Shown here piece after piece: positions 1 through 64,000 of a stretch of DNA of 64,000 nt. Numbering within the stretch: position 1 is the first letter of the stretch; each line of letters starts with the position of its first letter. The notes beneath the pieces are model-generated. The model was not told the origin of the DNA, did no database searches, and saw only the letters and a list, made by a program, of their open reading frames with translations. The translations under genes were made by a program, and so were the position numbers. Source of the stretch: Streptomyces armeniacus (GTDB taxonomy: Bacteria > Actinomycetota > Actinomycetes > Streptomycetales > Streptomycetaceae); NCBI RefSeq assembly GCF_003355155.1, contig NZ_CP031320.1, positions 2,703,881 to 2,767,880 of the forward strand. The letters run 5' to 3'.

Positions 1-157
1 GCCCCGGCACATTGAAAAAAAAAATTAGGCGTCGTTCGCTCATTATGCGTCGACCGCTATTTCTGACTCTCTCTTCGTTTTTTTTTTAAGGACACGACGG
101 CCACCAGACGCTACACTTGGGCCTCCGGCGGCGGGGTCAGATGTGTTTAGGAGACAG
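1..157. other. Non-genomic contig end: Illumina Nextera adapter read-through
   Basis: Bases 139-157 read AGATGTGTTTAGGAGACAG, 17 of 19 matches to the Tn5 mosaic end. Upstream, every Nextera i5 segment has its exact expected length: 125-138 is a 14-base block with 10 matches to the read-1 linker, 117-124 is an 8-base index slot, and 88-116 is a 29-base block that begins with AA, ends CTACAC and matches about 20 of 29 P5 bases. A run of T precedes it at 78-87. Read on the minus strand this is insert, adapter, P5, poly-A, then noise, as in an untrimmed short-read tail, and the match worsens with distance. Bases 1-77, AT-rich with another poly-A at 15-24, fit no gene. Genomic sequence should start near 158. 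Confidence 0.9.
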
Positions 158-208
158 GCCTCTCGCGGCCGTACCGGCCGGCTGCCGCTGCGGGGGGTGC
201 CCCTGCCG

Positions 209-1666
209 TTACGGCTCGGGCACCTCCGGCAGCCGTCCGGTCCCGGCCAGCTCCGCGTACCACTCGGCGCTGGCCTTCGGGACGCGCTGCTGCGTCTCGT
301 AGTCGACGCGTACGATGCCGAACCGCCTGCTGTAGCCGTACGCCCACTCGAAGTTGTCCAGCAGCGACCAGAGGAAGTAGCCGCGTACGTCCGCGCCCGC
401 CGTCATCGCGTCGTGCACGGCGGTGATGTGCTGGTGCAGGTAGCGGATGCGCTCCGGGTCCTGTACGCGCCCGTCGGCGTCCGGCTTGTCCTCGTACGCG
501 GCGCCGTTCTCCGTGACGTACAGCGCGAGGCCGGGCGCCTCGCGGGAGAAGCGGAGCAGCAGCTCCGTCATGCCGGTCGGGTCGATGCTCCAGCCCATGG
601 CGGTCTGTTCGCCGGGGGACTGGTGGAACGCCACCCGGTCGGCGCCCGGCCACGGCGAGTGCGCGCTGGCGCCGTGCCCGTCGCGGCGCTCGACGTCCGC
701 GTCGTCCGCCGTGACGGCGGAGACCAGCGACGGCGTGTAGTAGTTGAGGCAGAGGCCATCGAGGGGCTGTCCGGCGATGTCCAGGTCCCCGTCCCGTACG
801 TGGGACCAGTCGGTGATCCGCGCGGTGTCGGCCATCAGGTCCTCGTCGTACCGGCCGTGCAGCATCGGCCCCGTGAACACCCGCGTGGCCAGCGCGTCGA
901 TCCGGCGGGCCGCGTCCTGGTCCGCCTCCGAAGCCGAACGGGCCCGTACGTGCGCCGGGTTGAGGCTCACCGACAGCTGCGCGCGCCCCGGCAGCGTGGA
1001 CCGCAGCTGCCGGGTCGCGAGGCCGTGCGCCAGGTTGAGGTGGTGCGCGGCGCGGAGCGCGGCGGCCGGGTCCGTACGGCCGGGGGCGTGCACGCCGGAA
1101 CCGTAGCCGAGGAACGCGCTGCACCAGGGCTCGTTGAGCGTCGTCCACATGTCCACGCGGTCGCCGAGCGCGTCGGCGACGAGCTGGGCGTAGTCGGCGA
1201 ACCGGTACGCGGTGTCGCGCTCCGGCCAGCCGCCCGCGTCCTCGAGCTCCTGCGGCAGGTCCCAGTGGTACAGCGTGAGGACCGGAGTGACCCCCTTCGC
1301 CAGCAGCTCGTCCACCAGCGAACGGTAGAAGTCCAGCCCGCGCTGCACGGCCGGGCCGCGCCCGGTCGGCTGGACGCGCGGCCAGGACACGGAGAACCGG
1401 TAACCGCCCATGCCCAGCCCGGACATCAGCGCGACATCCTGCGGGTAGCGGTGGTAGTGGTCGCAGGCGGTGTCGCCCGTGTCCCCTCCCTGCACCGCTC
1501 CCGGCGTGTGCGAGAACGTGTCCCAGATGGACGGCGTACGGCCGTCCTCCCGCGCCGCGCCCTCGATCTGGTACGCGGCGGTGGAGGTGCCCCAGACGAA
1601 GTCGGCGGGGAACTGGACGGGGCTGGCGGGGGATCCGCTGACGGGGCCGGCGGCGGGGTCGTTCAT
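209..1666 (-). CDS. bglC: GH1 beta-glucosidase, cellobiose-hydrolysing (BglC type)
   Basis: A 485-residue family GH1 beta-glucosidase, the usual length for the family. The acid/base glutamate lies in TLNEPW (about E179) and the nucleophile in VTENGAA (about E386); the N-terminal [14 protein letters not shown] signature is intact. There is no signal peptide, so it should act in the cytoplasm, splitting cellobiose and cellotriose imported by the adjacent CebEFG transporter into glucose. It is the last gene of a minus-strand run cebE-cebF-cebG-bglC, the order known from Streptomyces. A CebR-type 14-bp operator overlaps its start codon, so it is probably also controlled separately from the transporter genes. 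The TAA stop lies only 51 bases inside the genuine contig end, so nothing downstream can be seen. Confidence 0.95.
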
Positions 1667-1679
1667 GGAAGCGCTCCCA
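1666..1679. promoter_or_regulatory. CebR-type operator overlapping the bglC start
   Basis: TGGAAGCGCTCCCA on the plus strand, one base away from the perfect palindrome TGGGAGCGCTCCCA found upstream of cebE. Its first base is the first base of the bglC start codon (minus strand). CebR, a LacI-family repressor released by cellobiose or cellotriose, is known to bind this sequence in Streptomyces. Binding here would block initiation at a bglC-specific promoter in the 181-base cebG-bglC gap, or act as a roadblock to read-through from cebG. Confidence 0.85.
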
Positions 1680-1847
1680 TTCGTGCTCGCAGTGAGTTCG
1701 TGATCGCGGTGAAGAGAGGACTGAGCGGTGCAGCGGTGCAGCGGGCCTGAAGCTGTACTGCGGAACTGAGCGGTGCTGACTGAGCGTGCAGGAGGCGGTG
1801 CGGCGGCCCGGCCGCGCGTACGGTCGGCGGCCGGGCCGCTGGGTCGG

Positions 1848-2684
1848 TCAGCCCTTGACGGCTCCCTGCATGATGCCCCCCACGATCTGCTTGCCGAACA
1901 GCGCGAAGGCGATCAGCAGCGGCAGCGTGCCGAGCAGCGCGCCCGCCATGATCACGGACTGGTCGGGGATGTAGCCCCGGCCGAGCCCGGTCAGCGCGAC
2001 CTGGACGGTCGGGTTCTCCTGGGTCAGCGCGATGATCGGCCAGAAGAACTCGTTCCACGCCATGACGAACGTCAGCATGCCCAGCACGGCCATCGCGGGA
2101 CGCGCTATCGGGAAGACGACGTGCCAGACGACCCGCAGGCTGTGCGCGCCGTCCACCCGTGCCGCCTCGATGAGTTCGGTGGGCAGCGCGCTGATCAGGT
2201 ACTGCCGCATGAAGAACACCCCGAAGGCGCTCACCATCATCGGCAGGATGACCGCCTGCAGGTGGTTGGTCCACTCCAGTTCGGCGATCGCCATGAACAG
2301 CGGCACCACGCTCAGCTGCGGCGGCACCATCATCGTGCCGATCACCAGCAGGAGCAGCAGGTTCTTGGCGCGGAACCGCAGCTTGGCGAAGGCGAAGCCG
2401 GCCAGGGTGGCGAAGAGGACCGTGGTCGCCGCGATCGAACTCGCCACGATCGTCGTGTTGAACAGCGCCTTGCCCATGTTGGCGTCGTTCCAGGCGGTCG
2501 CCAGGTTGTCGAACAGGTTGCCGCCGAACCACAGCGGCGGCGGAGTCTCGGCGAGCCTGGCGTTGTTGCGTGACGCGGCGATCGCCGTCCACACCAGCGG
2601 GAAGAGCGAGCCGAGGGTGAAGACGGCCAGCACCCCGTAGGTGACCGGACCGCCGTGCAGTTGCTTACCGGCGCGTCGTGCCAT
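1848..2684 (-). CDS. cebG: Carbohydrate ABC transporter permease (CebG)
   Basis: A 278-residue MalG-type inner-membrane permease with about six hydrophobic segments, the first near residues 14-36. The EAA loop typical of ABC permeases, which docks the ATPase, is seen as [21 protein letters not shown] around residues 170-190. With CebF it should form the channel for cellobiose and cellotriose delivered by the CebE lipoprotein. No ATPase gene is present; in Streptomyces these importers share the ATPase MsiK, encoded elsewhere. The gene begins 12 bases after cebF ends, so the two are cotranscribed. Confidence 0.9.
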
Positions 2685-2696
2685 GGCGTATCCCCC

Positions 2697-3809
2697 TCAG
2701 TGGCTCTTCTGGAGCCGTCGGGCGATCAGCCAGTTGACCAGGCCGATCACCACCAGGATCAGGAACATCGTCCAGGCGATCGCGGAGGCCCGGCCGAGAT
2801 GGAAGTTGAACCAGCCCTGCTCGTACAGGTAGAGGCCCAGGGTCTGGTACTGGTGCGAGGCCCCGCCGGTCTGGGTGCCGCCGAACAGCAGCGGCTCACC
2901 GAAGAGTTGGGTCGCGCCGATGGTCGAGACGACGACGGTGAACAGGATCGTCGGCCGCAGCGACGGGATGGTGACGTGGATGAACTGCTGCCAGCGCGTG
3001 GCGCCGTCGAGCGCGGCCGACTCGTACAGGTCGTTCGGCACGGCCTGCATGGCCGCGAGATAGATCAAAGTGTTGTAGCCCGTCCAGCGCCAGATCACGA
3101 TGGTGGAGATGGCGATCTGCGAGGACCAGGTGCCGTTCTCCCAGTCGATGTTGTCGATGCCGACCGAGCCGAGCGCCCAGTTGATCATCCCGTAGTCGCG
3201 TCCGTAGAGCATCGCGAACACGAGCGTCGCGGCGGCCACGGAGGTCGCGTACGGGGTGAGCATCGCGACCCGGAAGAACATCGAGCCGCGCAGCCGGTAG
3301 TTGAGCAGATGCGCCAGCCCGAGCGCCATCAGCAGCTGCGGAACGGTCGAGATGATCCCGATGGTCAGCGTGTTCTGGAGCGCTTTCCAGAAGAACTCGT
3401 CCTCGAACAGCCGGGAGTAATTGTGCAGCCCGGCCCATTCCATCTGGGTCGGATTGTGCAGCGAGACCTTGTGCAGCGAGGCCCAGCCGGTATAGAGCAG
3501 CGGAAAGAGTCCGAAAGCGGCGAAGAAGAGGAAGAAAGGCGAGATGAACGCGTACGGGCTCCAGCGCGCGTCCCGCTGATAGCGGCGGCTGCGGCGGGCC
3601 GCGCGGCGCACGTCCCGTTCGCTTTCCGGGCCTTTGCGGCGCGGCGCGGCATTCCCCGGCTTTCCCGGGGCTCCCGGGGCTCCCGGTTCTCCGGGCCGCG
3701 CGTTCTCCGGCCCGGCGTCCTCGGGCCCTGCGTCTTCGGGTGTGGGCGGCGGCGGGACCGCGCCCCCCGTGGTGGCGGGGGGCGCGGTGCCGAGTTCCTC
3801 AGAGGTCAT
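2697..3809 (-). CDS. cebF: Carbohydrate ABC transporter permease (CebF)
   Basis: A 370-residue MalF-type permease, longer than usual because about 75 N-terminal residues form a Pro/Gly/Glu-rich cytoplasmic extension before a basic patch ([16 protein letters not shown]) and the first membrane segment (AFISPFFLFFAAFGLF). The EAA loop is visible as DLYESAALDGATRWQQFIHV. It should pair with CebG as the cellobiose/cellotriose channel. It follows cebE by 13 bases in the same operon. The N-terminal extension is low-complexity, with repeated GPE/GAP codons; a later start would remove it, but no internal ATG with a better ribosome site is evident. Confidence 0.9.
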   Translation of the reverse strand: MTSEELGTAPPATTGGAVPPPPTPEDAGPEDAGPENARPGEPGAPGAPGKPGNAAPRRKGPESERDVRRAARRSRRYQRDARWSPYAFISPFFLFFAAFGLFPLLYTGWASLHKVSLHNPTQMEWAGLHNYSRLFEDEFFWKALQNTLTIGIISTVPQLLMALGLAHLLNYRLRGSMFFRVAMLTPYATSVAAATLVFAMLYGRDYGMINWALGSVGIDNIDWENGTWSSQIAISTIVIWRWTGYNTLIYLAAMQAVPNDLYESAALDGATRWQQFIHVTIPSLRPTILFTVVVSTIGATQLFGEPLLFGGTQTGGASHQYQTLGLYLYEQGWFNFHLGRASAIAWTMFLILVVIGLVNWLIARRLQKSH

Positions 3810-3822
3810 CGAGCGGCCCCGG

Positions 3823-5145
3823 TCACTCGTCGATCGCGTTGTCGATGGCCTTCACCGCCGCTTTCCAGCCGTCGTCGGGCGACTTGCCCTGCTGCTCCAC
3901 CTGGAGAATGCCGACGTTGGCGAGCGTCTCCCCGATGACCTGGTCCTTCGGCCCGAGGATCGCGGTCGGGATGTCCTTCGCCGCGTCGGCGAAGATCTGC
4001 CCGATGGGTGCGCCGCCGAAGTACTCGTGCTTGGCGTTCTTCACCGCGGGCAGCTCGTACGCGGCCTGCGCGCTCGGGAAGCTGGCCTGCTTCTCGAACA
4101 GCTTGGCCTGCTGCTCGGGGGCCGTCAGCCAGGCCGCGAGCTTGACCGCCTCCTCCTTGTGCGGGCCCGCCTCGGGCACCGTGAGGAACGAGCCGCCCCA
4201 GTTCGCGGGCTTCGGCGCGGCGGCGACGTCCCACTGGTTGGCGCCCTTCTTGCCGGCCTTCTCCTTGATGTAGCCGAGCATCCAGGGCGGACACACGACG
4301 CTGGCGAAGTCCCCGTTGGCGTACGCCTGGTCCCACTCGGTGTCGAACTGCTTCAGCTTGGCGGTCATGCCTGCCTCGGCGGCCCGCATGGCGAGGTCCC
4401 AGGAGGTCTTGACGGCCGGGCTCTTCTTGTAGATCAGCTCGCCGCTCTTGTCGTAGTTCTTCTCGGCGTAGCTGGAGACGGAGCCGTTGTAGACACCGGC
4501 CGCGCCGTCCATGAAGTGCGTGCCCTTCGGCGCCTTCTTCATGTACGTCTCGCCCGCGTCCACGTACTTGGACCAGTCACCGGCCCACAGTTTGCCGACT
4601 TCCTCACGTTCGGTCGGCAGACCGGCCTTCTTGAACAGGTCCTTGCGGTAGCAGACGCCCATGGGACCGATGTCGGTGCCCACTCCGATGACCTTGCCGT
4701 CCTCGGTCTTCGCCTGGTCCCATTTCCACGGCAGGTAGCTGTCCTTCTTGACTCCGGACTCCTTGCCGAGATCCACGAACTTGTCGGCCTGGATGCCGGC
4801 CAGTTCGTTGATGTTGGCGACCTCGACGGCCTGGATGTCCTGGAGGCCGCTGTTCGCGGAGAGGTGGTTCAGCAGCGCGGGGTAATAGTCCTCGTTGCGT
4901 TCGGTGGAGTTCTCCTTGATCGTGACGTTGGGGTGCAGCTTCTCGTACTCGTCGTACAGTCCGGCCTGCTTGTAACCGAAGACCCCGAAGACGCCGATGG
5001 AGAGTTCGACCTTCTCTCCGTCACCGCCCGCGGAGTCCGGTTCGCTGTCTGAAGAACACCCCGCGAGCAGCCCGGCGCCGAGTGCGGCGGCCAGACCGAT
5101 CGCGGCCAGGCGGAACGAGGATGTGCGGGTTCTGCTGCTGTGCAT
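3823..5145 (-). CDS. cebE: Cellobiose-binding lipoprotein (CebE)
   Basis: A 440-residue extracellular solute-binding protein of the MalE-like cluster. The chosen ATG at 5145 is preceded by GGGAGG at good spacing and gives a lipoprotein signal: a basic start, a hydrophobic stretch, then LLAGC with the lipidated cysteine followed by SSDSEPDS. An upstream ATG at 5379 in the same frame would add 78 unrelated residues and run through the operator, so it is rejected. The protein should capture cellobiose and cellotriose outside the membrane and deliver them to CebF and CebG. It is the first gene of the operon, with the CebR operator about 44 bases upstream. Confidence 0.93.
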   Translation of the reverse strand: MHSSRTRTSSFRLAAIGLAAALGAGLLAGCSSDSEPDSAGGDGEKVELSIGVFGVFGYKQAGLYDEYEKLHPNVTIKENSTERNEDYYPALLNHLSANSGLQDIQAVEVANINELAGIQADKFVDLGKESGVKKDSYLPWKWDQAKTEDGKVIGVGTDIGPMGVCYRKDLFKKAGLPTEREEVGKLWAGDWSKYVDAGETYMKKAPKGTHFMDGAAGVYNGSVSSYAEKNYDKSGELIYKKSPAVKTSWDLAMRAAEAGMTAKLKQFDTEWDQAYANGDFASVVCPPWMLGYIKEKAGKKGANQWDVAAAPKPANWGGSFLTVPEAGPHKEEAVKLAAWLTAPEQQAKLFEKQASFPSAQAAYELPAVKNAKHEYFGGAPIGQIFADAAKDIPTAILGPKDQVIGETLANVGILQVEQQGKSPDDGWKAAVKAIDNAIDE

Positions 5146-5188
5146 CGCAACCTCCCGAACGTACGGGACATGAAGGGGAAGACCGGCT

Positions 5189-5202
5189 TGGGAGCGCTCC
5201 CA
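5189..5202. promoter_or_regulatory. CebR operator between cebE and cebR
   Basis: Perfect 14-bp palindrome TGGGAGCGCTCCCA, identical to the published CebR consensus. It lies 44 bases upstream of cebE and 123 bases upstream of cebR, placed to repress the cebEFG promoter and perhaps to autoregulate cebR. Confidence 0.93.
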
Positions 5203-5324
5203 TGTGTGATGGCTTGAAGAGTTACGGACCCAGCGCGGAGTGTCAAGGGTCACGCAGTGATCGCCGCACAACGTGATGTAGTTGAATGATTCTGTTATCG
5301 GGGGCCCGGATCGGGGAGCTGTGC

Positions 5325-6356
5325 ATGAGAGCGGTAGGCGGGCGCCGCGGCGGCAGGCCGACACTGGAGCAGGTGGCACACCGTGCGGGCGTGGGGCGCG
5401 GGACCGTCTCCCGCGTCATCAACGGCTCACCCCGCGTGAGCGAACGTACGCGCTCCGCGGTCCTGCGCGCCGTCACCGAACTGGGTTACGTGCCCAACCG
5501 CGCCGCCCGCGCCCTCGCCGCCGGCAGCACCGACGCCATCGCCCTCGTCGTCCCCGAGCCCGAGACCAGGCTGTTCGCGGAGCCGTACTTCTCCGGCGTC
5601 CTGCGCGGTGTCAGCGCCGAACTCGCCGACACCGACATGCAGTTGCTGCTGACCCTCGTACGGGACCAGCGGGAGCGCGACCGCTTCGCGCAGTTCGTGT
5701 CGGCGCACCGCGTCGACGGCGTGCTGCTGGTGTCCGTACACCACGACGACCCGCTGCCCGACCTGCTGGAAAGCATCGAGATGCCCGCGGTGCTGAACGG
5801 CCGCCGGTCCCGGGGCGAGTCCGTGCCGTACGTCGACTCCGACAACTCCGGCGGTGCCGCACTGGCCGTGGCCCACCTGGCCGGACAGGGTCGGCGGGCC
5901 ATCGCGACGATCACCGGGCCGCTGGACATGTACGTGGCGCAGTGCCGCCTCGAGGGATACCGCGACGCGCTGAACGCGGCTGGGCACGCGCACTCCGACG
6001 CGCTGGTGGCGCACGGTGACTTCACCGAGCGCGGCGGCCACCGCGCGATGCGTGAACTGCTCGAACGCGCCCCCGAGGTGGACGCCGTCTTCTGCGCCTC
6101 CGACCTGATGGCCGTCGGCGCGCGGATCGCGCTGCGAGAGGCGGGCCGTACGGTGCCCGGCGACGTGGCGCTGATCGGCTTCGACGACTCCTCGATCGCA
6201 CGTCAGATGGACCCGCCGCTCACCACCGTGCGGCAGCCGATCGAGGAGATGGGGCGGACGATGGCGCGGGTGCTCCTCGACGAGATCAAGGAGCGGTCCG
6301 CCGACCGGCCGCACGTGGTGCTCCCCACGGAGCTGGTACGCCGCGGCTCGGCCTGA
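5325..6356 (+). CDS. cebR: LacI-family cellulose-utilisation repressor CebR
   Basis: A 343-residue LacI/GalR regulator. The N-terminal helix-turn-helix reads LEQVAHRAGVGRGTVSRVI (about residues 13-31), with a hinge helix and the PNRAARALA segment, then a periplasmic-binding-like effector domain. The ATG at 5325 is chosen because GGGGAG sits at good spacing; an in-frame ATG at 5286 would add 13 residues without a ribosome site. In Streptomyces, CebR binds TGGGAGCGCTCCCA and is released by cellobiose or cellotriose, so it should control the divergent cebEFG-bglC genes. It is transcribed away from them. The 3' end carries a repeat that includes the stop codon. Confidence 0.93.
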   Translation: MRAVGGRRGGRPTLEQVAHRAGVGRGTVSRVINGSPRVSERTRSAVLRAVTELGYVPNRAARALAAGSTDAIALVVPEPETRLFAEPYFSGVLRGVSAELADTDMQLLLTLVRDQRERDRFAQFVSAHRVDGVLLVSVHHDDPLPDLLESIEMPAVLNGRRSRGESVPYVDSDNSGGAALAVAHLAGQGRRAIATITGPLDMYVAQCRLEGYRDALNAAGHAHSDALVAHGDFTERGGHRAMRELLERAPEVDAVFCASDLMAVGARIALREAGRTVPGDVALIGFDDSSIARQMDPPLTTVRQPIEEMGRTMARVLLDEIKERSADRPHVVLPTELVRRGSA

Positions 6357-6387
6357 CCCCGGCCTGGCCCAGCCTGACCCCGGCCTG
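6351..6387 (+). repeat. Direct repeat spanning the cebR stop codon
   Basis: GCCTGACCCCGGCCTG occurs exactly at 6351-6366 and 6372-6387 with a 21-base period. The TGA stop (6354-6356) is inside the first copy. A shorter related unit continues to about 6397. Similar stop-codon duplications occur at 16381, 47784 and 60817. Confidence 0.85.
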
Positions 6388-6522
6388 AGCTGGGCCTTGC
6401 CCGGGACTGTCCGGACCCTGCCCCGGCATCACCGCGTCCGCCCGGGTGTCACATCGCGTTCCGTCACTCTGACGGACAGTGTCCGGATGCGCCCGTGCGA
6501 CCGCGGGCTTTTGCTCGCTGAT

Positions 6523-7161
6523 ATGGATTCAGCGACTCGACGCTCGATAGCACCACTCCGTCGCGCGGTCTGCGGCACGCTGACCGGCGCTCTGGTCATG
6601 GGCGGCAGCTGGGGACTGGCCGGGGCGGGCACGGCTGCCGCCACGCCCGGCGCGTTCGACGACCCCGTGGGCAACTCCGAACCGTACGCGGTCAGCGGCC
6701 CCTGGCAGGTGCACAGCGCACACGTCTACGGGAGCTGGCCGGCCGGTCCGCCCGGCTCCTGGTCCAGCCCGGTGGTCAACTTCAAGGTCTCCGCGCCCTA
6801 CGGCGTGCGCGGGGGCTGGGCCGCCGGCCACCACACCGGCATCGACCTGGCCGTGCCGGTCGGCACCCCCGTGCGTTCGGTCGGCGCGGGCACCGTGGTC
6901 TTCTCGGGAAGCTCCGGTTCGTACGGGAAGGTCATAACGGTCCGCATGGCGGACGGCAAGTACACCCTGTTCGCGCACCTCTCGAAGCGCCACGTGGGCA
7001 AGGGCGACCGGGTGAAGGCCGGCACCGTGCTGGGCAAGTCGGGTAACACCGGGCGCAGTACGGGCCCGCACCTCCACTTCGAGGTCCGTACCAAGCGGAG
7101 TTACGGCTCCGACATCAACCCGGTGGCGTATCTGGCGGAACGCGGCGTCCACATCTTGTAG
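6523..7161 (+). CDS. Secreted M23-family peptidase (LytM domain)
   Basis: A 212-residue secreted peptidoglycan-hydrolase-like protein. The N-terminus is basic (RRSIAPLRRAV) followed by a hydrophobic stretch and alanine-rich cleavage region (GAGTAAATP), a Sec signal. The C-terminal half is an M23 domain with the zinc ligands in HHTGIDLA and HLHFEV plus the AHLS motif. Family members cut cell-wall peptide bridges, although M23 domains can also be inactive adaptors; here the metal ligands look complete. ATG 6523 is chosen because it begins the signal peptide; an upstream in-frame ATG at 6397 gives an implausible N-terminus. No RBS is obvious. It ends before a strong hairpin and stands alone. Confidence 0.9.
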   Translation: MDSATRRSIAPLRRAVCGTLTGALVMGGSWGLAGAGTAAATPGAFDDPVGNSEPYAVSGPWQVHSAHVYGSWPAGPPGSWSSPVVNFKVSAPYGVRGGWAAGHHTGIDLAVPVGTPVRSVGAGTVVFSGSSGSYGKVITVRMADGKYTLFAHLSKRHVGKGDRVKAGTVLGKSGNTGRSTGPHLHFEVRTKRSYGSDINPVAYLAERGVHIL

Positions 7162-7183
7162 ACACTCCGCGGCTCCGTACCCG

Positions 7184-7219
7184 CGCCCCGGCCCCGCGCA
7201 CCCGCGCGGGGCCGGGGCG
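7184..7219. terminator. Bidirectional hairpin terminator after the M23 gene
   Basis: A perfect 16-bp inverted repeat (arms 7184-7199 and 7204-7219) with a 4-base loop, between the convergent M23 peptidase and excalibur genes. No U-tract follows, as is common in Streptomyces. Confidence 0.85.
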
Positions 7220-7229
7220 TTCGCGTGGG

Positions 7230-7727
7230 TCAGGTGTCGCAGCCGGTGCCGTCGCCGTCGCGGTCGAGGTGGCTGTCGTAGCCCGGCTCGCCGCGGTGGA
7301 CGGGGGCGGCTCCCTGGGCGCGGGCGTCGGCGCAGTTCTCGTAGTACACGTCGCTGTCGCCGCCCGTGTCTCCTCCGGTGTCCCCGCCGGTGCCGGGGCC
7401 CGGCTGCTCCGTGACGGTCTCGGTGACCTTCACCTCAACTCTCCTGGTCTCGGTGACGGTTGGGCCCGGTTCCGGCTTCCGCTGCTTCGCCGCCTGTGGC
7501 GTCTCGGTCGCCGTCACGGTGGCGGTCGGCGAGGGGCCCGCCGAGTTCTCGCCACTGCTCCCGTCCTCGTCGTCCGCGGCCATCAGGGCGCCGGTACAGG
7601 CGAAGGTGAACGCCCATACGGCGGCGATGACCAGCCAGAACTTCCCGCGCCTGCGCATCTGCCCGTGCGGCGCCCAGGGTCGGGGCGGCGGGGGAGGCGG
7701 CAGCTGCGGTCCGGGGTGGTGGCTCAT
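7230..7727 (-). CDS. Membrane-anchored excalibur-domain protein
   Basis: A 165-residue protein with a Pro-rich cytoplasmic start (PPPPPPRPW), a basic patch (RRRGK), one membrane helix (FWLVIAAVWAFTFACTGALM), a Ser/Thr/Pro/Val linker that should lie outside the cell, and a C-terminal excalibur domain. That domain shows the conserved YYENCADARAQGAAP start and the DRDGDGTGCD end, an EF-hand-like calcium loop stabilised by two cysteines. The linker contains short GGDTGGDTGG repeats. ATG 7727 is preferred (GGAG eight bases upstream); an in-frame ATG at 7841 adds 38 residues without a domain. The function of such proteins is not established; cell-surface calcium binding is a family inference. Confidence 0.85.
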   Translation of the reverse strand: MSHHPGPQLPPPPPPRPWAPHGQMRRRGKFWLVIAAVWAFTFACTGALMAADDEDGSSGENSAGPSPTATVTATETPQAAKQRKPEPGPTVTETRRVEVKVTETVTEQPGPGTGGDTGGDTGGDSDVYYENCADARAQGAAPVHRGEPGYDSHLDRDGDGTGCDT

Positions 7728-7887
7728 GTGCGCGCTCCGGAATCTCGTGGAGTGGAGCGGGGGGTATCCAGGAGAGACCGCCGAACCCGGGAAAGGGTTG
7801 TACGCAGGGTGCCGGGCCGTGACTCCGTACGCACGGGACACGGCCGCCGCTCACACACCCCGTCGGAGCGCGCGTCGCGTACGCCCG

Positions 7888-8205
7888 TCAGACGTCGTGA
7901 ACGCCGTGCCGGAGCGGCGGTGACGGCTCGGCGCTGCTGTCCGGAGAGACCGGCGAGCCGCCGCGGGCGGCCTCCGGCCGGTCCGAGTGCTCGGCCTCCG
8001 GGTCACCGGACGAGGGCTCCGCACCGGCGTCGAGCTGCCGCAGCCGCGCTGTGAGCATCTCGACGACCTGCGGCCGGTTCGCGTGCGCGCGCTCGTAATC
8101 GAGCAGCCGCCGTACGTCGTCCCCGGCCAGCGGCCGTATGCGGTGTTCCAGGCCGGCGACCGGCAGTTGGTCGTAGTCCGGCAGGGGCAGATCCTGTCCC
8201 GTCAT
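7888..8205 (-). CDS. Small conserved actinobacterial protein
   Basis: A 105-residue soluble protein. The first 65 residues (LPLPDYDQLPVAGLEHRIR, then a helical DYERAHANRPQVVEML stretch) look like a conserved short helical domain found in many actinobacteria and sometimes named lipid-droplet-associated; I recall the family but cannot confirm its name. The last 40 residues are acidic, Pro/Ser-rich and probably disordered. ATG 8205 is preceded by GGAGG (minus strand). It lies downstream of tRNA-His on the same strand, but is separated from it by the tRNA hairpin. Function unknown. Confidence 0.75.
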   Translation of the reverse strand: MTGQDLPLPDYDQLPVAGLEHRIRPLAGDDVRRLLDYERAHANRPQVVEMLTARLRQLDAGAEPSSGDPEAEHSDRPEAARGGSPVSPDSSAEPSPPLRHGVHDV

Positions 8206-8334
8206 GTGCTTCCGACCTCCTCGACTGCGTCGGCCCCCGCCCTCCCAGTGTCACCGAGGTGCCCGCACCGCACCAAGCGGAGGACGGGTGGACGACGGGC
8301 AGGGGACAGGCAGAGGGCGGGCGGAGGAAACGAC

Positions 8335-8368
8335 GGAGGCCCGGCCGGGTGTCCCGGGCCGGGCCTCC
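8335..8368 (-). terminator. Terminator hairpin after tRNA-His
   Basis: A perfect 12-bp inverted repeat, arms GGAGGCCCGGCC (8335-8346) and GGCCGGGCCTCC (8357-8368), with a 10-base loop. It lies 10 bases beyond the tRNA 3' end, as expected for a tRNA terminator. Confidence 0.85.
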
Positions 8369-8378
8369 GTACGAGGAG

Positions 8379-8452
8379 GGTGAATGACGGGACTTGAACC
8401 CGCGACTTCCTGGACCACAACCAGGTGCTCTACCAACTGAGCTACATCCACC
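8379..8452 (-). tRNA. tRNA-His (GTG anticodon)
   Basis: On the minus strand the sequence folds as a tRNA: the acceptor strand GTGGATG pairs with CATTCAC, the D-arm is GCTCAGTTGGTAGAGC, the anticodon stem-loop is CCTGGTTGTGGTCCAGG with GTG, and the T-arm contains GGTTCAAGTCC. An extra G at position -1 (base 8452) opposite discriminator C73 is the identity mark of histidine tRNA. CCA is not encoded. It lies 92 bases downstream of orn on the same strand, a neighbourhood conserved in Streptomyces. Confidence 0.95.
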
Positions 8453-8544
8453 ATGACCGGCACTTTCTCCCGGCCGTGAATGAGTGTACAGGGTCGGCCG
8501 GGGTGCTCGCGCACGGGTTTCGGTGCGGCTCCCGTCACGTGCGG

Positions 8545-9153
8545 TCAGGCGCCGTCCGGGGGCAGGGCGTGCCGAGCCGCGATCTTCTTCGCGGTGTCGG
8601 AGTCGGGGCCCGGCTGCGGTACGAACACCGCCTCGCGGTAGTAGCGGAGCTCGGCGATGGACTCGCGGATGTCCGCCAGGGCGCGGTGATTGCCCTTCTT
8701 CTCCGGGCTGTTGTAGTACGCACGCGGGTACCAGCGGCGGGCCAGCTCCTTCACCGAGGAGACGTCCACGATCCGGTAGTGCATGTACGACTCCAGGGCC
8801 GGCATGTCCCGGGCGAGGAAACCGCGGTCGGTGCCGACCGAGTTCCCGCAGAGGGGCGCGCGGCCCGCCTCCTTGGCGTGCCGGCGTACGTAGTCGAGGA
8901 CCTGCTGCTCGGCGTCCTCGAGCGTGGTCCCCTGGTCCAGCTCGGCGAGCAGTCCGGAGGCGGTGTGCATCGCGCGCACCACCTCGGGCATGGAGTCCAG
9001 CGCTCCGGACGGCGGGCGGATCACGATGTCCACGCCGTCACCCAGTACGTTCAGCTCCGAGTCGGTGACGAGAGCCGCCACCTCGACAAGTGCGTCGTCG
9101 GCCAGCGAGAGCCCCGTCATCTCGCAGTCGATCCACACCATGCGATCGTTCAT
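8545..9153 (-). CDS. orn: Oligoribonuclease
   Basis: A 202-residue DEDDh-family 3'-5' exoribonuclease, the normal length. The first exonuclease motif is WIDCEMTGL with catalytic D9 and E11; the third has the histidine and aspartate in NHRALADI near the C-terminus. It degrades RNA oligomers of two to five nucleotides, including pGpG from c-di-GMP turnover, completing mRNA decay. In Streptomyces the gene lies directly downstream of adpA, as here (193 bases apart, same strand), and its loss impairs development; AdpA is reported to control it. The 193-base gap holds GC-rich repeats and an imperfect hairpin at 9254-9277. Confidence 0.96.
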   Translation of the reverse strand: MNDRMVWIDCEMTGLSLADDALVEVAALVTDSELNVLGDGVDIVIRPPSGALDSMPEVVRAMHTASGLLAELDQGTTLEDAEQQVLDYVRRHAKEAGRAPLCGNSVGTDRGFLARDMPALESYMHYRIVDVSSVKELARRWYPRAYYNSPEKKGNHRALADIRESIAELRYYREAVFVPQPGPDSDTAKKIAARHALPPDGA

Positions 9154-9253
9154 GCGCTCACCCTACGTCGCCAGGTCGGGGACGGCGCCGGTGCGGTCGG
9201 AGACGCGGTCCGGACACGTCCGAGGTGCGGCCTGCGGCCTGCGGCCCGGTGTG

Positions 9254-9277
9254 CCGCGTGCCGTGTGCGGCATGCGG
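9254..9277 (-). terminator. Imperfect hairpin between adpA and orn
   Basis: Arms CCGCGTGCCG and CGGCATGCGG (one G-T type mismatch) around a TGTG loop, set in a run of short GCGGCCT and GTGCCG repeats. It could attenuate read-through from adpA into orn; evidence is only the inverted repeat. Confidence 0.4.
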
Positions 9278-9346
9278 TGTGCCGAGGCGGTGGCGGACGG
9301 CGGTGTGGGCGCCGTCCCTGCGCCGGTTGCCCGGCGGCGTACCGCC

Positions 9347-10672
9347 TTACGGCGACACCCCCCAGCTGCGGCCGCGCTGCCGGGGCAGCCTCGGCGCCCA
9401 CGCGTCCGACTCCGGCTTGCCCGGCTCCGCCGCGCGCCCCTCCGCGCCCGACCCGCCGGCACCGCCCGGACCCCCTGGCCCGGCACCCCCGGCGCCCTGG
9501 GGCGGCCCGCCGCCCGGAACGCCGGGCGGCGGTGGTGCGCCCGGCGCCGCGCCGGCGCCCGCCTCGGCCTCCCGCTCGGCGGCGGCGGCCGCTGCCGCGG
9601 CCTCCTTGCGCGCCTCCGGGACCCGCGTCTCGTCGCCGCCTTCCGGCCGCCGCGCCCGGTACGCGGCGCGGTACGCCGCCGGCGAGGCACCCAGCTGCCG
9701 CCGGAAGTGCCCGCGCAGGGCGACCGGCGAGCGGAACCCGCAGCGCCCCGCGACCTCGTCCACCGAGTAGTCGGAGGTCTCCAGCAGCCGCTGCGCCTGC
9801 AGCACCCGCTGTGTGATCAGCCACTGCAGCGGAGCGCTCCCGGTGAGCGACCGGAACCGCCGGTCGAACGTGCGGCGGCTCATGTACGCGCGGGCCGCGA
9901 GCGTCTCGACGTCGAACTGCTCGTGGAGGTGCTCCAGCGCCCAGGCGACCACTTCGGCCAGCGGGTCGGCGCCGATCTCCTCCGGTAAGGAGCGGTCCAG
10001 ATGGCGCGGGTGCCCGGTGTCCACGCCGTTGCTGCGGCGCGGCGGCACCACCAGGCGCCGGGCGAGCGCGCCGGCCGCCTCGGCGCCGTGGTCCGTGCGT
10101 ACGACGTGCAGGCACAGGTCTATGCCTGCCGCGGTTCCGGCGGAGGTGAGGATGTCGCCGTCGTCGACGAACAGCTCCCGCGGGTCGACGTGCACGGCGG
10201 GATACCGCTTGGCGAGCGTCGGTGCGTACATCCAGTGGGTCGTCGCCGGCCGGCCGTCCAGCAGCCCCGCAGCGGCGAGCACGAAGGAGCCGGTGCAGAG
10301 CCCGATGATCCGGGCCCCCTCCTCGTGCGCCCGGCGCAGCCCGTCCAGGGCGGCGGCCGGCGGCGGCTGGGTGATGGAGCGCCAGGCGGGGACCACCACG
10401 GTGCCCGCCCGGGACAGGGCGTCCAGCCCGTACGGCGCGGAGAGCTCCAGCCCGCCGGTCGTGCGGAGTGGGCCTTCCTCGCCGGCGCAGACCAGCAGGC
10501 GGTAACGGGGGACCCCCGCGTCTTGCCGGTCTATGCCGAATACGGAGAGCGGTATGGAGCTCTCGAAGATGGGTCCGCCACTGAACAGCAGCACGGCGAC
10601 GATCTCGCGCCGACGGCGCGCGGCCAACTTGCGGGCGGTCGGCGCCGGACCGTTCGTGGAGTCCTGGCTCAT
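9347..10672 (-). CDS. adpA: Global developmental regulator AdpA (AraC family)
   Basis: A 441-residue AraC/XylS regulator. The N-terminal half is the GATase1/PfpI-like dimerisation domain (from VAVLLFSGGPIFESSIPLSVFG through IGLCTGSFVLAAAGLLDG). The DNA-binding domain has two helix-turn-helix units (VETLAARAYMSRRTFDRRF and VDEVAGRCGFRSPVALRGHF). Both halves are near-identical to AdpA as I recall it. A TTA leucine codon lies at 9986-9988 in the interdomain linker (DRSLPEEIG), making translation dependent on the bldA tRNA, as in other species. AdpA switches on hundreds of genes for aerial growth and antibiotics. The last 100 or so residues are an Ala/Gly/Pro-rich tail. ATG 10672 gives the usual MSQDST start; an in-frame ATG at 10717 is possible. 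Confidence 0.97.
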   Translation of the reverse strand: MSQDSTNGPAPTARKLAARRRREIVAVLLFSGGPIFESSIPLSVFGIDRQDAGVPRYRLLVCAGEEGPLRTTGGLELSAPYGLDALSRAGTVVVPAWRSITQPPPAAALDGLRRAHEEGARIIGLCTGSFVLAAAGLLDGRPATTHWMYAPTLAKRYPAVHVDPRELFVDDGDILTSAGTAAGIDLCLHVVRTDHGAEAAGALARRLVVPPRRSNGVDTGHPRHLDRSLPEEIGADPLAEVVAWALEHLHEQFDVETLAARAYMSRRTFDRRFRSLTGSAPLQWLITQRVLQAQRLLETSDYSVDEVAGRCGFRSPVALRGHFRRQLGASPAAYRAAYRARRPEGGDETRVPEARKEAAAAAAAAEREAEAGAGAAPGAPPPPGVPGGGPPQGAGGAGPGGPGGAGGSGAEGRAAEPGKPESDAWAPRLPRQRGRSWGVSP

Positions 10673-11433
10673 TGGACCTAAGCCCCCCTCAATCGTCGCG
10701 TCCTCTCGGTCCTGCACTTATCCCCCGCGGCGATAGCCAAGATCGAATCTACTGCGTCGGACGAGGCCGGAGTGACAACTTCGACACTCGACGTTATGTC
10801 GACAAGGCAACTTGGCGTAAAGCATTCGATCACGAAGCGTTCCACTCGGCGGGCCCGTTGGGTAGTACGCATCCGGCGCATGCCCTGTCAGCGTAGGGTG
10901 CACAGGCCCGAAGCGCTCCTTTCTGCCCTGGTGGCGGCGGTGTTGAGGGTAGTCGTCGGCAAGCCGTGTGCCACACGCAGAAGTTGGCCGAAAAACGTAG
11001 GGGATCAGTGCCCGGGAGGCTGATGCCACCGGCGTACGCCCCCTGGTGCACGCTCCTTCGTTTCCGGTGGTCGGCGACGGACGCGCGCAGGTCGGAGCGG
11101 GCGTTCGGCGCGGTGACCACGACTGCTGTACGTACGGAGTACCCGAGCACCTGTAACTGTAGGGACACGGAGCGTTTCCCGTGAAGGCGGGGTGGGGGCG
11201 CGAGGGGGTGTAAGGGGCGCAGCGGGGCATTGCGCAAAGGCCCGCGCTCGGGCATGCTCCGGGGTCAGCCCGCCTCCGGGGACCGCGCCGGGCGGTCCTG
11301 GGCAAGGGGGGAGTGCCGCCGTATCCTTGGGGTAAGGGTGGGGAAAGATAATTCCCAGTCGTAATTTCGATCGCTCGCCCCACAAAACAACCACCGTTCC
11401 CTCCGCAAGAGGACTCCCTGCGCCGAGACACCC
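10673..11433. other. Long adpA upstream / divergent intergenic region
   Basis: A 761-base stretch with no convincing gene between the divergent adpA and stress-protein genes. The 100 bases nearest adpA are noticeably less GC-rich (around 10740-10850), as expected of a regulated promoter; a TCGAC/GTCGA inverted repeat lies at about 10787-10801. I did not find a clear AdpA consensus site by eye. Long untranslated leaders upstream of adpA are common in Streptomyces. Confidence 0.6.
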
Positions 11434-11955
11434 ATGGCTGGACACGAGATCCCCGAACCCGCGGACCGCAAACAGGTCGCCGATCCGACGGCCACGCCTG
11501 ATGTGGCGGAAAGCGCGCGCCATTCCTGTGACCCGGCGTTCCAGCACGGTGTCGTGGTGGGCTTCGACGGCTCCCTTTCCAGTGAACGGGCCCTGGCATA
11601 CGCGATCGGCATGGGGCGGCGCACAGGCTCCGGCCTGATCATCGTCCACGTCGCGAACCGGCTGCCCACCACCGTGTGGGCCGGGTGCGAGCCGCCTGTC
11701 TTCGTGGACGTGCCGGACCACCGCACCGAGGTGCTGGGGCTGGAGCTTGCTTGCGCGGACCATCTCTCCGAGGTGCCGTGGATCCTGGTCGAGCGGGGCG
11801 GGGACATCTGCCACGAGCTGGAAGAGGTCGGGCAGGAGTACGAGGCGGACGCCATCGTCGTCGGCTCGACGCACGGCCTGGCCGGGCGGCTGTTCGGCTC
11901 GGTCGCCGGGCGGCTGGCGCGCCGCGCGCAGCGCCCGGTCGTCGTGGTGCCCTGA
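11434..11955 (+). CDS. Universal stress protein, UspA family
   Basis: A 173-residue single-domain Usp. After a 38-residue variable start comes VVVGFDGSLSSERALAYAIG, with the strand-1 aspartate, and the C-terminus has the ATP-binding signature VGSTHGLAGRLFGSVAGRLA (G-2X-G-9X-G-S/T) followed by the final strand PVVVVP. Family members bind ATP and respond to starvation or oxygen limitation; this one keeps the nucleotide motif. It is divergent from adpA and ends before GTACG-rich spacer sequence, so it is probably monocistronic. The CGCAAGAGGACTCC segment upstream could hold a ribosome site, but it lies 20 or more bases away. Confidence 0.88.
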   Translation: MAGHEIPEPADRKQVADPTATPDVAESARHSCDPAFQHGVVVGFDGSLSSERALAYAIGMGRRTGSGLIIVHVANRLPTTVWAGCEPPVFVDVPDHRTEVLGLELACADHLSEVPWILVERGGDICHELEEVGQEYEADAIVVGSTHGLAGRLFGSVAGRLARRAQRPVVVVP

Positions 11956-12215
11956 GCCCGCGGCCCGAGCCCACCGCCGTACGCGCTCGCGCGGCCTGTG
12001 CCCGCTGCCGTACCTGGGCCCGCCGCCGTACGCCCCTGCCGTACGGGCCTCCGTACGCACCCCGCCGCCGTGCGCGCCGACTTCGCGCCCCCGGGGTCCC
12101 CGGATTTGCCTCGACGAATCTGTTCTGACATGTGGATTGTGCGCTTGTGACGGGCATATAGAGGACAGCGCGCTGCCGACCGGGAGGTGACGGTCCCGGG
12201 AACGGCAGCCCACCC
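11956..12215. repeat. Degenerate CCGCCGTACG-rich spacer
   Basis: The gap after the stress protein contains about seven degenerate copies of CCGCCGTACG or CTGCCGTACG between 11978 and 12060. It has no plausible gene. Repeats are irregular and unlike a CRISPR array. Confidence 0.5.
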
Positions 12216-12239
12216 GCCGGCGTTTTGGGCAACGCCGGC
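12216..12239. terminator. Hairpin between usp and glmS
   Basis: Perfect 9-bp arms GCCGGCGTT (12216-12224) and AACGCCGGC (12231-12239), loop TTGGGC. It lies between convergent genes and may terminate either. Confidence 0.6.
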
Positions 12240-12251
12240 ATCGGGAGGCGG

Positions 12252-12283
12252 ACTCCCGCGCGGTTGGTGGCCCGCGCGGGAGT
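12252..12283. terminator. Bidirectional terminator downstream of glmS
   Basis: Perfect 12-bp arms ACTCCCGCGCGG (12252-12263) and CCGCGCGGGAGT (12272-12283) with an 8-base loop, followed by TT on the plus strand. It lies 43 bases past the glmS stop. Confidence 0.85.
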
Positions 12284-12325
12284 TTCGCCGTCTCTCCGGT
12301 GTCTCCGGCTACGGCAGGCCGAAAC

Positions 12326-14149
12326 TCACTCCACCGTCACGGACTTGGCCAGATTGCGCGGCTTGTCGATGTCGCGGCCCAGTGCCAACGCCGTGTGGTA
12401 GGCGAAGAGTTGCAGCGGGATGCCCATCAGGATCGGGTCCAGCTCGGGCTCGTTCCGCGGCACCACCAGCGTGTGGTCGGCCTTCTCCTGCTCCCCGTGC
12501 GCGAGGGACAGGATCGTGCCGTTGCGGGCCTTGATCTCCTCCAGCGTCGCGCGGTTCTTGTCCAGCAGGTCGTCGTCCGGGAGCACCGCGACGGTCGGCA
12601 CCGCGGGCTCGATGAGCGCCAGTGGGCCGTGCTTCAGCTCGGAGGCCGGGTACGCCTCGGCGTGGATGTACGACACCTCCTTGAGCTTCAGCGACGCCTC
12701 GCGCGCCACGGGGTAGCCGCGCACCCTGCCGACGAACATCATGCTGGCTGCCTGCGCGTACTCCGCGGCCAGCTTCTCGATCCGCGGCTCGTCCGCCACG
12801 ATCTCGGCGATCTGCCCCGGCAGCGCCCGCAGCCCCGCGATGATCCGCTTGCCGTCGGCCACCGACAGGTCGCGGATGCGCCCCAGATGCAGGGCCAGCA
12901 GCGCGAACGCGACGGCGGTGTTGGTGAAGCACTTGGTGGAGACGACGCAGACCTCCGGCCCGGCGTGCACGTACACGCCGCCGTCCGTCTCGCGCGCGAT
13001 CGCGGAGCCGACGACGTTCACCACCCCGAGTACGCGGGCGCCCTTCCGCTTCAGCTCCTGCACGGCGGCGAGGGTGTCGTACGTCTCGCCGGACTGGCTG
13101 ACCGCGATGTAGAGCGTGTCGGGGTCGACGACCGGATTGCGGTAGCGGAACTCGCTGGCGGGCTCCGCATCGGCCGGGATACGCGCCAGCTCCTCGATCA
13201 ACTGCGCGCCGATCATGCCCGCGTGGTACGCGGAGCCGCAGCCGAGGATCTTCACGCGGCGCACGCCGCGCGCCTCGCGGGCGTCGAGATTGAGCCCGCC
13301 GAGGTGGACGGTCGCGAACCGGTCGTCGATACGGCCGCGCAGCACCCGGTCCACCGCGTCGGCCTGCTCGGCGATCTCCTTGTGCATGTACGTGTCGTGG
13401 CCGCCCATGTCGTACGACTCCGCGGCCCACTCGACCGTCTCCGGCGAGGTGGAGGTGCGCGAACCCTCGGTGGTGTACGTGCGGTAGTCGTCGGCCTTGA
13501 TCGTCGCCATCTCGCCGTCGTCCAGGGTGACCACCTGGCGGGTGTGCGAGACGAGCGCCGCCACGTCGGAGGCGACGAACATCTCGTGCTCGCCGATGCC
13601 GAGGACGACCGGGGAGCCGTTGCGGGCGACGACGATGCGGTCCGGGAAGTCCGCGTGCAGCACGGCGATGCCGTACGTGCCCTCGATGTGCCGCAGCGCC
13701 TCCCGTACGGCCGCCTCCAGCGTGTCCGCCCCGTCCGCGCCGGCGCGCGCGACGAGATGGGCGAGCACCTCGGTGTCGGTGTCGGAGGCGAGGGTGACGC
13801 CGTCGGCGGCGAGCTTGGCGCGCAGCTCGGCGGCGTTGTCGATGATGCCGTTGTGGACGACGGCGACCTTGCCCTCGCCGTCGAGGTGCGGGTGCGCGTT
13901 GGCGTCGTTGGGCGCGCCGTGGGTGGCCCAGCGGGTGTGCGCGATGCCGGTGGTGCCGGCGAAGCGCTTGGGGATACGGGACTCGAGCTCGCGTACGCGG
14001 CCCTGCGCCTTGGCGGTCTTCAGCCCGGAACTCCTGCTCTGGATGGCGATGCCCGCGCTGTCGTAGCCCCGGTACTCGAGGCGCTGCAGGCCCTCCAGGA
14101 GCAGGGGGGCGACGTCGCGTTTCCCGATATATCCAACGATCCCGCACAT
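12326..14149 (-). CDS. glmS: Glutamine--fructose-6-phosphate aminotransferase
   Basis: A 607-residue GlmS. It starts MCGIVGYIG, so methionine removal exposes the catalytic Cys1 of the glutaminase domain (about residues 1-235). Two SIS sugar-isomerase domains follow (CGSAYHAGMI and SQSGETYDTL in the first), and the end is the conserved AKSVTVE. It makes glucosamine-6-phosphate from fructose-6-phosphate and glutamine, the entry to peptidoglycan precursors. ATG 14149 is fixed by Cys2 and by GAGGAG upstream. The divergent GH20 hexosaminidase nearby recovers GlcNAc from chitin or cell wall, so the locus joins synthesis and salvage of amino sugars. Confidence 0.97.
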   Translation of the reverse strand: MCGIVGYIGKRDVAPLLLEGLQRLEYRGYDSAGIAIQSRSSGLKTAKAQGRVRELESRIPKRFAGTTGIAHTRWATHGAPNDANAHPHLDGEGKVAVVHNGIIDNAAELRAKLAADGVTLASDTDTEVLAHLVARAGADGADTLEAAVREALRHIEGTYGIAVLHADFPDRIVVARNGSPVVLGIGEHEMFVASDVAALVSHTRQVVTLDDGEMATIKADDYRTYTTEGSRTSTSPETVEWAAESYDMGGHDTYMHKEIAEQADAVDRVLRGRIDDRFATVHLGGLNLDAREARGVRRVKILGCGSAYHAGMIGAQLIEELARIPADAEPASEFRYRNPVVDPDTLYIAVSQSGETYDTLAAVQELKRKGARVLGVVNVVGSAIARETDGGVYVHAGPEVCVVSTKCFTNTAVAFALLALHLGRIRDLSVADGKRIIAGLRALPGQIAEIVADEPRIEKLAAEYAQAASMMFVGRVRGYPVAREASLKLKEVSYIHAEAYPASELKHGPLALIEPAVPTVAVLPDDDLLDKNRATLEEIKARNGTILSLAHGEQEKADHTLVVPRNEPELDPILMGIPLQLFAYHTALALGRDIDKPRNLAKSVTVE

Positions 14150-14171
14150 GCGCTTCTCCTCGGCAGTCGTG

Positions 14172-14230
14172 TCGGTGCTGTGTGCTCGGTGCTTCAGGGG
14201 CTCGGTGCTCCGGGGGTTCGGTGCTCCGGG
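14172..14230. repeat. TCGGTGCT direct repeats in the glmS leader
   Basis: TCGGTGCT occurs four times (14172, 14186, 14202, 14218) at 14- and 16-base spacing, the last two copies extended as TCGGTGCTCCGGG. It lies just upstream of the glmS ribosome site, between it and the next gene. It may be plain tandem duplication or a regulatory repeat. Confidence 0.7.
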
Positions 14231-14268
14231 CTGGGGGTCCGGGGCCCGGTGGCAGCCCGGCGGCCGGG

Positions 14269-14532
14269 TCAGCCGTAGACGATGCGGCGCAGCTGCCGCT
14301 GGGACAGGCCGGGCGGCGCCACGGCGCGGTACGGCAGTTCGGCGGCGATCCGCTCGAAGATCCGCGCGTTCCGCAGTCCGCGGGACTGCAGCTCGCGGTG
14401 GCGGCGGCGGACGAACTCCTCGGCTGTCTCGTCGAAGTACGCCAGTACGTCCAGCACCACGCGCGCCGCCTCGCCGCGCGGGAGCGCGGTGGTGCGGGCG
14501 AGATGGTCGATGAGGTCGTCGTGGATCGGCAC
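14269..14532 (-). CDS. Small conserved helical protein
   Basis: An 87-residue protein, probably starting at GTG 14532 (VPIHDDLIDHLART). The body is strongly helical and charged (DETAEEFVRRRHRELQSRG) and ends AVAPPGLSQRQLRRIVYG. The reading frame has no plausible ATG nearby, and the upstream extension is proline/arginine-rich noise. It precedes glmS on the same strand by 119 bases. I do not recognise a characterised function; similar short proteins occur beside glmS in other Streptomyces as far as I recall. Confidence 0.65.
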   Translation of the reverse strand: MPIHDDLIDHLARTTALPRGEAARVVLDVLAYFDETAEEFVRRRHRELQSRGLRNARIFERIAAELPYRAVAPPGLSQRQLRRIVYG

Positions 14533-14629
14533 AGGGCGTTCGAGCACCCGTCGATACTGCGGGTTCGGAGGTCGATTCGCAAGAAACCTGCCCGATTCCG
14601 GGCACGGTATGAACCGGGCGGAGCAAGAA

Positions 14630-14645
14630 ATTGGTCTACACCTTG
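14630..14645. promoter_or_regulatory. DasR-like (dre) site upstream of the hexosaminidase
   Basis: ATTGGTCTACACCTTG shares 11 of 16 bases with the dre consensus ACTGGTCTAGACCAGT, including the core TGGTCTA.ACC. It lies 107 bases upstream of the GH20 gene. DasR, a GntR/HutC regulator answering to phosphorylated amino sugars, controls chitin and GlcNAc genes in Streptomyces, so the context fits. By eye only. Confidence 0.55.
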
Positions 14646-14751
14646 ACCGCCGCCGGGGTGCGCGGTACGAGTGTGACCACCAGTAGCTCCAGCACGTGCC
14701 CCACGCACCAGCCGTGACATCACCGTGAACGAGGACCCGAAGGGATCGCTC

Positions 14752-16398
14752 GTGAGACGCATCTGGCCCACGCTGTTCTGTGCCGCGCTGCTCATCACCG
14801 CCGTACCAGGCTCCGTTTCGGCGACCGCCGCTGCCGCCGCCCCCGGTACCTCCGGTACGTCCGGAACGGCCGCCGCGGAGCCACGCCCCCTGGACCACGT
14901 CGTCCCCGCGCCCGCCTCCGTGGCGCCGAAGGGCGACCCGTACACCCTCACCGAGCGGACTGCCATCCGCGTCCCGAAGGGCTCGGACGAGGCGCGCGAG
15001 ACAGGCGAGCAGCTCGCCGAACTGCTGCGCCCCGCCACCGGGTTCGAGCTCCCCGTGACCACGGCCGGGCGCGGCGGCCACACCGCCCGCGCCGACGACA
15101 CCGCCCGCGCCGACGACGACATATCGCTCCAGCTCACCGGAGCGGAGCGGCTGGGTGCCGAGGGCTACCAACTGGACGTGTCCGAACGCTCCGTGGTCAT
15201 CCGCGCCGGCACGCAGGCCGGTCTCTTCCACGGCGTCCAGACGCTGCGCCAGCTGCTGCCCGCGAGCATCGAGGCGGACACCGCCCAGTCCGGACCGTGG
15301 CAGGTCGCGGGCGGCCGGATCACGGACACCCCGCGCTACGACTACCGCAGCGCCATGCTGGACGTCTCGCGGCACTTCTTCACCGTCGACCAGGTCAAGC
15401 GCTACGTCGACCAACTCGCCCTGTACAAGATCAACAAGCTGCATCTGCACCTCTCCGACGACCAGGGCTGGCGCATCGCCATCGACTCCTGGCCGCGGCT
15501 CGCCGAGTACGGCGGCAGCACCCAGGTCGGCGGCGGCGAGGGCGGGTACTACACAAAGGCCGACTACGCCGAGATCATCCGCTACGCCGCCGAGAAGCAC
15601 CTCACCGTCGTACCCGAGATCGACATGCCGGGGCACACGAACGCCGCCCTCGCCTCGTACGCCGAGCTGAACTGCGACGGCGTCGCACCCCCGCTCTACA
15701 CCGGCACCGAGGTGGGCTTCAGCTCGCTGTGCGTGCCGCTGGAGCGCACGTACGACTTCGTGGACGACGTCGTACGCGAGCTCGCGGCGATGACCCCCGG
15801 CCCGTATCTGCACATCGGCGGCGACGAGGCGCACTCCACGAGCCACGAGGACTACGTCGCGTTCATGAAGCGGGCGCAGCAGATCGTGTCGAAGTACGGG
15901 AAGACGGTCATCGGCTGGCACCAACTCGTCGGCGCGGAACCGGTCGAGGGCGCCGTCGCGCAGTTCTGGGGGACCTCCCCGGACGAGCCGGAGGTCGCGG
16001 AGGCGGCGCGGAACGGCACCAAGCTGATCCTGTCCCCGGCCAACCGCTCCTACCTGGACATGAAGTACAACGAGGACACCCCGCTCGGGCTGACCTGGGC
16101 GGGCTACGTCGAGGCGCAGCAGTCGTACGACTGGAACCCCGGGACGTACATCGAAGGCGCGCCGTCCGAGGCGGTGCTGGGGGTGGAGGCGCCGCTGTGG
16201 TCGGAGACGCTGGAGACGAGCGACCACATCGAGTTCATGGCGTTCCCGCGGCTGCCGGGCGTCGCCGAACTCGGCTGGTCTCCGGAGGAGTCGCACGACT
16301 GGGAGGCGTACCGGGAGCGGATCGCGGAGCACGGGGAGCGCTGGGAGGCACTAGGCATCGACTACTGGCGCTCGCCGCAGATCCCGTGGACCGACTGA
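14752..16398 (+). CDS. Secreted GH20 beta-N-acetylhexosaminidase
   Basis: A 548-residue family GH20 enzyme removing terminal GlcNAc from chito-oligosaccharides or cell-wall fragments. The N-terminal signal (RRIWPTLFCAALLITAVPG, Ala-rich end) is followed by the GH20b domain (about 50-180) and the TIM barrel with HIGGDEAHS, where D358 and E359 are the substrate-assisted catalytic pair. GTG 14752 is chosen because GAAGGGA precedes it; GTG 14725 in frame lacks a ribosome site. The secreted product would generate free GlcNAc, which connects with the dre-like site upstream and neighbouring glmS. The protein ends IPWTD and the DNA for those residues is duplicated after the stop. A (TARAD)x2-like repeat is present near residue 115. 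Confidence 0.93.
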   Translation: MRRIWPTLFCAALLITAVPGSVSATAAAAAPGTSGTSGTAAAEPRPLDHVVPAPASVAPKGDPYTLTERTAIRVPKGSDEARETGEQLAELLRPATGFELPVTTAGRGGHTARADDTARADDDISLQLTGAERLGAEGYQLDVSERSVVIRAGTQAGLFHGVQTLRQLLPASIEADTAQSGPWQVAGGRITDTPRYDYRSAMLDVSRHFFTVDQVKRYVDQLALYKINKLHLHLSDDQGWRIAIDSWPRLAEYGGSTQVGGGEGGYYTKADYAEIIRYAAEKHLTVVPEIDMPGHTNAALASYAELNCDGVAPPLYTGTEVGFSSLCVPLERTYDFVDDVVRELAAMTPGPYLHIGGDEAHSTSHEDYVAFMKRAQQIVSKYGKTVIGWHQLVGAEPVEGAVAQFWGTSPDEPEVAEAARNGTKLILSPANRSYLDMKYNEDTPLGLTWAGYVEAQQSYDWNPGTYIEGAPSEAVLGVEAPLWSETLETSDHIEFMAFPRLPGVAELGWSPEESHDWEAYRERIAEHGERWEALGIDYWRSPQIPWTD

Positions 16399-16414
16399 TC
16401 CCGTGGACCGACTG
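16381..16414 (+). repeat. Exact 17-bp tandem duplication at the hexosaminidase stop
   Basis: ATCCCGTGGACCGACTG at 16381-16397 is repeated exactly at 16398-16414; the TGA stop (16396-16398) is formed at the junction. Shorter GACGGACTG and GACGGGCTG repeats follow to about 16465. Confidence 0.9.
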
Positions 16415-16476
16415 ACGGAACCGACGGGCTGACGGACTGACGGACTGACGGGCCGACGGGTTGACCGGCGTACGGG

Positions 16477-17502
16477 CTAGAAGCGGGCCAGCACCGCCGA
16501 CTTGGCCGCCGCGAACTCGTCGTCCGTCAGCACCCCGCTCTTGTGCAGCTCTCCGAGCTCGCGGAGGCGGCGCAGCAGCCGGTCGTGGTCGTCGTCACCG
16601 CCGCCCGCGGCGGTGCCGGCGGCCCCGCCCGTGCAGGCGGGGTCCGTACGGTCCGGGGTGCCGTCTTTGGCCGGCGCGAGGGCCGGCCCGGCGCCCGTAC
16701 CGGCAGCCGCCACGGACGGAGAGCCGCCGTCCGCACCCGCGTCCGGCGCCGTCTCGGCCCCGGCGGCACCGGGTGCGCCGGACGCGCCGGACGCGGCCGG
16801 GTGCGGCAGCCGCGCCGTGACCGCCGCGGCCAGCAGCACCGAGCCGCCGGTCTCGCGGGCCTGCCGGATGCCCCACAGCAGCAGGCAGTTGGGGTCGTGC
16901 TGCGGCTTCACGGTCGCGTGCGTGCCCTTCGGACGGAAGCGGAGGCTGCCGTTCTCCCAGCCGGTCGCGGGGGTCCACTCCACCGCCGCCAGCTCCCGCA
17001 GCGCCAGCGTCCGCGGGCCGCCGGACGACTTGCTCTCCTCCGTGAGCCAGTTCCACTCGATCTGCACGCGCTCCCCGTCGAAGGAGGCCGTGCCGTCCGT
17101 GCCGGCGGCGGTCAGCGGCACGGACGGGCCCGGCAGCAGATAGCGGTCGCAGGGGGTGTCCGGGACCTGCTCCAGCAGCAGGGCGTTGCGGACCTCGTCC
17201 ACGAAGTATTCGGCGACGCCCGCCCGGTCCGTCTCCACCGCCAGCTGGTACGGGTCGGCCGCGTCGGTCAGCCGCCCGCTGGCCACCTGCGCCAGCGGGT
17301 CCGCCCCCTCGCGCAGGCGCAGCCGCAGGCGGCCGCCCTTGCGCCCGGCCTCGTACGCGATGCCCGCCACCGCCGTGAGCGGCACGGCGACCTCACCCAG
17401 CGACCTGCGCAGCTGGTGCACGCCCTTCCAACTGCCCGGGACGATACGGACGGTGCTGCCGTCGAAGGTCCAGGTGCCCGCGCGCTGGATGATTTCCGCC
17501 AT
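16477..17502 (-). CDS. DUF4429 protein with C-terminal SHOCT domain
   Basis: A 341-residue cytoplasmic protein. Residues 1-110 and about 135-225 look like two DUF4429 modules (GTWTFDGSTVRIVPG and GTASFDGERVQIEW openings), a beta-rich PH-like fold of unknown function. A low-complexity Ala/Gly/Asp linker follows, and the last 30 residues match SHOCT (LRRLRELGELHKSGVLTDDEF), a short helical domain often at the C-terminus of oligomeric proteins. There are no membrane segments. It lies 22 bases downstream of the acyl-CoA dehydrogenase on the same strand and might be cotranscribed, but its link to leucine degradation is unsupported. Confidence 0.85.
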   Translation of the reverse strand: MAEIIQRAGTWTFDGSTVRIVPGSWKGVHQLRRSLGEVAVPLTAVAGIAYEAGRKGGRLRLRLREGADPLAQVASGRLTDAADPYQLAVETDRAGVAEYFVDEVRNALLLEQVPDTPCDRYLLPGPSVPLTAAGTDGTASFDGERVQIEWNWLTEESKSSGGPRTLALRELAAVEWTPATGWENGSLRFRPKGTHATVKPQHDPNCLLLWGIRQARETGGSVLLAAAVTARLPHPAASGASGAPGAAGAETAPDAGADGGSPSVAAAGTGAGPALAPAKDGTPDRTDPACTGGAAGTAAGGGDDDHDRLLRRLRELGELHKSGVLTDDEFAAAKSAVLARF

Positions 17503-17524
17503 CCGGCCATTATCCCCGGGTGGT

Positions 17525-18688
17525 TCAGCCGACGCCCAGCTCGCGCGCGATCAGCATGCGCTGCACCTCGCTCGTGCCCTCCCCGATCTCCAGAATCTTG
17601 GAGTCGCGCCACATGCGCGCGACCGGGTACTCGTTCATGAAGCCGTAGCCCCCGTGGATCTGTGTGGCCTCCCGGGCGTTGGTCACGGCGATCTCCGAGG
17701 AGTACAGCTTCGCGACCGCGGCCTCCTTCTTGAACGGCTCGCCCGCGAGCAGCCGCGAGGCGGCGTCCCGCCAGGCGACGCGCGCCGTGTGCGCCCGCAT
17801 CTCCATGTCGGCCAGCTTGAACTGGATGGCCTGGTTCGCCCCGATCGGCTTCCCGAACGCCTGACGCGTCCCGGCGTACGCCACCGACTCGTCGACGCAG
17901 CCCTGCGCCAGCCCGGTGGCCAGGGCGGAGATCGCGATGCGGCCCTCGTCGAGTATCCGGAGGAACTGGGCGTAGCCGCGGCCCTCCTCGCCCAGCAGGT
18001 TCGCCGCGGGGACCCGCACATCGGAGAAGGACAGCTCGCGGGTGTCCGACGCGTTCCAGCCGACCTTGGAGTAGGGGGCGGCGACGGTGAAGCCGGGGGT
18101 GCCGGAGGGGACGATGACCGTGGAGATCCGCGGCGAGCCGTCGTCCTTGCGGCCCGTCACGGCGGTGACGGTCACCAGCCCGGTGATGTCCGTGCCGGAG
18201 TTGGTGATGAAGCACTTGGTGCCGTTGATCACCCACTCGCCGGTCTCCTCGTCCCGGACGGCGGTCGTACGGGTGCCGCCCGCGTCCGAGCCGCACTCCG
18301 GCTCGGTCAGCCCGAACGCCCCCAACTGCTCGCCCGAGCACAGCTTCGGCAGCCACTCCCGCTTCTGCTCCTCGGTGCCGAAGCGGAACACGGGCATCGC
18401 GCCCAGGGAGACGCCGGCCTCCAGGGTGATGGCCACGGACGAGTCGACGCGGGCCAGCTCCTCCAGCGCGAGGCAGAGCGCGAGATAGTCGCCGCCCATC
18501 CCGCCGTACTCCTCGGGGAACGGCAGCCCGAACAGGCCCATCTCGCCCATCTGCCGGACGATGTCGTACGGGAACTCGTGCCGCTCGTAGAACTCCCCGA
18601 TCTTCGGGGCCACGACGTCGTGCGCGAACGCCTCGACGGTGCGGCGCAGTTCCTCGTGCTCGGGCGAGAGGCGGTGGTCAAGAGACAT
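17525..18688 (-). CDS. Acyl-CoA dehydrogenase, isovaleryl-CoA type
   Basis: A 387-residue FAD-dependent acyl-CoA dehydrogenase. It shows the family signatures GLTEPECGSDAGGT and QIHGGYGFMNEYPVARMWRD. Because it is the last gene of an operon with HMG-CoA lyase and a biotin-dependent carboxylase, the likely reaction is isovaleryl-CoA to 3-methylcrotonyl-CoA in leucine degradation, electrons passing to ETF. It starts 6 bases after hmgL ends. The corresponding gene in other Streptomyces is called acdH or fadE4; acyl-CoA specificity cannot be proven from sequence reading alone. Confidence 0.88.
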   Translation of the reverse strand: MSLDHRLSPEHEELRRTVEAFAHDVVAPKIGEFYERHEFPYDIVRQMGEMGLFGLPFPEEYGGMGGDYLALCLALEELARVDSSVAITLEAGVSLGAMPVFRFGTEEQKREWLPKLCSGEQLGAFGLTEPECGSDAGGTRTTAVRDEETGEWVINGTKCFITNSGTDITGLVTVTAVTGRKDDGSPRISTVIVPSGTPGFTVAAPYSKVGWNASDTRELSFSDVRVPAANLLGEEGRGYAQFLRILDEGRIAISALATGLAQGCVDESVAYAGTRQAFGKPIGANQAIQFKLADMEMRAHTARVAWRDAASRLLAGEPFKKEAAVAKLYSSEIAVTNAREATQIHGGYGFMNEYPVARMWRDSKILEIGEGTSEVQRMLIARELGVG

Positions 18689-18694
18689 GGCAGG

Positions 18695-19645
18695 TCACTC
18701 CTTGTGGGAGAGCGCGCGGACGGTACGGGAGGGGCTGGGGCGGCCCAGCCGTTCGGCCATCCACACGCTGGTGGCGGTGAGCCGGCCGAGGTCTGCCCCG
18801 GTTTCGATGCCGAGGCCGTGCAGCATCCACACGAGGTCTTCGGTGGCGAGATTGCCGGTGGCGCTCTTGGCGAACGGGCAGCCGCCGAGCCCGCCCGCGG
18901 ACGCGTCCACCGTGCTGACGCCGTGCTGGAGCGCGGCGAACGTGTTGGCGAGGGCCTGGCCGTAGGTGTCGTGGAAGTGGACGGCGAGCCGCTCGGGCCC
19001 GATGCCCTCGGCACCCAGGGCGGTGAGCAGGCCCGCGACCTGGCCGGGGGTGGCGACGCCGATCGTGTCGCCCAGGCTCAGCTCGTCGCAGCCGAGGTCG
19101 GTCAGCGCCCGGCACACGCGGACCACCTGGGCGGGCGGCACCGGGCCCTCCCAGGGGTCGCCGAAGCACATCGACAGATAGCCGCGCACTCTCGCGCCCG
19201 CGTCCCGGGCACGGGCCACGACCGGCTCGAACATCGCCAGGGACTCGTCCACCGTGCGGTTGAGATTGGCCTTGGCGAAGGACTCCGTGGCGCTGGCGAA
19301 CACGGCGACGTCGCGGGCGCCGAGGGCCAGCGCGCGGTCCAGCCCGCGCTCGTTCGGCACGAGCACCGGCAGCCGTACCCCGGTCAGATCCGCCAGCCGC
19401 GGATACAGCTCCTCCGCGTCGGCCAGCTGCGGCACCCACTTGGGGTGCACGAAGCTGGTCGCCTCCACCGTGCTCAGTCCGGCGTCGGCCAGCCGGTGGA
19501 TGAACTCCGCCTTCACCTCGGCCGGAACGACCGCGGACTCGTTCTGCAGGCCGTCGCGCGGGCCCACTTCGTGGATGCGGACCCGGGACGGCAGCCCCTT
19601 GGCCCGTACGGTCATGGGCAGCCCCTTGGGCGGACCCTGCGTCAT
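18695..19645 (-). CDS. hmgL: Hydroxymethylglutaryl-CoA lyase
   Basis: A 316-residue HMGL-like TIM-barrel lyase that cleaves 3-hydroxy-3-methylglutaryl-CoA to acetoacetate and acetyl-CoA, the last step of leucine degradation. The N-terminal active-site motif RIHEVGPRDGLQNE binds metal and catalytic arginine/aspartate; the C-terminal signature GGLGGCPFAKSATGN contains the flexible-loop cysteine. The ATG overlaps the end of the carboxylase alpha gene by four bases, so translation is probably coupled. Confidence 0.94.
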   Translation of the reverse strand: MTQGPPKGLPMTVRAKGLPSRVRIHEVGPRDGLQNESAVVPAEVKAEFIHRLADAGLSTVEATSFVHPKWVPQLADAEELYPRLADLTGVRLPVLVPNERGLDRALALGARDVAVFASATESFAKANLNRTVDESLAMFEPVVARARDAGARVRGYLSMCFGDPWEGPVPPAQVVRVCRALTDLGCDELSLGDTIGVATPGQVAGLLTALGAEGIGPERLAVHFHDTYGQALANTFAALQHGVSTVDASAGGLGGCPFAKSATGNLATEDLVWMLHGLGIETGADLGRLTATSVWMAERLGRPSPSRTVRALSHKE

Positions 19646-21894
19646 CGCGCACCCTCCTCGGGTTCCACGGGCCGCGTCTCCGCGCCCTGCCGGTCCGCCG
19701 CGGCCTCCTGCCGGTCCGCTGCCTCCGCCGTCTCCGCGGGCTCCACCACGGCGAGCACCTGGTCCATGGCGACGGTGCTGCCCGCCCGTACGTCCAGCTC
19801 CGTGACTGTCCCCGCGTACGGCGAGGCGATGACGTGCTCCATCTTCATCGCCTCGACCACCAGCAGGCTCTGGCCGGCGCCGACCGTGTCGCCGACGGCC
19901 GCCTTGACGACGGTGACGGTGCCGGGCATGGGCGCGGTGAGCGCCTCGCCGCCGTGCGCGCCCGCCCGTCCGCGGAGCGCCGCCTCGACCGGGTCGTGGT
20001 CCCGCACCTGCCAGGCCTCGCCGTCCCGGCCGAGCCAGCGGACGTCAGCACCGGCGGAGGCGTACGTGAAGCGGTGGCTGACGCCGGCCCAGACGAGCCG
20101 GAGGTCGCCGCCGGGGGCGACATGGACCGCGGCGGCGGTCGGCTCGCCGTCGCCGATACGGACCTCCAGCTCCGCCGCGGCAAGCTCAAGCCCAAGCCCA
20201 AGCCCAAGCCCGGATCCGGTCCCCGGCCCGGCTCCCGCGTCAACTCCCGGGCCCGGCCCGTCCGTTCCCGTGCCCGTGCCGGGCATGAGGCGGCCGCGCA
20301 CCCGCACGGCGACCGGGTCGTGCCCGTGCACCCGCAGGTGGTGCACCGTCCAGGCGGCCTCGCCGCCGAGCCGCCAGCCGTTCGGCACCGAGAACGGGTC
20401 GGTCCACCCGTCGGCTCTCGCTACGGGCCCGGCAGGCTCCAGCGTCGCGTGGCGCAGCAGGGCGGCCGTCGCGTACACCTCGTCCGGCACGTCGCCGCGG
20501 ACCAGCGTGTGCGCGTCGCGGTCGACGAGGCCCGTGTCCAACTCGCCCGACCGCACGGCCGGATGGTCCAGCAGCCGCCGCAGGAACGCGGCGTTCGTCT
20601 CCACTCCGAGCACCGAGGTGCCGGCGAGCGCGGACCGCAGCCGGCGCAGCGCCGACGGCCTGTCCGGCCCGTACGCGATCACCTTCGCCAGCATCGGGTC
20701 GTACGCCGTGCCGACCTCGGTGCCCTCCACAAGCCCGGAGTCCGTGCGCACGCCGTCGCCGCCCGGCTCGCGCAGGAACACGACGGTGCCCGCCGACGGC
20801 AGGAAGTCCACCCGGTCCGCACGGCCGGTGTGCTCGTCGCCGCTGATCCGGGCCGTCTCCGCGCACAGCCGCGCCTCGATCGCGTGCCCGGTCAGGCCGA
20901 TGTCGCCCTGGGCGTACGGCAGTCGCTCGCCCGCCGCGATCCGGAGCTGCCACTCGACCAGGTCCAGCCCGGTGACCAGCTCGGTGACGGGGTGCTCGAC
21001 CTGGAGCCGGGTGTTCATCTCCATGAAGAAGTACGCCCCGGGGTCGTCGCCCGGCACGATGAACTCCACCGTGCCCGCGCCGCGGTAGCCGCAGGACCGT
21101 GCGGCATTGACCGCCGCCTCGCCCATGGCCGCCCGGGTCTCCTCGTCCAGCAGCGGGCTCGGCGCCTCCTCGACGATCTTCTGGTGCCGGCGCTGGAGCG
21201 AGCACTCGCGCTCGCCGAGATGCACGACGTGGCCGTGCCCGTCCGCCAGCACCTGGATCTCGATGTGCCGCGGCCGGTCGATCCACCGCTCCACCAGCAG
21301 GGTGTCGTCCCCGAACGAGCCGCGCGCCTCCCGCCGCGCGGCGGCGATCTCGTCGTCCAGCCGCGACTCGTCCCGCACCAGCCGCATGCCCTTGCCGCCG
21401 CCGCCCGCCGACGGCTTCAGCAGCACGGGCATCCCGGTCTTCCGTGCGGCGGCGGCCAGTTCGGCGTCGTCGAGGCCGCTCCCGGACGAGCCCGGGACCA
21501 CGGGCACGCCCGCCGCGCGGACCGTCTCCTTGGCGCGGATCTTGTCGCCCATCAGCTCGATCGCGTCGGGCGTCGGCCCGATGAACACCAGTCCCGCCGC
21601 CTCGCAGGCCCGCGCGAAGGCGGCGTTCTCGGCGAGGAAGCCGTATCCCGGGTGCACGGCCTGCGCGCCCACGCGGCGCGCGGCGGCCAGCAGCCGGTCG
21701 ATGGACAGATAGCTCTCGGCGGCTGCCGTCGGCCCGATCCGGACCGCCGTGTCCGCTTCGCGGACGTGCCGCGCGTCGGCGTCCGCATCGCTGTACACGG
21801 CGGCCGAACGGACGCCCGCCTCCCGGAGGGTGCGGATCACCCGGACCGCGATCTCGCCGCGGTTGGCCACCAGCACGGTGTCGAACATGGTCAT
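19642..21894 (-). CDS. accA1: Acetyl/propionyl/methylcrotonyl-CoA carboxylase alpha (biotinylated) subunit
   Basis: A 750-residue alpha subunit. Biotin carboxylase covers about residues 1-450 (ANRGEIAVRV start, GGGGKGMR ATP loop, EMNTRLQVEHPVTE). The carrier domain at the end carries the biotinylation motif VEAMKMEHV, with the lysine near residue 685. Between them lies a linker with a (Gly-Leu) run encoded by a hexanucleotide repeat. In this operon it should carboxylate 3-methylcrotonyl-CoA with the beta subunit encoded just upstream. ATG 21894 (MTMFDTV) is chosen for its GAGGGGG ribosome site; ATG 21888 is an alternative. It overlaps hmgL by four bases and follows the beta gene by eight. Confidence 0.93.
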   Translation of the reverse strand: MTMFDTVLVANRGEIAVRVIRTLREAGVRSAAVYSDADADARHVREADTAVRIGPTAAAESYLSIDRLLAAARRVGAQAVHPGYGFLAENAAFARACEAAGLVFIGPTPDAIELMGDKIRAKETVRAAGVPVVPGSSGSGLDDAELAAAARKTGMPVLLKPSAGGGGKGMRLVRDESRLDDEIAAARREARGSFGDDTLLVERWIDRPRHIEIQVLADGHGHVVHLGERECSLQRRHQKIVEEAPSPLLDEETRAAMGEAAVNAARSCGYRGAGTVEFIVPGDDPGAYFFMEMNTRLQVEHPVTELVTGLDLVEWQLRIAAGERLPYAQGDIGLTGHAIEARLCAETARISGDEHTGRADRVDFLPSAGTVVFLREPGGDGVRTDSGLVEGTEVGTAYDPMLAKVIAYGPDRPSALRRLRSALAGTSVLGVETNAAFLRRLLDHPAVRSGELDTGLVDRDAHTLVRGDVPDEVYATAALLRHATLEPAGPVARADGWTDPFSVPNGWRLGGEAAWTVHHLRVHGHDPVAVRVRGRLMPGTGTGTDGPGPGVDAGAGPGTGSGLGLGLGLELAAAELEVRIGDGEPTAAAVHVAPGGDLRLVWAGVSHRFTYASAGADVRWLGRDGEAWQVRDHDPVEAALRGRAGAHGGEALTAPMPGTVTVVKAAVGDTVGAGQSLLVVEAMKMEHVIASPYAGTVTELDVRAGSTVAMDQVLAVVEPAETAEAADRQEAAADRQGAETRPVEPEEGAR
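20181..20210. repeat. Hexanucleotide repeat in the carboxylase linker
   Basis: Five units of CAAGCC (the first is CAAGCT), coding on the minus strand for alternating Gly-Leu in the linker between biotin carboxylase and carrier domains. A length-variable microsatellite is likely. Confidence 0.85.
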
Positions 21895-21902
21895 GGTCCC
21901 CC

Positions 21903-23534
21903 TCACATCCGGAAAACGCCGAAGTTGGGCACGCCCGGATCCTTCTGCGGCAGCGGTGCGTTGGCGCAGGCGGTGAGCGCGAGGCCGAGCACCGTACGGG
22001 TTTCCAACGGGTCGATCACGCCGTCGTCCCAGAGTCGCGCCGTCGCGTAGTAAGCGTTCCCCTGCTGCTCGTACTGCGCGCGGACGGGCGCGCGGAACGC
22101 GTCCTCGTCCTCCTGGCTCCACTCCTCGCCGCGCGCCTCCAGCTGGTCGCGTTTGACGGTGGCCAGCACGGACGCGGCCTGCTCGCCGCCCATCACGGAG
22201 ATCTTGGCGTTGGGCCACATCCACAGGAAGCGCGGGTCGTAGGCCCGGCCGCACATGGAGTAGTTCCCCGCGCCGTACGAACCGCCTATCACGACGGTCA
22301 GCTTGGGCACCCGCGTGCAGGCCACGGCCGTGACCATCTTGGCGCCGTGCTTGGCGATGCCGCCCGCCTCGTAGTCCCTGCCGACCATGAAGCCAGAGAT
22401 GTTCTGCAGGAACAGCAGGGGGATGCCGCGCTGGTCGCACAGCTCGACGAAGTGCGCGCCCTTCTGGGCGGATTCGGAGAACAGGATGCCGTTGTTCGCC
22501 ACGATCCCCACCGGGTGGCCGTGGATCCGCGCGAAGCCGGTCACCAGCGTGGTGCCGAACTCCACCTTGAACTCCTGGAAGCGGGAGCCGTCCACGATCC
22601 GTGCGATCACCTCCCGCACGTCGTACGGCGTGCGGGAGTCCACCGGCACCGCCGCGTACAGCTCCGCCGGGTCCACCTCCGGCTCCGCCACGGGCCGCAC
22701 GGACCAGGGGGGCGCCGGGCGCCGCGGCAGCGTGTCCACGATGTGCCGCACGATCCGCAGGGCGTGCGGGTCGTCCTCGGCGAGATGGTCGGTCACGCCG
22801 GAGACCCGGGAGTGCACCTCGCCGCCGCCCAGCTCCTCGGCCGTGACGACCTCGCCCGTGGCGGCCTTCACCAGCGGCGGCCCGCCCAGGAAGATCGTGC
22901 CCTGCTCGCGGACGATGACCGCCTCGTCGCTCATCGCGGGCACATACGCCCCGCCCGCCGTGCAGGAGCCGAGGACCGCGGCGATCTGCGGGATGCCCGC
23001 GCCGGACATCCGCGCCTGGTTGTAGAAGATCCGCCCGAAGTGCTCGCGGTCCGGGAAGACGTCGTCCTGCATCGGGAGGAACGCGCCGCCGGAGTCGACG
23101 AGATAGACGCACGGCAGTCTGTTCTGCAGGGCGACCTCCTGGGCCCGCAGATGCTTCTTCACCGTCATCGGGTAATACGTGCCGCCCTTGACCGTGGCGT
23201 CGTTGGCCACCACGACCACCTCGCGCCCCGACACCCGCCCGATCCCGGTGATCATCCCGGCCGCCGGCGCCGCCCCCTCGTACATCCCGTCGGCCGCCAG
23301 CGGTGCCAGCTCCAGGAACGGGGAGCCCGGGTCCAGCAGGCCGTCCACCCGGTCCCGCGGCAGCAGCTTGCCGCGCGCCGTGTGCCGCGCCCGCGCCTTC
23401 TCACCGCCGCCGAGCCGCGCGGCGGCCAGCTTCTCGCGCAGCCGCGCCGCGAGCTCGCGGTGCGCGGCCTCGTTCGCCCGGCCGGACTCGGATGCCGCGT
23501 GGACGCTGCTGACCAGCGTCGTCGCCTCCTGCAT
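21903..23534 (-). CDS. accD1: Acyl-CoA carboxylase beta (carboxyltransferase) subunit
   Basis: A 543-residue carboxyltransferase with the N and C crotonase-like halves in one chain. It matches the methylcrotonyl-CoA carboxylase beta type: [41 protein letters not shown] and the second-half oxyanion region [20 protein letters not shown]. It transfers carboxybiotin CO2 to 3-methylcrotonyl-CoA. It is the first gene of the operon accD1-accA1-hmgL-acdH, facing the TetR gene across the double operator. AGGGGG lies nine bases before the ATG. Confidence 0.93.
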
Positions 23535-23555
23535 GCCGCTGAGCCCCCTAGAAAA

Positions 23556-23599
23556 GTTAATGCTCGTTAACCAGCTCCTCCAGGTTAACGAGCATTAAC
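23556..23599. promoter_or_regulatory. Large inverted operator of the leucine-catabolism operon and tetR
   Basis: GTTAATGCTCGTTAACC (23556-23572) and its exact reverse complement (23583-23599) are separated by 10 bases. Each arm is itself a near-palindrome with GTTAA and TTAAC ends, so the site can be read as two operators facing each other. It overlaps the -35 regions of both divergent promoters: TTAACG at 23585-23590 stands 18 bases from TAGAAT at 23609-23614, which would drive the TetR gene. This is the expected binding site of that TetR protein. Confidence 0.88.
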
Positions 23600-23621
23600 C
23601 CCGCTGTCTAGAATGGATTGC

Positions 23622-24299
23622 ATGACCACTGAGACGGCAGCCGCCCCGACCCGCCGCGAGCAGATCCTGCGCGAGGCCGCCCGGCTCTTCGCCGAGCGCG
23701 GCTTCCACGGTGTCGGCGTGGACGAGATAGGAGCCGCGGTCGGCATCAGCGGCCCCGGTCTCTACCGCCACTTCGCGGGCAAGGACGCCATGCTGGCCGA
23801 GCTGCTGGTCGGCATCAGCAAGCGGCTGCACGAGGGCGGCCGGACGCGTACGGAGGAGTCGGCCGCCGCCGGGCTCGCCCCCGAGGCCACGCTGGACGCG
23901 CTGATCTCCGGGCACATCGACTTCGCGCTGGACGACCGCCCGCTGATCACCCTGCACGACCGCGAGCTGGACCGGCTCCGCGAGGCCGACCGCCGGCAGG
24001 TCCGCAAGCTCCAGCGGCAGTACGTGGAGCTGTGGGTGTCCGCCGTGCGGGACGTCTACCCCCGGCTGACCGAGCTGGAGGCGCGGGTCTCCGTGCACAC
24101 CGTCTTCGGGCTGCTCAACTCCACCCCCCACCTCAGCGGTCCCGCCTCGCTCCCGGATCGCACGACCACCGCCGCGCTGCTGCACCGGCTCGCGCGCGGC
24201 GCGCTGACGGCGGCGGGGGAGGGCGCCCGTACAGGCCCGGACGTCGTCCACGGCCCCGGCTGGACCCTGGACAGTGCCGAGGACCGCCCGGTAACTTGA
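23622..24299 (+). CDS. TetR-family repressor of acyl-CoA catabolism (AccR-like)
   Basis: A 225-residue TetR regulator. The helix-turn-helix reads GVGVDEIGAAVGISGPGLYRHF after the RREQILREAARLFAERGFHG helix; the C-terminal part should sense an acyl-CoA. Position and partners match AccR of Streptomyces, a repressor of accD1A1-hmgL-fadE4, which I recall as responding to short-chain acyl-CoAs; the name is by analogy. A TAGAAT -10 box ends seven bases before ATG 23622, so the transcript is probably leaderless from that ATG; ATG 23613 overlaps the -10 and is rejected. The operator covers its promoter, giving autoregulation. Confidence 0.88.
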   Translation: MTTETAAAPTRREQILREAARLFAERGFHGVGVDEIGAAVGISGPGLYRHFAGKDAMLAELLVGISKRLHEGGRTRTEESAAAGLAPEATLDALISGHIDFALDDRPLITLHDRELDRLREADRRQVRKLQRQYVELWVSAVRDVYPRLTELEARVSVHTVFGLLNSTPHLSGPASLPDRTTTAALLHRLARGALTAAGEGARTGPDVVHGPGWTLDSAEDRPVT

Positions 24300-24388
24300 G
24301 CTGAGCAAGCGCTTAGACAGTAACGCTCGGACAGTGACGGGCGACCGGTGGCGGCGCGGCCCTGATGAGGCCGCGGTGGAGGTGCGAC

Positions 24389-25546
24389 ATGCGGCGTACG
24401 GTGTTCAACGAGGACCACGAGGCGTTCCGCCGGACCATCCGTGACTTCATCGAGGCGGAGGTCGCGCCCCAGTACTCCCAGTGGGCCGAACAGGGCTTCG
24501 TGCCCCGCGAGTTCTACAAGAAGCTCGGCGAGCTGGGCGTCTTCGGCATCGAGGTGCCCGAGGAGTACGGCGGCGCGGGCGAGGCCAGCTTCAAGTTCAA
24601 CGCCGTGATCACCGAGGAGTGCGCGCGCGCCGGCGTGAGCTTCGGCGGCTCCAGCGTGCACACCGCGCTGTGCCTCCCGTACCTCCTCAAGTACGGCACC
24701 GAGGAGCAGAGGCGCCGCTGGTTGCCGTCCTTCGTCGCGGGCGAGCTGATGACCGCCATCGCGATGACCGAGCCCGGCGCCGGCTCCGACCTCGCGGGCA
24801 TGCAGACCACCGCGAAGCTGTCCGAGGACGGCACGCACTACGTCCTGAACGGCGCCAAGACCTTCATCACCGGCGGCGTCCAGGCCGACCGCGTGCTCGT
24901 GTGCTGCCGCACCTCCCCGCCCACCCCCGAGGACCGGCGCAGCGGCATCTCCATCCTCGTCGTGGACACCACGACCGAGGGCTACGCCGTCGGCCGCACG
25001 CTCGACAAGCTCGGGCTGAAGACGTCCGACACCGCCGAACTCTCCTTCACCGACGTCAAGGTGCCCGTCTCCGACCTCCTCGGCGAGGAGGGCAAGGCGT
25101 TCGGCTACCTCACGCACAACCTGCCGCAGGAGCGCCTCGGCATCGCCGTCAGCGCGTACGCGCAGGCGGCGGCGGCCGTACGGTTCGCGCACGAGTACGT
25201 CAAGGAGCGCACGGTGTTCGGCCGGGAGGTGGCGTCCTTCCAGAACACCAAGTTCGTGCTCGCCGACTGCCGTACGGACGTCGACGCGATGCAGGCTGTC
25301 GTCGACCGCGCGCTGGAGGCGCACGACGCGGGCGAGCTGACGGCGGCCGACGCCGCCTCGGCCAAGCTGTTCACGACCGAGACGGCGGCCCGCGTCATCG
25401 ACAAGTGCCTGCAGCTGCACGGCGGTTACGGCTACATGATGGAGTACCCCATCGCCCGCCTCTACGCGGACACCCGCGTCACCCGCATCTACGGCGGCAC
25501 CAGCGAGGTCATGCGCTCCATCGTGGCCAAGTCGATGGGGCTGTAA
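24389..25546 (+). CDS. Acyl-CoA dehydrogenase, second copy
   Basis: A 385-residue acyl-CoA dehydrogenase with MTEPGAGSDLAGMQTT, the QERLGIAVSAYAQA region and QLHGGYGYMMEYPIARLY near the end. It resembles the copy at 17525 in overall build but is not a close duplicate. It lies 89 bases after the TetR gene on the same strand and may share its control; the AAGCGCTT palindrome at 24307-24314 in the gap could be a separate site. GGAGG precedes ATG 24389. Substrate is unknown, plausibly a branched or short acyl-CoA. It ends 12 bases before the convergent erm gene. Confidence 0.88.
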   Translation: MRRTVFNEDHEAFRRTIRDFIEAEVAPQYSQWAEQGFVPREFYKKLGELGVFGIEVPEEYGGAGEASFKFNAVITEECARAGVSFGGSSVHTALCLPYLLKYGTEEQRRRWLPSFVAGELMTAIAMTEPGAGSDLAGMQTTAKLSEDGTHYVLNGAKTFITGGVQADRVLVCCRTSPPTPEDRRSGISILVVDTTTEGYAVGRTLDKLGLKTSDTAELSFTDVKVPVSDLLGEEGKAFGYLTHNLPQERLGIAVSAYAQAAAAVRFAHEYVKERTVFGREVASFQNTKFVLADCRTDVDAMQAVVDRALEAHDAGELTAADAASAKLFTTETAARVIDKCLQLHGGYGYMMEYPIARLYADTRVTRIYGGTSEVMRSIVAKSMGL

Positions 25547-25558
25547 CCGAACGCGGAG

Positions 25559-26323
25559 CTAGCCGGCCAGCTCCCGGAACAGCCGCAGCCACTGCTCCGG
25601 CGGCACCACGCCCACCGGCGCCGCCTCGTCCAGCCCCAGCCGCCCGAAGGCCGCCCGGACCCCGCGGGTCCGGTACCTCCGGGCGAGCGTGGCCGCGAGT
25701 GAGCCGCCGACGCCCGTGAAGCCGTGACCGACGAACTCGCGGTAGGCCGCGAGCCGTTCCGGGGGCAGCAGCGGCTCCGGGCGGCGTTCGAGACGGAGCA
25801 GCGCCGAGTCCGTACGCGGCACCGGTGTGAAGCACTCGCGGCCGATCCGGGTGAGCAGCCGCCACTCGTACTCCGGCCATGTCCGCACCGTCAGCAGCGA
25901 CCAGCGGCCGTAGCCGCCGGTGCGCTTGCGCGCGTACTCCAGCTGCGTCAGCAGCGTCGCCGAGGTCAGCCGCGGCGCGTCCAGGCACCAGCGGACGATG
26001 TCCGCGGTGCGCGCGTACGGGATGTTGCCCACCACCGCGAACGGCTCGCGCGGCGCACGTGCGCGCAGGAAGTCCCCGTGCACAGGGCGGACGTTGGGGT
26101 GCGAGCGGACGCGGGCCGGCAGCCGCGCGGCGAGGCGGGGGTCGATCTCGTACGCGATGACGCGGCGTACGCGGCCGGCCAGCGCGCGGGTGAGCACCCC
26201 TTCGCCCGCGCCCGGTTCGACGACCAGGGCGTCGGGGGGCAGCGCCGCCGAGCGCACGATGCGCTGGACGGCGGCGGGGTGGTGCAGGAAGTTCTGGGAA
26301 AGCGTCTTGCGGCGGCGTGCCAC
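25559..26323 (-). CDS. erm: Erm-family 23S rRNA adenine-N6-methyltransferase
   Basis: A 254-residue SAM-dependent rRNA methylase. The Erm hallmarks are SQNFLHHPAAVQRIV at the start, the SAM loop VVEPGAGEGVLTRALA, the acidic YEIDPRL motif, and VVGNIPYARTADIVRWCL with the catalytic N-I-P-Y; LLTQLEYARKRTGGYGRW is typical of actinomycete Erm rather than KsgA. It should methylate A2058 of 23S rRNA and give macrolide-lincosamide-streptogramin B resistance; mono- versus dimethylation (as for Lrm/Erm(O)) cannot be told. It begins at GTG 26323 with GAGGA upstream. The preceding 350 bases hold a leader ORF, hairpins and a WhiB7/WblC-like promoter, so induction by ribosome-blocking drugs is likely. Confidence 0.9.
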   Translation of the reverse strand: MARRRKTLSQNFLHHPAAVQRIVRSAALPPDALVVEPGAGEGVLTRALAGRVRRVIAYEIDPRLAARLPARVRSHPNVRPVHGDFLRARAPREPFAVVGNIPYARTADIVRWCLDAPRLTSATLLTQLEYARKRTGGYGRWSLLTVRTWPEYEWRLLTRIGRECFTPVPRTDSALLRLERRPEPLLPPERLAAYREFVGHGFTGVGGSLAATLARRYRTRGVRAAFGRLGLDEAAPVGVVPPEQWLRLFRELAG

Positions 26324-26342
26324 GGTGAGGTCCTCAGGTGGA

Positions 26343-26371
26343 GGACAGGCATGCGGAAGCGGGGCCTGTCC
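26343..26371 (-). promoter_or_regulatory. Hairpin just upstream of the erm ribosome site
   Basis: Perfect 8-bp arms GGACAGGC (26343-26350) and GCCTGTCC (26364-26371) with a 13-base loop, ending about seven bases before the erm GAGGA. Several more GC-rich stems can form between it and the leader ORF (for example CCCGCC/GGCGGG and GGCCG/CGGCC around 26446-26475). They could act as terminator or RBS-masking stems in attenuation. Confidence 0.5.
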
Positions 26372-26543
26372 GGGTCGGGAAGGGACACCGGAGGCCTGGG
26401 CACACGTGGGGACGCGTCGTCAGGTCATGAGAGTGAGCTCTGCACCCGCCGCGGGGCGGGGCCGTTCGCGGCCCGCGCCGGGCGGGGTCGCGGAAGGACG
26501 GGAGGTCCCGGCGGAAGCGGGAGTCCCGGGGCGCGCTGCGGAC

Positions 26544-26675
26544 TCAGACGCCGGAGGCGTCCTGGCGTACCAGGGCCTGGCGCCGACCGCGCGGGCGGTA
26601 GGTCAGAAGAAGGCATCGACCGCAGCGCCGCGCGTCAGCGCGGAAGCCGTCGGTGATCGCCGTGAATGCCGACAT
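26544..26675 (-). CDS. Leader ORF upstream of erm (43 codons)
   Basis: A short reading frame beginning MSAFTAITDGFRADARR and ending RQALVRQDASGV. It has no Shine-Dalgarno sequence, but a TACCGT -10 box ends exactly seven bases before its ATG, so it should be the first codon of a leaderless mRNA. It lies 220 bases before erm on the same strand, separated by stem-loops. Drug-stalled ribosomes on such a leader typically remodel the downstream RNA. It is too short to assign by homology and could be fortuitous, but the same promoter-leader layout precedes the MFS resistance gene at 44331. Confidence 0.6.
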   Translation of the reverse strand: MSAFTAITDGFRADARRCGRCLLLTYRPRGRRQALVRQDASGV

Positions 26676-26682
26676 GGGGAGG

Positions 26683-26720
26683 ACGGTAGAGCGGCGCGGC
26701 GCCGCCGGGCAAACGCTTTT
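26683..26720 (-). promoter_or_regulatory. WhiB7/WblC-like promoter of the erm leader
   Basis: On the minus strand: AAAA (26720-26717), four bases, TTGCCC -35 (26712-26707), an 18-base spacer, TACCGT -10 (26688-26683), then seven bases to the leader ATG. An A/T run just upstream of a TTG -35 is the known WhiB7 (WblC in Streptomyces) promoter mark, found upstream of ribosome-targeting drug-resistance genes. Reading by eye. Confidence 0.6.
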
Positions 26721-26779
26721 CTGCCCGGCCGCACGGGGCCGCTCGGGGCCGCACGGTCCGCTCCGGCGGCCCGGCGCGC

Positions 26780-27586
26780 TCAGTCGGCGCTGAGGTCCGC
26801 CGAGGCGAGGAGGTACGCGGTCATGGGCTCGTAGAAGCGCGGGTCGGTCACGTGGTCGTCCAGCGGGACGGCGACCGACAGGGTGCCCTCGGCCTCGCCG
26901 AGGAACAGCGCCGGGTCGTTGCAGTCGGCGAAGCCGACCGCGTCCACGCCGTGCTGCGCGGCGCAGCCGGCCCAGCCGTGGTCCGCGACGACGAGGTCCG
27001 GCAGCGGCTCCTCCGCCCGCTCGAACGCGTCGAGGATCTGCCGCATCGGCTCCGGCGAGTGCGTGTGCCACAGCGAGGCGCCGCGCTCGTACACCGCGAC
27101 CCCGCTGAACTGCACGACCACCCCGTCGTCCGGGTACAGCCCGAGCGGCGCCCGTACGATCTCGCAGCCCGCCAGCCGCAGCGCCAGCGCCAGCGTGCCG
27201 TGCATGTCCAGCAGCGCGCCGGGGTGGCCGGTCGCGAAGAGCACCCGCTTGCGGCTCTCGGCGGCCTTCCGCAGCTGCGCCGCCGCCCGGTCGAGCGCGC
27301 CGACGGTCAGGTCGGGGTCGATGGTGTCCTGGCCCTGCCGGTGGTCCGGGTCGTCGCTGACGCCGCAGCGCTCCGCCATCACGGCCAGTACGTCCTGCTC
27401 GTCCGTCCAGCGGTCACCCAGTTCCAGGCCGAGCCAGAAGTGCCGGTCGCCGTTCGCGAGCTTGCGGTAGTGGGAGAGGTTGTTCTCGCGGGGAGTGGCG
27501 ACGTCGCCGGCGATCCGGGTCCGTACGAGGTGCTCGATCAGCTCGGTCCGGGAGGGCGGGGCGGGCAATGGCAGTGGCAATGGCAT
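26780..27586 (-). CDS. Conserved actinobacterial protein (phosphatase-like annotation)
   Basis: A 268-residue soluble protein beginning [11 protein letters not shown] and containing [73 protein letters not shown] and [16 protein letters not shown] recall near-identical proteins beside agmatinase genes in Streptomyces, often labelled phosphatase, but I do not see a diagnostic catalytic motif and cannot confirm any activity. The first codons are a hexanucleotide Leu-Pro repeat, so the exact start is uncertain; no ribosome site is visible before ATG 27586. It is divergent from speB by 114 bases. Confidence 0.75.
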
Positions 27587-27700
27587 GGCGCCATTGTGAC
27601 TCGTACATCCGGTCGATGGACGGTGTGTCCAAAAAGGCGGCCTTCGATCATCGGATCCGTCCATGTGGAGTCCCGTCGTCCGCTGCCTACGCTCCCCACC

Positions 27701-28774
27701 ATGACGACCACCGCGAACGACGTGCCCGAACCGCGCGAGCCGCGCGCGCGGAGCCTCGAAACCCGGCAGGACGGGGAGGCGCCGGAGGACCAACGGACCG
27801 GCGTGCCCGAGCAGTTGCCGCGCGGCCCCGTCGACTCCTCCCGCGTCCCCCGGTACGCCGGCCCGGCGACCTTCGCCCGGCTGCCGCGGCTGGACGAGGT
27901 GGGGGGCAGGGCGGACGTGGCGGTGGTCGGTGTGCCGTTCGACACAGGCGTGTCGTACCGTCCGGGCGCCCGCTTCGGCGGAAACGCCATCCGGGAGGCG
28001 TCCCGCCTGCTGCGCCCGTACAACCCGGCGCAGGACGCGTCGCCGTTCGCCCTCGCGCAGGTCGCGGACGCGGGCGACATCGCGGCGAACCCGTTCGACA
28101 TCGACGAGGCCGTGGAGACCGTGCAGGCGGCGGCCGACGCCGTGCTGGACTCCGGGGCCCGGCTGATGACCCTCGGCGGCGACCACACCATCGCGCTGCC
28201 GCTGCTGCGCGCGGTCGCGCGCAAGCACGGCCCTGTCGCGCTGCTGCACTTCGACGCGCACCTGGACACCTGGGACACGTACTTCGGCGCCGCCTACACC
28301 CACGGCACGCCCTTCCGGCGGGCCGTCGAGGAGGGCGTACTGGACACGTCGGCCCTCTCCCACGTGGGCATACGCGGCCCGCTGTACGGCCCGAAGGACC
28401 TGGACGACGACGCGAAGATGGGCTTCGGCATCGTCACCTCGGCGGACGTCATGCGCCGCGGCCCGGACGAGGTCGCGCAGCAGCTGCGGGAGCGGATCGG
28501 GGACCGGCCGCTGTACGTGTCCGTCGACATCGACGTCCTGGACCCCGCCCACGCGCCCGGCACCGGCACCCCGGAGGCGGGCGGGCTCACTTCGCGGGAG
28601 CTGCTGGAGATCCTGCGCGGGCTGTCCGGCTGCCGGCTCGTGTCCGCGGACCTGGTCGAGGTGGCGCCGGCATACGACCACGCGGAGATCACCTCGGTTG
28701 CGGCCTCGCACACCGCGTACGAGCTCACGACGCTGATGGCGCGGCAGGTCGCGGAGGCACGCGAGGAGTCCTGA
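27701..28774 (+). CDS. speB: Agmatinase / guanidino-acid hydrolase (ureohydrolase)
   Basis: A 357-residue ureohydrolase with the two manganese sites intact: [26 protein letters not shown], and [23 protein letters not shown]. It hydrolyses a guanidino substrate to urea plus an amine; agmatine (giving putrescine) is the usual annotation, but guanidinobutyrate or guanidinopropionate are possible in this subfamily. The first 45 residues are a charged, probably disordered extension. A TACGCT -10 box (27688-27693) ends seven bases before ATG 27701 and no ribosome site exists, so the mRNA is likely leaderless. A strong hairpin lies downstream at 29121. Confidence 0.9.
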
Positions 28775-29266
28775 GGGGGCCGGAAGGGGGTTCGGGCAGG
28801 CGGTTTCCAGCCGTGTTCGAGCGGGCCTGGATCCGGAGCCCTGCCCTTAGGGTCACCTTCGTAGGCCGGCGCGCGAGGTAACTGCGCTGGTGGGGAGGCG
28901 GAGAGTGGTCAGACCTCTACGGAAAGTAGTGTTACATCCCGCCATCGATTTAATACGCAACGTTACTGGTTTTGTTCGGTCGAGGTGCGAAGGGTGAATG
29001 TTTTCGGCAGACTCCTGATCGCTGTCCCGCGGGACGGGGCGTCGAATGACGGAAGGCGGGCTGGCCCTGTGGGGGGTGCCTGGTTCGCCGAAGGCCACCG
29101 ACACGGCGCCCCGAACGGAACGGCCCCGGAGAAGTATGCGGCTCCTCCGGGGCCGTCTCCGGTTGTTGTTCCCCCTCGTCTTCTCCGTACTCGGGATGAA
29201 ATCGCTTGACCACGCTGTTGCATGGTCCGGCAGCATCAGCGGTCGGACGGCGGAAGGACACGGGGC
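28775..29266. other. Intergenic region between speB and the ABC exporter
   Basis: About 490 bases with no convincing gene. Bases 28920-28985 are markedly AT-rich for this genome (GATTTAATACGC, GGTTTTGTTCGG) and look like a promoter or protein-binding region. A hairpin terminator lies at 29121-29155. I see no RNA gene. Confidence 0.55.
29121..29155. terminator. Hairpin terminator after speB
   Basis: Perfect 11-bp arms CGGCCCCGGAG (29121-29131) and CTCCGGGGCCG (29145-29155), extended one pair by A/T, with a 13-base loop. It lies 347 bases past speB, upstream of the ABC exporter. Confidence 0.75.
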
Positions 29267-32200
29267 GTGGGGGAAACGGAAACGACGGGGGAAAAGGCAC
29301 CGGAAGGCGAGCGGCCCGGCTGGGCGCGGCGCCTGGTGCGGCTGTGCTGGCGGTACAAACGCAACGTCCTGCTGTCGCTGGGCGCGTCCCTCGGCGGCAT
29401 GGCCGTCATGGCCCTCGTGCCGCTGCTGACCAAGGTGATCGTGGACGACGTCGTGGACGGCGGCGAGGGCAGCATGGCCCTGTGGGTCGGCCTGCTGCTC
29501 GCCGCTGCGGTCGTCATCTACGTCTTCACGTACATCCGGCGTTACTACGGCGGCCGTCTCGCCCTCGACGTGCAGCACGACCTGCGTACGGCGATGTACG
29601 AGGCCATCGTCAGGCTCGACGGACGCCGCCAGGACGAGTTGAGCACCGGTCAGGTCGTCGGGCGCGGCACGAGCGACCTCCAGCTGGTGCAGAGCCTGCT
29701 GTTCATGGTCCCGATGATGCTCGGCAACATCCTGCTGTTCGCCGTCGCCATCGTCGTGATGCTGGTCCTGTCGCCGCTGCTGACGGCCGTCTCGCTGGCC
29801 GTCGCCCCGCTGCTGTGGTGGATAGCCAACCTCAGCCGTACGCGGCTGTTCCCCGCCACCTGGTACGCGCAGCAGCAGGCCGGCGCCGTCGCCTCCGTGG
29901 TGGACGGCGCGGTCACCGGCGTACGCGTGGTGAAGGGGTTCGGGCAGGAGCGGCAGGAGACGGGGAAGCTGCGCGGCATCAGCCGCACGCTGTTCGCGGC
30001 CCGCATGCGCACCGTACGGCTGAACGCCCGCTACACGCCCGCACTGCAGGCGGTGCCCTCCATCGGGCAGGTCGCAATGCTGGCGCTGGGCGGCTGGATG
30101 GCCACCCGCGGGCAGATCACGCTGGGCACCTTCGTCGCGTTCTCCACGTACCTCGCCCAACTCGTCGGCCCCGTACGGATGCTGGCCATGATGCTCACCA
30201 TCGGGCAGCAGGCGCGGGCCGGCGTGGAGCGCGTCTTCGACCTCATCGACACCGAGCCCGGCATGACCGAGCGGCCCGACGCGCACGCGCTCCCGGCCGA
30301 CGCGGACGCGTCCGTCGAGTTCGACGACGTCAGCTTCGGCTACGCACCGGCCGGCGACACGACGGCGCCCGGCGGCGAGCCGGGGCACCGGGTGCTCGAC
30401 GGGTTCAGCCTGCGCATCGAGCCCGGTGAGACCGTCGCCGTCGTCGGACCCAGCGGCAGCGGCAAGTCCACCGTCTCGATGCTGCTGCCCCGCTACTACG
30501 ACGCGACCGGCGGCGCCGTACGCGTCGGCGGCCACGACGTACGCGATCTGACGCTCGAGTCGCTGCGCGCGGCCATCGGGCTGGTGCCGGAGAACAGCTT
30601 CCTGTTCTCCGACACGATCCGCGCCAACATCGCGTACGGCGCCCCCGGCGCGACGGACGAGCAGGTACGGGAGGCCGCGCGCGCCGCGCAGGCGGACGGC
30701 TTCGTCAACGACCTGCCGGACGGCTACGACACCACCGTCGGCGAACAGGGCCTCACCCTCTCCGGCGGCCAGCGGCAGCGCATCGCGCTCGCCCGCGCGA
30801 TCCTCACCGACCCGCGACTGCTCGTCCTGGACGACGCCACCTCCGCCGTCGACGCCCGCGTGGAGCACGAGATCCACGATGCGCTGCGCGGCGTGATGGA
30901 GGGGCGCACCACCCTGCTCATCGCGCACCGGCAGTCGACGCTCGCGCTCGCGGACCGTATCGCCGTCCTGGACGGCGGGCGGCTGGTGGACACCGGCACG
31001 CACGAGGAACTCACCGCACGCTGCGAGCTGTACCGCAGGCTGCTCACCGACCCGGACGAACTGGCCGAGACGGAGCGCGATCCCGCAGGCCTCGCCGCGC
31101 GCGCGGCGCAGGACGGGCACGGCGTACAGAGCGCGGCGCAGGCCGCACCCGACGGGCACAACGGCCACGGTGCGCACCGTACGGTGGACGGCGTGACGCC
31201 CGCCCTGTGGGTGCGCAAGAACGGCTCCGCGGAGGCGGCCGGCGGCACCTCCGGCGGCGCCGCCTCCGCCGCCTCCCAGAGCGGACGCACCTTCGGGCCC
31301 GACCTCGGCGCGCTGCCCGGCAGCCCCGAACTGCTCGCACAGGTCGCCGCGCTGCCGCCCGCGAACGACATCCCGGACATCGACGAGGACCGCGCGGAAC
31401 GCCCCGAGGAGTCGTACGGACTGCGCCGCCTGCTGCGCGGATTCGGCGCGCCCCTCGCCGTCGCCCTCGCGTTCGTCGCGCTCGACGCGACGGCCGGGCT
31501 GGCGCTCCCCGTCCTCATCCGGCACGGCATCGACGAGGGCGTCACCAAGCTCGCGCTGGGCGCCGTCTGGACCGCCTCCCTGCTGGCGCTGGCCATCGTG
31601 GTCGTGCAGTGGGGCGCGCAGACGGGAGCCGTACGGCTCACGGGGCGTGCGGGGGAGCGGATTCTGTACGCGCTCCGGGTCAAGATCTTCGCGCACCTGC
31701 AGCGGCTCGGACTCGACTACTACGAACGGCACCTGGGCGGCGCCGTGATGACCCGTATGACCACCGACGTGGACGCCCTGTCCACGTTCCTGCAGACGGG
31801 TCTGGTCACCGCCGTCGTCTCGCTGCTGACGTTCCTCGGCATCCTCGTCGCCCTGCTCGTCATCGACGTGCAGCTGGCGCTGCTGGTCTTCGCCACGCTG
31901 CCGCTGCTCGCCGTCGGCACGTTCTACTTCCGGCGGCAGAGCGTCAAGGCGTACGAGCTGGCGCGGGAACGCGTCAGTGGCGTCAACGCCGACCTCCAGG
32001 AGACCGTCGCCGGGCTCCGTATGGTGCAGGCGTTCCGCGGCGAGAAGCGCGGCGCGGCGCGGTTCGCGGAGCGCAGCAGCGCGTACCGGCAGGCGCGGGT
32101 CCGCGGCCAGTGGCTGATCTCCGTCTACTTCCCGTTCGTGCAGCTGCTCGCCTCCCTCGCCACCGCCGCGGTGCTCGTGGTGGGCTCCGGACGGGTCAGC

Positions 32201-33151
32201 GACGGGACGCTGACGGCGGGCGCGCTGGTGGCGTATCTGCTCTACATAGAGCTGTTCTTCGCCCCCGTACAGCAGCTCTCCCAGGTCTTCGACGGCTATC
32301 AGCAGGCGTCCGTCTCCCTCGGCCGCATCCAGGAACTGCTGCGCGAGGACACGACCACCCCGGTGGCCGCCAAGCCGCAGCCGGTCGACGCGCTGCGCGG
32401 TGACATCGCGTTCCAGGACGTGCACTTCTCCTACTCCACGGCGGACGGCGAGGAGGAAGCGCTGACCGGCATCGACCTGGAGATCCCGGCCGGGCAGACG
32501 GTGGCGTTCGTCGGCGAGACAGGCGCGGGCAAGTCCACCCTCGTGAAGCTCGTCGCGCGGTTCTACGACCCCACATCGGGCACCGTACGGATCGACGGCA
32601 GGGACCTGCGTCAGCTGGACCTCGCCGGCTACCGGCACCGGCTCGGCGTCGTGCCGCAGGAGCCGTACCTCTTCCCCGGCACCGTCCGGGACGCCATCGC
32701 GTACGGGCGGCCCGACGCCACCGACGCCGAAGTGGAGGCGGCGGCACGGGCGGTGGGCGCGCACGACATGATCGCGTCGCTGGCGGAGGGCTATCTGCAC
32801 CCCGTGTCGGAGCGCGGCCGCAATCTCTCGGCCGGGCAGCGCCAGCTGATCGCGCTGGCCCGCGCCGAACTGGTCGACCCGGACGTGCTGCTCCTCGACG
32901 AGGCGACCGCGGCCCTCGACCTGGCCACCGAGTCACTCGTCAACCAGGCCACGGACCGGCTCGCACGCAGGCGTACCACGCTCGTCGTGGCGCACCGGCT
33001 GAGCACCGCCGCGCGCGCGGACCGCGTCGTGGTCCTCTCGCACGGCCGCGTCGTCGAGACGGGCACCCACGCGGAACTGCTCGAACGGGACGGGCACTAC
33101 GCCGAACTGTGGCGGGTGTACTCGGGGGTGCCGCAGCCGACGGCGGTCTGA
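29267..33151 (+). CDS. Fused full-length ABC exporter (TMD-NBD-TMD-NBD)
   Basis: A roughly 1,294-residue single chain holding two complete ABC exporter halves, normally separate subunits. The first NBD has Walker A GPSGSGKST (about 394), signature TLSGGQRQRIALA and Walker B LLVLDDATSAVD, where Asp replaces the catalytic Glu. The second has GETGAGKST (about 1082), NLSAGQRQLIALA and LLLDEATAALD with the normal Glu. This is the pattern of asymmetric multidrug exporters with one degenerate ATP site. An Ala/Gly/His-rich linker of about 100 residues joins the halves. GTG 29267 is preferred (AAGGA at eight bases); ATG 29222 in frame lacks an RBS. Substrate unknown, probably lipophilic drugs or lipids. 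Confidence 0.9.
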   Translation: MGETETTGEKAPEGERPGWARRLVRLCWRYKRNVLLSLGASLGGMAVMALVPLLTKVIVDDVVDGGEGSMALWVGLLLAAAVVIYVFTYIRRYYGGRLALDVQHDLRTAMYEAIVRLDGRRQDELSTGQVVGRGTSDLQLVQSLLFMVPMMLGNILLFAVAIVVMLVLSPLLTAVSLAVAPLLWWIANLSRTRLFPATWYAQQQAGAVASVVDGAVTGVRVVKGFGQERQETGKLRGISRTLFAARMRTVRLNARYTPALQAVPSIGQVAMLALGGWMATRGQITLGTFVAFSTYLAQLVGPVRMLAMMLTIGQQARAGVERVFDLIDTEPGMTERPDAHALPADADASVEFDDVSFGYAPAGDTTAPGGEPGHRVLDGFSLRIEPGETVAVVGPSGSGKSTVSMLLPRYYDATGGAVRVGGHDVRDLTLESLRAAIGLVPENSFLFSDTIRANIAYGAPGATDEQVREAARAAQADGFVNDLPDGYDTTVGEQGLTLSGGQRQRIALARAILTDPRLLVLDDATSAVDARVEHEIHDALRGVMEGRTTLLIAHRQSTLALADRIAVLDGGRLVDTGTHEELTARCELYRRLLTDPDELAETERDPAGLAARAAQDGHGVQSAAQAAPDGHNGHGAHRTVDGVTPALWVRKNGSAEAAGGTSGGAASAASQSGRTFGPDLGALPGSPELLAQVAALPPANDIPDIDEDRAERPEESYGLRRLLRGFGAPLAVALAFVALDATAGLALPVLIRHGIDEGVTKLALGAVWTASLLALAIVVVQWGAQTGAVRLTGRAGERILYALRVKIFAHLQRLGLDYYERHLGGAVMTRMTTDVDALSTFLQTGLVTAVVSLLTFLGILVALLVIDVQLALLVFATLPLLAVGTFYFRRQSVKAYELARERVSGVNADLQETVAGLRMVQAFRGEKRGAARFAERSSAYRQARVRGQWLISVYFPFVQLLASLATAAVLVVGSGRVSDGTLTAGALVAYLLYIELFFAPVQQLSQVFDGYQQASVSLGRIQELLREDTTTPVAAKPQPVDALRGDIAFQDVHFSYSTADGEEEALTGIDLEIPAGQTVAFVGETGAGKSTLVKLVARFYDPTSGTVRIDGRDLRQLDLAGYRHRLGVVPQEPYLFPGTVRDAIAYGRPDATDAEVEAAARAVGAHDMIASLAEGYLHPVSERGRNLSAGQRQLIALARAELVDPDVLLLDEATAALDLATESLVNQATDRLARRRTTLVVAHRLSTAARADRVVVLSHGRVVETGTHAELLERDGHYAELWRVYSGVPQPTAV

Positions 33152-33207
33152 CGGGCGGCCCCTGAGGGGCCTGAGGCTCTGTGACGGCCCCTGACGCCCT
33201 GACGGTC

Positions 33208-33249
33208 CGGAGGGCGTACGGGCGGGAGCTCCCGCCCGTACGCCCTCCG
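33208..33249. terminator. 42-bp perfect palindrome after the ABC exporter
   Basis: Both 21-base arms are exactly complementary with no spacer (33208-33228 and 33229-33249; the centre is GGGAGCTCCC). It lies between convergent genes and should terminate both; as DNA it could also extrude a cruciform. Confidence 0.85.
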
Positions 33250-33262
33250 CCTGCCCCGTACG

Positions 33263-33496
33263 TCAGCGGCGGCCGCGCTGCCGGTTGCGCGGGTGGCTGC
33301 GGGCCGTGCGCTCGTTCCCGTGGCGGTAGTTGCCCGTCCAGCGGGCCATCACCAGCTGCGGGTCGCCGGAGGCGACCTCCGCGAGGAAGCGTTCGGCGCG
33401 GGCGCCGCGCAGCGTGCCCGCGGCGCGTCCGTGGTGGCTGATGCGGACGCTGCCGTCCGCGTACTGCTCGTAGGTGAATCCCCCGGGTGCTGCCAT
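33263..33496 (-). CDS. Small conserved Streptomyces protein
   Basis: A 77-residue protein, MAAPGGFTYEQYADGSVRIS at the start, a mid region RAERFLAEVASGDPQLVMAR, and a very basic tail (RHGNERTARSHPRNRQRGRR). The tail could bind nucleic acid. I recall close relatives across Streptomyces with no known function. It starts 16 bases downstream of the Nudix gene stop on the same strand, so the two are likely one transcript. Confidence 0.75.
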   Translation of the reverse strand: MAAPGGFTYEQYADGSVRISHHGRAAGTLRGARAERFLAEVASGDPQLVMARWTGNYRHGNERTARSHPRNRQRGRR

Positions 33497-33512
33497 GCGC
33501 TGACGCTAGCGT

Positions 33513-34058
33513 TCAGGGCTGGAAGCGTGCGACCAGATATTCGTCCACCGTCTGCACCCGGCCGCCGTCCGGCATCGGCTCCCTGTCGCGGCGCCAGTGG
33601 ACGGCGGAGACCTCCGAGTTGGGCACGAACGGCGCCGGTTCCGGCCCCGCCCCCGGCCCGGCCGCCGTCTCCGGCGACACCGCCGTGAACACCGCGCCGT
33701 AGAGCACCCGCCGCAGCCGGCCCAGGTAGGTCTTCGCGAAGCCCACGAAGCGCAGCTCCGCTTCGGGCACCCGCTGGCCGGTCTCCTCCCACAGCTCCCG
33801 TACGGCTGCGGCGCGCGGCCGCTCGCCCGGCTCGATCCCGCCGCCGGGCAGCTCCCAGCAGGCGCGGTGGTCCACGTACACCATGAGCACCCGATCCCCG
33901 CGCCACAGGAGGACCAGCGCGAAGCCCACCTCCGCGTCGTCGAACCGCGCGTCCTCCGGCTCCTGATGGAACGACAGCAGCTCGATCCCGAGCGGTCCGG
34001 ACACGAGCGGCTGTTCGCCGGTGCCCTCGGCGGAGGGTACGGAGTGGGAATCGGTCAT
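33513..34058 (-). CDS. Nudix hydrolase
   Basis: A 181-residue Nudix protein. The Nudix box reads [23 protein letters not shown], matching GX5EX7REUXEEXG with all acidic metal ligands. Such enzymes hydrolyse nucleoside diphosphates linked to another moiety; the substrate is not evident. ATG 34058 is chosen as it begins a plausible MTDSHSVPS sequence; TACGCT ends six bases upstream, hinting at a leaderless mRNA, and no ribosome site is visible. A longer frame from 34205 gives arginine-rich noise. Confidence 0.88.
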
Positions 34059-34226
34059 GGTCCGAGCGTACGCACCGGGGTCTACGCAATGTGGGCGTAC
34101 GGCAGGGGCACGTACGCGGGGGCGTGCACGCGAGGGGGCGCGGAGCCTGGCGGAGCAACCGTCGCCCCCGATAGGTTCGCCTGCGACCTTTCGGCTGGAA
34201 CGCAACTGAACTCAAGGGGAGCGTGA

Positions 34227-35693
34227 ATGGGCAAGGCGCTCAGATGGCTGCTGTCGCTCGTGGTGCTCATCGGCACCGTCGGCGCCGGCGGCGCGTCGGC
34301 AGGGGCCGCCACCGCGGCCGGGACCGGCAACGGCACCGACATCGGCAGCAGCAACGGAACCCAGGTCGGCGACAGCACCGACATCAAGGACCGCATCCTC
34401 GCGATTCCCGGGATGAGCCTCATCGAGGAGAAGCCGGCCGACGGCTACCGCTTCTTCCTCCTCAACTACGAGCAGCCCGTCGACCACCGCAAGCCGAAGG
34501 CGGGCACCTTCAAGCAGCGGCTGACGATCCTGCACAAGAACGAGGACCGGCCCACGGTCTTCTTCACCTCCGGCTACAACATGAGCGAGGAGCCGCGGCG
34601 CAGCGAGCCGACCCAGATCGTGGACGGCAACCAGGTGTCGCTGGAATACCGCTACTTCACCCCGTCCCGGCCCGACCCGGCCGACTGGAGCAAGCTCGAC
34701 ATCTGGCAGGCGGCCAGCGACCAGCACCGCGTGCACAAGGCGCTCAGCCGGATCTACGACCGGAACTGGGTGTCCACCGGCGGCAGCAAGGGCGGCATGA
34801 CCGCGACGTACTACCGCCGCTTCTACCCCGAGGACATGGACGGCACCGTCGCCTACGTCGCGCCCAACAACGTGGACAACGACGAGGAGTCGGCGTACGA
34901 CGAGTTCTTCGCCTCCGTCTCCACCGCCGACTGCCGCAAGCGCCTCGCCGACGTCCAGCGCGAAGCGCTGGTGCGGCGCGACGAGATGGTCGAGCGCTAC
35001 GAGAAGCTGGCCGAGCAGGAGGGCTACACCTTCAAGCTGGTCGGCACGGCCGACAAGGCGTACGAGGTGCTCGCGCTGGACCTGGTGTGGGGCTTCTGGC
35101 AGTACCAGACGGAGGCCGACTGCGCCGACGTCCCGAAGCCGTCCGCGAGCACGGACGAGCTGTACGCCTGGATCGACGAGGTCGGCGGCTTCTCGTCGTA
35201 CGCCGACCAGGGCCTGGAGCCGTACGTGCCGTACTACTACCAGGCGGGCACCCAGCTCGGACAGCCCGACGTGGCCACCCCGGAGCTCGAGGACCTGCTG
35301 CGCTACCCGGGCATCAACACGCCGCGCAGCTTCGTGCCCCGCGACATCCCGATGCACTTCGACAAGAAGGCGATGAAGGACATCGACAGGTGGGTCCGCA
35401 AGGACTCCTCCGAGATGCTGTTCGTCAACGGGGAGAACGACCCGTGGGGCGCCGAACCGTTCCGTACGGGCAAGGGCAGCGAGGACTCGTACGTCTACAC
35501 CGCGCCCGGCCAGAACCACGGCGCGGCGATCAAGACGCTGCGCGAAGAGGAGCGGAAGTCGGCCACCGCGAGGCTGCTGGACTGGGCGGACGTGGACAGT
35601 GAGCGGCGCGTCACCGGCTCGACGAAGCGGCTGACGACGGCGGACCCGAAGCTGGACCGCCCGGACAAGTCGGAGCGGACACTGCGTCCCTGA
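34227..35693 (+). CDS. Secreted S37-family prolyl tri/tetrapeptidyl aminopeptidase
   Basis: A 488-residue secreted serine peptidase of family S37 (PS-10). The signal peptide is ALRWLLSLVVLIGTVGAGGASAGA. The nucleophile serine lies in STGGSKGGMTA, the aspartate in NGENDPWGAEP, and the histidine in GQNHGAAIK, an alpha/beta-hydrolase triad. The best-known relative, from Streptomyces mobaraensis, removes tri- or tetrapeptides ending in proline and trims the transglutaminase propeptide. GGGGAG lies at good spacing before ATG 34227. An NGT/DIGS repeat follows the signal peptide. It ends before a strong hairpin at 35737. Confidence 0.9.
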   Translation: MGKALRWLLSLVVLIGTVGAGGASAGAATAAGTGNGTDIGSSNGTQVGDSTDIKDRILAIPGMSLIEEKPADGYRFFLLNYEQPVDHRKPKAGTFKQRLTILHKNEDRPTVFFTSGYNMSEEPRRSEPTQIVDGNQVSLEYRYFTPSRPDPADWSKLDIWQAASDQHRVHKALSRIYDRNWVSTGGSKGGMTATYYRRFYPEDMDGTVAYVAPNNVDNDEESAYDEFFASVSTADCRKRLADVQREALVRRDEMVERYEKLAEQEGYTFKLVGTADKAYEVLALDLVWGFWQYQTEADCADVPKPSASTDELYAWIDEVGGFSSYADQGLEPYVPYYYQAGTQLGQPDVATPELEDLLRYPGINTPRSFVPRDIPMHFDKKAMKDIDRWVRKDSSEMLFVNGENDPWGAEPFRTGKGSEDSYVYTAPGQNHGAAIKTLREEERKSATARLLDWADVDSERRVTGSTKRLTTADPKLDRPDKSERTLRP

Positions 35694-35736
35694 CGCGCGC
35701 CCGTACGGCGCGGCGTAGCCGCCGTACGCCGCAGAC

Positions 35737-35771
35737 CCGCCGCCGCGGTGCCTTTGGCGCCGCGGCGGCGG
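35737..35771. terminator. Bidirectional hairpin after the S37 peptidase
   Basis: Perfect 12-bp arms CCGCCGCCGCGG (35737-35748) and CCGCGGCGGCGG (35760-35771) with an 11-base loop, between convergent genes. Confidence 0.85.
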
Positions 35772-35837
35772 CATGTCGGGTCGTGGCGGCATGAAGGACC
35801 ACCGGAGCGGAGCACGTACGGCCGACCGCCGGAGGCC

Positions 35838-36635
35838 CTACGCCGCGGCCGACAGCAGCCGCAGCAGGTGGTCCCGTACGGCGGGCAGCGCCGCGGGAAG
35901 CTCCGGCACCTGCGGGTACCAGCGCTTCTCGTACTCCCAGCACAGCCACCCGTCCCAGCCCGCGCGGCTCAGCAGCTCGACGACCTCCGCGAGCGGCAGC
36001 ACACCTTCGCCCGGCGGCAGCGGAGTGGTGTCGTCCACCGAGGCGATGTCCTTGACCTGTACGTAGCCGAGGTGCGGCGCGAGCAGGCGCAGGGTCTCCG
36101 CCGGGTCCTCTCCGCCGCGCCACGTGTGCATGACGTCCCACAGGGCGCCGACGGAACCGCTCCCTACGGAGTTCAGTACGCGCGCGGCGTCCTCCCCTGT
36201 ACGGTGCGAGTCGTGCGTCTCCAGCAGCACTCGCGCACCCAGGTCGGAGGCCTGCGAGGCGGCCGCCGAGAGCCGGCGTACGGCTGTCGCGTCCGCCTCC
36301 GCCGTACCGCTGTCGCCGCCGCCCGGGAAGACCCGTACGTACGGCGCGCCCAGGTCGCGGGCGAGCTCCAGGAGGGCGCGGATCTGCGTGAGTACGGGCT
36401 CGTCGTCGCCGGGGGCGGCGACCTTCGCGTAGCCCGCCACGGTCAGGATCTCGACGCCCGCCGCCTTGAGCCGCTCGACGACCTCGACCCGTTCGTTGAG
36501 GGAGAGGCCCGGATGGACCGGTTCCTCGGAGTGCGCGCGGAGCTCGACTCCGTGGAAGCCGTTCTGGGAGGCGAGGCGGGCGACCTCGGGGATGGGCATG
36601 CCGGGGACGCCGAGCGTGGAGAAAGCCAGTCGCAT
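35838..36635 (-). CDS. Sugar phosphate isomerase/epimerase (AP-endonuclease-2-like TIM barrel)
   Basis: A 265-residue xylose-isomerase-like TIM barrel (MRLAFSTLGVPGMP, GFHGVELRAHSEEP, VLLETHDSHRTGED, WDVMHTWRGGED, HLGYVQVKDIASVDD, WLCWEYEKRW). Metal-binding acidic residues in LLETHD, ALWDVMHT and the late WEYEK are kept, as in inosose dehydratase/hydroxypyruvate isomerase relatives. It probably acts on a sugar or its keto derivative; the substrate is unknown. It starts four bases after the MarR-GNAT gene ends (same strand), so the two are almost certainly one transcript. Confidence 0.85.
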   Translation of the reverse strand: MRLAFSTLGVPGMPIPEVARLASQNGFHGVELRAHSEEPVHPGLSLNERVEVVERLKAAGVEILTVAGYAKVAAPGDDEPVLTQIRALLELARDLGAPYVRVFPGGGDSGTAEADATAVRRLSAAASQASDLGARVLLETHDSHRTGEDAARVLNSVGSGSVGALWDVMHTWRGGEDPAETLRLLAPHLGYVQVKDIASVDDTTPLPPGEGVLPLAEVVELLSRAGWDGWLCWEYEKRWYPQVPELPAALPAVRDHLLRLLSAAA

Positions 36636-36639
36636 GGGG

Positions 36640-37593
36640 TCAGAGGATCAGATGCCAGTCCTGTCCGACAAGGTCCGCGCCGTAACTGCGGTGCGGCGTC
36701 TCCGCCGTCAAGGTGAATCCGGCGCGCTGGTAGATGCGGCGGGCGGCGTCGAGGTTGGCGTTCGTCCACAGCACCATCTCGCGGTAGCCCGCCCCGCGTG
36801 CGAAGCCGGTGCACTTGGACACCAGCCGCTCGCCCAGGCCGTGGCCGCGCGCGGACGGCTCGACGAGCAGCAGTCGCAGCCGGGCGGTGCGGGGCGCGGA
36901 GTCCCGTACGCACATCACGCAGCCGGCGGGGGCGCCGTCCAGCTCGGCAATCCACAGCCGTTCCAGGGCGGGGTCGTGCTCCTCGCCGAAGTCCGCGACG
37001 ATGCGGGCGACGAGGGCCTCGAAGCGGGCGTCCCAGCCGTACTCCCGCGCGTACAGCGCGCCGTGGCGCTGGACGACCCAGCCGAGGTCGCCCGGCTCGG
37101 GGGCGCGCAGCCGGATGTCCGGGGTACGGGCGCGGTTGCGGGCGGGGGAGCGGGCGCCGCGGGCGTTCCTGCCGGCGTCGCCGAGGAGGGCGCGGATGGT
37201 GTCCATCGCGCCGGCCAGCCGCGGCCGTTCGTCCTGCGGGACGCGGCCGAGGAGATTCCGTACGGACTCCAGCGAACGCTCCTCCAGCAGCGCCGCCGCC
37301 TCCCGCCCGGCCGCGGTCAGCGTGACGCGCTGCCGGCGGGCGTCCGCCGCGGACTGCTCGCGCACGATCAGGCCGTCCCGCTCGAACTTCAGCAGCAGGC
37401 GGCTCAGATGGCCCGCGTCGAGGCTGAGCGAGGCGCGCAGGTCGGCGGCATCGAGCGCGGGGGCGTGCGCCAGCTCGTAGAGGATGCGCGCCTCGGTCAG
37501 GGTGTACGGGGTGTACAGGTGCTTGCTGTAGTCCAGCGCGCCGATGAGGTTGGTGTAGAAGCGGTTGAACTCGCGGATCTCCGTCACCGACAT
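36640..37593 (-). CDS. MarR-family regulator fused to GNAT acetyltransferase
   Basis: A 317-residue fusion. Residues 1-145 are a MarR winged helix (TLTEARILYELAHAP, DLRASLSLDAGHLSRLLLKFERDGLI, then SAADARRQRVTLTAAGREAA wing). Residues about 160-317 are a GNAT fold with the acetyl-CoA loop LLLVEPSARGHGLGERLVSKC and the late NLDAARRIYQRAGF motif. Such MarR-GNAT proteins are known in actinobacteria but their substrates are mostly undefined; the acetyltransferase part may sense or modify a small molecule. It is upstream of the TIM-barrel isomerase with a 4-base gap. GGGAG precedes the ATG. Confidence 0.9.
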   Translation of the reverse strand: MSVTEIREFNRFYTNLIGALDYSKHLYTPYTLTEARILYELAHAPALDAADLRASLSLDAGHLSRLLLKFERDGLIVREQSAADARRQRVTLTAAGREAAALLEERSLESVRNLLGRVPQDERPRLAGAMDTIRALLGDAGRNARGARSPARNRARTPDIRLRAPEPGDLGWVVQRHGALYAREYGWDARFEALVARIVADFGEEHDPALERLWIAELDGAPAGCVMCVRDSAPRTARLRLLLVEPSARGHGLGERLVSKCTGFARGAGYREMVLWTNANLDAARRIYQRAGFTLTAETPHRSYGADLVGQDWHLIL

Positions 37594-37655
37594 GGTGCTC
37601 TCCCGGGTGGCTCGCGGGAATCTTTGACTGAGTCAAAGGTATCCCGCGTGATCCG

Positions 37656-38810
37656 TCAGGGGAAGGAGTGCGGTGGTGCGGTGGAGGCGCGCACGATGAG
37701 CTCCGCCGGTACGGTCGCCACGCCGCCCGGCGGCGCGCCCTCGCGCCCGAGCGCGAGCCGCCCGGCCCGCGCGCCGGCGCTGTGCAGCGGAATGCGCACG
37801 GTGGTGAGCGCAGGGTGGGCGTCCACGCTGTACGGGAAGTCGTCGAAGCCCGCCACCGAGATGTCCTCCGGGACGCGCAGGCCCTGCTCGCGCAGCGCGG
37901 CGCAGACGCCGAGGGCGACGGTGTCGTTGGCGGCGAGCACGGCGGTCGGTGCCGCGCCGCGGCGCAGCAGCTCGAGCGCGCCGTCGTAACCGGAAGGGCG
38001 GTCGTACGCGCAGCCGTGCACGGTCAGCAGCTCGGCGTCGGCCAGCAGCCCGCGCGCCTCCAGCGCCTGCCGGTGCCCGTCGAGGCGGTGGCGGGTGGTG
38101 GTGCGGTCGGCCGGGCCCGCGACGTAGCCGATACGGCGGTGGCCGAGCGAGAGGAGGTGCTCGGTCAGCCGGCGCGCGCCACCGGTGTTGTCGAAGGCGA
38201 GCGTGACGATGCCGCCGTCGGCGGCGGGCGCGGGGCCGCCCGGGGCACCCGCCGTCTCGGCCGCTCCCGTTCCCGTTCCCGTACCCGCTCCCGCTCCGGC
38301 GCCGCGCGCCGCTGTACCGCCGCCCGCCGCGCTGCCGCCCATCGGCGGCCGTCCGCAGAGCACCACGCGGGCGCCGCCCTCGGTGAGCCGCTGCAGCCGT
38401 GCCGCGAGCGCGGCCTGGTGCTCGGGGTCCTCCACGGCGCTTCCGGTGACCACGACCGCCGCGGCGCGCTGGCGCTGGAGGAGCGTGAGGTAGGTGAGTT
38501 CGCGCTCCGGGGAGCCGCCGGTGTTGCACACGACGGGGAGCTTCCGGTCGCCGATCTCACTCTGTACGGCGCTTGCGATGATGCCGAAGAACGGGTCCGC
38601 GATGTCGTTGACCAGAACGCCGACGAGGTCGGAGCTGGCGGCGGCGAGGGCGCTGGCGGGGCCGTTCACCACGTACTCCAGCTCCTCGACCGCGCGCAGC
38701 ACCCTGCCGCGGGTGTGCGCCGCGACCGGGTAGTTGCCGCTCAGCACGCGCGAGACCGTGGCCGCGGAGACCCCTGCCCGCGCGGCCACATCGGCGAGGG
38801 TCACTGCCAT
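37656..38810 (-). CDS. LacI-family transcriptional regulator
   Basis: A 384-residue LacI/GalR regulator: HTH at LADVAARAGVSAATVSRVLSG, hinge helix VNGPASALAAASS, and a sugar-binding domain with FDNTGGARRLTEHLLSLGHRRIGYVAG and VAGFDDFPYSVDAHPALTTVRI. A 40-residue Gly/Ala/Thr low-complexity insert (about residues 157-198), encoded by a hexanucleotide repeat, interrupts the effector domain at a surface loop. GGAGG precedes ATG 38810. It is the nearest LacI gene to the 24-bp operator at 40325 and likely controls the Gfo/Idh-DUF993 operon; that link is inferred. Confidence 0.9.
   Translation of the reverse strand: MAVTLADVAARAGVSAATVSRVLSGNYPVAAHTRGRVLRAVEELEYVVNGPASALAAASSDLVGVLVNDIADPFFGIIASAVQSEIGDRKLPVVCNTGGSPERELTYLTLLQRQRAAAVVVTGSAVEDPEHQAALAARLQRLTEGGARVVLCGRPPMGGSAAGGGTAARGAGAGAGTGTGTGAAETAGAPGGPAPAADGGIVTLAFDNTGGARRLTEHLLSLGHRRIGYVAGPADRTTTRHRLDGHRQALEARGLLADAELLTVHGCAYDRPSGYDGALELLRRGAAPTAVLAANDTVALGVCAALREQGLRVPEDISVAGFDDFPYSVDAHPALTTVRIPLHSAGARAGRLALGREGAPPGGVATVPAELIVRASTAPPHSFP
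38263..38298. repeat. Hexanucleotide repeat in the LacI gene
   Basis: Six units of the pattern GNNCCC (GCTCCC, GTTCCC, GTTCCC, GTACCC, GCTCCC, GCTCCG), coding on the minus strand for Gly-Ala/Gly-Thr alternation in the low-complexity insert of the LacI regulator. Confidence 0.8.
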
Positions 38811-38940
38811 CGGGAGTCCTCCGGGCGTAGAGAGCAGGGGAGTCGGGTCGGGGTGTTCCGGGGTGCGGGGCCGTCGGGGGAGGGACATGATCTCACCCGC
38901 GCGGTCCGCGCGTACCGGGGCAGGGGTGCACGGGCGGATC

Positions 38941-39000
38941 CGGGCCACGTACGTCCGCGCACGGCCACGTACGTCCGCGCACGGCCATGTACGTCCGCGC
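38941..39000. repeat. Three tandem 20-bp repeats
   Basis: Three consecutive 20-base units, 38941-38960, 38961-38980 and 38981-39000, consensus ACGGCCACGTACGTCCGCGC; the copies differ by at most two bases. Each contains the palindrome ACGTACGT (the third is ATGTACGT). They lie in the 381-base gap between the divergent LacI and hydrolase genes, which otherwise holds no gene. They could be stacked binding sites or simple expansion. Confidence 0.85.
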
Positions 39001-39191
39001 GGGCCCGTACAGCCGCGCGCCGGCTGCTCCGCCGTACGCGCCGCCCTTTGCCGTACCGGCAAAGAAGCTGGCGCGCGCCGCGCGGCCGCCGTCACGATCA
39101 TGGGAGTGCGGACCGCGGGCGCACGCAACCGGCAACCGGCGCCCGAACGCCGGCCGCGCGAGCCCGCCCGCTCAGCCCGCCAGGAGGAATC

Positions 39192-40211
39192 ATGTCCCAG
39201 CCCACCAGCCCCTCGTCCCCCGCGTCCGCACCCGTGCCGGAGGCGAGGCACCGTCTCGTGAACGTACCCGGCGGCCGCGTCCACCTGGTGGAGCAGGGCA
39301 CCGGGCCGCTGGTGCTGCTGGTGCACGGCTTCCCCGAGTCCTGGTACTCGTGGCGCCGCCAACTCCCGGCGATCGCCGCGGCGGGCTTCCGCGCGGTGGC
39401 CGTCGACGTACGCGGCTACGGCCGTTCGTCGAAGCCGCGGGAGGTGGAGGCGTACCGCATGCTGGCGCACGTCTCCGACAACGTCGGCGTCGTGCAGGCG
39501 CTCGGCGCGGAGACCGCGACCGTCGTGGGCCACGACTGGGGCTCGGTCATCGCCGCCAACTCCGCGCTGCTCAGGCCGGACATCTTCACCGCCGTGGGGC
39601 TGCTCAGCGTGCCGTACACGCCGCGCGGCGGCCCCCGGCCGACGGACGTGTTCGGCCAGATCGGCGGGAGCGAGGAGTTCTACGTCAGCTACTTCCAGCG
39701 GTACGGGCGCGCCGAGGCCGAGATCGAGCCGGACGTACGCGGCTGGCTGGCCGGCTTCTACGCGGCGCTCTCGGCCGACACGATGCTGCCCGCCGGCGAG
39801 AGCAACCCCTTCTTCGTGCCCGAGGGCGGCCTGCTCCGCGACCGCTTCCCCGCCGGCACGCTGCCGGCCTGGCTGTCCGAGGCCGATCTCGACTTCTACG
39901 CGGCAGAGTTCGAGCGGTCCGGCGTGAGCGGCGCGCTCAACCGCTACCGCAACGTCGACCGCGACTGGGAGGACCTCGCCGCCTGGAACGGGGCGCCGAT
40001 CCGGCAGCCGTCGCTGTTCGCCGGCGGCGCCGCCGACGCGTCCACGACCTGGCTGGCCGACGCCGTCAAGGCGTATCCCACGACCCTGCCCGGACTGGTC
40101 TCCTCGCACATCCTCGACGGCTGCGGGCACTGGATCCAGCAGGAGCGCGCGGACGAGGTCAACCTGCTGCTGACCGACTGGCTGCACGTGCTGCCCGCGC
40201 AGATGTCCTGA
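39192..40211 (+). CDS. Alpha/beta hydrolase, epoxide-hydrolase type
   Basis: A 339-residue alpha/beta hydrolase of the epoxide hydrolase/haloalkane group. LLVHGFPESWYSWRRQLP holds the oxyanion HGFP; the nucleophile is the aspartate in VVGHDWGSVIA; the late histidine is in LDGCGHWIQQERADEV. The cap domain contains the expected tyrosine-bearing segments (FYVSYFQRYG). It should open epoxides to diols; a natural substrate is unknown. AGGAGG lies six bases before the ATG, an excellent ribosome site. It is divergent from the LacI gene and has a 16-bp repeat after its stop. Confidence 0.9.
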   Translation: MSQPTSPSSPASAPVPEARHRLVNVPGGRVHLVEQGTGPLVLLVHGFPESWYSWRRQLPAIAAAGFRAVAVDVRGYGRSSKPREVEAYRMLAHVSDNVGVVQALGAETATVVGHDWGSVIAANSALLRPDIFTAVGLLSVPYTPRGGPRPTDVFGQIGGSEEFYVSYFQRYGRAEAEIEPDVRGWLAGFYAALSADTMLPAGESNPFFVPEGGLLRDRFPAGTLPAWLSEADLDFYAAEFERSGVSGALNRYRNVDRDWEDLAAWNGAPIRQPSLFAGGAADASTTWLADAVKAYPTTLPGLVSSHILDGCGHWIQQERADEVNLLLTDWLHVLPAQMS

Positions 40212-40227
40212 GCCGCGTTCGGCGCAT

Positions 40228-40266
40228 CGCAACGGAACCCGCGCGCACCGCGCAACGGAACCCGCG
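40228..40266 (+). repeat. 16-bp direct repeat after the hydrolase
   Basis: CGCAACGGAACCCGCG occurs exactly at 40228-40243 and 40251-40266, starting 17 bases after the TGA stop. Confidence 0.85.
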
Positions 40267-40324
40267 TACCGGTCCCCGTACCGTACGGCCTTGCCGTGCC
40301 GTACGGGGGTGGCTAATCTGGCCC

Positions 40325-40348
40325 TCGATAGCAAGCGCTTTCTATCGA
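40325..40348. promoter_or_regulatory. 24-bp LacI-type operator of the Gfo/Idh-DUF993 operon
   Basis: A palindrome with outer arms TCGATAG and CTATCGA and core AAGCGCTT; only one base pair in each arm is not symmetric (C/T positions next to the core). It ends 12 bases before the GTG of the first operon gene. The central CG step and length are typical of LacI-family operators, and the LacI gene at 37656 is the nearest candidate. Confidence 0.85.
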
Positions 40349-40360
40349 GAAGGAACGCCT

Positions 40361-41518
40361 GTGGAACGCAAGACCCTGCGGATCGCCATGAACGGTGTGA
40401 CCGGCCGGATGGGCTACCGCCAGCACCTCGTACGGTCGCTCCTGGCCCTGCGTGAACAAGGCGGCCTCGACCTGGGCGACGGCACGGCGCTGTGGCCCGA
40501 GCCCGTCCTCGTCGGACGCCGGGAGCACGCCCTGAGGGACCTCGCCGAACGCCACGGCCTGGACGCAAGCGCGGTCAGCACGGATCTGGACGCGGTGCTC
40601 GCCGACGACAGCATCGACATCTACTTCGACGCCCAGGTGACCTCCGCCCGCGCCGCCGCGCTCCGCAAGGCGATCAGCGCGGGCAAGCACGTCTACACCG
40701 AGAAGCCGACCGACACCAGCCTGGCGGGCGCGCTCGAACTCGCCTCCCTGGCGCGGGACGCGGGCATCAAGCACGGGGTCGTCCAGGACAAGCTCTTTCT
40801 GCCCGGCCTGCTGAAGCTGAAGCGGCTCATCGACGGCGGCTTCTTCGGCGAGATCCTGTCGGTGCGCGGCGAGTTCGGCTACTGGGTCTTCGAGGGTGAC
40901 TGGCAGGAGGCGCAGCGCCCGTCCTGGAACTACCGCGCGGAGGACGGCGGCGGGATCGTCGTCGACATGTTCCCGCACTGGGAGTACGTGCTGCACGGCC
41001 TGTTCGGCCGCGTGACCTCCGTGCAGGCGCTAGCCGCCACGCACATCCCGCGTCGCCACGACGAGCGCGGGCAGCCGTACGAGGCCACCGCCGACGACGC
41101 CGCGTACGGCATCTTCGAGCTGGAGGGCGGCACCGTCGCCCAGATCAACTCCTCGTGGGCGGTGCGCGTCAACCGTACGGAGCTGGTGGAGTTCCAGGTC
41201 GACGGCACCCACGGGTCGGCGGTGGCGGGGCTGCGCGGCTGCCGCGTACAGCACCGTTCGGCGACATCCAAGCCGACGTGGAACCCGGACCTCCCGGTCA
41301 CCGAGGACTTCCGCGCGCAGTGGCAGGAGGTGCCGGACAACGGCGAGTTCGACAACGGGTTCAAGGCGCAGTGGGAGCAGTTCCTGCGGCACGTCGCGCT
41401 GGGCGAGCCGTACGAGCGCGACCTGCTCGCGGGCGCGCGCGGCGTGCAGCTCGCGGAGCTGGGGCTGAAGTCCTCGGCGGAGGGCCGCCGTATCGAGGTC
41501 CCGGAGCTGGCGCTGTGA
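40361..41518 (+). CDS. Gfo/Idh/MocA-family oxidoreductase
   Basis: A 385-residue NAD(P)-dependent sugar dehydrogenase-like protein. It opens LRIAMNGVTGRMGYRQHL, an unusual variant of the glycine-rich nucleotide loop, and has the family EKPTDTS lysine motif and a large C-terminal substrate domain. GTG 40361 has AAGGA at good spacing. It is the first gene of a coupled three-gene operon with DUF993 and a TIM-barrel isomerase, so it probably oxidises a sugar or polyol to a keto form handed to the next enzymes. The exact substrate is unknown. Transcription should be set by the LacI-type operator just upstream. Confidence 0.9.
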   Translation: MERKTLRIAMNGVTGRMGYRQHLVRSLLALREQGGLDLGDGTALWPEPVLVGRREHALRDLAERHGLDASAVSTDLDAVLADDSIDIYFDAQVTSARAAALRKAISAGKHVYTEKPTDTSLAGALELASLARDAGIKHGVVQDKLFLPGLLKLKRLIDGGFFGEILSVRGEFGYWVFEGDWQEAQRPSWNYRAEDGGGIVVDMFPHWEYVLHGLFGRVTSVQALAATHIPRRHDERGQPYEATADDAAYGIFELEGGTVAQINSSWAVRVNRTELVEFQVDGTHGSAVAGLRGCRVQHRSATSKPTWNPDLPVTEDFRAQWQEVPDNGEFDNGFKAQWEQFLRHVALGEPYERDLLAGARGVQLAELGLKSSAEGRRIEVPELAL

Positions 41519-42714
41519 CGGCGCCCGGCGCGGACCGCGCCCCGGGAGACGCGTCGCGCGACAGCGGGGACGCGTCACGCGTGCCCGGAGGCCCGTCGCG
41601 TGCGCCGGCGCGGGTCGTGTTCGCGGCGGCGCACGTCGTCGCCGATCCGCTCGCGGACGTCTCACCGGACGGGCCGGCCGCCGTGGACTGGGAAGCCACG
41701 CTCGCCTTCCGGCACCACCTGTGGGCGCACGGGCTGGGCGTCGCCGAGGCCATGGACACCGCGCAGCGCGGCATGGGCCTCGGCCCGGAAGGCGCCGCCG
41801 AGCTGATCCGCCGTACGGCCGCCGAGTCGCGGTCCGTCGGCGGCGACCTGGCCTGCGGCGCGGGCACGGACCAGCTCGTGCCGGGCGCGAGCCGGGCCGA
41901 GGTGGTGGCGGCGTACGAGGAGCAGCTGGAGCTCGTCGAGAGCTGCGGCGCGCGGCCCATCCTGATGGCGTCCCGCGCGCTGGCCGCCGCGGCACGCGGC
42001 CCGGAGGACTACGCGGAGGTGTACGGGCGGCTGCTGCGCCAGGCGGCGCGGCCGGTCATCCTGCACTGGCTGGGGCCGATGTTCGACCCGGCCCTGACCG
42101 GCTACTGGGGCAGTACGGATCTGGACGCGGCCACCGAGACGTTCCTGCGCGTCATCGCCGAACGCCCCGACCGGGTCGACGGTGTGAAGGTCTCGCTGCT
42201 GGACGCCGGCCGCGAGACGGCCCTGCGCCGGCGGCTGCCCCCCGGCGTGCGCTGCTACACGGGCGACGACTTCCACTACCCCGAGCTGATCGAGGGCGAC
42301 GAACACGGCCACAGCGACGCGCTCCTGGGCGTCTTCGACCCGCTGGCGCCGCTCGCGGCACGGGCGTTGCGCTCGCTGGACGAGGGCGACCCCGCCGGCT
42401 TCCGCGCGGTGCTCGACCCGACGGTGCCGCTGGCGAGGCACCTCTTCGAGGCGCCGACCAGGTTCTACAAGACGGGCGTCGTCTTCCTCGCCTGGCTGGC
42501 CGGGCACCAGGACCACTTCACGATGGTCGGCGGGCTGCAGTCGGCGCGTTCACTGCCGCACCTGCGGCGCGCGTACGAACTCGCCGACGGGCTGGGCCTC
42601 TTCCCCGACCCGGCGCTGGCCGAGGCACGGATGGGGCAGCTGCTCGCGGTGTACGGCGGGCGGGGCGCGTACGCGGACACGGCGGCGCACGACGTACGGG
42701 AGGCGCGCGCATGA
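41515..42714 (+). CDS. DUF993 family protein (dihydrodipicolinate-synthase-like)
   Basis: A 399-residue protein of the DUF993 family, which has a class I aldolase-like TIM barrel. Features include LWAHGLGVAEAMDTAQRGMG, HWLGPMFDPALTGYWGS and VDGVKVSLLDAGRE, the last with a lysine placed where aldolases keep a Schiff-base lysine. The GTG start overlaps the preceding TGA (GTGA), so translation is coupled. Position suggests retro-aldol cleavage or dehydration of the oxidised sugar. No member is characterised to my knowledge; activity is inferred from fold and context. The first 25 residues are low-complexity Ser/Asp/Gly. Confidence 0.85.
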   Translation: MTAPGADRAPGDASRDSGDASRVPGGPSRAPARVVFAAAHVVADPLADVSPDGPAAVDWEATLAFRHHLWAHGLGVAEAMDTAQRGMGLGPEGAAELIRRTAAESRSVGGDLACGAGTDQLVPGASRAEVVAAYEEQLELVESCGARPILMASRALAAAARGPEDYAEVYGRLLRQAARPVILHWLGPMFDPALTGYWGSTDLDAATETFLRVIAERPDRVDGVKVSLLDAGRETALRRRLPPGVRCYTGDDFHYPELIEGDEHGHSDALLGVFDPLAPLAARALRSLDEGDPAGFRAVLDPTVPLARHLFEAPTRFYKTGVVFLAWLAGHQDHFTMVGGLQSARSLPHLRRAYELADGLGLFPDPALAEARMGQLLAVYGGRGAYADTAAHDVREARA

Positions 42715-43595
42715 CGGACCACGCCACGGGCCACGCCGCGGAGCTCGCGCGCTTCTCCGTCAACCAGATGACGGTCAAGCAGCTCTCCCTGCCCGAACTG
42801 ACCGACGCCTGCGCCCGGCTGGGCGTCCCCGGCGTCGGACTGTGGCGGGAACCGGTGCAGTCGTACGGTGTCGCCGAGGCGGCCCGCCTGGTGCGGGACG
42901 CCGGGCTGCGCGTCACCTCGCTGTGCCGCGGCGGCTTCCTTACCGCCACGGACCCGGCCGAGCGGCGCAAGGCGCTCGACGACAACCGCGCCGCCGTGGA
43001 CGAGGCCGCGACGCTCGGCACCGGCACCCTCGTACTGGTCTCGGGCGGACTCCCGGCGGGCAGCCGCGACCTGCGGGGCGCGCGGGAGCGCATCGCCGAC
43101 GCGCTGGCCGAACTCGGCCCGTACGCGCGGGAACACGGCGTACGGCTGGCCATCGAGCCGCTGCACCCGATGTACGCAGCCGACCGCTGCGTCGTCTCCA
43201 CCCTCGGGCAGGCGCTGGAGCTGGCCGAACGGTTCCCGGCGGAGCAGGTCGGCGTCGCGGTGGACACGTACCACCTGTGGTGGGACGACCGGGTGCCGGA
43301 ACTGGTCGCGCGGGCGGGCGCCGCCACGGGCGCGGAGGGGCCGGTTCCGGGCGGACGGATCGCCGTCTTCCAGGTCGCCGACTGGATCACGCCACTGCCG
43401 GCCGGGGTGCTGCTGGGCCGCGGGCAGCTCGGCGACGGCGCGGTGGATCTGCGCGGCTTCCGCGCCCTGGTCGACGCGGCGGGCTACGCGGGACCGGTCG
43501 AGGTGGAGCTGTTCAACGAGGCGCTGTGGGCACGGGACGGCGCGGAGGTGCTGGCCGAGACGGCGGAGCGGTACGTACGGCACGTGCTGGACTGA
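42711..43595 (+). CDS. Sugar phosphate isomerase/epimerase (TIM barrel)
   Basis: A 294-residue xylose-isomerase-like TIM barrel (VNQMTVKQLSLPELTDAC, GVGLWREPVQSYG, LAIEPLHPMYAADRCVVST, VAVDTYHLWWDDRVPEL, VEVELFNEALW). The conserved metal ligands in IEPLHP, VDTYH and VEVELF are kept. The ATG overlaps the DUF993 stop (ATGA), so the three genes are one coupled operon. It resembles hydroxypyruvate isomerase and inosose dehydratase relatives; the substrate is unknown. A strong terminator lies downstream at 43761. Confidence 0.87.
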   Translation: MTDHATGHAAELARFSVNQMTVKQLSLPELTDACARLGVPGVGLWREPVQSYGVAEAARLVRDAGLRVTSLCRGGFLTATDPAERRKALDDNRAAVDEAATLGTGTLVLVSGGLPAGSRDLRGARERIADALAELGPYAREHGVRLAIEPLHPMYAADRCVVSTLGQALELAERFPAEQVGVAVDTYHLWWDDRVPELVARAGAATGAEGPVPGGRIAVFQVADWITPLPAGVLLGRGQLGDGAVDLRGFRALVDAAGYAGPVEVELFNEALWARDGAEVLAETAERYVRHVLD

Positions 43596-43760
43596 CGCCT
43601 TCCGGCACCGCCACCACCTGGGACATACGGAAGCCCCACGACCGGTCGGAGGCGTTCCGAAAAAAGTGCTCAACGCAGTACAACCCTTCCGGAGAGTCGC
43701 GGGTCATACCTGGCATCGGGCGTTCCTGGGGGGAAACTGGGATGGGAGTCCGAGGGGGGT

Positions 43761-43796
43761 ACGAGGGGCCCGCCGCTCAGCGGCCGGGCCCCTCGT
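43761..43796 (+). terminator. Terminator after the DUF993 operon
   Basis: Perfect 12-bp arms ACGAGGGGCCCG (43761-43772) and CGGGCCCCTCGT (43785-43796) with a 12-base loop that itself contains CCGCT/AGCGG pairing. It insulates the operon from the MFS leader region that begins 45 bases later. Confidence 0.9.
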
Positions 43797-43840
43797 CGTA
43801 TGCGGACACGGTCCGCGTGGTCCGCGATGTGCGTGGCTGG

Positions 43841-43879
43841 AAAATGCCGTTGGACGGGCCCGTCACGGAGTGTTACGGT
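43841..43879 (+). promoter_or_regulatory. WhiB7/WblC-like promoter of the MFS resistance gene
   Basis: AAAA (43841-43844), five bases, TTGGAC -35 (43850-43855), an 18-base spacer, TACGGT -10 (43874-43879), then seven bases to a GTG leader codon. The layout matches the promoter before the erm leader (26720-26683) in A-run, TTG hexamer, 18-base spacer and seven-base discriminator. Confidence 0.65.
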
Positions 43880-43886
43880 CTCTGTT

Positions 43887-43916
43887 GTGAACAGCCCAGA
43901 AGCGGACCAACGCTAG
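43887..43916 (+). CDS. Nine-codon leader peptide of the MFS exporter
   Basis: GTG-AAC-AGC-CCA-GAA-GCG-GAC-CAA-CGC-TAG encodes MNSPEADQR. The GTG is exactly seven bases after the TACGGT -10 and lacks a ribosome site, so it is the probable 5' end of a leaderless mRNA. The MFS gene follows 414 bases later. Short leaders of this size are known to control chloramphenicol-exporter genes of the Cml/Cmx family by drug-induced stalling; this is the basis for the call. Confidence 0.7.
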   Translation: MNSPEADQR

Positions 43917-44140
43917 CCACCAACATTCCGGTGGCCGCCTTGATGCGCTCCCCAGCTGCGCGGTCCTGCACGGATCGGGTACTGATCCCGCACTGACCGC
44001 GTGCTCCACAAGGGTGTTGCCACCAGACCGCCATCCGGCGGGCTGCCTTTCCCGCGCGCCTGTCTCTCGACGCCGACGGTTTCCATGAGACATCCGGACG
44101 TCCCGGTTCCCGCGCGCGCGTTCTGACACGCGAGCACCGT

Positions 44141-44160
44141 CACGCGCCCTGCCGCGCGTG
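44141..44160 (+). promoter_or_regulatory. Hairpin in the MFS leader region
   Basis: Perfect 7-bp arms CACGCGC (44141-44147) and GCGCGTG (44154-44160), loop CCTGCC. One of several stems between leader peptide and MFS gene that might take part in attenuation. Confidence 0.5.
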
Positions 44161-44266
44161 CGTCTTCCGCATCGCCGCGTCGCCTCCCGTTACGGCGTCG
44201 TGCGCCGAGCCCGTGCTCGCGGGCGGCCCGCACTCCCCCCAGCCCTTCAGCTCATCCGGCCGTCAT

Positions 44267-44309
44267 GGCCCGGTCCGGGCGACCGCCTGCGGTCTTCCGG
44301 GAGCGGGCC
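44267..44309 (+). promoter_or_regulatory. Long hairpin next to the MFS ribosome site
   Basis: Outer arms GGCCCG (44267-44272) and CGGGCC (44304-44309), inner CCGG/CCGG pairs, and an apical GACCG-CCTG-CGGTC stem form a long imperfect hairpin ending about ten bases before AGGAG of the MFS gene. It may mask the site or terminate transcription unless the leader peptide stalls a ribosome. Confidence 0.55.
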
Positions 44310-44330
44310 GCCACCCCAGGAGTCCCTTTC

Positions 44331-45578
44331 ATGCCATTCGCCGTCTACGTGCTCGGGCTGGCGGTATTCGCCCAGGGCACCTCGGAGTTCATGCTGTCCG
44401 GTCTGGTGACCGGCATCGCGGACGACCTCCATGTGTCCCTGTCCGCCGCCGGCTTGCTGACCTCCGCGTTCGCCATCGGAATGGTGGTCGGCGCCCCGCT
44501 CATGTCCCTGCTCAGCCGTCGCTGGCCGCGCCGCCGCGCGCTGGTGGCGTTCCTGTCCGTCTTCGTCGCCGTGCACGTCGTCGGCGCGCTCACCACCAGC
44601 TATCCGCTGCTGCTGGCGACCCGGGTCGTCGGGGCGCTGGCGAACGCCGGGTTCTGGGCCGTCGCGCTGGCGACCGCCGTCGGCATGGTCGAGCCCGGTT
44701 TGCGGGCGCGCGCCGCGTCCGTGGTGGTCGGCGGTGTGACCCTCGCGTGCATCGCGGGCGTGCCCGGCGGCGCGCTGCTGGGGGAGCAGTGGGGGTGGCG
44801 GTCGGCGTTCTGGGCGGTGGCCCTCGTGTCGCTGCCCGCCGTCCTCGCGATCGTGCGGACGATCCCGGAACAGCGCCCGGACGCGGGCGCGGACGAGGTG
44901 AGCGCACGGCGTGAACTCCGCGTCCTGCGCGACCGCCGGCTTCTGTCGACGCTGCTGGTGTGCGCGCTCGTGCAGGGCGCGACGTTCTGCACCTTCACCT
45001 ATCTCGCGCCGCTCGTCACCGAGGTGACCGGGTTCGGCGAGGGATGGGTGCCGGGTGTGCTGGCGCTGTTCGGGGTGGGCTCGTTCGTCGGCGTCACTCT
45101 CGGGGGCCGGGTCATCGACGCCCGCCCGATGGTGTTCCTGACGGCGGGGATGGTCTCGCTGGCCGCCGGCTGGACGGCGTTCGCGGTGACCGCCGGACAC
45201 CCGGTGGCGGCCCTGGTGTTCGTGTTCGTGCAGGGGATGCTCGCGTTCGGCACCGGCATCGCGCTGATCTCCCGCGTGCTGGAGCAGGCCGCCGAGGCGC
45301 CGACGCTGGCGGGCGGCTTCGCCACGGCCGCGTTCAACGTGGGCGCCACGGTGGGGCCTTGGGCCGGCGGGCTGGCGCTGAGCGCCGGGCTCGGCTTCCG
45401 TTCGCCGGTGTGGGTGAGCGCGCTGCTGATGGGCCTGGCGCTGCCCGCCGTCCTGATACCGGCCGCCGCTGCCGCTTCCGCCGCGCTGAGGGGGCGGCGC
45501 GCGGCGGCGGCCGGCGGAACGGACCGGGAAGACCCGCGGGGCGGGCCGGACCGCCGGGACCACGCCTCCGCGCCCTAG
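44331..45578 (+). CDS. cmlR: MFS drug exporter, Cml/Cmx chloramphenicol-resistance type
   Basis: A 415-residue MFS transporter with about 12 hydrophobic segments. It opens MPFAVYVLGLAVFAQGTSEFMLSGLV and carries MVVGAPLMSLLSRRWPRRRAL, the A-motif-like loop; both match the Cml/Cmx chloramphenicol exporter group I know from Streptomyces and Corynebacterium. Motif-C-like glycine/proline segments (GGVTLACIAGVPGGALLGEQWGWRSAFW) support antiporter function. AGGAG precedes ATG 44331; a longer frame from 44265 runs through the hairpin and is rejected. Substrate is inferred from family likeness; related members export other phenicols or sugars. The leader region upstream suggests ribosome-sensed induction. 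Confidence 0.88.
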   Translation: MPFAVYVLGLAVFAQGTSEFMLSGLVTGIADDLHVSLSAAGLLTSAFAIGMVVGAPLMSLLSRRWPRRRALVAFLSVFVAVHVVGALTTSYPLLLATRVVGALANAGFWAVALATAVGMVEPGLRARAASVVVGGVTLACIAGVPGGALLGEQWGWRSAFWAVALVSLPAVLAIVRTIPEQRPDAGADEVSARRELRVLRDRRLLSTLLVCALVQGATFCTFTYLAPLVTEVTGFGEGWVPGVLALFGVGSFVGVTLGGRVIDARPMVFLTAGMVSLAAGWTAFAVTAGHPVAALVFVFVQGMLAFGTGIALISRVLEQAAEAPTLAGGFATAAFNVGATVGPWAGGLALSAGLGFRSPVWVSALLMGLALPAVLIPAAAAASAALRGRRAAAAGGTDREDPRGGPDRRDHASAP

Positions 45579-45588
45579 GAGCCGCCGG

Positions 45589-45630
45589 GCGGGCCCGGAC
45601 GCGCGCTGGGGGACGCGCCACCGGGCCCGC
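45589..45630. terminator. Bidirectional terminator between MFS and GH16 genes
   Basis: Perfect 10-bp arms GCGGGCCCGG (45589-45598) and CCGGGCCCGC (45621-45630) around a loop with inner GCGC pairing, between convergent genes. Confidence 0.8.
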
Positions 45631-45650
45631 ACCAGCGGCGGGTCAGCGGG

Positions 45651-46649
45651 TCAGCGCTTGCCGGAGGCCGCGCCGCCGTGCGGCTTCGCGTCCGAGGCGC
45701 CCGCCGCGGGCACGTTGTCCTCGAAGGCGGTGCCCGCCTCGCGGTACGCGTCGACCTTGGATGTGACCTCCTCGGGGCTCAGCACCTCGTCCTTGACGTG
45801 CAGGACGTAGTCCACCTGCTGGTCGTACGAGCGCTCCTCGGTGGCCGGCTGGCCCTCCAGGTCGATCAGCCACTGGTTGAAGTACAGCCCCATGGGCCGC
45901 TCCGGCAGGTACTTGGCGTCGTGCTTCGCGAACTCCTGTCCGTCGATGTAGTAGGTGATGTTGCTGTCGTCGATCGTGAACACCAGGTCGTGCCAGCCCG
46001 CGAAGCTGGAACGGGAGCTGTTCTGCTGGGTGACGGTCTCCCACGGATCGGGGTTGTACGTCTCGTAGGAGGTGGTGAAGAGGACGCTGTCGGTCTCGCC
46101 CCAGCCGCCGTTGGGCAGGTACTCGAAGTCGTACTCGGAGTAGTCGTCGGCCATCGGCGCGGTCAGGTCGTTGAGCGAGAAGAACGTCTGCACCAGGCGG
46201 TCGCCGTCGGGGCCCGACTTCGGCTCGTCCGAGAACTTCACGCGGGCCGCGTACGTCCCGTTCTTGAACTTCATGGAGTCGGAGAGGAGTTCGGAGTGCT
46301 CGGTGGACTCCGGGGTGCCTGCGGTGGAGGTCTCCAGATTCATGATGGAGTTCCCGCCGTCGTCGGCGAACGTGATGTTCTCGGGTGCCCAGGTGGCGCC
46401 CGGCACGCCCGGCGCACCCGTGGTGGCACGCGCGGACCAGCCGTGCTCGGCCAGCTTCGGGTCGTCGTGCGAGGTGTAGTTGAAGTCGTCGAACAGCGCC
46501 TCGCCGGCGGCCGGCTTGGGCGCCGGGTCGGAATCCGCCGGGGCGGCTCCGGCGTTCGCGGCCAGACCGGCGGCCGCCAGCGCGGTGACGGCGGCGACGG
46601 CCGCGATCGTCTTCGGCCTGCGGTTGCGTGCGCGGTGCTCGCGGGACAT
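45651..46649 (-). CDS. Secreted GH16-like (concanavalin-fold) protein
   Basis: A 332-residue secreted protein: signal peptide (RRPKTIAAVAAVTALAAAGLA, AGAAPADS cleavage zone), then a jelly-roll domain of GH16 appearance. The catalytic motif reads EYDFEYL, an E-x-D-x-E pattern as in GH16 hydrolases, with WHDLVFTIDDSNITYYIDGQ and MGLYFNQWLIDLEG typical of the fold. It should cut or bind a beta-linked polysaccharide; which one is not evident. It is divergent from a GntR/UTRA regulator and shares its operator region, so it is probably its target. A Gly/Ala/Ser/Lys tail ends the protein. Convergent with the MFS gene. Confidence 0.8.
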   Translation of the reverse strand: MSREHRARNRRPKTIAAVAAVTALAAAGLAANAGAAPADSDPAPKPAAGEALFDDFNYTSHDDPKLAEHGWSARATTGAPGVPGATWAPENITFADDGGNSIMNLETSTAGTPESTEHSELLSDSMKFKNGTYAARVKFSDEPKSGPDGDRLVQTFFSLNDLTAPMADDYSEYDFEYLPNGGWGETDSVLFTTSYETYNPDPWETVTQQNSSRSSFAGWHDLVFTIDDSNITYYIDGQEFAKHDAKYLPERPMGLYFNQWLIDLEGQPATEERSYDQQVDYVLHVKDEVLSPEEVTSKVDAYREAGTAFEDNVPAAGASDAKPHGGAASGKR

Positions 46650-46687
46650 GTGCCTCTCCTTCGTGTGGGGTTCGGTCGAGGCTCACT

Positions 46688-46702
46688 TTGACCAGTGGTC
46701 AA
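46688..46702. promoter_or_regulatory. GntR-type operator near the GH16 gene
   Basis: TTGACCAGTGGTCAA is a perfect 15-bp palindrome 39 bases upstream of the GH16 gene. A second half-site (AGTTGACC) follows at 46708-46715. The core TGGTCAA recurs upstream of the GntR gene. Confidence 0.75.
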
Positions 46703-46874
46703 CTGGATAGTTGACCTGTTGGGTGGTGGAAGGAAACTGGCATAGACCAATGGGGGCGTCAAGTCCCCCTGCGGAACGGGTTCCCGACCCCATTCCGGCA
46801 TCGGGACCGCCGGATGTACGGGCGTGCCCGGCCGCCGTACGCGGTCAACGGGCCGTCCGCCAGTGAGCGGTGCG

Positions 46875-46927
46875 CCAACTGACCAGTTGGCCGAATATGG
46901 CGTCGCACATGGCAGACTGGTCAACTG
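46875..46927. promoter_or_regulatory. GntR-type operators upstream of the GntR gene
   Basis: CCAACTGACCAGTTGG (46875-46890) is nearly palindromic, and GACTGGTCAACTG (46915-46927) repeats the same AACTGGTCA elements. With the site at 46688 they form a cluster of related sites covering both divergent promoters. They resemble DasR dre sites in the ACTGGTC half but lack the TAGACC half. Confidence 0.65.
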
Positions 46928-46958
46928 CCCGTAGGCGAGGAAGGCTGGTACCTGGCAC

Positions 46959-47801
46959 ATGGACACCGAAGCACCGGGCGCGGTCCTCAAGCGGGAGCGG
47001 GCCCGCGGCGTCATCCTGGAGCTCGTCGAGTCGCGCAGCCCCGGCGACCCCATCCCCTCGGAGCGCGCCCTCTGTGCCGAACTGGGCATCTCACGGCCGA
47101 CCTTGCGTGCCGCCGTGGACGAACTCGTGGCCGCGGGGCTCCTCGTGCGGGAGCACGGCCGCGGCATGTTCGTGGCCCCCGCCAAGATCACCCAGGAGAT
47201 GGTGTCGGAGCAGCACACCATGAGGCTGCCGCCGGCAGCCGGCACCTGGTCCAGCCGGCTGCTGGAGTTCACGACCGTCCCGGCGGGCGCCAGGGTGGGC
47301 CGCAAGCTGCGGATGTCGCCCGCCGCGGAGATCGTCTACGCGGCCCGGCTGCGGCTCGTCGACGGCGCCCCGATGGCCATCGAGCATCTGCACTTCCCGG
47401 CCGTCCTGGTGCCCGGTCTGGCCGCGGGGGACCTGGAGAGCGGGCATCTGTACGAGCATCTGCGCGAGCGGCACGGCGTACGTGTGCACGAGGCGGTCCA
47501 GGCCATCGAGCCGACCGTCGTCACCAAGGCGGAGGCCGACCTGCTCGACGTGCCCGAGCTGTCGCCCGCGCTGCTCTTCGAGCGGCTGACCACCGACACC
47601 CGGGAGCGGCCGGTGGAGTACGTCCACTCGCTCTACCGCGGCGACCGCTACCGGCTGGTCTCCCGGCTCACGCTCGGCCCGGCCGCTGCCATCGCCGCGC
47701 CGTCGGAGCGGGACGGCCACCATCCGGGCATCCCGCCGGGCGAGTTCGCGCACCGGGACGCGTTCACCTCGTCCACGGTGGGCGACGTCCAGGCGGACTG
47801 A
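46959..47801 (+). CDS. GntR-family regulator, HutC/UTRA subfamily
   Basis: A 280-residue regulator. The winged helix occupies residues 1-75 (LVESRSPGDPIPSERALCAELGISRPTLRAAVDELVAAGLLV, then HGRGMFVAP). A UTRA ligand-binding domain follows (about 95-235, for example IVYAARLRLVDGAPMAIEHLHFP and VHEAVQAIEPTVVTKAEADLL). This is the DasR/YvoA subfamily, whose ligands are often phosphorylated sugars. It is divergent from the GH16 gene and probably represses it and itself through the TGGTCAA sites. The last codons are part of an exact 16-bp tandem duplication that creates the stop codon. A GAGGAAGG element lies 14 bases upstream of the ATG, longer than usual, so the start is a little uncertain. Confidence 0.9.
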   Translation: MDTEAPGAVLKRERARGVILELVESRSPGDPIPSERALCAELGISRPTLRAAVDELVAAGLLVREHGRGMFVAPAKITQEMVSEQHTMRLPPAAGTWSSRLLEFTTVPAGARVGRKLRMSPAAEIVYAARLRLVDGAPMAIEHLHFPAVLVPGLAAGDLESGHLYEHLRERHGVRVHEAVQAIEPTVVTKAEADLLDVPELSPALLFERLTTDTRERPVEYVHSLYRGDRYRLVSRLTLGPAAAIAAPSERDGHHPGIPPGEFAHRDAFTSSTVGDVQAD

Positions 47802-47815
47802 CGTCCAGGCGGACT
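47784..47815 (+). repeat. Exact 16-bp tandem duplication at the GntR stop codon
   Basis: GACGTCCAGGCGGACT at 47784-47799 is repeated exactly at 47800-47815, the TGA stop (47799-47801) forming at the junction. Three more degenerate units (GACGCCCAAGCCGACC-like) continue to about 47862. Confidence 0.9.
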
Positions 47816-47864
47816 CACGCCCCAGCCGACTGACGCCCAAGCCGACCGGCGCCCAGGCCGACGG

Positions 47865-47891
47865 AGCCCCGCCGCGTTCGGCGGCGGGGCT
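47865..47891. terminator. Bidirectional terminator between gntR and the ribose-type operon
   Basis: Perfect 11-bp arms AGCCCCGCCGC (47865-47875) and GCGGCGGGGCT (47881-47891) with a 5-base loop, between convergent genes. Confidence 0.85.
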
Positions 47892-47925
47892 GCGGGGGAC
47901 GGTTCGGCTCAGAACCTCGCGGCGC

Positions 47926-48870
47926 TCACTTCAGGAAGTCCGCCACGTTGTCCTTGCCGACGACCTTCACCGGCACCTTGATGTCCTTGTCGACGTTCGT
48001 GCCGTCCGCCGCCCGCACCGCGTTCCGTACGGCCATCTTGCCGAGCTCGTCCGGCTGCTGGGCGATGGTCGTCGCCATGGTGCCCTTCCTGACCGCCTTG
48101 AGGCCGTCCGGGGTCCCGTCGAAGCCGACGACCTGGACGGAGTCGCCCGCCCTGCTGCCCAGGGCCTTGACCGCGCCGAGCGCCATCTCGTCGTTCTCGG
48201 CGAAGACGCCGGAGATGCCCGGGTTGGACTGCAGCAGGTTGGTCATCACGTCCAGACCCTTGGTCCGGTCGAACTCGGCGGGCTGCTTCGCGACCACCTT
48301 GATGTCCGGGTACTTCTTGATGCCCTTCTCGAAGCCCTGGAACCGCTCGTTCGACGCGGAGGTGCCCGAGATGCCGCGGAGGACCACGATCTGGCCCTCC
48401 TTGCCGATCTGTTCGGCCAGCGCCTTGGCGGCCAGTTCGCCGCCCTGCACGTTGTTCGAGGCGACGGTGGTGGTGACGTCGGCGCCTTCCACCGCGCGGT
48501 CGGCGGCGACGACGGGGATGTCGGCGTTCCCGGCCGCCTTGACCGACGGGGCGGCGGCCTTGGAGTCCACCGGGTTGATGATGATGACGTTCTTGTTCTG
48601 GCTGGTGAAGTTCTGCAGCTGGTTCGTCTGGGTGGAGGCGTCGTTCTGTGCGTCGGTGACCGAGAGGTCCACCTTCTGAGCCTTGGCCTCCGCCTCGGCG
48701 CCCTTCTTCATCTCCACGAAGAACGGATTGTTCAGGGTGGATATGGACATTCCGATCTCGGCCTTGCCCCCGCCACCGCCGCCGCCGTCAGAGTCCGAGC
48801 CACAGGCCGTGGCGGTGACGGCGAGCGCCGCCATGGCGGTGGCGAGGTAAGTTCTCCGCTTCATACGCAT
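47926..48870 (-). CDS. rbsB: Ribose-type ABC transporter substrate-binding lipoprotein
   Basis: A 314-residue periplasmic-binding-type lipoprotein. Signal: MRMKRRTYLATAMAALAVTATAC, the cysteine being lipidated, then a Gly run. The binding domain shows IGMSISTLNNPFFVEMKKGAEAEAK, IIINPVDSKAAAPSVKAAGNADIPVVAADRAV and VFAENDEMALGAVKALGSR, matching RbsB and related ribose/allose/galactose binders. It should feed the permease and ATPase genes that precede it on the same strand (57-base gap). Ribose is the usual substrate but other aldoses are possible. Confidence 0.9.
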   Translation of the reverse strand: MRMKRRTYLATAMAALAVTATACGSDSDGGGGGGGKAEIGMSISTLNNPFFVEMKKGAEAEAKAQKVDLSVTDAQNDASTQTNQLQNFTSQNKNVIIINPVDSKAAAPSVKAAGNADIPVVAADRAVEGADVTTTVASNNVQGGELAAKALAEQIGKEGQIVVLRGISGTSASNERFQGFEKGIKKYPDIKVVAKQPAEFDRTKGLDVMTNLLQSNPGISGVFAENDEMALGAVKALGSRAGDSVQVVGFDGTPDGLKAVRKGTMATTIAQQPDELGKMAVRNAVRAADGTNVDKDIKVPVKVVGKDNVADFLK

Positions 48871-48927
48871 TGCTGCATTCCTTGCAGTCGACGGTAGTTG
48901 AGAGATTCATGCACAAAGACTGGAAGA

Positions 48928-49953
48928 TCACCTACGGCGACGGAGTGTATCGAGGAGTGCCGCCAGAGCGATAACCGACCCGATGACAACCTGCTGCCAG
49001 AATGCGGACACATCGAGCAGATTCAGGCCATTCCGCAGCACGGCGAGGATGAGCGCGCCGATCAGCGTGCCGGACGCCTTGCCCACGCCGCCGGACAGGC
49101 TGGCGCCGCCGATGACGCACGCGGCGATCGCGTCGAGCTCGTAGCCCATCGCGGCCGTCGGCTGCGCGGACACCAGCCGAGACGCCAGGATGATGCCCGC
49201 GACCGCCGCGAAGCAGCCGGAGAGCGCGTACGTGATGACCTTCTGGCGCTGTACGCGGATGCCGGACAGCCGCGCGGCCTCCTCGTTGCCGCCGATCGCG
49301 TACATGGAGCGCCCGGCGTACGTGCGGTTCAGCACCACCGCCGCGATGCCGCTCATGGCCACCATGACGATCACCGGCACCGGCAGCATGTCGCCGATGT
49401 CCTCGCCGAGCGAGCCCAGCGAGTCCGGGAACATGATCGGCTGGCCCTGCGAGATGACCTGGCCGAGGCCGCGGGCGATGGAGAGCATCGCGAGCGTCGC
49501 GATGAACGACGGCAGTCTCCCGTACGACACCAGCGCGCCGTTGACCAGTCCGCACGCCGTGCCGGTGGCCAGCGCGAACACCACGGCCAGCCATACGGGC
49601 ATGCCCTGGTCGGTCGCCGACCACGCCAGCACCATGGCCGAAAGCGCGGCCACCGAGCCGACCGACAGGTCGATTCCGGCGGAGACGATGACGAACGTGA
49701 CGCCGAACGCGAGGATCGCGGTGACGGCGGCCTGTACGCCGACGTTGAGCAGGTTGCGGGTGGTCAGGAAGTCCGGCGACATCATCGACAGCACCACGAT
49801 GAGCACCGCCAGCGCGCCGAGGGCTCCGCTGTCCTGCAGCAGCCGCCGGACCACGGGAGGCAGTCTGTCGGCGGTCATGCGGTGTCCGCCGTTCCGGCCC
49901 CCCTTGTCGTTGCGGCCCGGACCGGTGCCCGCGCTCTGCAGATCAGTGGCCAC
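48928..49953 (-). CDS. rbsC: Ribose-type ABC transporter permease
   Basis: A 341-residue RbsC-family permease with about eight to ten hydrophobic segments (ALGALAVLIVVLSMMSP, TAILAFGVTFVIVSAGIDLSVGS). The VSAGIDLSVGSVAALSAM and GNEEAARLSGIRV segments are family signatures. GTG 49953 has GGGAGG at good spacing and is preferred over later ATGs. It lies 20 bases downstream of rbsA in the same operon. The N-terminus (about 25 residues) is low-complexity and cytoplasmic. Confidence 0.9.
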   Translation of the reverse strand: MATDLQSAGTGPGRNDKGGRNGGHRMTADRLPPVVRRLLQDSGALGALAVLIVVLSMMSPDFLTTRNLLNVGVQAAVTAILAFGVTFVIVSAGIDLSVGSVAALSAMVLAWSATDQGMPVWLAVVFALATGTACGLVNGALVSYGRLPSFIATLAMLSIARGLGQVISQGQPIMFPDSLGSLGEDIGDMLPVPVIVMVAMSGIAAVVLNRTYAGRSMYAIGGNEEAARLSGIRVQRQKVITYALSGCFAAVAGIILASRLVSAQPTAAMGYELDAIAACVIGGASLSGGVGKASGTLIGALILAVLRNGLNLLDVSAFWQQVVIGSVIALAALLDTLRRRR

Positions 49954-49973
49954 TGAGGCCCTCCCTCTCTCGT

Positions 49974-51551
49974 TCAGGTGGTGACCGCGGTCGGGACCGC
50001 CAGGGCCATGACGGCGTCCTGGGTGGCCTGCGCGGCGGTGAGTTCGCCCGTGATCCGGCCCTGCGCCATGACCAGGATCCGGTCGCTCATGCCCAGCACC
50101 TCGGGCAGCTCGCTGGAGATCATGAGCACGGCGCGGCCGGCCGCGGTGAGGTCGTTGATGAGGCGGTAGATCTCGACCTTCGCCCCGACGTCGATGCCGC
50201 GGGTGGGCTCGTCGAGGATCAGCACCCTGCTGTCCGCGAGGAGCCACTTGCCGATCGCGACCTTCTGCTGGTTGCCGCCGGACAGCGTGCGGGTGCGGTG
50301 GTCGAGGCCGGCCATCCGGATGCCCAGTTCGCCGGCCATGCGGGAGGCCGCCCGCCGCTGTCCGGCCCGGTCGACCCAGCCCCGGCGGGTGGCGCCGCGC
50401 AGGGTGACCAGCCCGAGGTTCTCCGACACGGAGGCGTCCAGCAGCAGCCCCTGCGCCTTGCGGTCCTCCGGCACCAGCCCGATGCCCGCGGCCATCGCGG
50501 CGGGCACGTCCCCGCCGGGCAGCCGGCGGCCGAGCACCTCGACGGTGCCCCGGTCGTACGGGTCGGCGCCGAACAGCGCCCGCGCCACCTCCGTACGCCC
50601 CGCGCCCACCAGCCCGGCGACGCCGACGACTTCGCCGGCCCGCACCTCGAAGCCGATGTCCTCGAACCGCCCGGCACGCGACAGACCGGACACGCGCAGC
50701 AGCGGCGCCGGGTCCTGCCGTACGGTGCCGTGCGCCCGCGGGTACTGCTGCTCGATGCTGCGCCCCACCATCAGCCGTACGAGCTCGTCCCGTCCGGTGT
50801 CCGCGGGCACCTGTGCGACGCTGCGGCCGTCCCGCAGGACGGTGACGCGGTCGCCGAGCCGGGCGACCTCCTCCAGCTTGTGCGTGATGAAGACGACGCC
50901 CACGCCGTCCTGCCGCAGCCTGTCCACGATGTCGAACAGCCGGTCCACCTCGCCGCTGGTCAGTACGGCGGTGGGCTCGTCCATCACCAGGACGCGGGCG
51001 CGCAGGCTCAGCGCCTTGGCGATCTCGACCATCTGGAGCCGTGCGACGCCGAGTCGCCGCAGCCTGGTGTCCGCGGACACGTCGACGCCGACGCGTTCGA
51101 GCAGCGCGGTGGCGTCGGTGTTCATCCGGCGGCGGTCGATCAGGCCGTAGCGGCGGGGCTGGCGGCCGAGGTAGATGTTCTCCGCGACGGTGAGGTCGGG
51201 CACCAGGTTGAACTCCTGGTGGATGGTGGCGATGCCGTACTTCTCCGCGTCCTGGGCGCCGTTGATCTGCGCGGGCGTGCCGTCCACGAGGATGCGCCCG
51301 CCGTCCGGCCGGTGCGCCCCCGCGAGCATCTTGATGAGCGTGCTCTTGCCCGCGCCGTTCTCGCCGAGCAGCACGTGCACTTCGCCTGCGCGCAGGTCGA
51401 AGTCGACGCCGCCCAGGGCCTGTACGCCGGGGAACGCCTTGGTCACGCCCTCGGTGCGGAGCAGTTCGCGGCCCGGGGGCGCGTCGTGCGCGGCGCGCGC
51501 GTCCTGCGGCGGGGGCGCGTCGTACGGCGGGGGCTTGTCGAAGGAGGTCAA
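49974..51551 (-). CDS. rbsA: Ribose-type ABC transporter ATPase (RbsA, two NBDs)
   Basis: A 525-residue double-NBD ATPase. The first half has Walker A LLGENGAGKSTLIKML, signature region RLGVARLQMVEIAKAL and Walker B VLVMDEPTA. The second has a degenerate Walker A (GVAGLVGAGRTEVARAL, with Arg-Thr for Lys-Ser), the LSGGNQQKVAIGKW signature and LILDEPTRGIDVG. This asymmetry is normal for RbsA-like proteins. The start is probably the rare codon TTG 51551 (leucine written, methionine inserted), with AGGGAG upstream; no ATG or GTG lies in frame within the next 20 codons. The first 30 residues are Pro/Asp/Ala-rich. Confidence 0.9.
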   Translation of the reverse strand: MTSFDKPPPYDAPPPQDARAAHDAPPGRELLRTEGVTKAFPGVQALGGVDFDLRAGEVHVLLGENGAGKSTLIKMLAGAHRPDGGRILVDGTPAQINGAQDAEKYGIATIHQEFNLVPDLTVAENIYLGRQPRRYGLIDRRRMNTDATALLERVGVDVSADTRLRRLGVARLQMVEIAKALSLRARVLVMDEPTAVLTSGEVDRLFDIVDRLRQDGVGVVFITHKLEEVARLGDRVTVLRDGRSVAQVPADTGRDELVRLMVGRSIEQQYPRAHGTVRQDPAPLLRVSGLSRAGRFEDIGFEVRAGEVVGVAGLVGAGRTEVARALFGADPYDRGTVEVLGRRLPGGDVPAAMAAGIGLVPEDRKAQGLLLDASVSENLGLVTLRGATRRGWVDRAGQRRAASRMAGELGIRMAGLDHRTRTLSGGNQQKVAIGKWLLADSRVLILDEPTRGIDVGAKVEIYRLINDLTAAGRAVLMISSELPEVLGMSDRILVMAQGRITGELTAAQATQDAVMALAVPTAVTT

Positions 51552-51565
51552 CGGTGCTCCCTTTC

Positions 51566-52558
51566 TCACTCGCCGCAGGAACGGCGTGGCACAAGGCTGG
51601 CGGTGAGGGTGACCGAGGGCGTGGCGCGGCCCTCGAGCAGGTCGATCAGCGCCCGTACGGCGCTGTGCCCGAGCTCCTCGGTCGGCTGGGCGATCGCGGT
51701 CAGCGGCGGGTCGGTGTGCAGGAACCACGGGATGTCGTCGAACGCCGCGAGCGCGACGTCGTCCGGCACCCGCAGCCCGCGGCCGCGGATCTCGTCCATC
51801 GCGCCGAGCGCCATCAGGTTGTCGGTCGCGAACACGGCGCTGGGCGGCTCCGGCAGGTCCAGGAACCGGGCGGTGGCGCGGCGGCCGCTCTCGGCCTGGT
51901 AGTCGCCCTGCTCGAGGTAGCCGGCGGGCAGGCCGAGGCCGAACTCGGCGAGCGCGCCGCGGAAGGCGTCCACGCGCTCGTTGCCGGTGCTGGTCGTGGT
52001 GGGTCCGGCGATGATGGCGAGCCTGCGGTGCCCGAGCGCGTGCAGATGGGCCACCAGGTCGCGGACGGCGGCGCGGCCGTCCGTACGGATCACGGGGGCG
52101 TCGACGCCGGGGATCCAGCGGTCGAGGAACACCACGGGCACGTCGGAGCGGGCGGCGACCTCGGGCAGCAGCGGAGAGCTGTCGTCGGTGGGGCTCACCA
52201 GCAGTCCGTCGATGCGGCGCTCCAGGAGCGTACGGACGTGGTGGTCCTGGAGGGCGGGCTGCTCGTCGGCGTTGCCGATGACGACGCTGTAGCCCTGGCC
52301 GCGCGCCTCGTCCTCGACGGCGCGGGCGAGGGCGGTGAAGAACGGGTTCAGCACGTCGCTGATGACGAGGCCCAGCGTGTGGGTCTGGTGGGTGCGCAGC
52401 GAGCGGGCGACGCCGTTGGGCCGGTAGCCGAGTTCGGCGATGGCGGCGAGCACACGGGCGCGGGTGTCGGGGCGTACGGCCGGGTGGTCGTTGAGCACGC
52501 GCGAGACCGTGGCGACGGAGATGCCGGCCCTTGCCGCGACATCCTTGATGCTCGCCAT
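51566..52558 (-). CDS. rbsR: LacI-family regulator of the ribose-type operon
   Basis: A 330-residue LacI regulator: HTH IKDVAARAGISVATVSRVLND, hinge RPNGVARSLRTHQTHTLGLVISD, effector domain with PVVFLDRW and VAAFDDIPWFLHTDPPLTAI. It is the first gene of the minus-strand run rbsR-rbsA-rbsC-rbsB; rbsA starts 14 bases after it ends. ATG 52558 is chosen since the HTH begins two residues later; an earlier in-frame ATG at 52666 is unlikely. The palindrome at 52583-52593 is its probable operator, implying autoregulation of the whole operon. The rbsR name is by position. Confidence 0.88.
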   Translation of the reverse strand: MASIKDVAARAGISVATVSRVLNDHPAVRPDTRARVLAAIAELGYRPNGVARSLRTHQTHTLGLVISDVLNPFFTALARAVEDEARGQGYSVVIGNADEQPALQDHHVRTLLERRIDGLLVSPTDDSSPLLPEVAARSDVPVVFLDRWIPGVDAPVIRTDGRAAVRDLVAHLHALGHRRLAIIAGPTTTSTGNERVDAFRGALAEFGLGLPAGYLEQGDYQAESGRRATARFLDLPEPPSAVFATDNLMALGAMDEIRGRGLRVPDDVALAAFDDIPWFLHTDPPLTAIAQPTEELGHSAVRALIDLLEGRATPSVTLTASLVPRRSCGE

Positions 52559-52582
52559 CGAGCTGCTGCTTTCGTCGTCATG

Positions 52583-52593
52583 GTAACGATTAC
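52583..52593. promoter_or_regulatory. Putative operator upstream of the LacI-ribose operon
   Basis: GTAACGATTAC, an 11-bp palindrome (four pairs perfect about a central G), 24 bases upstream of the LacI start. GTAA-N3-TTAC elements with central CG are typical LacI/RbsR half-site patterns. Confidence 0.6.
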
Positions 52594-52771
52594 ATGGAGG
52601 ATTAAAACGGCGCTGGGCAGCGGGAACAAGGGGCGAGACCCGATCGTGATGTGCGACCCGGCACACAGCGCGGATGAACGCCCGGACGGTGGCGGAGAGT
52701 TGCCGCCCGGTGCCGTACAGGGACTGCCCGCCGAGTGCCCGTTGTCAGTGCGGGAGGCTACGGTCTGTGAC

Positions 52772-55000
52772 ATGGCGTTCGAACTCGCGGTGCTCGAAGG
52801 GGTCCTTGAGCGCATCACGTATGCCAACGAGGAGAACGGATACACCGTCGCCCGCGTCGACACCGGCCGCGGCGGCGGCGACCTGCTCACCGTCGTCGGC
52901 TCGCTGCTGGGCGCGCAGGTGGGGGAGTCGCTGCGGATGGAGGGCCGTTGGGGCTCCCACCCGCAGTACGGCAGACAGTTCACGGTGGAGAACTACACGA
53001 CGGTGCTGCCCGCCACCGTGCAGGGCATCCGGCGCTATCTCGGCTCCGGGCTGATCAAGGGCATCGGCCCGCGCATCGCAGAGCGCATCGTCGACCACTT
53101 CGGCCTGGACACCCTCGACGTCATCGAGCAGGACGCGCAGAAGCTGATCGAGGTGCCGGGGCTCGGCCCGAAGCGGACCGGGAAGATCGCGTCGGCCTGG
53201 GAGGAGCAGAAGGCCATCAAGGAGGTGATGGTCTTCCTGCAGGGCGTCGGCGTCTCCACCTCCATCGCCGTCCGCATCTACAAGAAATACGGCGACGCCT
53301 CCATCTCCGTGGTGAAGAACGAGCCGTACCGGCTGGCGGCCGACGTCTGGGGCATCGGCTTCCTCACCGCCGACCGCATCGCGCAGGCCGTCGGCATCCC
53401 GCATGACAGCCCGGAGCGGGTCAAGGCCGGACTGCAGTACGCCCTTTCGCAGTCGACGGACCAGGGCCACTGCTTCCTCCCGGAGGAGCAGCTGATCTCC
53501 GACGCCGTGAAGCTGCTCCAGGTGGACACCGGGCTGGTCATCGAGTGCCTGGGCGAACTCGCGGGCGAGGACGAGGGCGTGGTGCGCGAGACCGTGCCGG
53601 GCGAGGACGGGCAGCCGGTGACGGCCGTCTATCTGGTGCCGTTCCACCGCGCCGAGATCGCCCTCGCCGCACAGCTGCGGCGGCTGCTGCGTACGGACGA
53701 GGAGCGCATCCCGGCGTTCCGCGACGTCGACTGGGACAAGGCGCTGGGCTGGCTCGCCGGGCGCACCGGCGCGGATCTCGCGGAGGAGCAGCGGCAGGCG
53801 GTCAGGCTGGCGCTGACGGAGAAGGTCGCGGTGCTGACCGGCGGGCCGGGCTGCGGCAAGTCGTTCACCGTACGGTCGGTGGTCGAGCTGGCCCGCGCGA
53901 AGAAGGCCCGGGTGGTGCTGGCGGCGCCCACGGGACGGGCCGCGAAGCGGCTGTCGGAGCTGACCGGAGCCGAAGCGTCCACCGTGCACCGGCTGCTGGA
54001 GCTGAAGCCGGGCGGCGACGCGGCGTACGACCGGGACCGGCCGCTCGAGGCCGACCTGGTGGTGGTGGACGAGGCCTCCATGCTCGACCTGCTGCTGGCG
54101 AACAAGCTCATCAAGGCCGTGCCGCCCGGCGCGCACCTGCTGCTCGTCGGCGACGTCGACCAGCTGCCGTCGGTCGGCGCCGGCGAGGTGCTGCGCGACC
54201 TGCTCGCCAAGGACGGCCCGGTGCCCGCCGTGCGGCTCACCCGGATCTTCCGGCAGGCGCAGCAGTCGGGCGTCGTCACCAACGCGCACCGCATCAACTC
54301 CGGTGTGCCGCCCGTCACCCAGGGCCTGCCGGACTTCTTCCTGTTCGCCGAGGACGACACGGAGGAGGCGGGGAGGCTGACCGTGGACGTGGTGGCCCGC
54401 CGCATCCCCGCGAAGTTCGGCCTCGACCCGCGCCGCGACGTGCAGGTGCTGGCCCCGATGCACCGCGGCCCGGCCGGCGCGGGCACCCTCAACGGGCTGC
54501 TCCAGCAGGCCGTCACGCCCACGCGGCCCGGCCTGCCGGAGAAGCGGTTCGGAGGGCGGGTCTTCCGGGTAGGCGACAAGGTCACACAGATCCGCAACAA
54601 CTACGAGAAGGGCGCGAACGGCGTCTTCAACGGCACCGTGGGTGTCGTCACCGGGCTCGACCCGGACGACCAGCGGCTGACCGTGCGCACCGACGAGGAC
54701 GAGGAGGTGCCGTACGACTTCGACGAGCTGGACGAGCTGGCGCATGCCTACGCCGTCACCATCCACCGCTCCCAGGGCAGCGAGTATCCGGCTGTCGTGA
54801 TCCCGGTGACGACCAGTGCCTGGATGATGCTGCAGCGTAATCTCCTCTACACCGCCGTCACCCGGGCCAAGCGCCTGGTGGTGCTGGTCGGCTCGCACAG
54901 AGCCATCGGGCAGGCGGTGCGCACGGTCTCGGCGGGACGCCGCTGCACCGCGCTCGACCACCGGCTGTCCGGCGCCGCGGGGCTCGCGACGGGAGTCTGA
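52772..55000 (+). CDS. recD2: RecD2-type ATP-dependent DNA helicase
   Basis: A 742-residue SF1B helicase of the RecD2 group, which lacks RecBC partners. The N-terminal part contains helix-hairpin-helix repeats (KGIGPRIAERIVDHFG, EVPGLGPKRTGKIA, AADVWGIGFLTADRIA). The helicase core has Walker A TGGPGCGKSFT (about residue 357), VVDEASMLDLLL, LVGDVDQLPSVGAGEVL, the TVHRLL region and the late HAYAVTIHRSQGSEYPAVV and NLLYTAVTRAKRLVVLVG motifs. It unwinds DNA 5'-3'. A TACGGT -10 ends seven bases before ATG 52772 with no ribosome site, so the mRNA is probably leaderless. It ends before a strong hairpin at 55001. Confidence 0.92.
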   Translation: MAFELAVLEGVLERITYANEENGYTVARVDTGRGGGDLLTVVGSLLGAQVGESLRMEGRWGSHPQYGRQFTVENYTTVLPATVQGIRRYLGSGLIKGIGPRIAERIVDHFGLDTLDVIEQDAQKLIEVPGLGPKRTGKIASAWEEQKAIKEVMVFLQGVGVSTSIAVRIYKKYGDASISVVKNEPYRLAADVWGIGFLTADRIAQAVGIPHDSPERVKAGLQYALSQSTDQGHCFLPEEQLISDAVKLLQVDTGLVIECLGELAGEDEGVVRETVPGEDGQPVTAVYLVPFHRAEIALAAQLRRLLRTDEERIPAFRDVDWDKALGWLAGRTGADLAEEQRQAVRLALTEKVAVLTGGPGCGKSFTVRSVVELARAKKARVVLAAPTGRAAKRLSELTGAEASTVHRLLELKPGGDAAYDRDRPLEADLVVVDEASMLDLLLANKLIKAVPPGAHLLLVGDVDQLPSVGAGEVLRDLLAKDGPVPAVRLTRIFRQAQQSGVVTNAHRINSGVPPVTQGLPDFFLFAEDDTEEAGRLTVDVVARRIPAKFGLDPRRDVQVLAPMHRGPAGAGTLNGLLQQAVTPTRPGLPEKRFGGRVFRVGDKVTQIRNNYEKGANGVFNGTVGVVTGLDPDDQRLTVRTDEDEEVPYDFDELDELAHAYAVTIHRSQGSEYPAVVIPVTTSAWMMLQRNLLYTAVTRAKRLVVLVGSHRAIGQAVRTVSAGRRCTALDHRLSGAAGLATGV

Positions 55001-55031
55001 CGGAGGCCCGCGGCCTGTTGGCGGGCCTCCG
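55001..55031 (+). terminator. Terminator after recD2
   Basis: Perfect 11-bp arms CGGAGGCCCGC (55001-55011) and GCGGGCCTCCG (55021-55031), 9-base loop, one base past the recD2 stop. Confidence 0.88.
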
Positions 55032-55219
55032 GGGCGACAGCACATTGCCGCGGGGGTGACCACCGGGCCCACAGGGTGCAGGATGGTCTTAGATACGGCA
55101 CTCCGTGCCACCATGGAGCCCTTTGGCCGACCCCGAGTGCACCGCACAGCACCAAATGGGGGACAGTGGAAGGGTCAGGGCACCTCGAAGATGAGGCACT
55201 ACCTCCGGTGAGGGAAGAC

Positions 55220-56527
55220 GTGAGCGAACACCCCCGCGAAAGTGACAGCGCTGTCGTACTCCGGTACGGAGACAGCGAGTACAGCTACCCGGTCGTGGAC
55301 AGCACGGTCGGCGACCGTGGCTTCGACATCGGCAAGCTGCGCGCCGATACCGGTCTGGTGACCCTGGACTCCGGCTACGGCAACACCGCCGCGTACAAAT
55401 CCGCCATCACCTATCTCGACGGCGAGAAGGGCATCCTGCGCTACCGCGGATACCCCATCGAACAGCTCGCCGAGCGCGGCTCGTTCATCGAGACGGCCTA
55501 CCTGCTGATCAACGGCGAACTGCCCACCGTCGACGAGCTGGCCAACTTCAAGAACGAGATCACGCAGCACACCCTGCTGCACGAGGACGTCAAGCGGTTC
55601 TACGACGGCTTCCCGCGGGACGCGCATCCGATGGCGATGCTGTCCTCCGTGGTGAGCGCCCTGTCGACGTTCTACCAGGACAGCCACAACCCGTTCGACG
55701 AGAAGCAGCGCCACCTCTCGACGATCCGGCTGCTGGCCAAGCTGCCCACCATCGCCGCGTACGCGTACAAGAAGTCCGTCGGCCACCCGGTGATCTACCC
55801 GAGCAACGACCTGGGCTACGTGGAGAACTTCCTCCGCATGACCTTCTCGGTGCCCGCGGCGCAGTACGACCTGGACCCGGTCGTCGTCAGCGCCCTCGAC
55901 AAGCTGCTCATCCTGCACGCGGACCACGAGCAGAACTGCTCGACGTCCACCGTGCGGCTGGTCGGCTCCTCGCAGGCGAACATGTTCGCCTCGGTCTCCG
56001 CCGGCATCAACGCCCTCTGGGGCCCGCTGCACGGCGGCGCCAACCAGAGCGTGCTGGAGATGCTGGAGGCGATCCGCGCCGACGGCGGCGACGTCGACAA
56101 CTTCATCCGCAAGGTGAAGAACAAGGAGAGCGGCGCGAAGCTGATGGGCTTCGGGCACCGCGTCTACAAGAACTTCGACCCCCGGGCGAAGATCATCAAG
56201 GCGGCGGCGCACGACGTCCTCTCGGCGCTCGGCAAGAGCGACGAGCTGCTCGACATCGCGCTCCGGCTCGAGGAGCACGCGCTCAGCGACGACTACTTCG
56301 TGGAGCGCAAGCTCTACCCGAACGTCGACTTCTACACGGGCCTGATCTACCGTGCCATGGGCTTCCCGACGACCATGTTCACGGTGCTGTTCGCGCTCGG
56401 CCGGCTGCCGGGCTGGATCGCCCAGTGGCACGAGATGATCAAGGAGCCGGGCTCCCGTATCGGCCGTCCGCGGCAGATCTACACCGGCGTTGTCGAGCGG
56501 GACTACGTGCCGGTCGAATCCCGCTGA
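55220..56527 (+). CDS. gltA: Citrate synthase
   Basis: A 435-residue hexameric-type citrate synthase condensing acetyl-CoA and oxaloacetate at TCA entry. The three catalytic residues are in ADHEQNCSTS (histidine), FGHRVYKNFDPRA (histidine) and LYPNVDFYTGLIY (aspartate). The C-terminus PGSRIGRPRQIYTGVVERDYVPVESR is very conserved in Streptomyces. GTG 55220 is preferred because AGGGAAGA precedes it; an in-frame GTG at 55208 is possible and ATG 55076 would add 48 unsupported residues. A strong hairpin follows at 56567. Confidence 0.96.
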   Translation: MSEHPRESDSAVVLRYGDSEYSYPVVDSTVGDRGFDIGKLRADTGLVTLDSGYGNTAAYKSAITYLDGEKGILRYRGYPIEQLAERGSFIETAYLLINGELPTVDELANFKNEITQHTLLHEDVKRFYDGFPRDAHPMAMLSSVVSALSTFYQDSHNPFDEKQRHLSTIRLLAKLPTIAAYAYKKSVGHPVIYPSNDLGYVENFLRMTFSVPAAQYDLDPVVVSALDKLLILHADHEQNCSTSTVRLVGSSQANMFASVSAGINALWGPLHGGANQSVLEMLEAIRADGGDVDNFIRKVKNKESGAKLMGFGHRVYKNFDPRAKIIKAAAHDVLSALGKSDELLDIALRLEEHALSDDYFVERKLYPNVDFYTGLIYRAMGFPTTMFTVLFALGRLPGWIAQWHEMIKEPGSRIGRPRQIYTGVVERDYVPVESR

Positions 56528-56566
56528 GAGCCCCGCTGAGCAGTCGTAAGACGCCGGCATATGCGC

Positions 56567-56594
56567 AGGCCCCGGTTCAACTGGACCGGGGCCT
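56567..56594 (+). terminator. Terminator after citrate synthase
   Basis: Perfect 10-bp arms AGGCCCCGGT (56567-56576) and ACCGGGGCCT (56585-56594) with an 8-base loop, followed by TCCGTATGTG. It lies 40 bases past the stop. Confidence 0.9.
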
Positions 56595-56639
56595 TCCGTA
56601 TGTGGCTCTACTGTGACCACCTGTGAGACGTAGCTCACA

Positions 56640-56875
56640 AAATTGGGGGGTAACCATTGAGCCGGGTCGCGGGTCTAACCGGTGTGGCGTCGGCACCCGG
56701 CGGAGTCGTCGTCGTAACGGTACGCGTGCAACGGGGAACCTTGAGCGGCCTCCCGGCGTACGTGTTTCCAGAAAGCGCCCGGCCAGGATCCCGTGGGGGG
56801 AATCCATGACCGGGACAAGGGGAACGCCCCGTAGGCAGGCCCGTGGGGGGACCTGTCGCGGGGCGTTCCCTCTTT
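56640..56875 (+). ncRNA. Candidate intergenic small RNA
   Basis: Between the citrate-synthase terminator and the copper chaperone lies about 240 bases with no convincing protein: open frames here have no ribosome site, no domain and arginine-rich translations. It ends in a strong terminator-like hairpin (arms 56820-56831 and 56859-56870) followed by TCTTT. An inverted repeat TGTGAG/CTCACA at 56622-56639 sits where a promoter element could be. I recall, without checking, that an sRNA has been reported next to the citrate-synthase gene of S. coelicolor. The 5' end is a guess. Confidence 0.4.
56820..56870. terminator. Long-loop 12-bp hairpin before copZ
   Basis: Exact complementary arms GGGAACGCCCCG (56820-56831) and CGGGGCGTTCCC (56859-56870) with a 27-base loop; TCTTTCC follows on the plus strand. 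It would end a plus-strand transcript such as the candidate sRNA, or a minus-strand one from copZ. Confidence 0.7.
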
Positions 56876-56913
56876 CCTGCGGGCCTCGCGCCGGGCGCTC
56901 CCGCTCTCAGCGG

Positions 56914-57129
56914 TCAGGCCCTGCCGACGAGTTCGTACCCGGCCTCGTCAACGGCCGCCCGTACGGCCTCGTCGTCCGGCTCCTCCGTGAAGGTGACGGT
57001 CACCAGGCCGGTGTCGGCCGCCGCCTGCACCGCGGACACGCCCTCGATCTCGGACAGTTCGCTGGAGACGGCCCCTTCGCAGTGACCGCAGCTCATGCCG
57101 GTGACCTTGTATGTGGTGACGTTGCTCAT
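56914..57129 (-). CDS. copZ: Copper chaperone (heavy-metal-associated domain)
   Basis: A 71-residue ferredoxin-like HMA domain with the metal-binding motif GMSCGHCEGAV near the N-terminus. It carries Cu(I) in the cytosol to copper exporters or sensors. GGGAG precedes ATG 57129. A CsoR-type operator (57187-57203) lies 58 bases upstream, so copper induction is expected. No copA ATPase gene is in the window. A small HTH gene precedes it on the same strand, 75 bases away. Confidence 0.92.
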   Translation of the reverse strand: MSNVTTYKVTGMSCGHCEGAVSSELSEIEGVSAVQAAADTGLVTVTFTEEPDDEAVRAAVDEAGYELVGRA

Positions 57130-57186
57130 GGACTCGCTCCCTGGTGGTGACATGCGCTCGTGATGGGTGCCGCCCAGCGGCTCTCC

Positions 57187-57203
57187 ATACCCCCCAAGGG
57201 TAT
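57187..57203. promoter_or_regulatory. CsoR-type copper operator
   Basis: ATACCCCCCAAGGGTAT: arms ATACCC and GGGTAT flanking CCCAA, close to the ATACCCC/GGGGTAT pattern bound by the copper-sensing repressor CsoR of Streptomyces. It lies between the small HTH gene and copZ. Confidence 0.8.
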
Positions 57204-57204
57204 C

Positions 57205-57399
57205 TCATCGGTCGCCTCGGTGCCGGGGGCGCCGTACGACCCAGTCCCGGATCGTGTCCGCGAACCAGTACGGCCTGCCGCCCTCCACCCGGTCCGGTGG
57301 GGGCAGCAGGCCGTTCTTGCGGTAGGACCGCACGGTGTCGGGCTGGACGCTGATGTGCGCGGCGATTTCCTTGTAGGTCCAGAGTCGGCGGTCGGCCAT
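57205..57399 (-). CDS. Small helix-turn-helix DNA-binding protein (MerR/AlpA-like)
   Basis: A 64-residue protein, one winged-HTH unit: MADRRLWTYKEIAAHISVQP followed by DTVRSYRKNGLLPPPDRVEG and RPYWFADTIRDWV. This is the MerR/AlpA-type domain alone with no effector part, common in Streptomyces as a free-standing regulator or nucleoid-type factor. GGGAGG at good spacing precedes ATG 57399. It lies one base before the CsoR operator of copZ, and both genes run on the minus strand. Its target is unknown. Confidence 0.82.
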   Translation of the reverse strand: MADRRLWTYKEIAAHISVQPDTVRSYRKNGLLPPPDRVEGGRPYWFADTIRDWVVRRPRHRGDR

Positions 57400-57576
57400 G
57401 TTGCGGCACCTCCCAGAGAGCGACTGTTGGTCAATCACTCTGTGTCCGGTGAACGACTCAGCGTGACCGCCGCGAGGCGCTGTGCGCCGGCTGTGACACG
57501 GAACTCGCGTACTCGTTACGGTCGTTACGAAGGGGAGACGCGCTTCGGGCACCCGTACGAGTCCGCCGCGCGGCCC

Positions 57577-58617
57577 TCACGCGTAGAAGTCCGGCCGTTC
57601 GACGAGTTCGACCGCCGTGCGCTGCCCCGTCCGCTGCGCCTCGATGCCCGCCGCGCACACCGCCGCCGCGGCGTAGCCGTCCCAGGCGGTGGGCCCGGTG
57701 GTGCGGTCCGCGCGGGCGGCGTCCACCCACTCCTGCACCTCGAGGTCGTACGCGTCCGCGAAGCGCGCGATGAAGTCCTGCGGGATCTCACCGCCCCAGC
57801 CCGCCGGGGAGTTGACCAGCAGGTCGTGGCCCTCGCCGATGCGCGCCGTGCCGCGCTCGCAGACGGCCTCGGCCTGCACCTGGTAGCCGAAGCCGCAGGT
57901 CGCGAACATCTCGACGGTGACCACGGCGCCCTCCGTGGTCTCGAACAGCACCACCTGCGGGTCCTCCAGGCCGTCCGGCGCGAGCGACGACGGGCGCGGC
58001 CGTACGACCGTGATCGCGGCGATCTCCTGCTCCAGCAGCCAGCGGGCGCAGTCCATCTCGTGCACGACCGAGTCGCTGATCAGCATGGAGGTCGTGAAGT
58101 AGTCGTGCACCTTCACGTTGCGGTGCCGGCAGTGCATCAGCAGCGGCCGGCCCAGCGTCCCGCCCTCCAGCAGCCGCTTGAGCTTGCGGAACTCGCTGTC
58201 GAAGCGGCGCATGAAGCCGACCTGGATGCGCCGCCGCCCCAGCTTCCGTTCGGCGTCCAGCACGCGCAGCGCGCTCTCCGCGTCCGGTGTGAGCGGCTTC
58301 TCGCAGAGCACCGGCAGGTCGCGGGCGAGCGCCGCCAGCAGCTGCTCCTCGTGGGCAGGGCCGGGCGACGCGAGGAGTACGGCGTCCACGCCCGGCGCCG
58401 CCAGCGCCTCGGCCGCGTCGCCGTACGCGGTGCACCCGTCGACGGTGTCCGCGAGCCGTCGCGCCCGCGCCTCGTCCAGGTCGGCGACCGCGGCCACGTG
58501 CGCTCCGCTGATCACCTGGTCGATGCGCCGGACGTGGTCCGCGCCCATCGCGCCGGTGCCGATGACGGCCACGCCGAGGCTGGGCCGCCGGGCGAACTCC
58601 CGGGCCTGCTGCGTCAT
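57577..58617 (-). CDS. Gfo/Idh/MocA oxidoreductase, myo-inositol 2-dehydrogenase-like
   Basis: A 346-residue NAD-dependent dehydrogenase: [18 protein letters not shown] nucleotide-binding loop, CEKPLTP with the catalytic-lysine motif, and [21 protein letters not shown]. It best fits IolG/inositol 2-dehydrogenase, oxidising myo-inositol to scyllo-inosose, the first step of the pathway whose later enzymes lie next door; scyllo-inositol or chiro-inositol are alternatives. The upstream gene encodes an IolE-type protein on the same strand, 35 bases away. ATG 58617 gives a plausible N-terminus. The C-terminus [15 protein letters not shown] is intact. Confidence 0.88.
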
Positions 58618-58652
58618 GTGCGATTCTCCTTCGGGGGGCGTACGCCGGGGTG

Positions 58653-59567
58653 TCAGGCGCCGCAGGAACGCAGGAAGCGGCGGGTGCGCTGGGCGATCGG
58701 CAGCGGCTGGTCGGGCGGGCACGGGTACATGTCCTGCTCGACGATCGCGAACAGGTCGACGCCGAGGCCCTGCGCGGCCGTCAGCACCGGCTCCATCTCG
58801 GGCACGCCGAGCGGCGGTTCGCACATCACACCCTGCCGTACGGCGGGACCGAACGGCGTGCCCTCGGCGATCACCGAGGCGAGGACCTCCGGGTCGACCT
58901 GCTTGAGGTGGAGGTAGCCGATCCGCTCGCCGTAGGTCTCGATGAGCTTGACGCTGTCGCCGCCGCAGTACGCGTAGTGCCCGGTGTCCAGGCAGAGGCT
59001 GACCAGTTCGGGGTCGGTCGCGTCGAGGAACCGTTCGACGTGCCGCTCGGTGTCGATGTGGGTGTCGGCGTGCGGGTGCACGACGATGCCCAGGCCGTAG
59101 TGCTCGCGTACGTCGCGGGCGAGCCGTTCCATGCCGGTGGTGAGGTGCTTCCACTGCTCCGCGGTGAGTTCGCTCGGCTCGATCAGCTCGGCGGTCTTGT
59201 CGTCGCGCCAGAAGGACGGGATGACGACGAGATGCCCGGCGCCCATCGCGCGGGTCAGCGCGGCGACCTGCGAGACGTGCGCCCAGGTCTCGTCCCAGAC
59301 GGCCGGGCCGCGGTGCAGCGCCGTGAAGACGGTGCCGGCGGAGACCCGCAGGCCGCGCTTGCCGACCTCCTCGGTCAGCCGGTCCGGGTCGGTGGGGAGG
59401 TAGCCGTACGGGCCGAGTTCGATCCAGTCGTAACCGGACTGGGAGACCTCGTCCAGGAACCGGGACCACGGGACCTGCTGCGGGTCGTCCGGGAACCAGA
59501 CCCCCCACGAGTCGGGGGCCGAGCCGATCCGCAGCCGGTCGAGGGCGGTGTTCGCGGGCAGGGGCAT
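58653..59567 (-). CDS. Inosose dehydratase-type TIM barrel (IolE-like)
   Basis: A 304-residue xylose-isomerase-like TIM barrel. [21 protein letters not shown] matches the inosose dehydratase start, and [37 protein letters not shown] and [11 protein letters not shown] carry metal ligands of the family. IolE removes water from scyllo-inosose. It lies divergent from iolC, sharing a 237-base gap with a palindromic site at 59705. GGAG precedes ATG 59567. An IolH or IolI role cannot be excluded. Confidence 0.87.
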
Positions 59568-59704
59568 GGAGGGCACTCCTTCCTGTTCCTCTCCTCCGCC
59601 GCACTGGCGGCCCGCCGTGGGTCGCGGGCAGGACGGAGGGAGGCGCCGGGGCACGGCACCGTTGCACGATAGTGCCGGAACGCAGCTGGGTCTAGACGTC
59701 CATA

Positions 59705-59719
59705 TGTAATGACATTGCA
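59705..59719. promoter_or_regulatory. Palindromic operator between the inositol gene sets
   Basis: TGTAATGACATTGCA fits TG-N-AATG-N-CATT-N-CA, a perfect palindrome apart from the N positions, and TTGCATTGACA continues at 59716-59726. It lies in an AT-rich patch of the gap between divergent iolE-like and iolC genes. The regulator is not in the window; a GntR or LacI-type inositol repressor is a guess. Confidence 0.65.
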
Positions 59720-59804
59720 TTGACAGGGGTGCGTACGGCGACTACACCTGTTGCTGTCGTTCGCCGCTCCAGGCTCCCCGTCCAGGCTCCCGGAAGGACG
59801 CTCC

Positions 59805-60821
59805 ATGACCGAGACCTTCGACGTCCTCACGATGGGCCGGATCGGGGTGGACATCTACCCGCTGCAGACGGGAGTGGGGCTGGCCGACGTCGAGACCTTC
59901 GGGAAGTTCCTCGGCGGCTCCCCGACGAACGTGGCCGTGGCCGCCGCGCGCCTCGGCCGTACGTCCGCCGTGATCACGCGCACCGGGCAGGACCCGTTCG
60001 GCGACTACTGCCACCAGGCGCTCAAGGACTTCGGAGTCGACGACCGCTGGGTCACGGCCGTACCGGACGAGCCGACCCCGGTGACGTTCTGCGAGATCTT
60101 CCCGCCGGACGACTTCCCGCTGTACTTCTACCGCCGGCCCAAGGCGCCCGACCTGGAGATCCACCCGGACGAGCTGGACCTGGACGCCGTACGGGCCGCC
60201 CGCATCCTGTGGGTCACCGGCACCGGGCTGTGCGAGGAGCCGAGCCGGGCGGCGACGCTGGCGGCGCTCGCGGCACGGGACGAGCGCGGGACGGGCGGCG
60301 GAGGCGGCGCGGGCGGTACGGGCGGTACGGGCGGCGGCGGGGGAGCGGACCGTACGGCGACCGTTTTCGACCTCGACTGGCGCCCCATGTTCTGGCACGA
60401 AGGGCCCGCCGCGGCCCGCGAGGTGTACCGCGCCGCGCTCGCGCACGCCACCGTTGCCGTCGGCAACGTTGACGAATGCGAGGTTGCGACAGGCGTACGC
60501 GACCCCCGCGCCTGCGCCGAGGAGCTGCTCGCCGCAGGCGTCACCCTCGCCGTCGTCAAACGCGGCCCCGAGGGCGTGCTCGCCGTGCACCGCGACGGCA
60601 CGAGCGCGGAAGTGCCCCCGCACCCCGTCGAGGTGGTCAACGGCCTCGGCGCGGGCGACGCGTTCGGCGGCGCCCTGTGCCACGGGCTGCTCGCCGGCTG
60701 GGAGCTCGACCGCCTCGTGCGGTACGCCAACGCGGCCGGGGCGCTGGTCGCCGGGCGGCTCGCGTGCTCGTCCGCGATGCCCACCGGCTCCGAGGTCGAC
60801 GAGCTGCTCGGCGGGCGATGA
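59805..60821 (+). CDS. iolC: 5-Dehydro-2-deoxygluconokinase
   Basis: A 338-residue PfkB sugar kinase. Signatures: FGKFLGGSPTNVAVAAARLG and VVNGLGAGDAFGGALCHGLLAG, the latter holding the catalytic aspartate. IolC phosphorylates 2-deoxy-5-keto-gluconate in inositol catabolism, and iolB and iolD follow. A glycine-rich loop (about residues 162-183) inserted before FDLDWRPMFW is absent from typical IolC. GGAAGGA precedes ATG 59805. The stop codon lies in a short tandem repeat. Confidence 0.93.
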   Translation: MTETFDVLTMGRIGVDIYPLQTGVGLADVETFGKFLGGSPTNVAVAAARLGRTSAVITRTGQDPFGDYCHQALKDFGVDDRWVTAVPDEPTPVTFCEIFPPDDFPLYFYRRPKAPDLEIHPDELDLDAVRAARILWVTGTGLCEEPSRAATLAALAARDERGTGGGGGAGGTGGTGGGGGADRTATVFDLDWRPMFWHEGPAAAREVYRAALAHATVAVGNVDECEVATGVRDPRACAEELLAAGVTLAVVKRGPEGVLAVHRDGTSAEVPPHPVEVVNGLGAGDAFGGALCHGLLAGWELDRLVRYANAAGALVAGRLACSSAMPTGSEVDELLGGR

Positions 60822-60852
60822 GCCGCCTGTGAGCCGCCGCCGATGAGCCGCC
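60817..60852 (+). repeat. Tandem repeat spanning the iolC stop
   Basis: GATGAGCCGCC occurs at 60817-60827 and 60842-60852, with a related TGTGAGCCGCC between. The iolC TGA (60819-60821) is inside the first copy. Confidence 0.75.
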
Positions 60853-60871
60853 GATCCCCTCTGGAGTCCTC

Positions 60872-61759
60872 GTGAGCATCAGCATCTCCGACCTGGTCAC
60901 GGTGCGCGCCCAGCACCCCGAAGCCGTCGCGGAGGCGGCCGCGCGCCGCGCCCGCCGCCCGTTCCTCGGCGACAGCGGCCGGCTCATGATCGTCGCCGCG
61001 GACCACACGGCGCGCGGCGTACTCGGCGTGGGCGGGCGGCGGTTCGCCATGGCCAACCGGGCGGACCTGCTCGACCGGCTGTGCCGCGCGCTGTCCCGCC
61101 CCGGCGTGGACGGGGTGCTCGCCACCGCCGACATCCTCGAGGACCTGCTGCTGCTCGGCGCCCTGGAGAACAAGGTCGTCATCGGCTCGATGAACCGCGG
61201 CGGCCTCGCCGGCGCCGCCTTCGAACTCGACGACCGGTTCACCGGCCACCGCCCCCGTGACCTCCAGCGGCTCCGGTTCGACGCGGGCAAGCTCCTGCTG
61301 CGCATCGACTACTCCGACGAGGGCTCCCTGAGCACGATGCACGCCACCGCGCGCGCGGTGGACGCCATGGCCGCGCGCCGGCTGCCCGTGTTCGTCGAGC
61401 CGTTCCTCTCCCGCCGCGTCGACGGCCGCCCGCGCAACGACCTGAGCGCCGAGGCCGTCACCACCTCCCTCACCATCGCCTCCGGGCTGGCCGGCACCTC
61501 CGCGTACACGTGGCTGAAAGTGCCCGTCACGGCCGACCCGGACGAGATGGCGCAGGTCATGGCGGCCACGACGCTCCCCGCCGTACTGCTCGGCGGTGAC
61601 GTCGGGGAGGATCCGGCGGACCAGGACGCGGCGTACGAGAGCTGGCGCAAGGCGCTGCGGCTGCCCACCGTACGGGGGCTTGTCGTGGGCCGTTCGCTGC
61701 TCTATCCGGTGGACGGAAACGTCGAGTTGGCCGTCGACACCGCTGTGGGACTGCTCTGA
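60872..61759 (+). CDS. Aldolase-type TIM-barrel protein of the inositol cluster (Cgl0159-like)
   Basis: A 295-residue (beta/alpha)8-barrel protein resembling the Cgl0159 and LsrF/DeoC-type aldolases. Conserved parts are VAADHTARGVLGVGGRRFAMANR, VDGVLATADILEDLLLLG, KLLLRIDYSDEGSLSTM and TWLKVPVTADPDEM with a candidate Schiff-base lysine. It should cleave 2-deoxy-5-keto-gluconate-6-phosphate to dihydroxyacetone phosphate and malonate semialdehyde, the IolJ step; I infer this from place. GTG 60872 with GGAG six bases before. It lies between iolC and iolB. Confidence 0.82.
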   Translation: MSISISDLVTVRAQHPEAVAEAAARRARRPFLGDSGRLMIVAADHTARGVLGVGGRRFAMANRADLLDRLCRALSRPGVDGVLATADILEDLLLLGALENKVVIGSMNRGGLAGAAFELDDRFTGHRPRDLQRLRFDAGKLLLRIDYSDEGSLSTMHATARAVDAMAARRLPVFVEPFLSRRVDGRPRNDLSAEAVTTSLTIASGLAGTSAYTWLKVPVTADPDEMAQVMAATTLPAVLLGGDVGEDPADQDAAYESWRKALRLPTVRGLVVGRSLLYPVDGNVELAVDTAVGLL

Positions 61760-61778
61760 ACACGGGAGGGTGTGGGAC

Positions 61779-62699
61779 ATGACGGACCAGGACTTCCACC
61801 GTCCGGCGGGCACCGCGGGCAGCGGCCCGTACGCGCTGGACATCGGCCCCCGCGACGCACGCTGGGGGTACTCCGCGCTGCGTGTGCTGGAGCTGCCGCC
61901 GGGCGGCGCGCACGAGTTCGCCGCGGGCGACAGCGAGTGGATCGTGCTGCCGCTGAGCGGCGGCTGCACCGTGACGGCCGGGGACGGGGAGGGCGGCGGG
62001 GAGGAGACGTTCGAACTGCACGGCCGGGAGAGCGTGTTCGCCGGTGTGAGCGACTTCGCGTACGTGCCGCGGGACGCGCGCGTACGGATCGCCAGCGGCG
62101 CGGGCGGCCGGTTCGCGCTCACGGGCGCGCGCTGCACGCGCCGGCTCCCGGCGCGCTACGGGTCCGCCTCGGACGTCGCCGTCGAGCTGCGCGGCACCGG
62201 CAACTGCTCGCGGCAGGTCAACAACTTCGCCGCCGCCGGCGCCTTCGAGGCGGACAAGCTGATCGCCGTCGAGGTGCTCACACCGGGCGGCAACTGGTCC
62301 TCGTACCCGCCGCACAAGCACGACGAGCACCGGCCGGGGGAGGAGAGCGAGCTCGAGGAGATCTACTACTTCGAGATCGCCCCGCACGGCGGCACCGAGG
62401 GCGTCGGCTACCAGCGCGTCACACCCTCCGGGCACGGACGGGGCACGGACGTCCTGGCGGAGGTGCGCAGCGGCGACACCGTACTCATCCCGGACGGCTG
62501 GCACGGCCCGTCGATGGCGGCGCCCGGCCACCACATGTACTACCTCAACGTGATGGCGGGTCCGGGGGTGGCCCGCGAGTGGCTCATCTGCGACCATCCA
62601 GATCATGCCTGGATCCGAGGCACCTGGGCAGACCAGCCTGTGGATCCAAGGCTGCCGCTCTACCTCGCACCGACGGCAGAAGGGCAGGGCGCGTCATGA
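61779..62699 (+). CDS. iolB: 5-Deoxy-glucuronate isomerase
   Basis: A 306-residue double-cupin IolB. The metal-binding histidines lie in WSSYPPHKHDEH, and the second glutamate/histidine set in LEEIYYFEI and DGWHGPSMAAPGHHMYYLNVM. It isomerises 5-deoxy-glucuronate to 2-deoxy-5-keto-gluconate. The end is RGTWADQPVDPRLPLYLAP, as in family members. GGGAGG precedes ATG 61779. Its stop overlaps iolD (ATGA). Confidence 0.93.
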   Translation: MTDQDFHRPAGTAGSGPYALDIGPRDARWGYSALRVLELPPGGAHEFAAGDSEWIVLPLSGGCTVTAGDGEGGGEETFELHGRESVFAGVSDFAYVPRDARVRIASGAGGRFALTGARCTRRLPARYGSASDVAVELRGTGNCSRQVNNFAAAGAFEADKLIAVEVLTPGGNWSSYPPHKHDEHRPGEESELEEIYYFEIAPHGGTEGVGYQRVTPSGHGRGTDVLAEVRSGDTVLIPDGWHGPSMAAPGHHMYYLNVMAGPGVAREWLICDHPDHAWIRGTWADQPVDPRLPLYLAPTAEGQGAS

Positions 62700-64000
62700 A
62701 CCCCACCGGTGACACGGGCGACACCGGCCGCACCGCGCGTACGGGCGGCGGCGCGGGCGGCGGCACCCTCCGACTCACCGTCGCCCAGGCGCTCGTACGC
62801 TTCCTCGCCGCCCAGCACACCGAACGGGACGGCCGCCGGCAGCGCCTCGTCAACGCCTGCTGGGGCATCTTCGGGCACGGCAACGTCGCCGGACTGGGCC
62901 AGGCACTGGTCGAAAACCGCGGACACCCGGGGGCCGAACTGCCGTTCCTCCAGGGCCGCAACGAACAGGCCATGGTGCACGCCGCCGTCGGCTACGCCCG
63001 CCAGTCCAACCGGCTGCGCGCCCAGGCCGTCACCACCTCCATCGGCCCCGGCGCCACCAACATGGTCACCGGCGCCGCCCTCGCCACCGTCAACCGGCTG
63101 CCCGTCCTGCTGCTCCCCGGCGACACGTTCGCCACCCGGCCCGCCGATCCGGTGCTGCAGCAGCTGGAAGTGCCGTACGCGGGCGACATCTCCGTCAACG
63201 ACGCACTCCGCCCCGTCTCCCGCCGCTTCGACCGCGTGCACCGTCCGGAGGCGCTGATCCCCGCCGCGCTGGAATCCGTACGGGTGCTCGCCGACCCCGC
63301 CGAGACCGGCGCCGTCACGCTCGCGCTGCCGCAGGACGTACAGGCCGAGGCGTACGACTGGCCCGCGGACTTCTTCGCCGAACGCGTCTGGCAGGTGCGC
63401 CGCCCGCCGCCCGAGACCACCGCGCTCGCCGAGGCCGTACGCGCCGTACGGGCCGCCGCGCGCCCCCTGATCATCGCGGGCGGCGGCGTCCACCACAGCG
63501 AGGCCGAGGACGCCCTGCGCGAACTGGCCGACGCGACGGGCATCCCGGTCGCCTCCACCCAGGCGGGCAAGGGCGCGCTGCGCCACGACCACCCGGCGGA
63601 CCTGGGCGGCATCGGGCACACCGGTACGGCCGTCGCCGACGACCTCGCGCGCACGGCGGACCTCGTCATCGGCGTCGGCACCCGCTACACCGACTTCACC
63701 ACCGCCTCCGGCACGCTGTTCGCGGAACCGGGCGTCCGCTTCGTCAACCTCAACATCGCCCCGTTCGACACCCACAAGCTCAGCGCCCTGCCGCTGGTCG
63801 CCGACGCCCGCAGCGGCCTGGAGGCGCTGACCGGCGCGCTGCGCGGACACCGCGTCGACCCGGCGTACGAGGCGGAGTACCGCGCGGGCAGGGCGCGTTG
63901 GGAACGCAGCGTGGAGGCCGCGTACGACCACCGCGACGGCTCCGCGCGGCCCACTCAGACGCAGGTGCTGGGCGTGCTCGACACGGTGGTCGGCGACGAC
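62696..64000 (+). CDS. iolD: 3D-(3,5/4)-trihydroxycyclohexane-1,2-dione hydrolase, truncated by window end
   Basis: The first 435 codons of a ThDP-dependent enzyme related to acetolactate synthase; the usual length is about 640, so the C-terminal cofactor domain is outside the window. N-terminal matches: RLTVAQALVRFLAAQ, NACWGIFGHGNVAGLGQALVEN, LPFLQGRNEQAMVHAAVGYARQ, and the ThDP-glutamate region QGRNEQAM. It opens the ring of the trihydroxycyclohexanedione formed by IolE, giving 5-deoxyglucuronate for IolB. ATG 62696 overlaps the iolB stop, so translation is coupled. A 22-residue Thr/Gly/Asp-rich start precedes the domain. Confidence 0.94.
   Translation, partial: MNPTGDTGDTGRTARTGGGAGGGTLRLTVAQALVRFLAAQHTERDGRRQRLVNACWGIFGHGNVAGLGQALVENRGHPGAELPFLQGRNEQAMVHAAVGYARQSNRLRAQAVTTSIGPGATNMVTGAALATVNRLPVLLLPGDTFATRPADPVLQQLEVPYAGDISVNDALRPVSRRFDRVHRPEALIPAALESVRVLADPAETGAVTLALPQDVQAEAYDWPADFFAERVWQVRRPPPETTALAEAVRAVRAAARPLIIAGGGVHHSEAEDALRELADATGIPVASTQAGKGALRHDHPADLGGIGHTGTAVADDLARTADLVIGVGTRYTDFTTASGTLFAEPGVRFVNLNIAPFDTHKLSALPLVADARSGLEALTGALRGHRVDPAYEAEYRAGRARWERSVEAAYDHRDGSARPTQTQVLGVLDTVVGDD

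Follow-up and report, generated by a model that had tools for sequence, protein, structure and literature searches.

Introduction

Among the systems closest to the one described here, ErmDL has a short 14-residue Bacillus leader that is read with a Shine-Dalgarno sequence, and a published paper reportedly concerns the induction of ermSV, which we take to be Erm(V). During macrolide arrest at ErmDL, the middle residue of the R-L-R motif sits in the P site (PMC8298421). The more general +X+ motif is described as a macrolide arrest motif (PMC8298421, PMC6238534), and stalled Escherichia coli ribosomes protect mRNA up to +17 (PMC6238534). With regard to transcription, PMC7157823 describes the WblC promoter of Streptomyces coelicolor as GAAAWY located 3 bp upstream of TKGMNN, followed by a 16-19-bp spacer and TANNNT, places the majority of WblC-dependent starts 7-8 bp past the -10 element, and reports that the Erm(O)-type gene SCO6089 of that species is WblC-activated. 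Publications thus already cover +X+ leaders ahead of erm (PMC8298421) as well as an Erm(O)-type gene controlled by WblC (PMC7157823). A survey of about 250 bp upstream of erm genes postulated that their uORFs and palindromes are independent in origin, and described no universal pattern (PMC11264731).

A WblC-type promoter and a leader frame upstream of erm

The window, by which we mean the whole stretch of 64,000 nucleotides of the Streptomyces armeniacus chromosome that was analysed, carries an erm gene on its minus strand (Table 1). Upstream of this gene, and on the same strand, AAAA is followed after 4 nt by TTGCCC, after a further 18 nt by TACCGT, and after another 7 nt by the ATG of a 43-codon frame, whose TGA is separated from the GTG of erm by 220 nt. 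Every element that an earlier, sequence-only reading had claimed here is at its place. GAAAAG, 3 bp before TTGCCC, agrees with GAAAWY in five of six letters and departs from it in the last, and the arrangement of upstream element, 3-bp gap, -35, 18-bp spacer and -10 follows the S. coelicolor consensus. This match, together with the recurrence of the promoter in homologous erm loci, supports its proposed WblC/WhiB7 type. Because most WblC-dependent start sites sit 7-8 bp after the -10 element (PMC7157823), the transcript is presumed to start at or beside the leader ATG (about +1), and the 7-nt gap recurs in relatives, so that the leader is probably leaderless, as had been suggested.

Table 1. 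Coordinates of features at the erm locus of the window
Feature	Position	Strand	Remark
WblC/WhiB7-type upstream element, GAAAAG	26721-26716	minus	consensus from PMC7157823
AAAA	26720-26717	minus	followed by GCGT
-35, TTGCCC	26712-26707	minus	same layout precedes the WhiB7-like gene of this genome
Upstream element and -35 together	26707..26721	minus	
-10, TACCGT	26688-26683	minus	18 nt 3' of -35; CCTCCCC between -10 and ATG
Putatively leaderless 43-codon leader, MSAFTAITDGFRADARRCGRCLLLTYRPRGRRQALVRQDASGV, with stop	26544..26675	minus	ATG 26675-26673, TGA 26546-26544
R27-P28-R29 codons	26589..26597	minus	presumed macrolide arrest site (+X+ motif); overlapping R-G-R next
Possible arm a, GGCG	26581..26584	minus	could pair with CGCC 26567-26564; sequence inspection
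Box b, GGCCCTGG	26570..26577	minus	within Q-A-L-V codons; starts +17 from the P-site codon; conserved in relatives
Box c', TGTCC	26383..26387	minus	can pair with GGACA of box d; sequence inspection
Box d, GGACAGGC	26364..26371	minus	pairs with box e (8 bp) or c'
Box e, GCCTGTCCTC	26341..26350	minus	pairs with d (8 bp) or f (6 bp), not both
Box f, GAGGAC, erm Shine-Dalgarno	26330..26335	minus	6 nt before GTG
erm, Erm-type 23S rRNA methyltransferase, 254 aa	25559..26323	minus	GTG start 26323-26321

The encoded enzyme passes the NCBIfam model erm_SHROVE, which covers the ErmE/H/O/R family (NF000337; 356 bits, cut-off 320), and the broad Erm model NF000499 (262 bits, cut-off 212), and it also matches PF00398; its closest solved relative by sequence is 6nvm. 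It lies below the cut-offs of the Erm(V) (265 of 500 bits), Erm(O) (269 of 450 bits) and Erm(S) models. The genome, a single-contig chromosome of 8.08 Mb, contains one such gene, and a second Erm-homologous match, with 37% identity over residues 4-191, is presumably KsgA.

A strict version of the promoter pattern occurs at two sites in the 8.08-Mb genome, with none in the control. One site is that of the erm leader, and the other is located on the same strand roughly 0.5 kb ahead of where a WhiB-family frame of 142 aa begins; this frame has a C-terminal RPRGRPRK and ends in RPRGRPRKNPVVA (L147:1423-1851, minus). By the AT-hook criterion, we take this frame to be WblC/WhiB7. It is preceded, with the same promoter layout, by a leaderless 17-aa uORF, MERAGLLAPHFPCCTER (L139:1501-1548, minus). 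The strict pattern is rare yet not specific to erm, since 61 genomes of the genus yielded 23 rows (21 distinct sites) in 16 genomes, against 2 in the control.

Promoter and leader are conserved among erm loci

Homologues at E <= 1e-40 were present in 71 of 392 sampled genomes of the genus (own genome counted), and scanning species-representative genomes yielded 67 loci, with Nocardiopsis, Actinomadura, Streptosporangium, Herbidospora and Glycomyces providing many. Of the resulting 138 loci, 129 had an Erm that tblastn at 1e-20 could locate, and the set used for comparison comprises 120 loci with an Erm identity of at least 45%, after removal of three exact duplicates (L034, L038, L074). Two loci in one genome (G196) represent erm copies on different contigs (L137, L138) with identical leader peptides, and one erm homologue (G049:C1:8029813-8030505) contains an in-frame TAA and is probably decayed.

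A strict search for a WblC-type promoter, a start codon 6-8 nt after the -10 element and a frame of 18-60 codons ahead of erm found this layout in 87 of the 120 loci. The gap to the start codon is 7 nt in 80 of these, 6 nt in 4 and 8 nt in 3, and all 87 frames have [RK]x[RK] after residue 8. When upstream regions were Markov-resampled (2400 trials), promoter and leader together arose at a frequency of 0.000 (three decimals) and the promoter alone at 0.005; on the reverse strand, in a control window not exactly equal in length, the strict layout occurred in 0 of 120 loci. In three additional loci (L037, L015, L043) the leader stands behind a weaker promoter, which brings the number of leaders analysed to 90. 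The peptide core, for which R-x-R and A-L were required, was sought in the remaining 30 loci, and 11 of them share it: L010, three Streptosporangium loci (L046, L049, L066) and seven Streptomyces loci (L016, L027, L029, L030, L031, L099, L102). With these looser searches, the leader family totals 101 of 120 loci; a leader was not recognised in 19, among which L125 lacks upstream sequence. The leader frame is thus conserved among orthologous loci, as the sequence-only reading demanded.

Some members begin differently. The seven Streptomyces loci keep a WblC-type promoter, and their leader starts 64-67 nt after the -10 element behind a Shine-Dalgarno-like sequence, so it is not leaderless; its core, RRPRRGPGALxGPD, stayed while the way of starting changed. 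L017, L019, L021 and L023 have, upstream of erm, a CCAGGGC box and about 15 nt later GTCCAGG, as do L027 and its kin, and the core search recognised no leader frame in these four. In the three Streptosporangium loci, the leader starts 6 nt after TAACCT, and AAAA..TTGCGG lies only about 7 nt before TAACCT, compared with the normal 16-19 nt.

We assigned the 90 leaders to seven clades. Clade A holds 42 Erm(V)/Erm(O)-like leaders of Streptomyces, B holds 11 with that of the window among them, and C holds 9 others of Streptomyces. The 8 of clade D are from Nocardiopsis apart from one Glycomyces, the 14 of E are from Actinomadura apart from one Thermomonospora, and the 5 of F are from Herbidospora and Microtetraspora; G is a single Actinacidiphila leader. 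In a tree of 54 Erm proteins, hand-picked from the 120 loci, clades A, D and E are strongly supported and C more weakly, and B and F are not single groups. The clade labels change 9 times on this tree, where the minimum is 7 and the shuffled mean 36; such a small number of changes suggests that the leader family largely moved with the enzyme. The Glycomyces locus (L072), which falls inside Nocardiopsis, likely reflects a transfer.

The arrest motif and the codons that follow it

The motif R/K-x-R/K is present in all 90 leaders. With 40.6 expected for leaders so rich in Arg, finding the motif is by itself weak evidence. However, R/K-x-R/K followed four residues later by A-L occurs in 64 of the 90 leaders, where 0.5 are expected. 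These 64 belong to clades A (41), B (8), C (8) and E (7), with none in D, F or G. Their Leu codon is CTG in all 64 and their Ala codon GCC in 63, whereas the first Arg of the motif varies synonymously (CGG 37, CGC 10, CGT 9, AGG 8). It is as if the arrest motif were held as a peptide and A-L as RNA. The leader had been called arginine- and cysteine-rich; what is conserved is R-x-R, mostly with A-L, and cysteine is not a conserved feature. At the level of sequence, a short leader frame with a drug-arrest motif therefore precedes erm, with which it is presumably co-transcribed.

The A-L codons are complementary to a downstream box

The A-L codons, or the corresponding codons in clades D and F, form a box b that is complementary to a box c downstream of the leader. 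Typical b/c members are GCCCTGACCGG/CCGGTCAGGGC (or, with a wobble, CCGGTCGGGGC) in clade A, GGCCCTGG/CCAGGGCC in clades B and C, GCCTGGACCGG/CCGGTCCAGGC in clade D, GCCCTGGAC/GTCCAGGGC in clade E (in L048, GGCTCTGAAC/GTTCAGGGCC), GGGCTCTGG/CCAGGGCCC in clade F and GGCCCTGCGC/GCGCAGGGCC in L036. The window's box c is one G short.

Duplex energies between b and the downstream RNA barely beat those of shuffled sequence in any clade; the high GC content left them without discriminating power, and contiguous helices were used instead. The b:c helix beats all 40 downstream shuffles in 36 of 42 clade A loci, 3 of 8 in D, 3 of 14 in E and 1 of 9 in C, and in 0 of 11 clade B and 0 of 5 clade F loci; the window's own b has no helix better than with shuffled downstream sequence. 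Pairing of b with c in clade B thus rests on conservation and not on length. For the 42 clade A sequences, RNAalifold, unprompted, returned a structure that contains exactly the b:c helix.

A b:c register was possible in 81 of the 90 leaders (skipped were L001, which is the window, L004, L007, L041, L050, L058, L060, L067 and L080). Pairs form in 992 of 1296 cells, compared with 906 +/- 10 when boxes are re-paired among loci, and cells with double changes number 111, compared with 51 +/- 11; in both cases 0 of 500 permutations were as high. There are 37 pair types versus 31 (1 of 500 permutations). As complementarity was the basis for choosing the registers, and as the sequences share ancestry, these counts overstate independence, and independent compensatory events are few. 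Swapping boxes between clades gives a clearly worse fit for clades A and D, a marginal difference for E (24.7 with its native leaders, 24.5 with those of clade C), and no preference for the cognate partner in B, C and F, where the box is one and the same.

Box b mostly starts 16-18 nt downstream of the codon presumed to be in the P site. Of the 81 leaders in register, 67 have the core T of their Leu codon at +22 from that codon. Counted from the middle codon of R-x-R, b starts at +17/+18 in 42 of 42 clade A loci, at +16/+17 in 7 of 11 in B, at +15 to +17 in 9 of 9 in C and at +18 in 9 of 14 in E. Given the P-site placement of the middle residue (PMC8298421) and a ribosome edge at +17 (PMC6238534), a stalled ribosome would, in these main clades, end approximately where b begins. 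The classical model, in which the stalled ribosome covers b, was set aside, as b lies at or beyond the front edge of a ribosome at the first R-x-R in most A, B, C and E loci. By contrast, b starts at +13 to +15 in 7 of 8 loci of clade D and in all 5 of clade F, where a stalled ribosome may cover it partly; in the window, a stall at the second motif, R-G-R, would cover b. Arm a would fall beneath a ribosome stalled at R-P-R.

Two other clade A helices are only compatible with a switch: hairpin a:a', which holds b in its loop, shows no covariation though 94.8% of its cells are paired, and c:d shows little. In several clade B loci, the Q-D codons of the leader (CAGGAC, in VRQDA, 26544-26675) repeat the AGGAC of the erm Shine-Dalgarno and could be a decoy or an arm.

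Mutually exclusive helices at the Shine-Dalgarno sequence

The sequence-only reading had pointed to an exact 8-bp hairpin near the ribosome site. It is present, formed by GGACAGGC (26371-26364) and GCCTGTCC (26350-26343), and equals d:e; it does not hide that site itself, and instead competes with a smaller hairpin, e:f, that does. In clades B and C, boxes d (GGACAGGCC), e (GGCCTGTCCTC) and f (GAGGAC) are nearly invariant. Counting G-U pairs, e:f has 6-7 bp in all 20 loci of these clades and d:e has 8-11 bp in 19, the exception being L035 with 4 contiguous pairs. Both helices use the same GTCC, so they are mutually exclusive, and one of them hides the erm Shine-Dalgarno in these 20 loci. The distance between d and e ranges from 22 to 221 nt, and L043 has a matched change in d and e. 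In clade A, GTCTTCC forms an arm 5' of c and pairs with GGAAGAC, which immediately precedes the Shine-Dalgarno AAGGA; in the 12-pair helix tested, 86.8% of cells are paired.

These helices bear on whether the stalled ribosome might instead prevent a terminator, either intrinsic without a U-tract or Rho-dependent, from forming between leader and erm. The 220-nt GC-rich leader region does fold stably, the uORF of wblC is reported to work through transcription attenuation (PMC7157823), and the S. coelicolor tiaA and are5sc leaders can form terminator/anti-terminator folds (PMC12421871). Yet 26200-26800 contains 0 terminator-like sites with a U-tract, the last conserved helix takes in the Shine-Dalgarno itself in all 20 loci of clades B and C, and so variable a spacing between d and e is odd for a terminator. 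We consider transcription attenuation unlikely. Overall, the comparison of loci supports the earlier view of this layout as a putative drug-sensing attenuator, and of the two kinds that view allowed, transcriptional or translational, the translational one is favoured.

A further proposal, that the stalled ribosome acts mainly by stabilising the mRNA and not by freeing the erm start, draws on PMC5118997, where expression correlates with mRNA stability independently of ribosome stalling. It would leave the frozen A-L codons, box c and the exclusive d:e and e:f helices unexplained, and we regard it as very improbable.

Folding of the region, which had been recommended, revealed a stability that is mildly unusual only (380 nt, single sequence, z -2.59, 2 of 100 shuffles as stable), and Rfam gave no match at E <= 1 on 25500-27500. 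Equilibrium folding of 41 clade A loci preferred b:c to the Shine-Dalgarno hairpin in 6 when no ribosome was present and in 35 when one stood at the motif; the mean shift was -4.5 kcal/mol, with lower values in 41 of 41, and it was strongest at the +17 edge among 13 edges tried. In clades B and C (20 loci, including the window's own), the ribosome gave no shift (Wilcoxon p 0.62-0.87). In equilibrium folding, then, the Erm(V)/Erm(O)-like clade lends the switch support, and the clades of the window do not. Shine-Dalgarno accessibility, calculated for the 63 of 90 leaders with a recognisable erm start, was nearly flat with ribosome position: 0.38 at the stall versus 0.26-0.36 elsewhere in 40 clade A loci, and about 0.10 throughout in 23 others.

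The lack of a folding switch in the window's clade would fit control of erm by WblC alone, with the leader a translated but passive by-product of a far-upstream promoter, as would the WblC activation of the S. coelicolor Erm(O)-type gene (PMC7157823). Against it, several clades keep the arrest motif, its spacing to b and the partner in box c, and the core is retained in the seven Streptomyces loci where the frame starts 64-67 nt after the -10 element behind a Shine-Dalgarno-like sequence. Control by WblC alone seems to us distinctly improbable.

Proposed model

We think it probable that this intrinsic erm gene is under two-gate, drug-inducible control, in which transcription activated by WblC is combined with macrolide-dependent translational attenuation. 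At the first gate, suggested by the promoter match, ribosome stress would raise WblC, and the house-keeping polymerase would be recruited to the AAAA, -35 and -10 elements. The transcript would begin at the leader ATG, so that ribosomes would start directly on the leader. At the second gate, suggested by the conserved anatomy, the leader would be read through when no macrolide is present, e would pair with f, and erm would be little translated. With a macrolide, the ribosome would stall at R-P-R with its front edge (+17) right before b, and whatever held b would open. Box b could then pair with c, which would disturb the outer part of c:d (we infer this step from c to d); d would then pair with e, and the Shine-Dalgarno f would be freed.

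On a broader scale, we lean slightly towards the view that there is one ancient attenuator, i.e. that ErmE/H/O/R-type genes of actinobacteria carry a single leader family. According to this view, the family would have accompanied the enzyme across Streptomycetaceae, Nocardiopsidaceae, Thermomonosporaceae and Streptosporangiaceae. It would work as an AND gate, in which WblC governs transcription and arrest at R-x-R governs translation. The signal would be encoded in geometry: the codons that start at the end of the stalled ribosome would double as an arm of the RNA switch, with Ala-Leu kept as RNA and R-x-R as peptide.

Comparison with known systems

The leader of the window had not been recognised among published erm leaders. 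It is not entirely unlike them: its core matches that of the leaders which precede genes of the Erm(V) and Erm(O) types, to which it appears distantly akin. These leaders, too, have a WblC-type promoter, a start mostly 7 nt after the -10 element, R-x-R-4-A-L and boxes b and c. They differ in that the peptide reads like V-A-A-F-N-A-I...R-M-R-R-G-P-G-A-L-T-G-P-G, b:c has 11 bp, and the Shine-Dalgarno hairpin is GTCTTCC:GGAAGAC, with no d or e boxes; moreover, the window's Erm scores far below both cut-offs, and its leader region has two extra segments. Of the clade A enzymes tested, that of L103 passes the Erm(V) model (539 bits, cut-off 500) and that of L110 the Erm(O) model (496, cut-off 450), while the other four are below both.

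Attenuators of the ErmDL type likewise have an Arg-X-Arg arrest motif ahead of erm, and ErmDL arrests with macrolides or ketolides (PMC8298421), but they have no WblC promoter and we saw no shared sequence. The uORF of wblC/whiB7 in this genome shares promoter layout and leaderless start with the erm leader; unlike it, the 17-aa peptide lacks the R-x-R...A-L core, and the uORF is published as transcription attenuation (PMC7157823).

Among the matches listed in the open-licence literature, we found no description of a shared actinobacterial leader family, of its leaderless start or of the b/c geometry. Of the 90 leaders, 55 start over 250 nt away from erm, among them 18 of the 20 from clades B and C, and are thus beyond the reach of the survey of about 250 bp (PMC11264731). 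One leader family, following the Erm tree for the most part, would contrast with the independent origins postulated there. It would also join two levels of control that are usually studied apart, WblC and drug-arrest leaders, in a leader where the arrest motif and the RNA arm lend themselves to independent testing.
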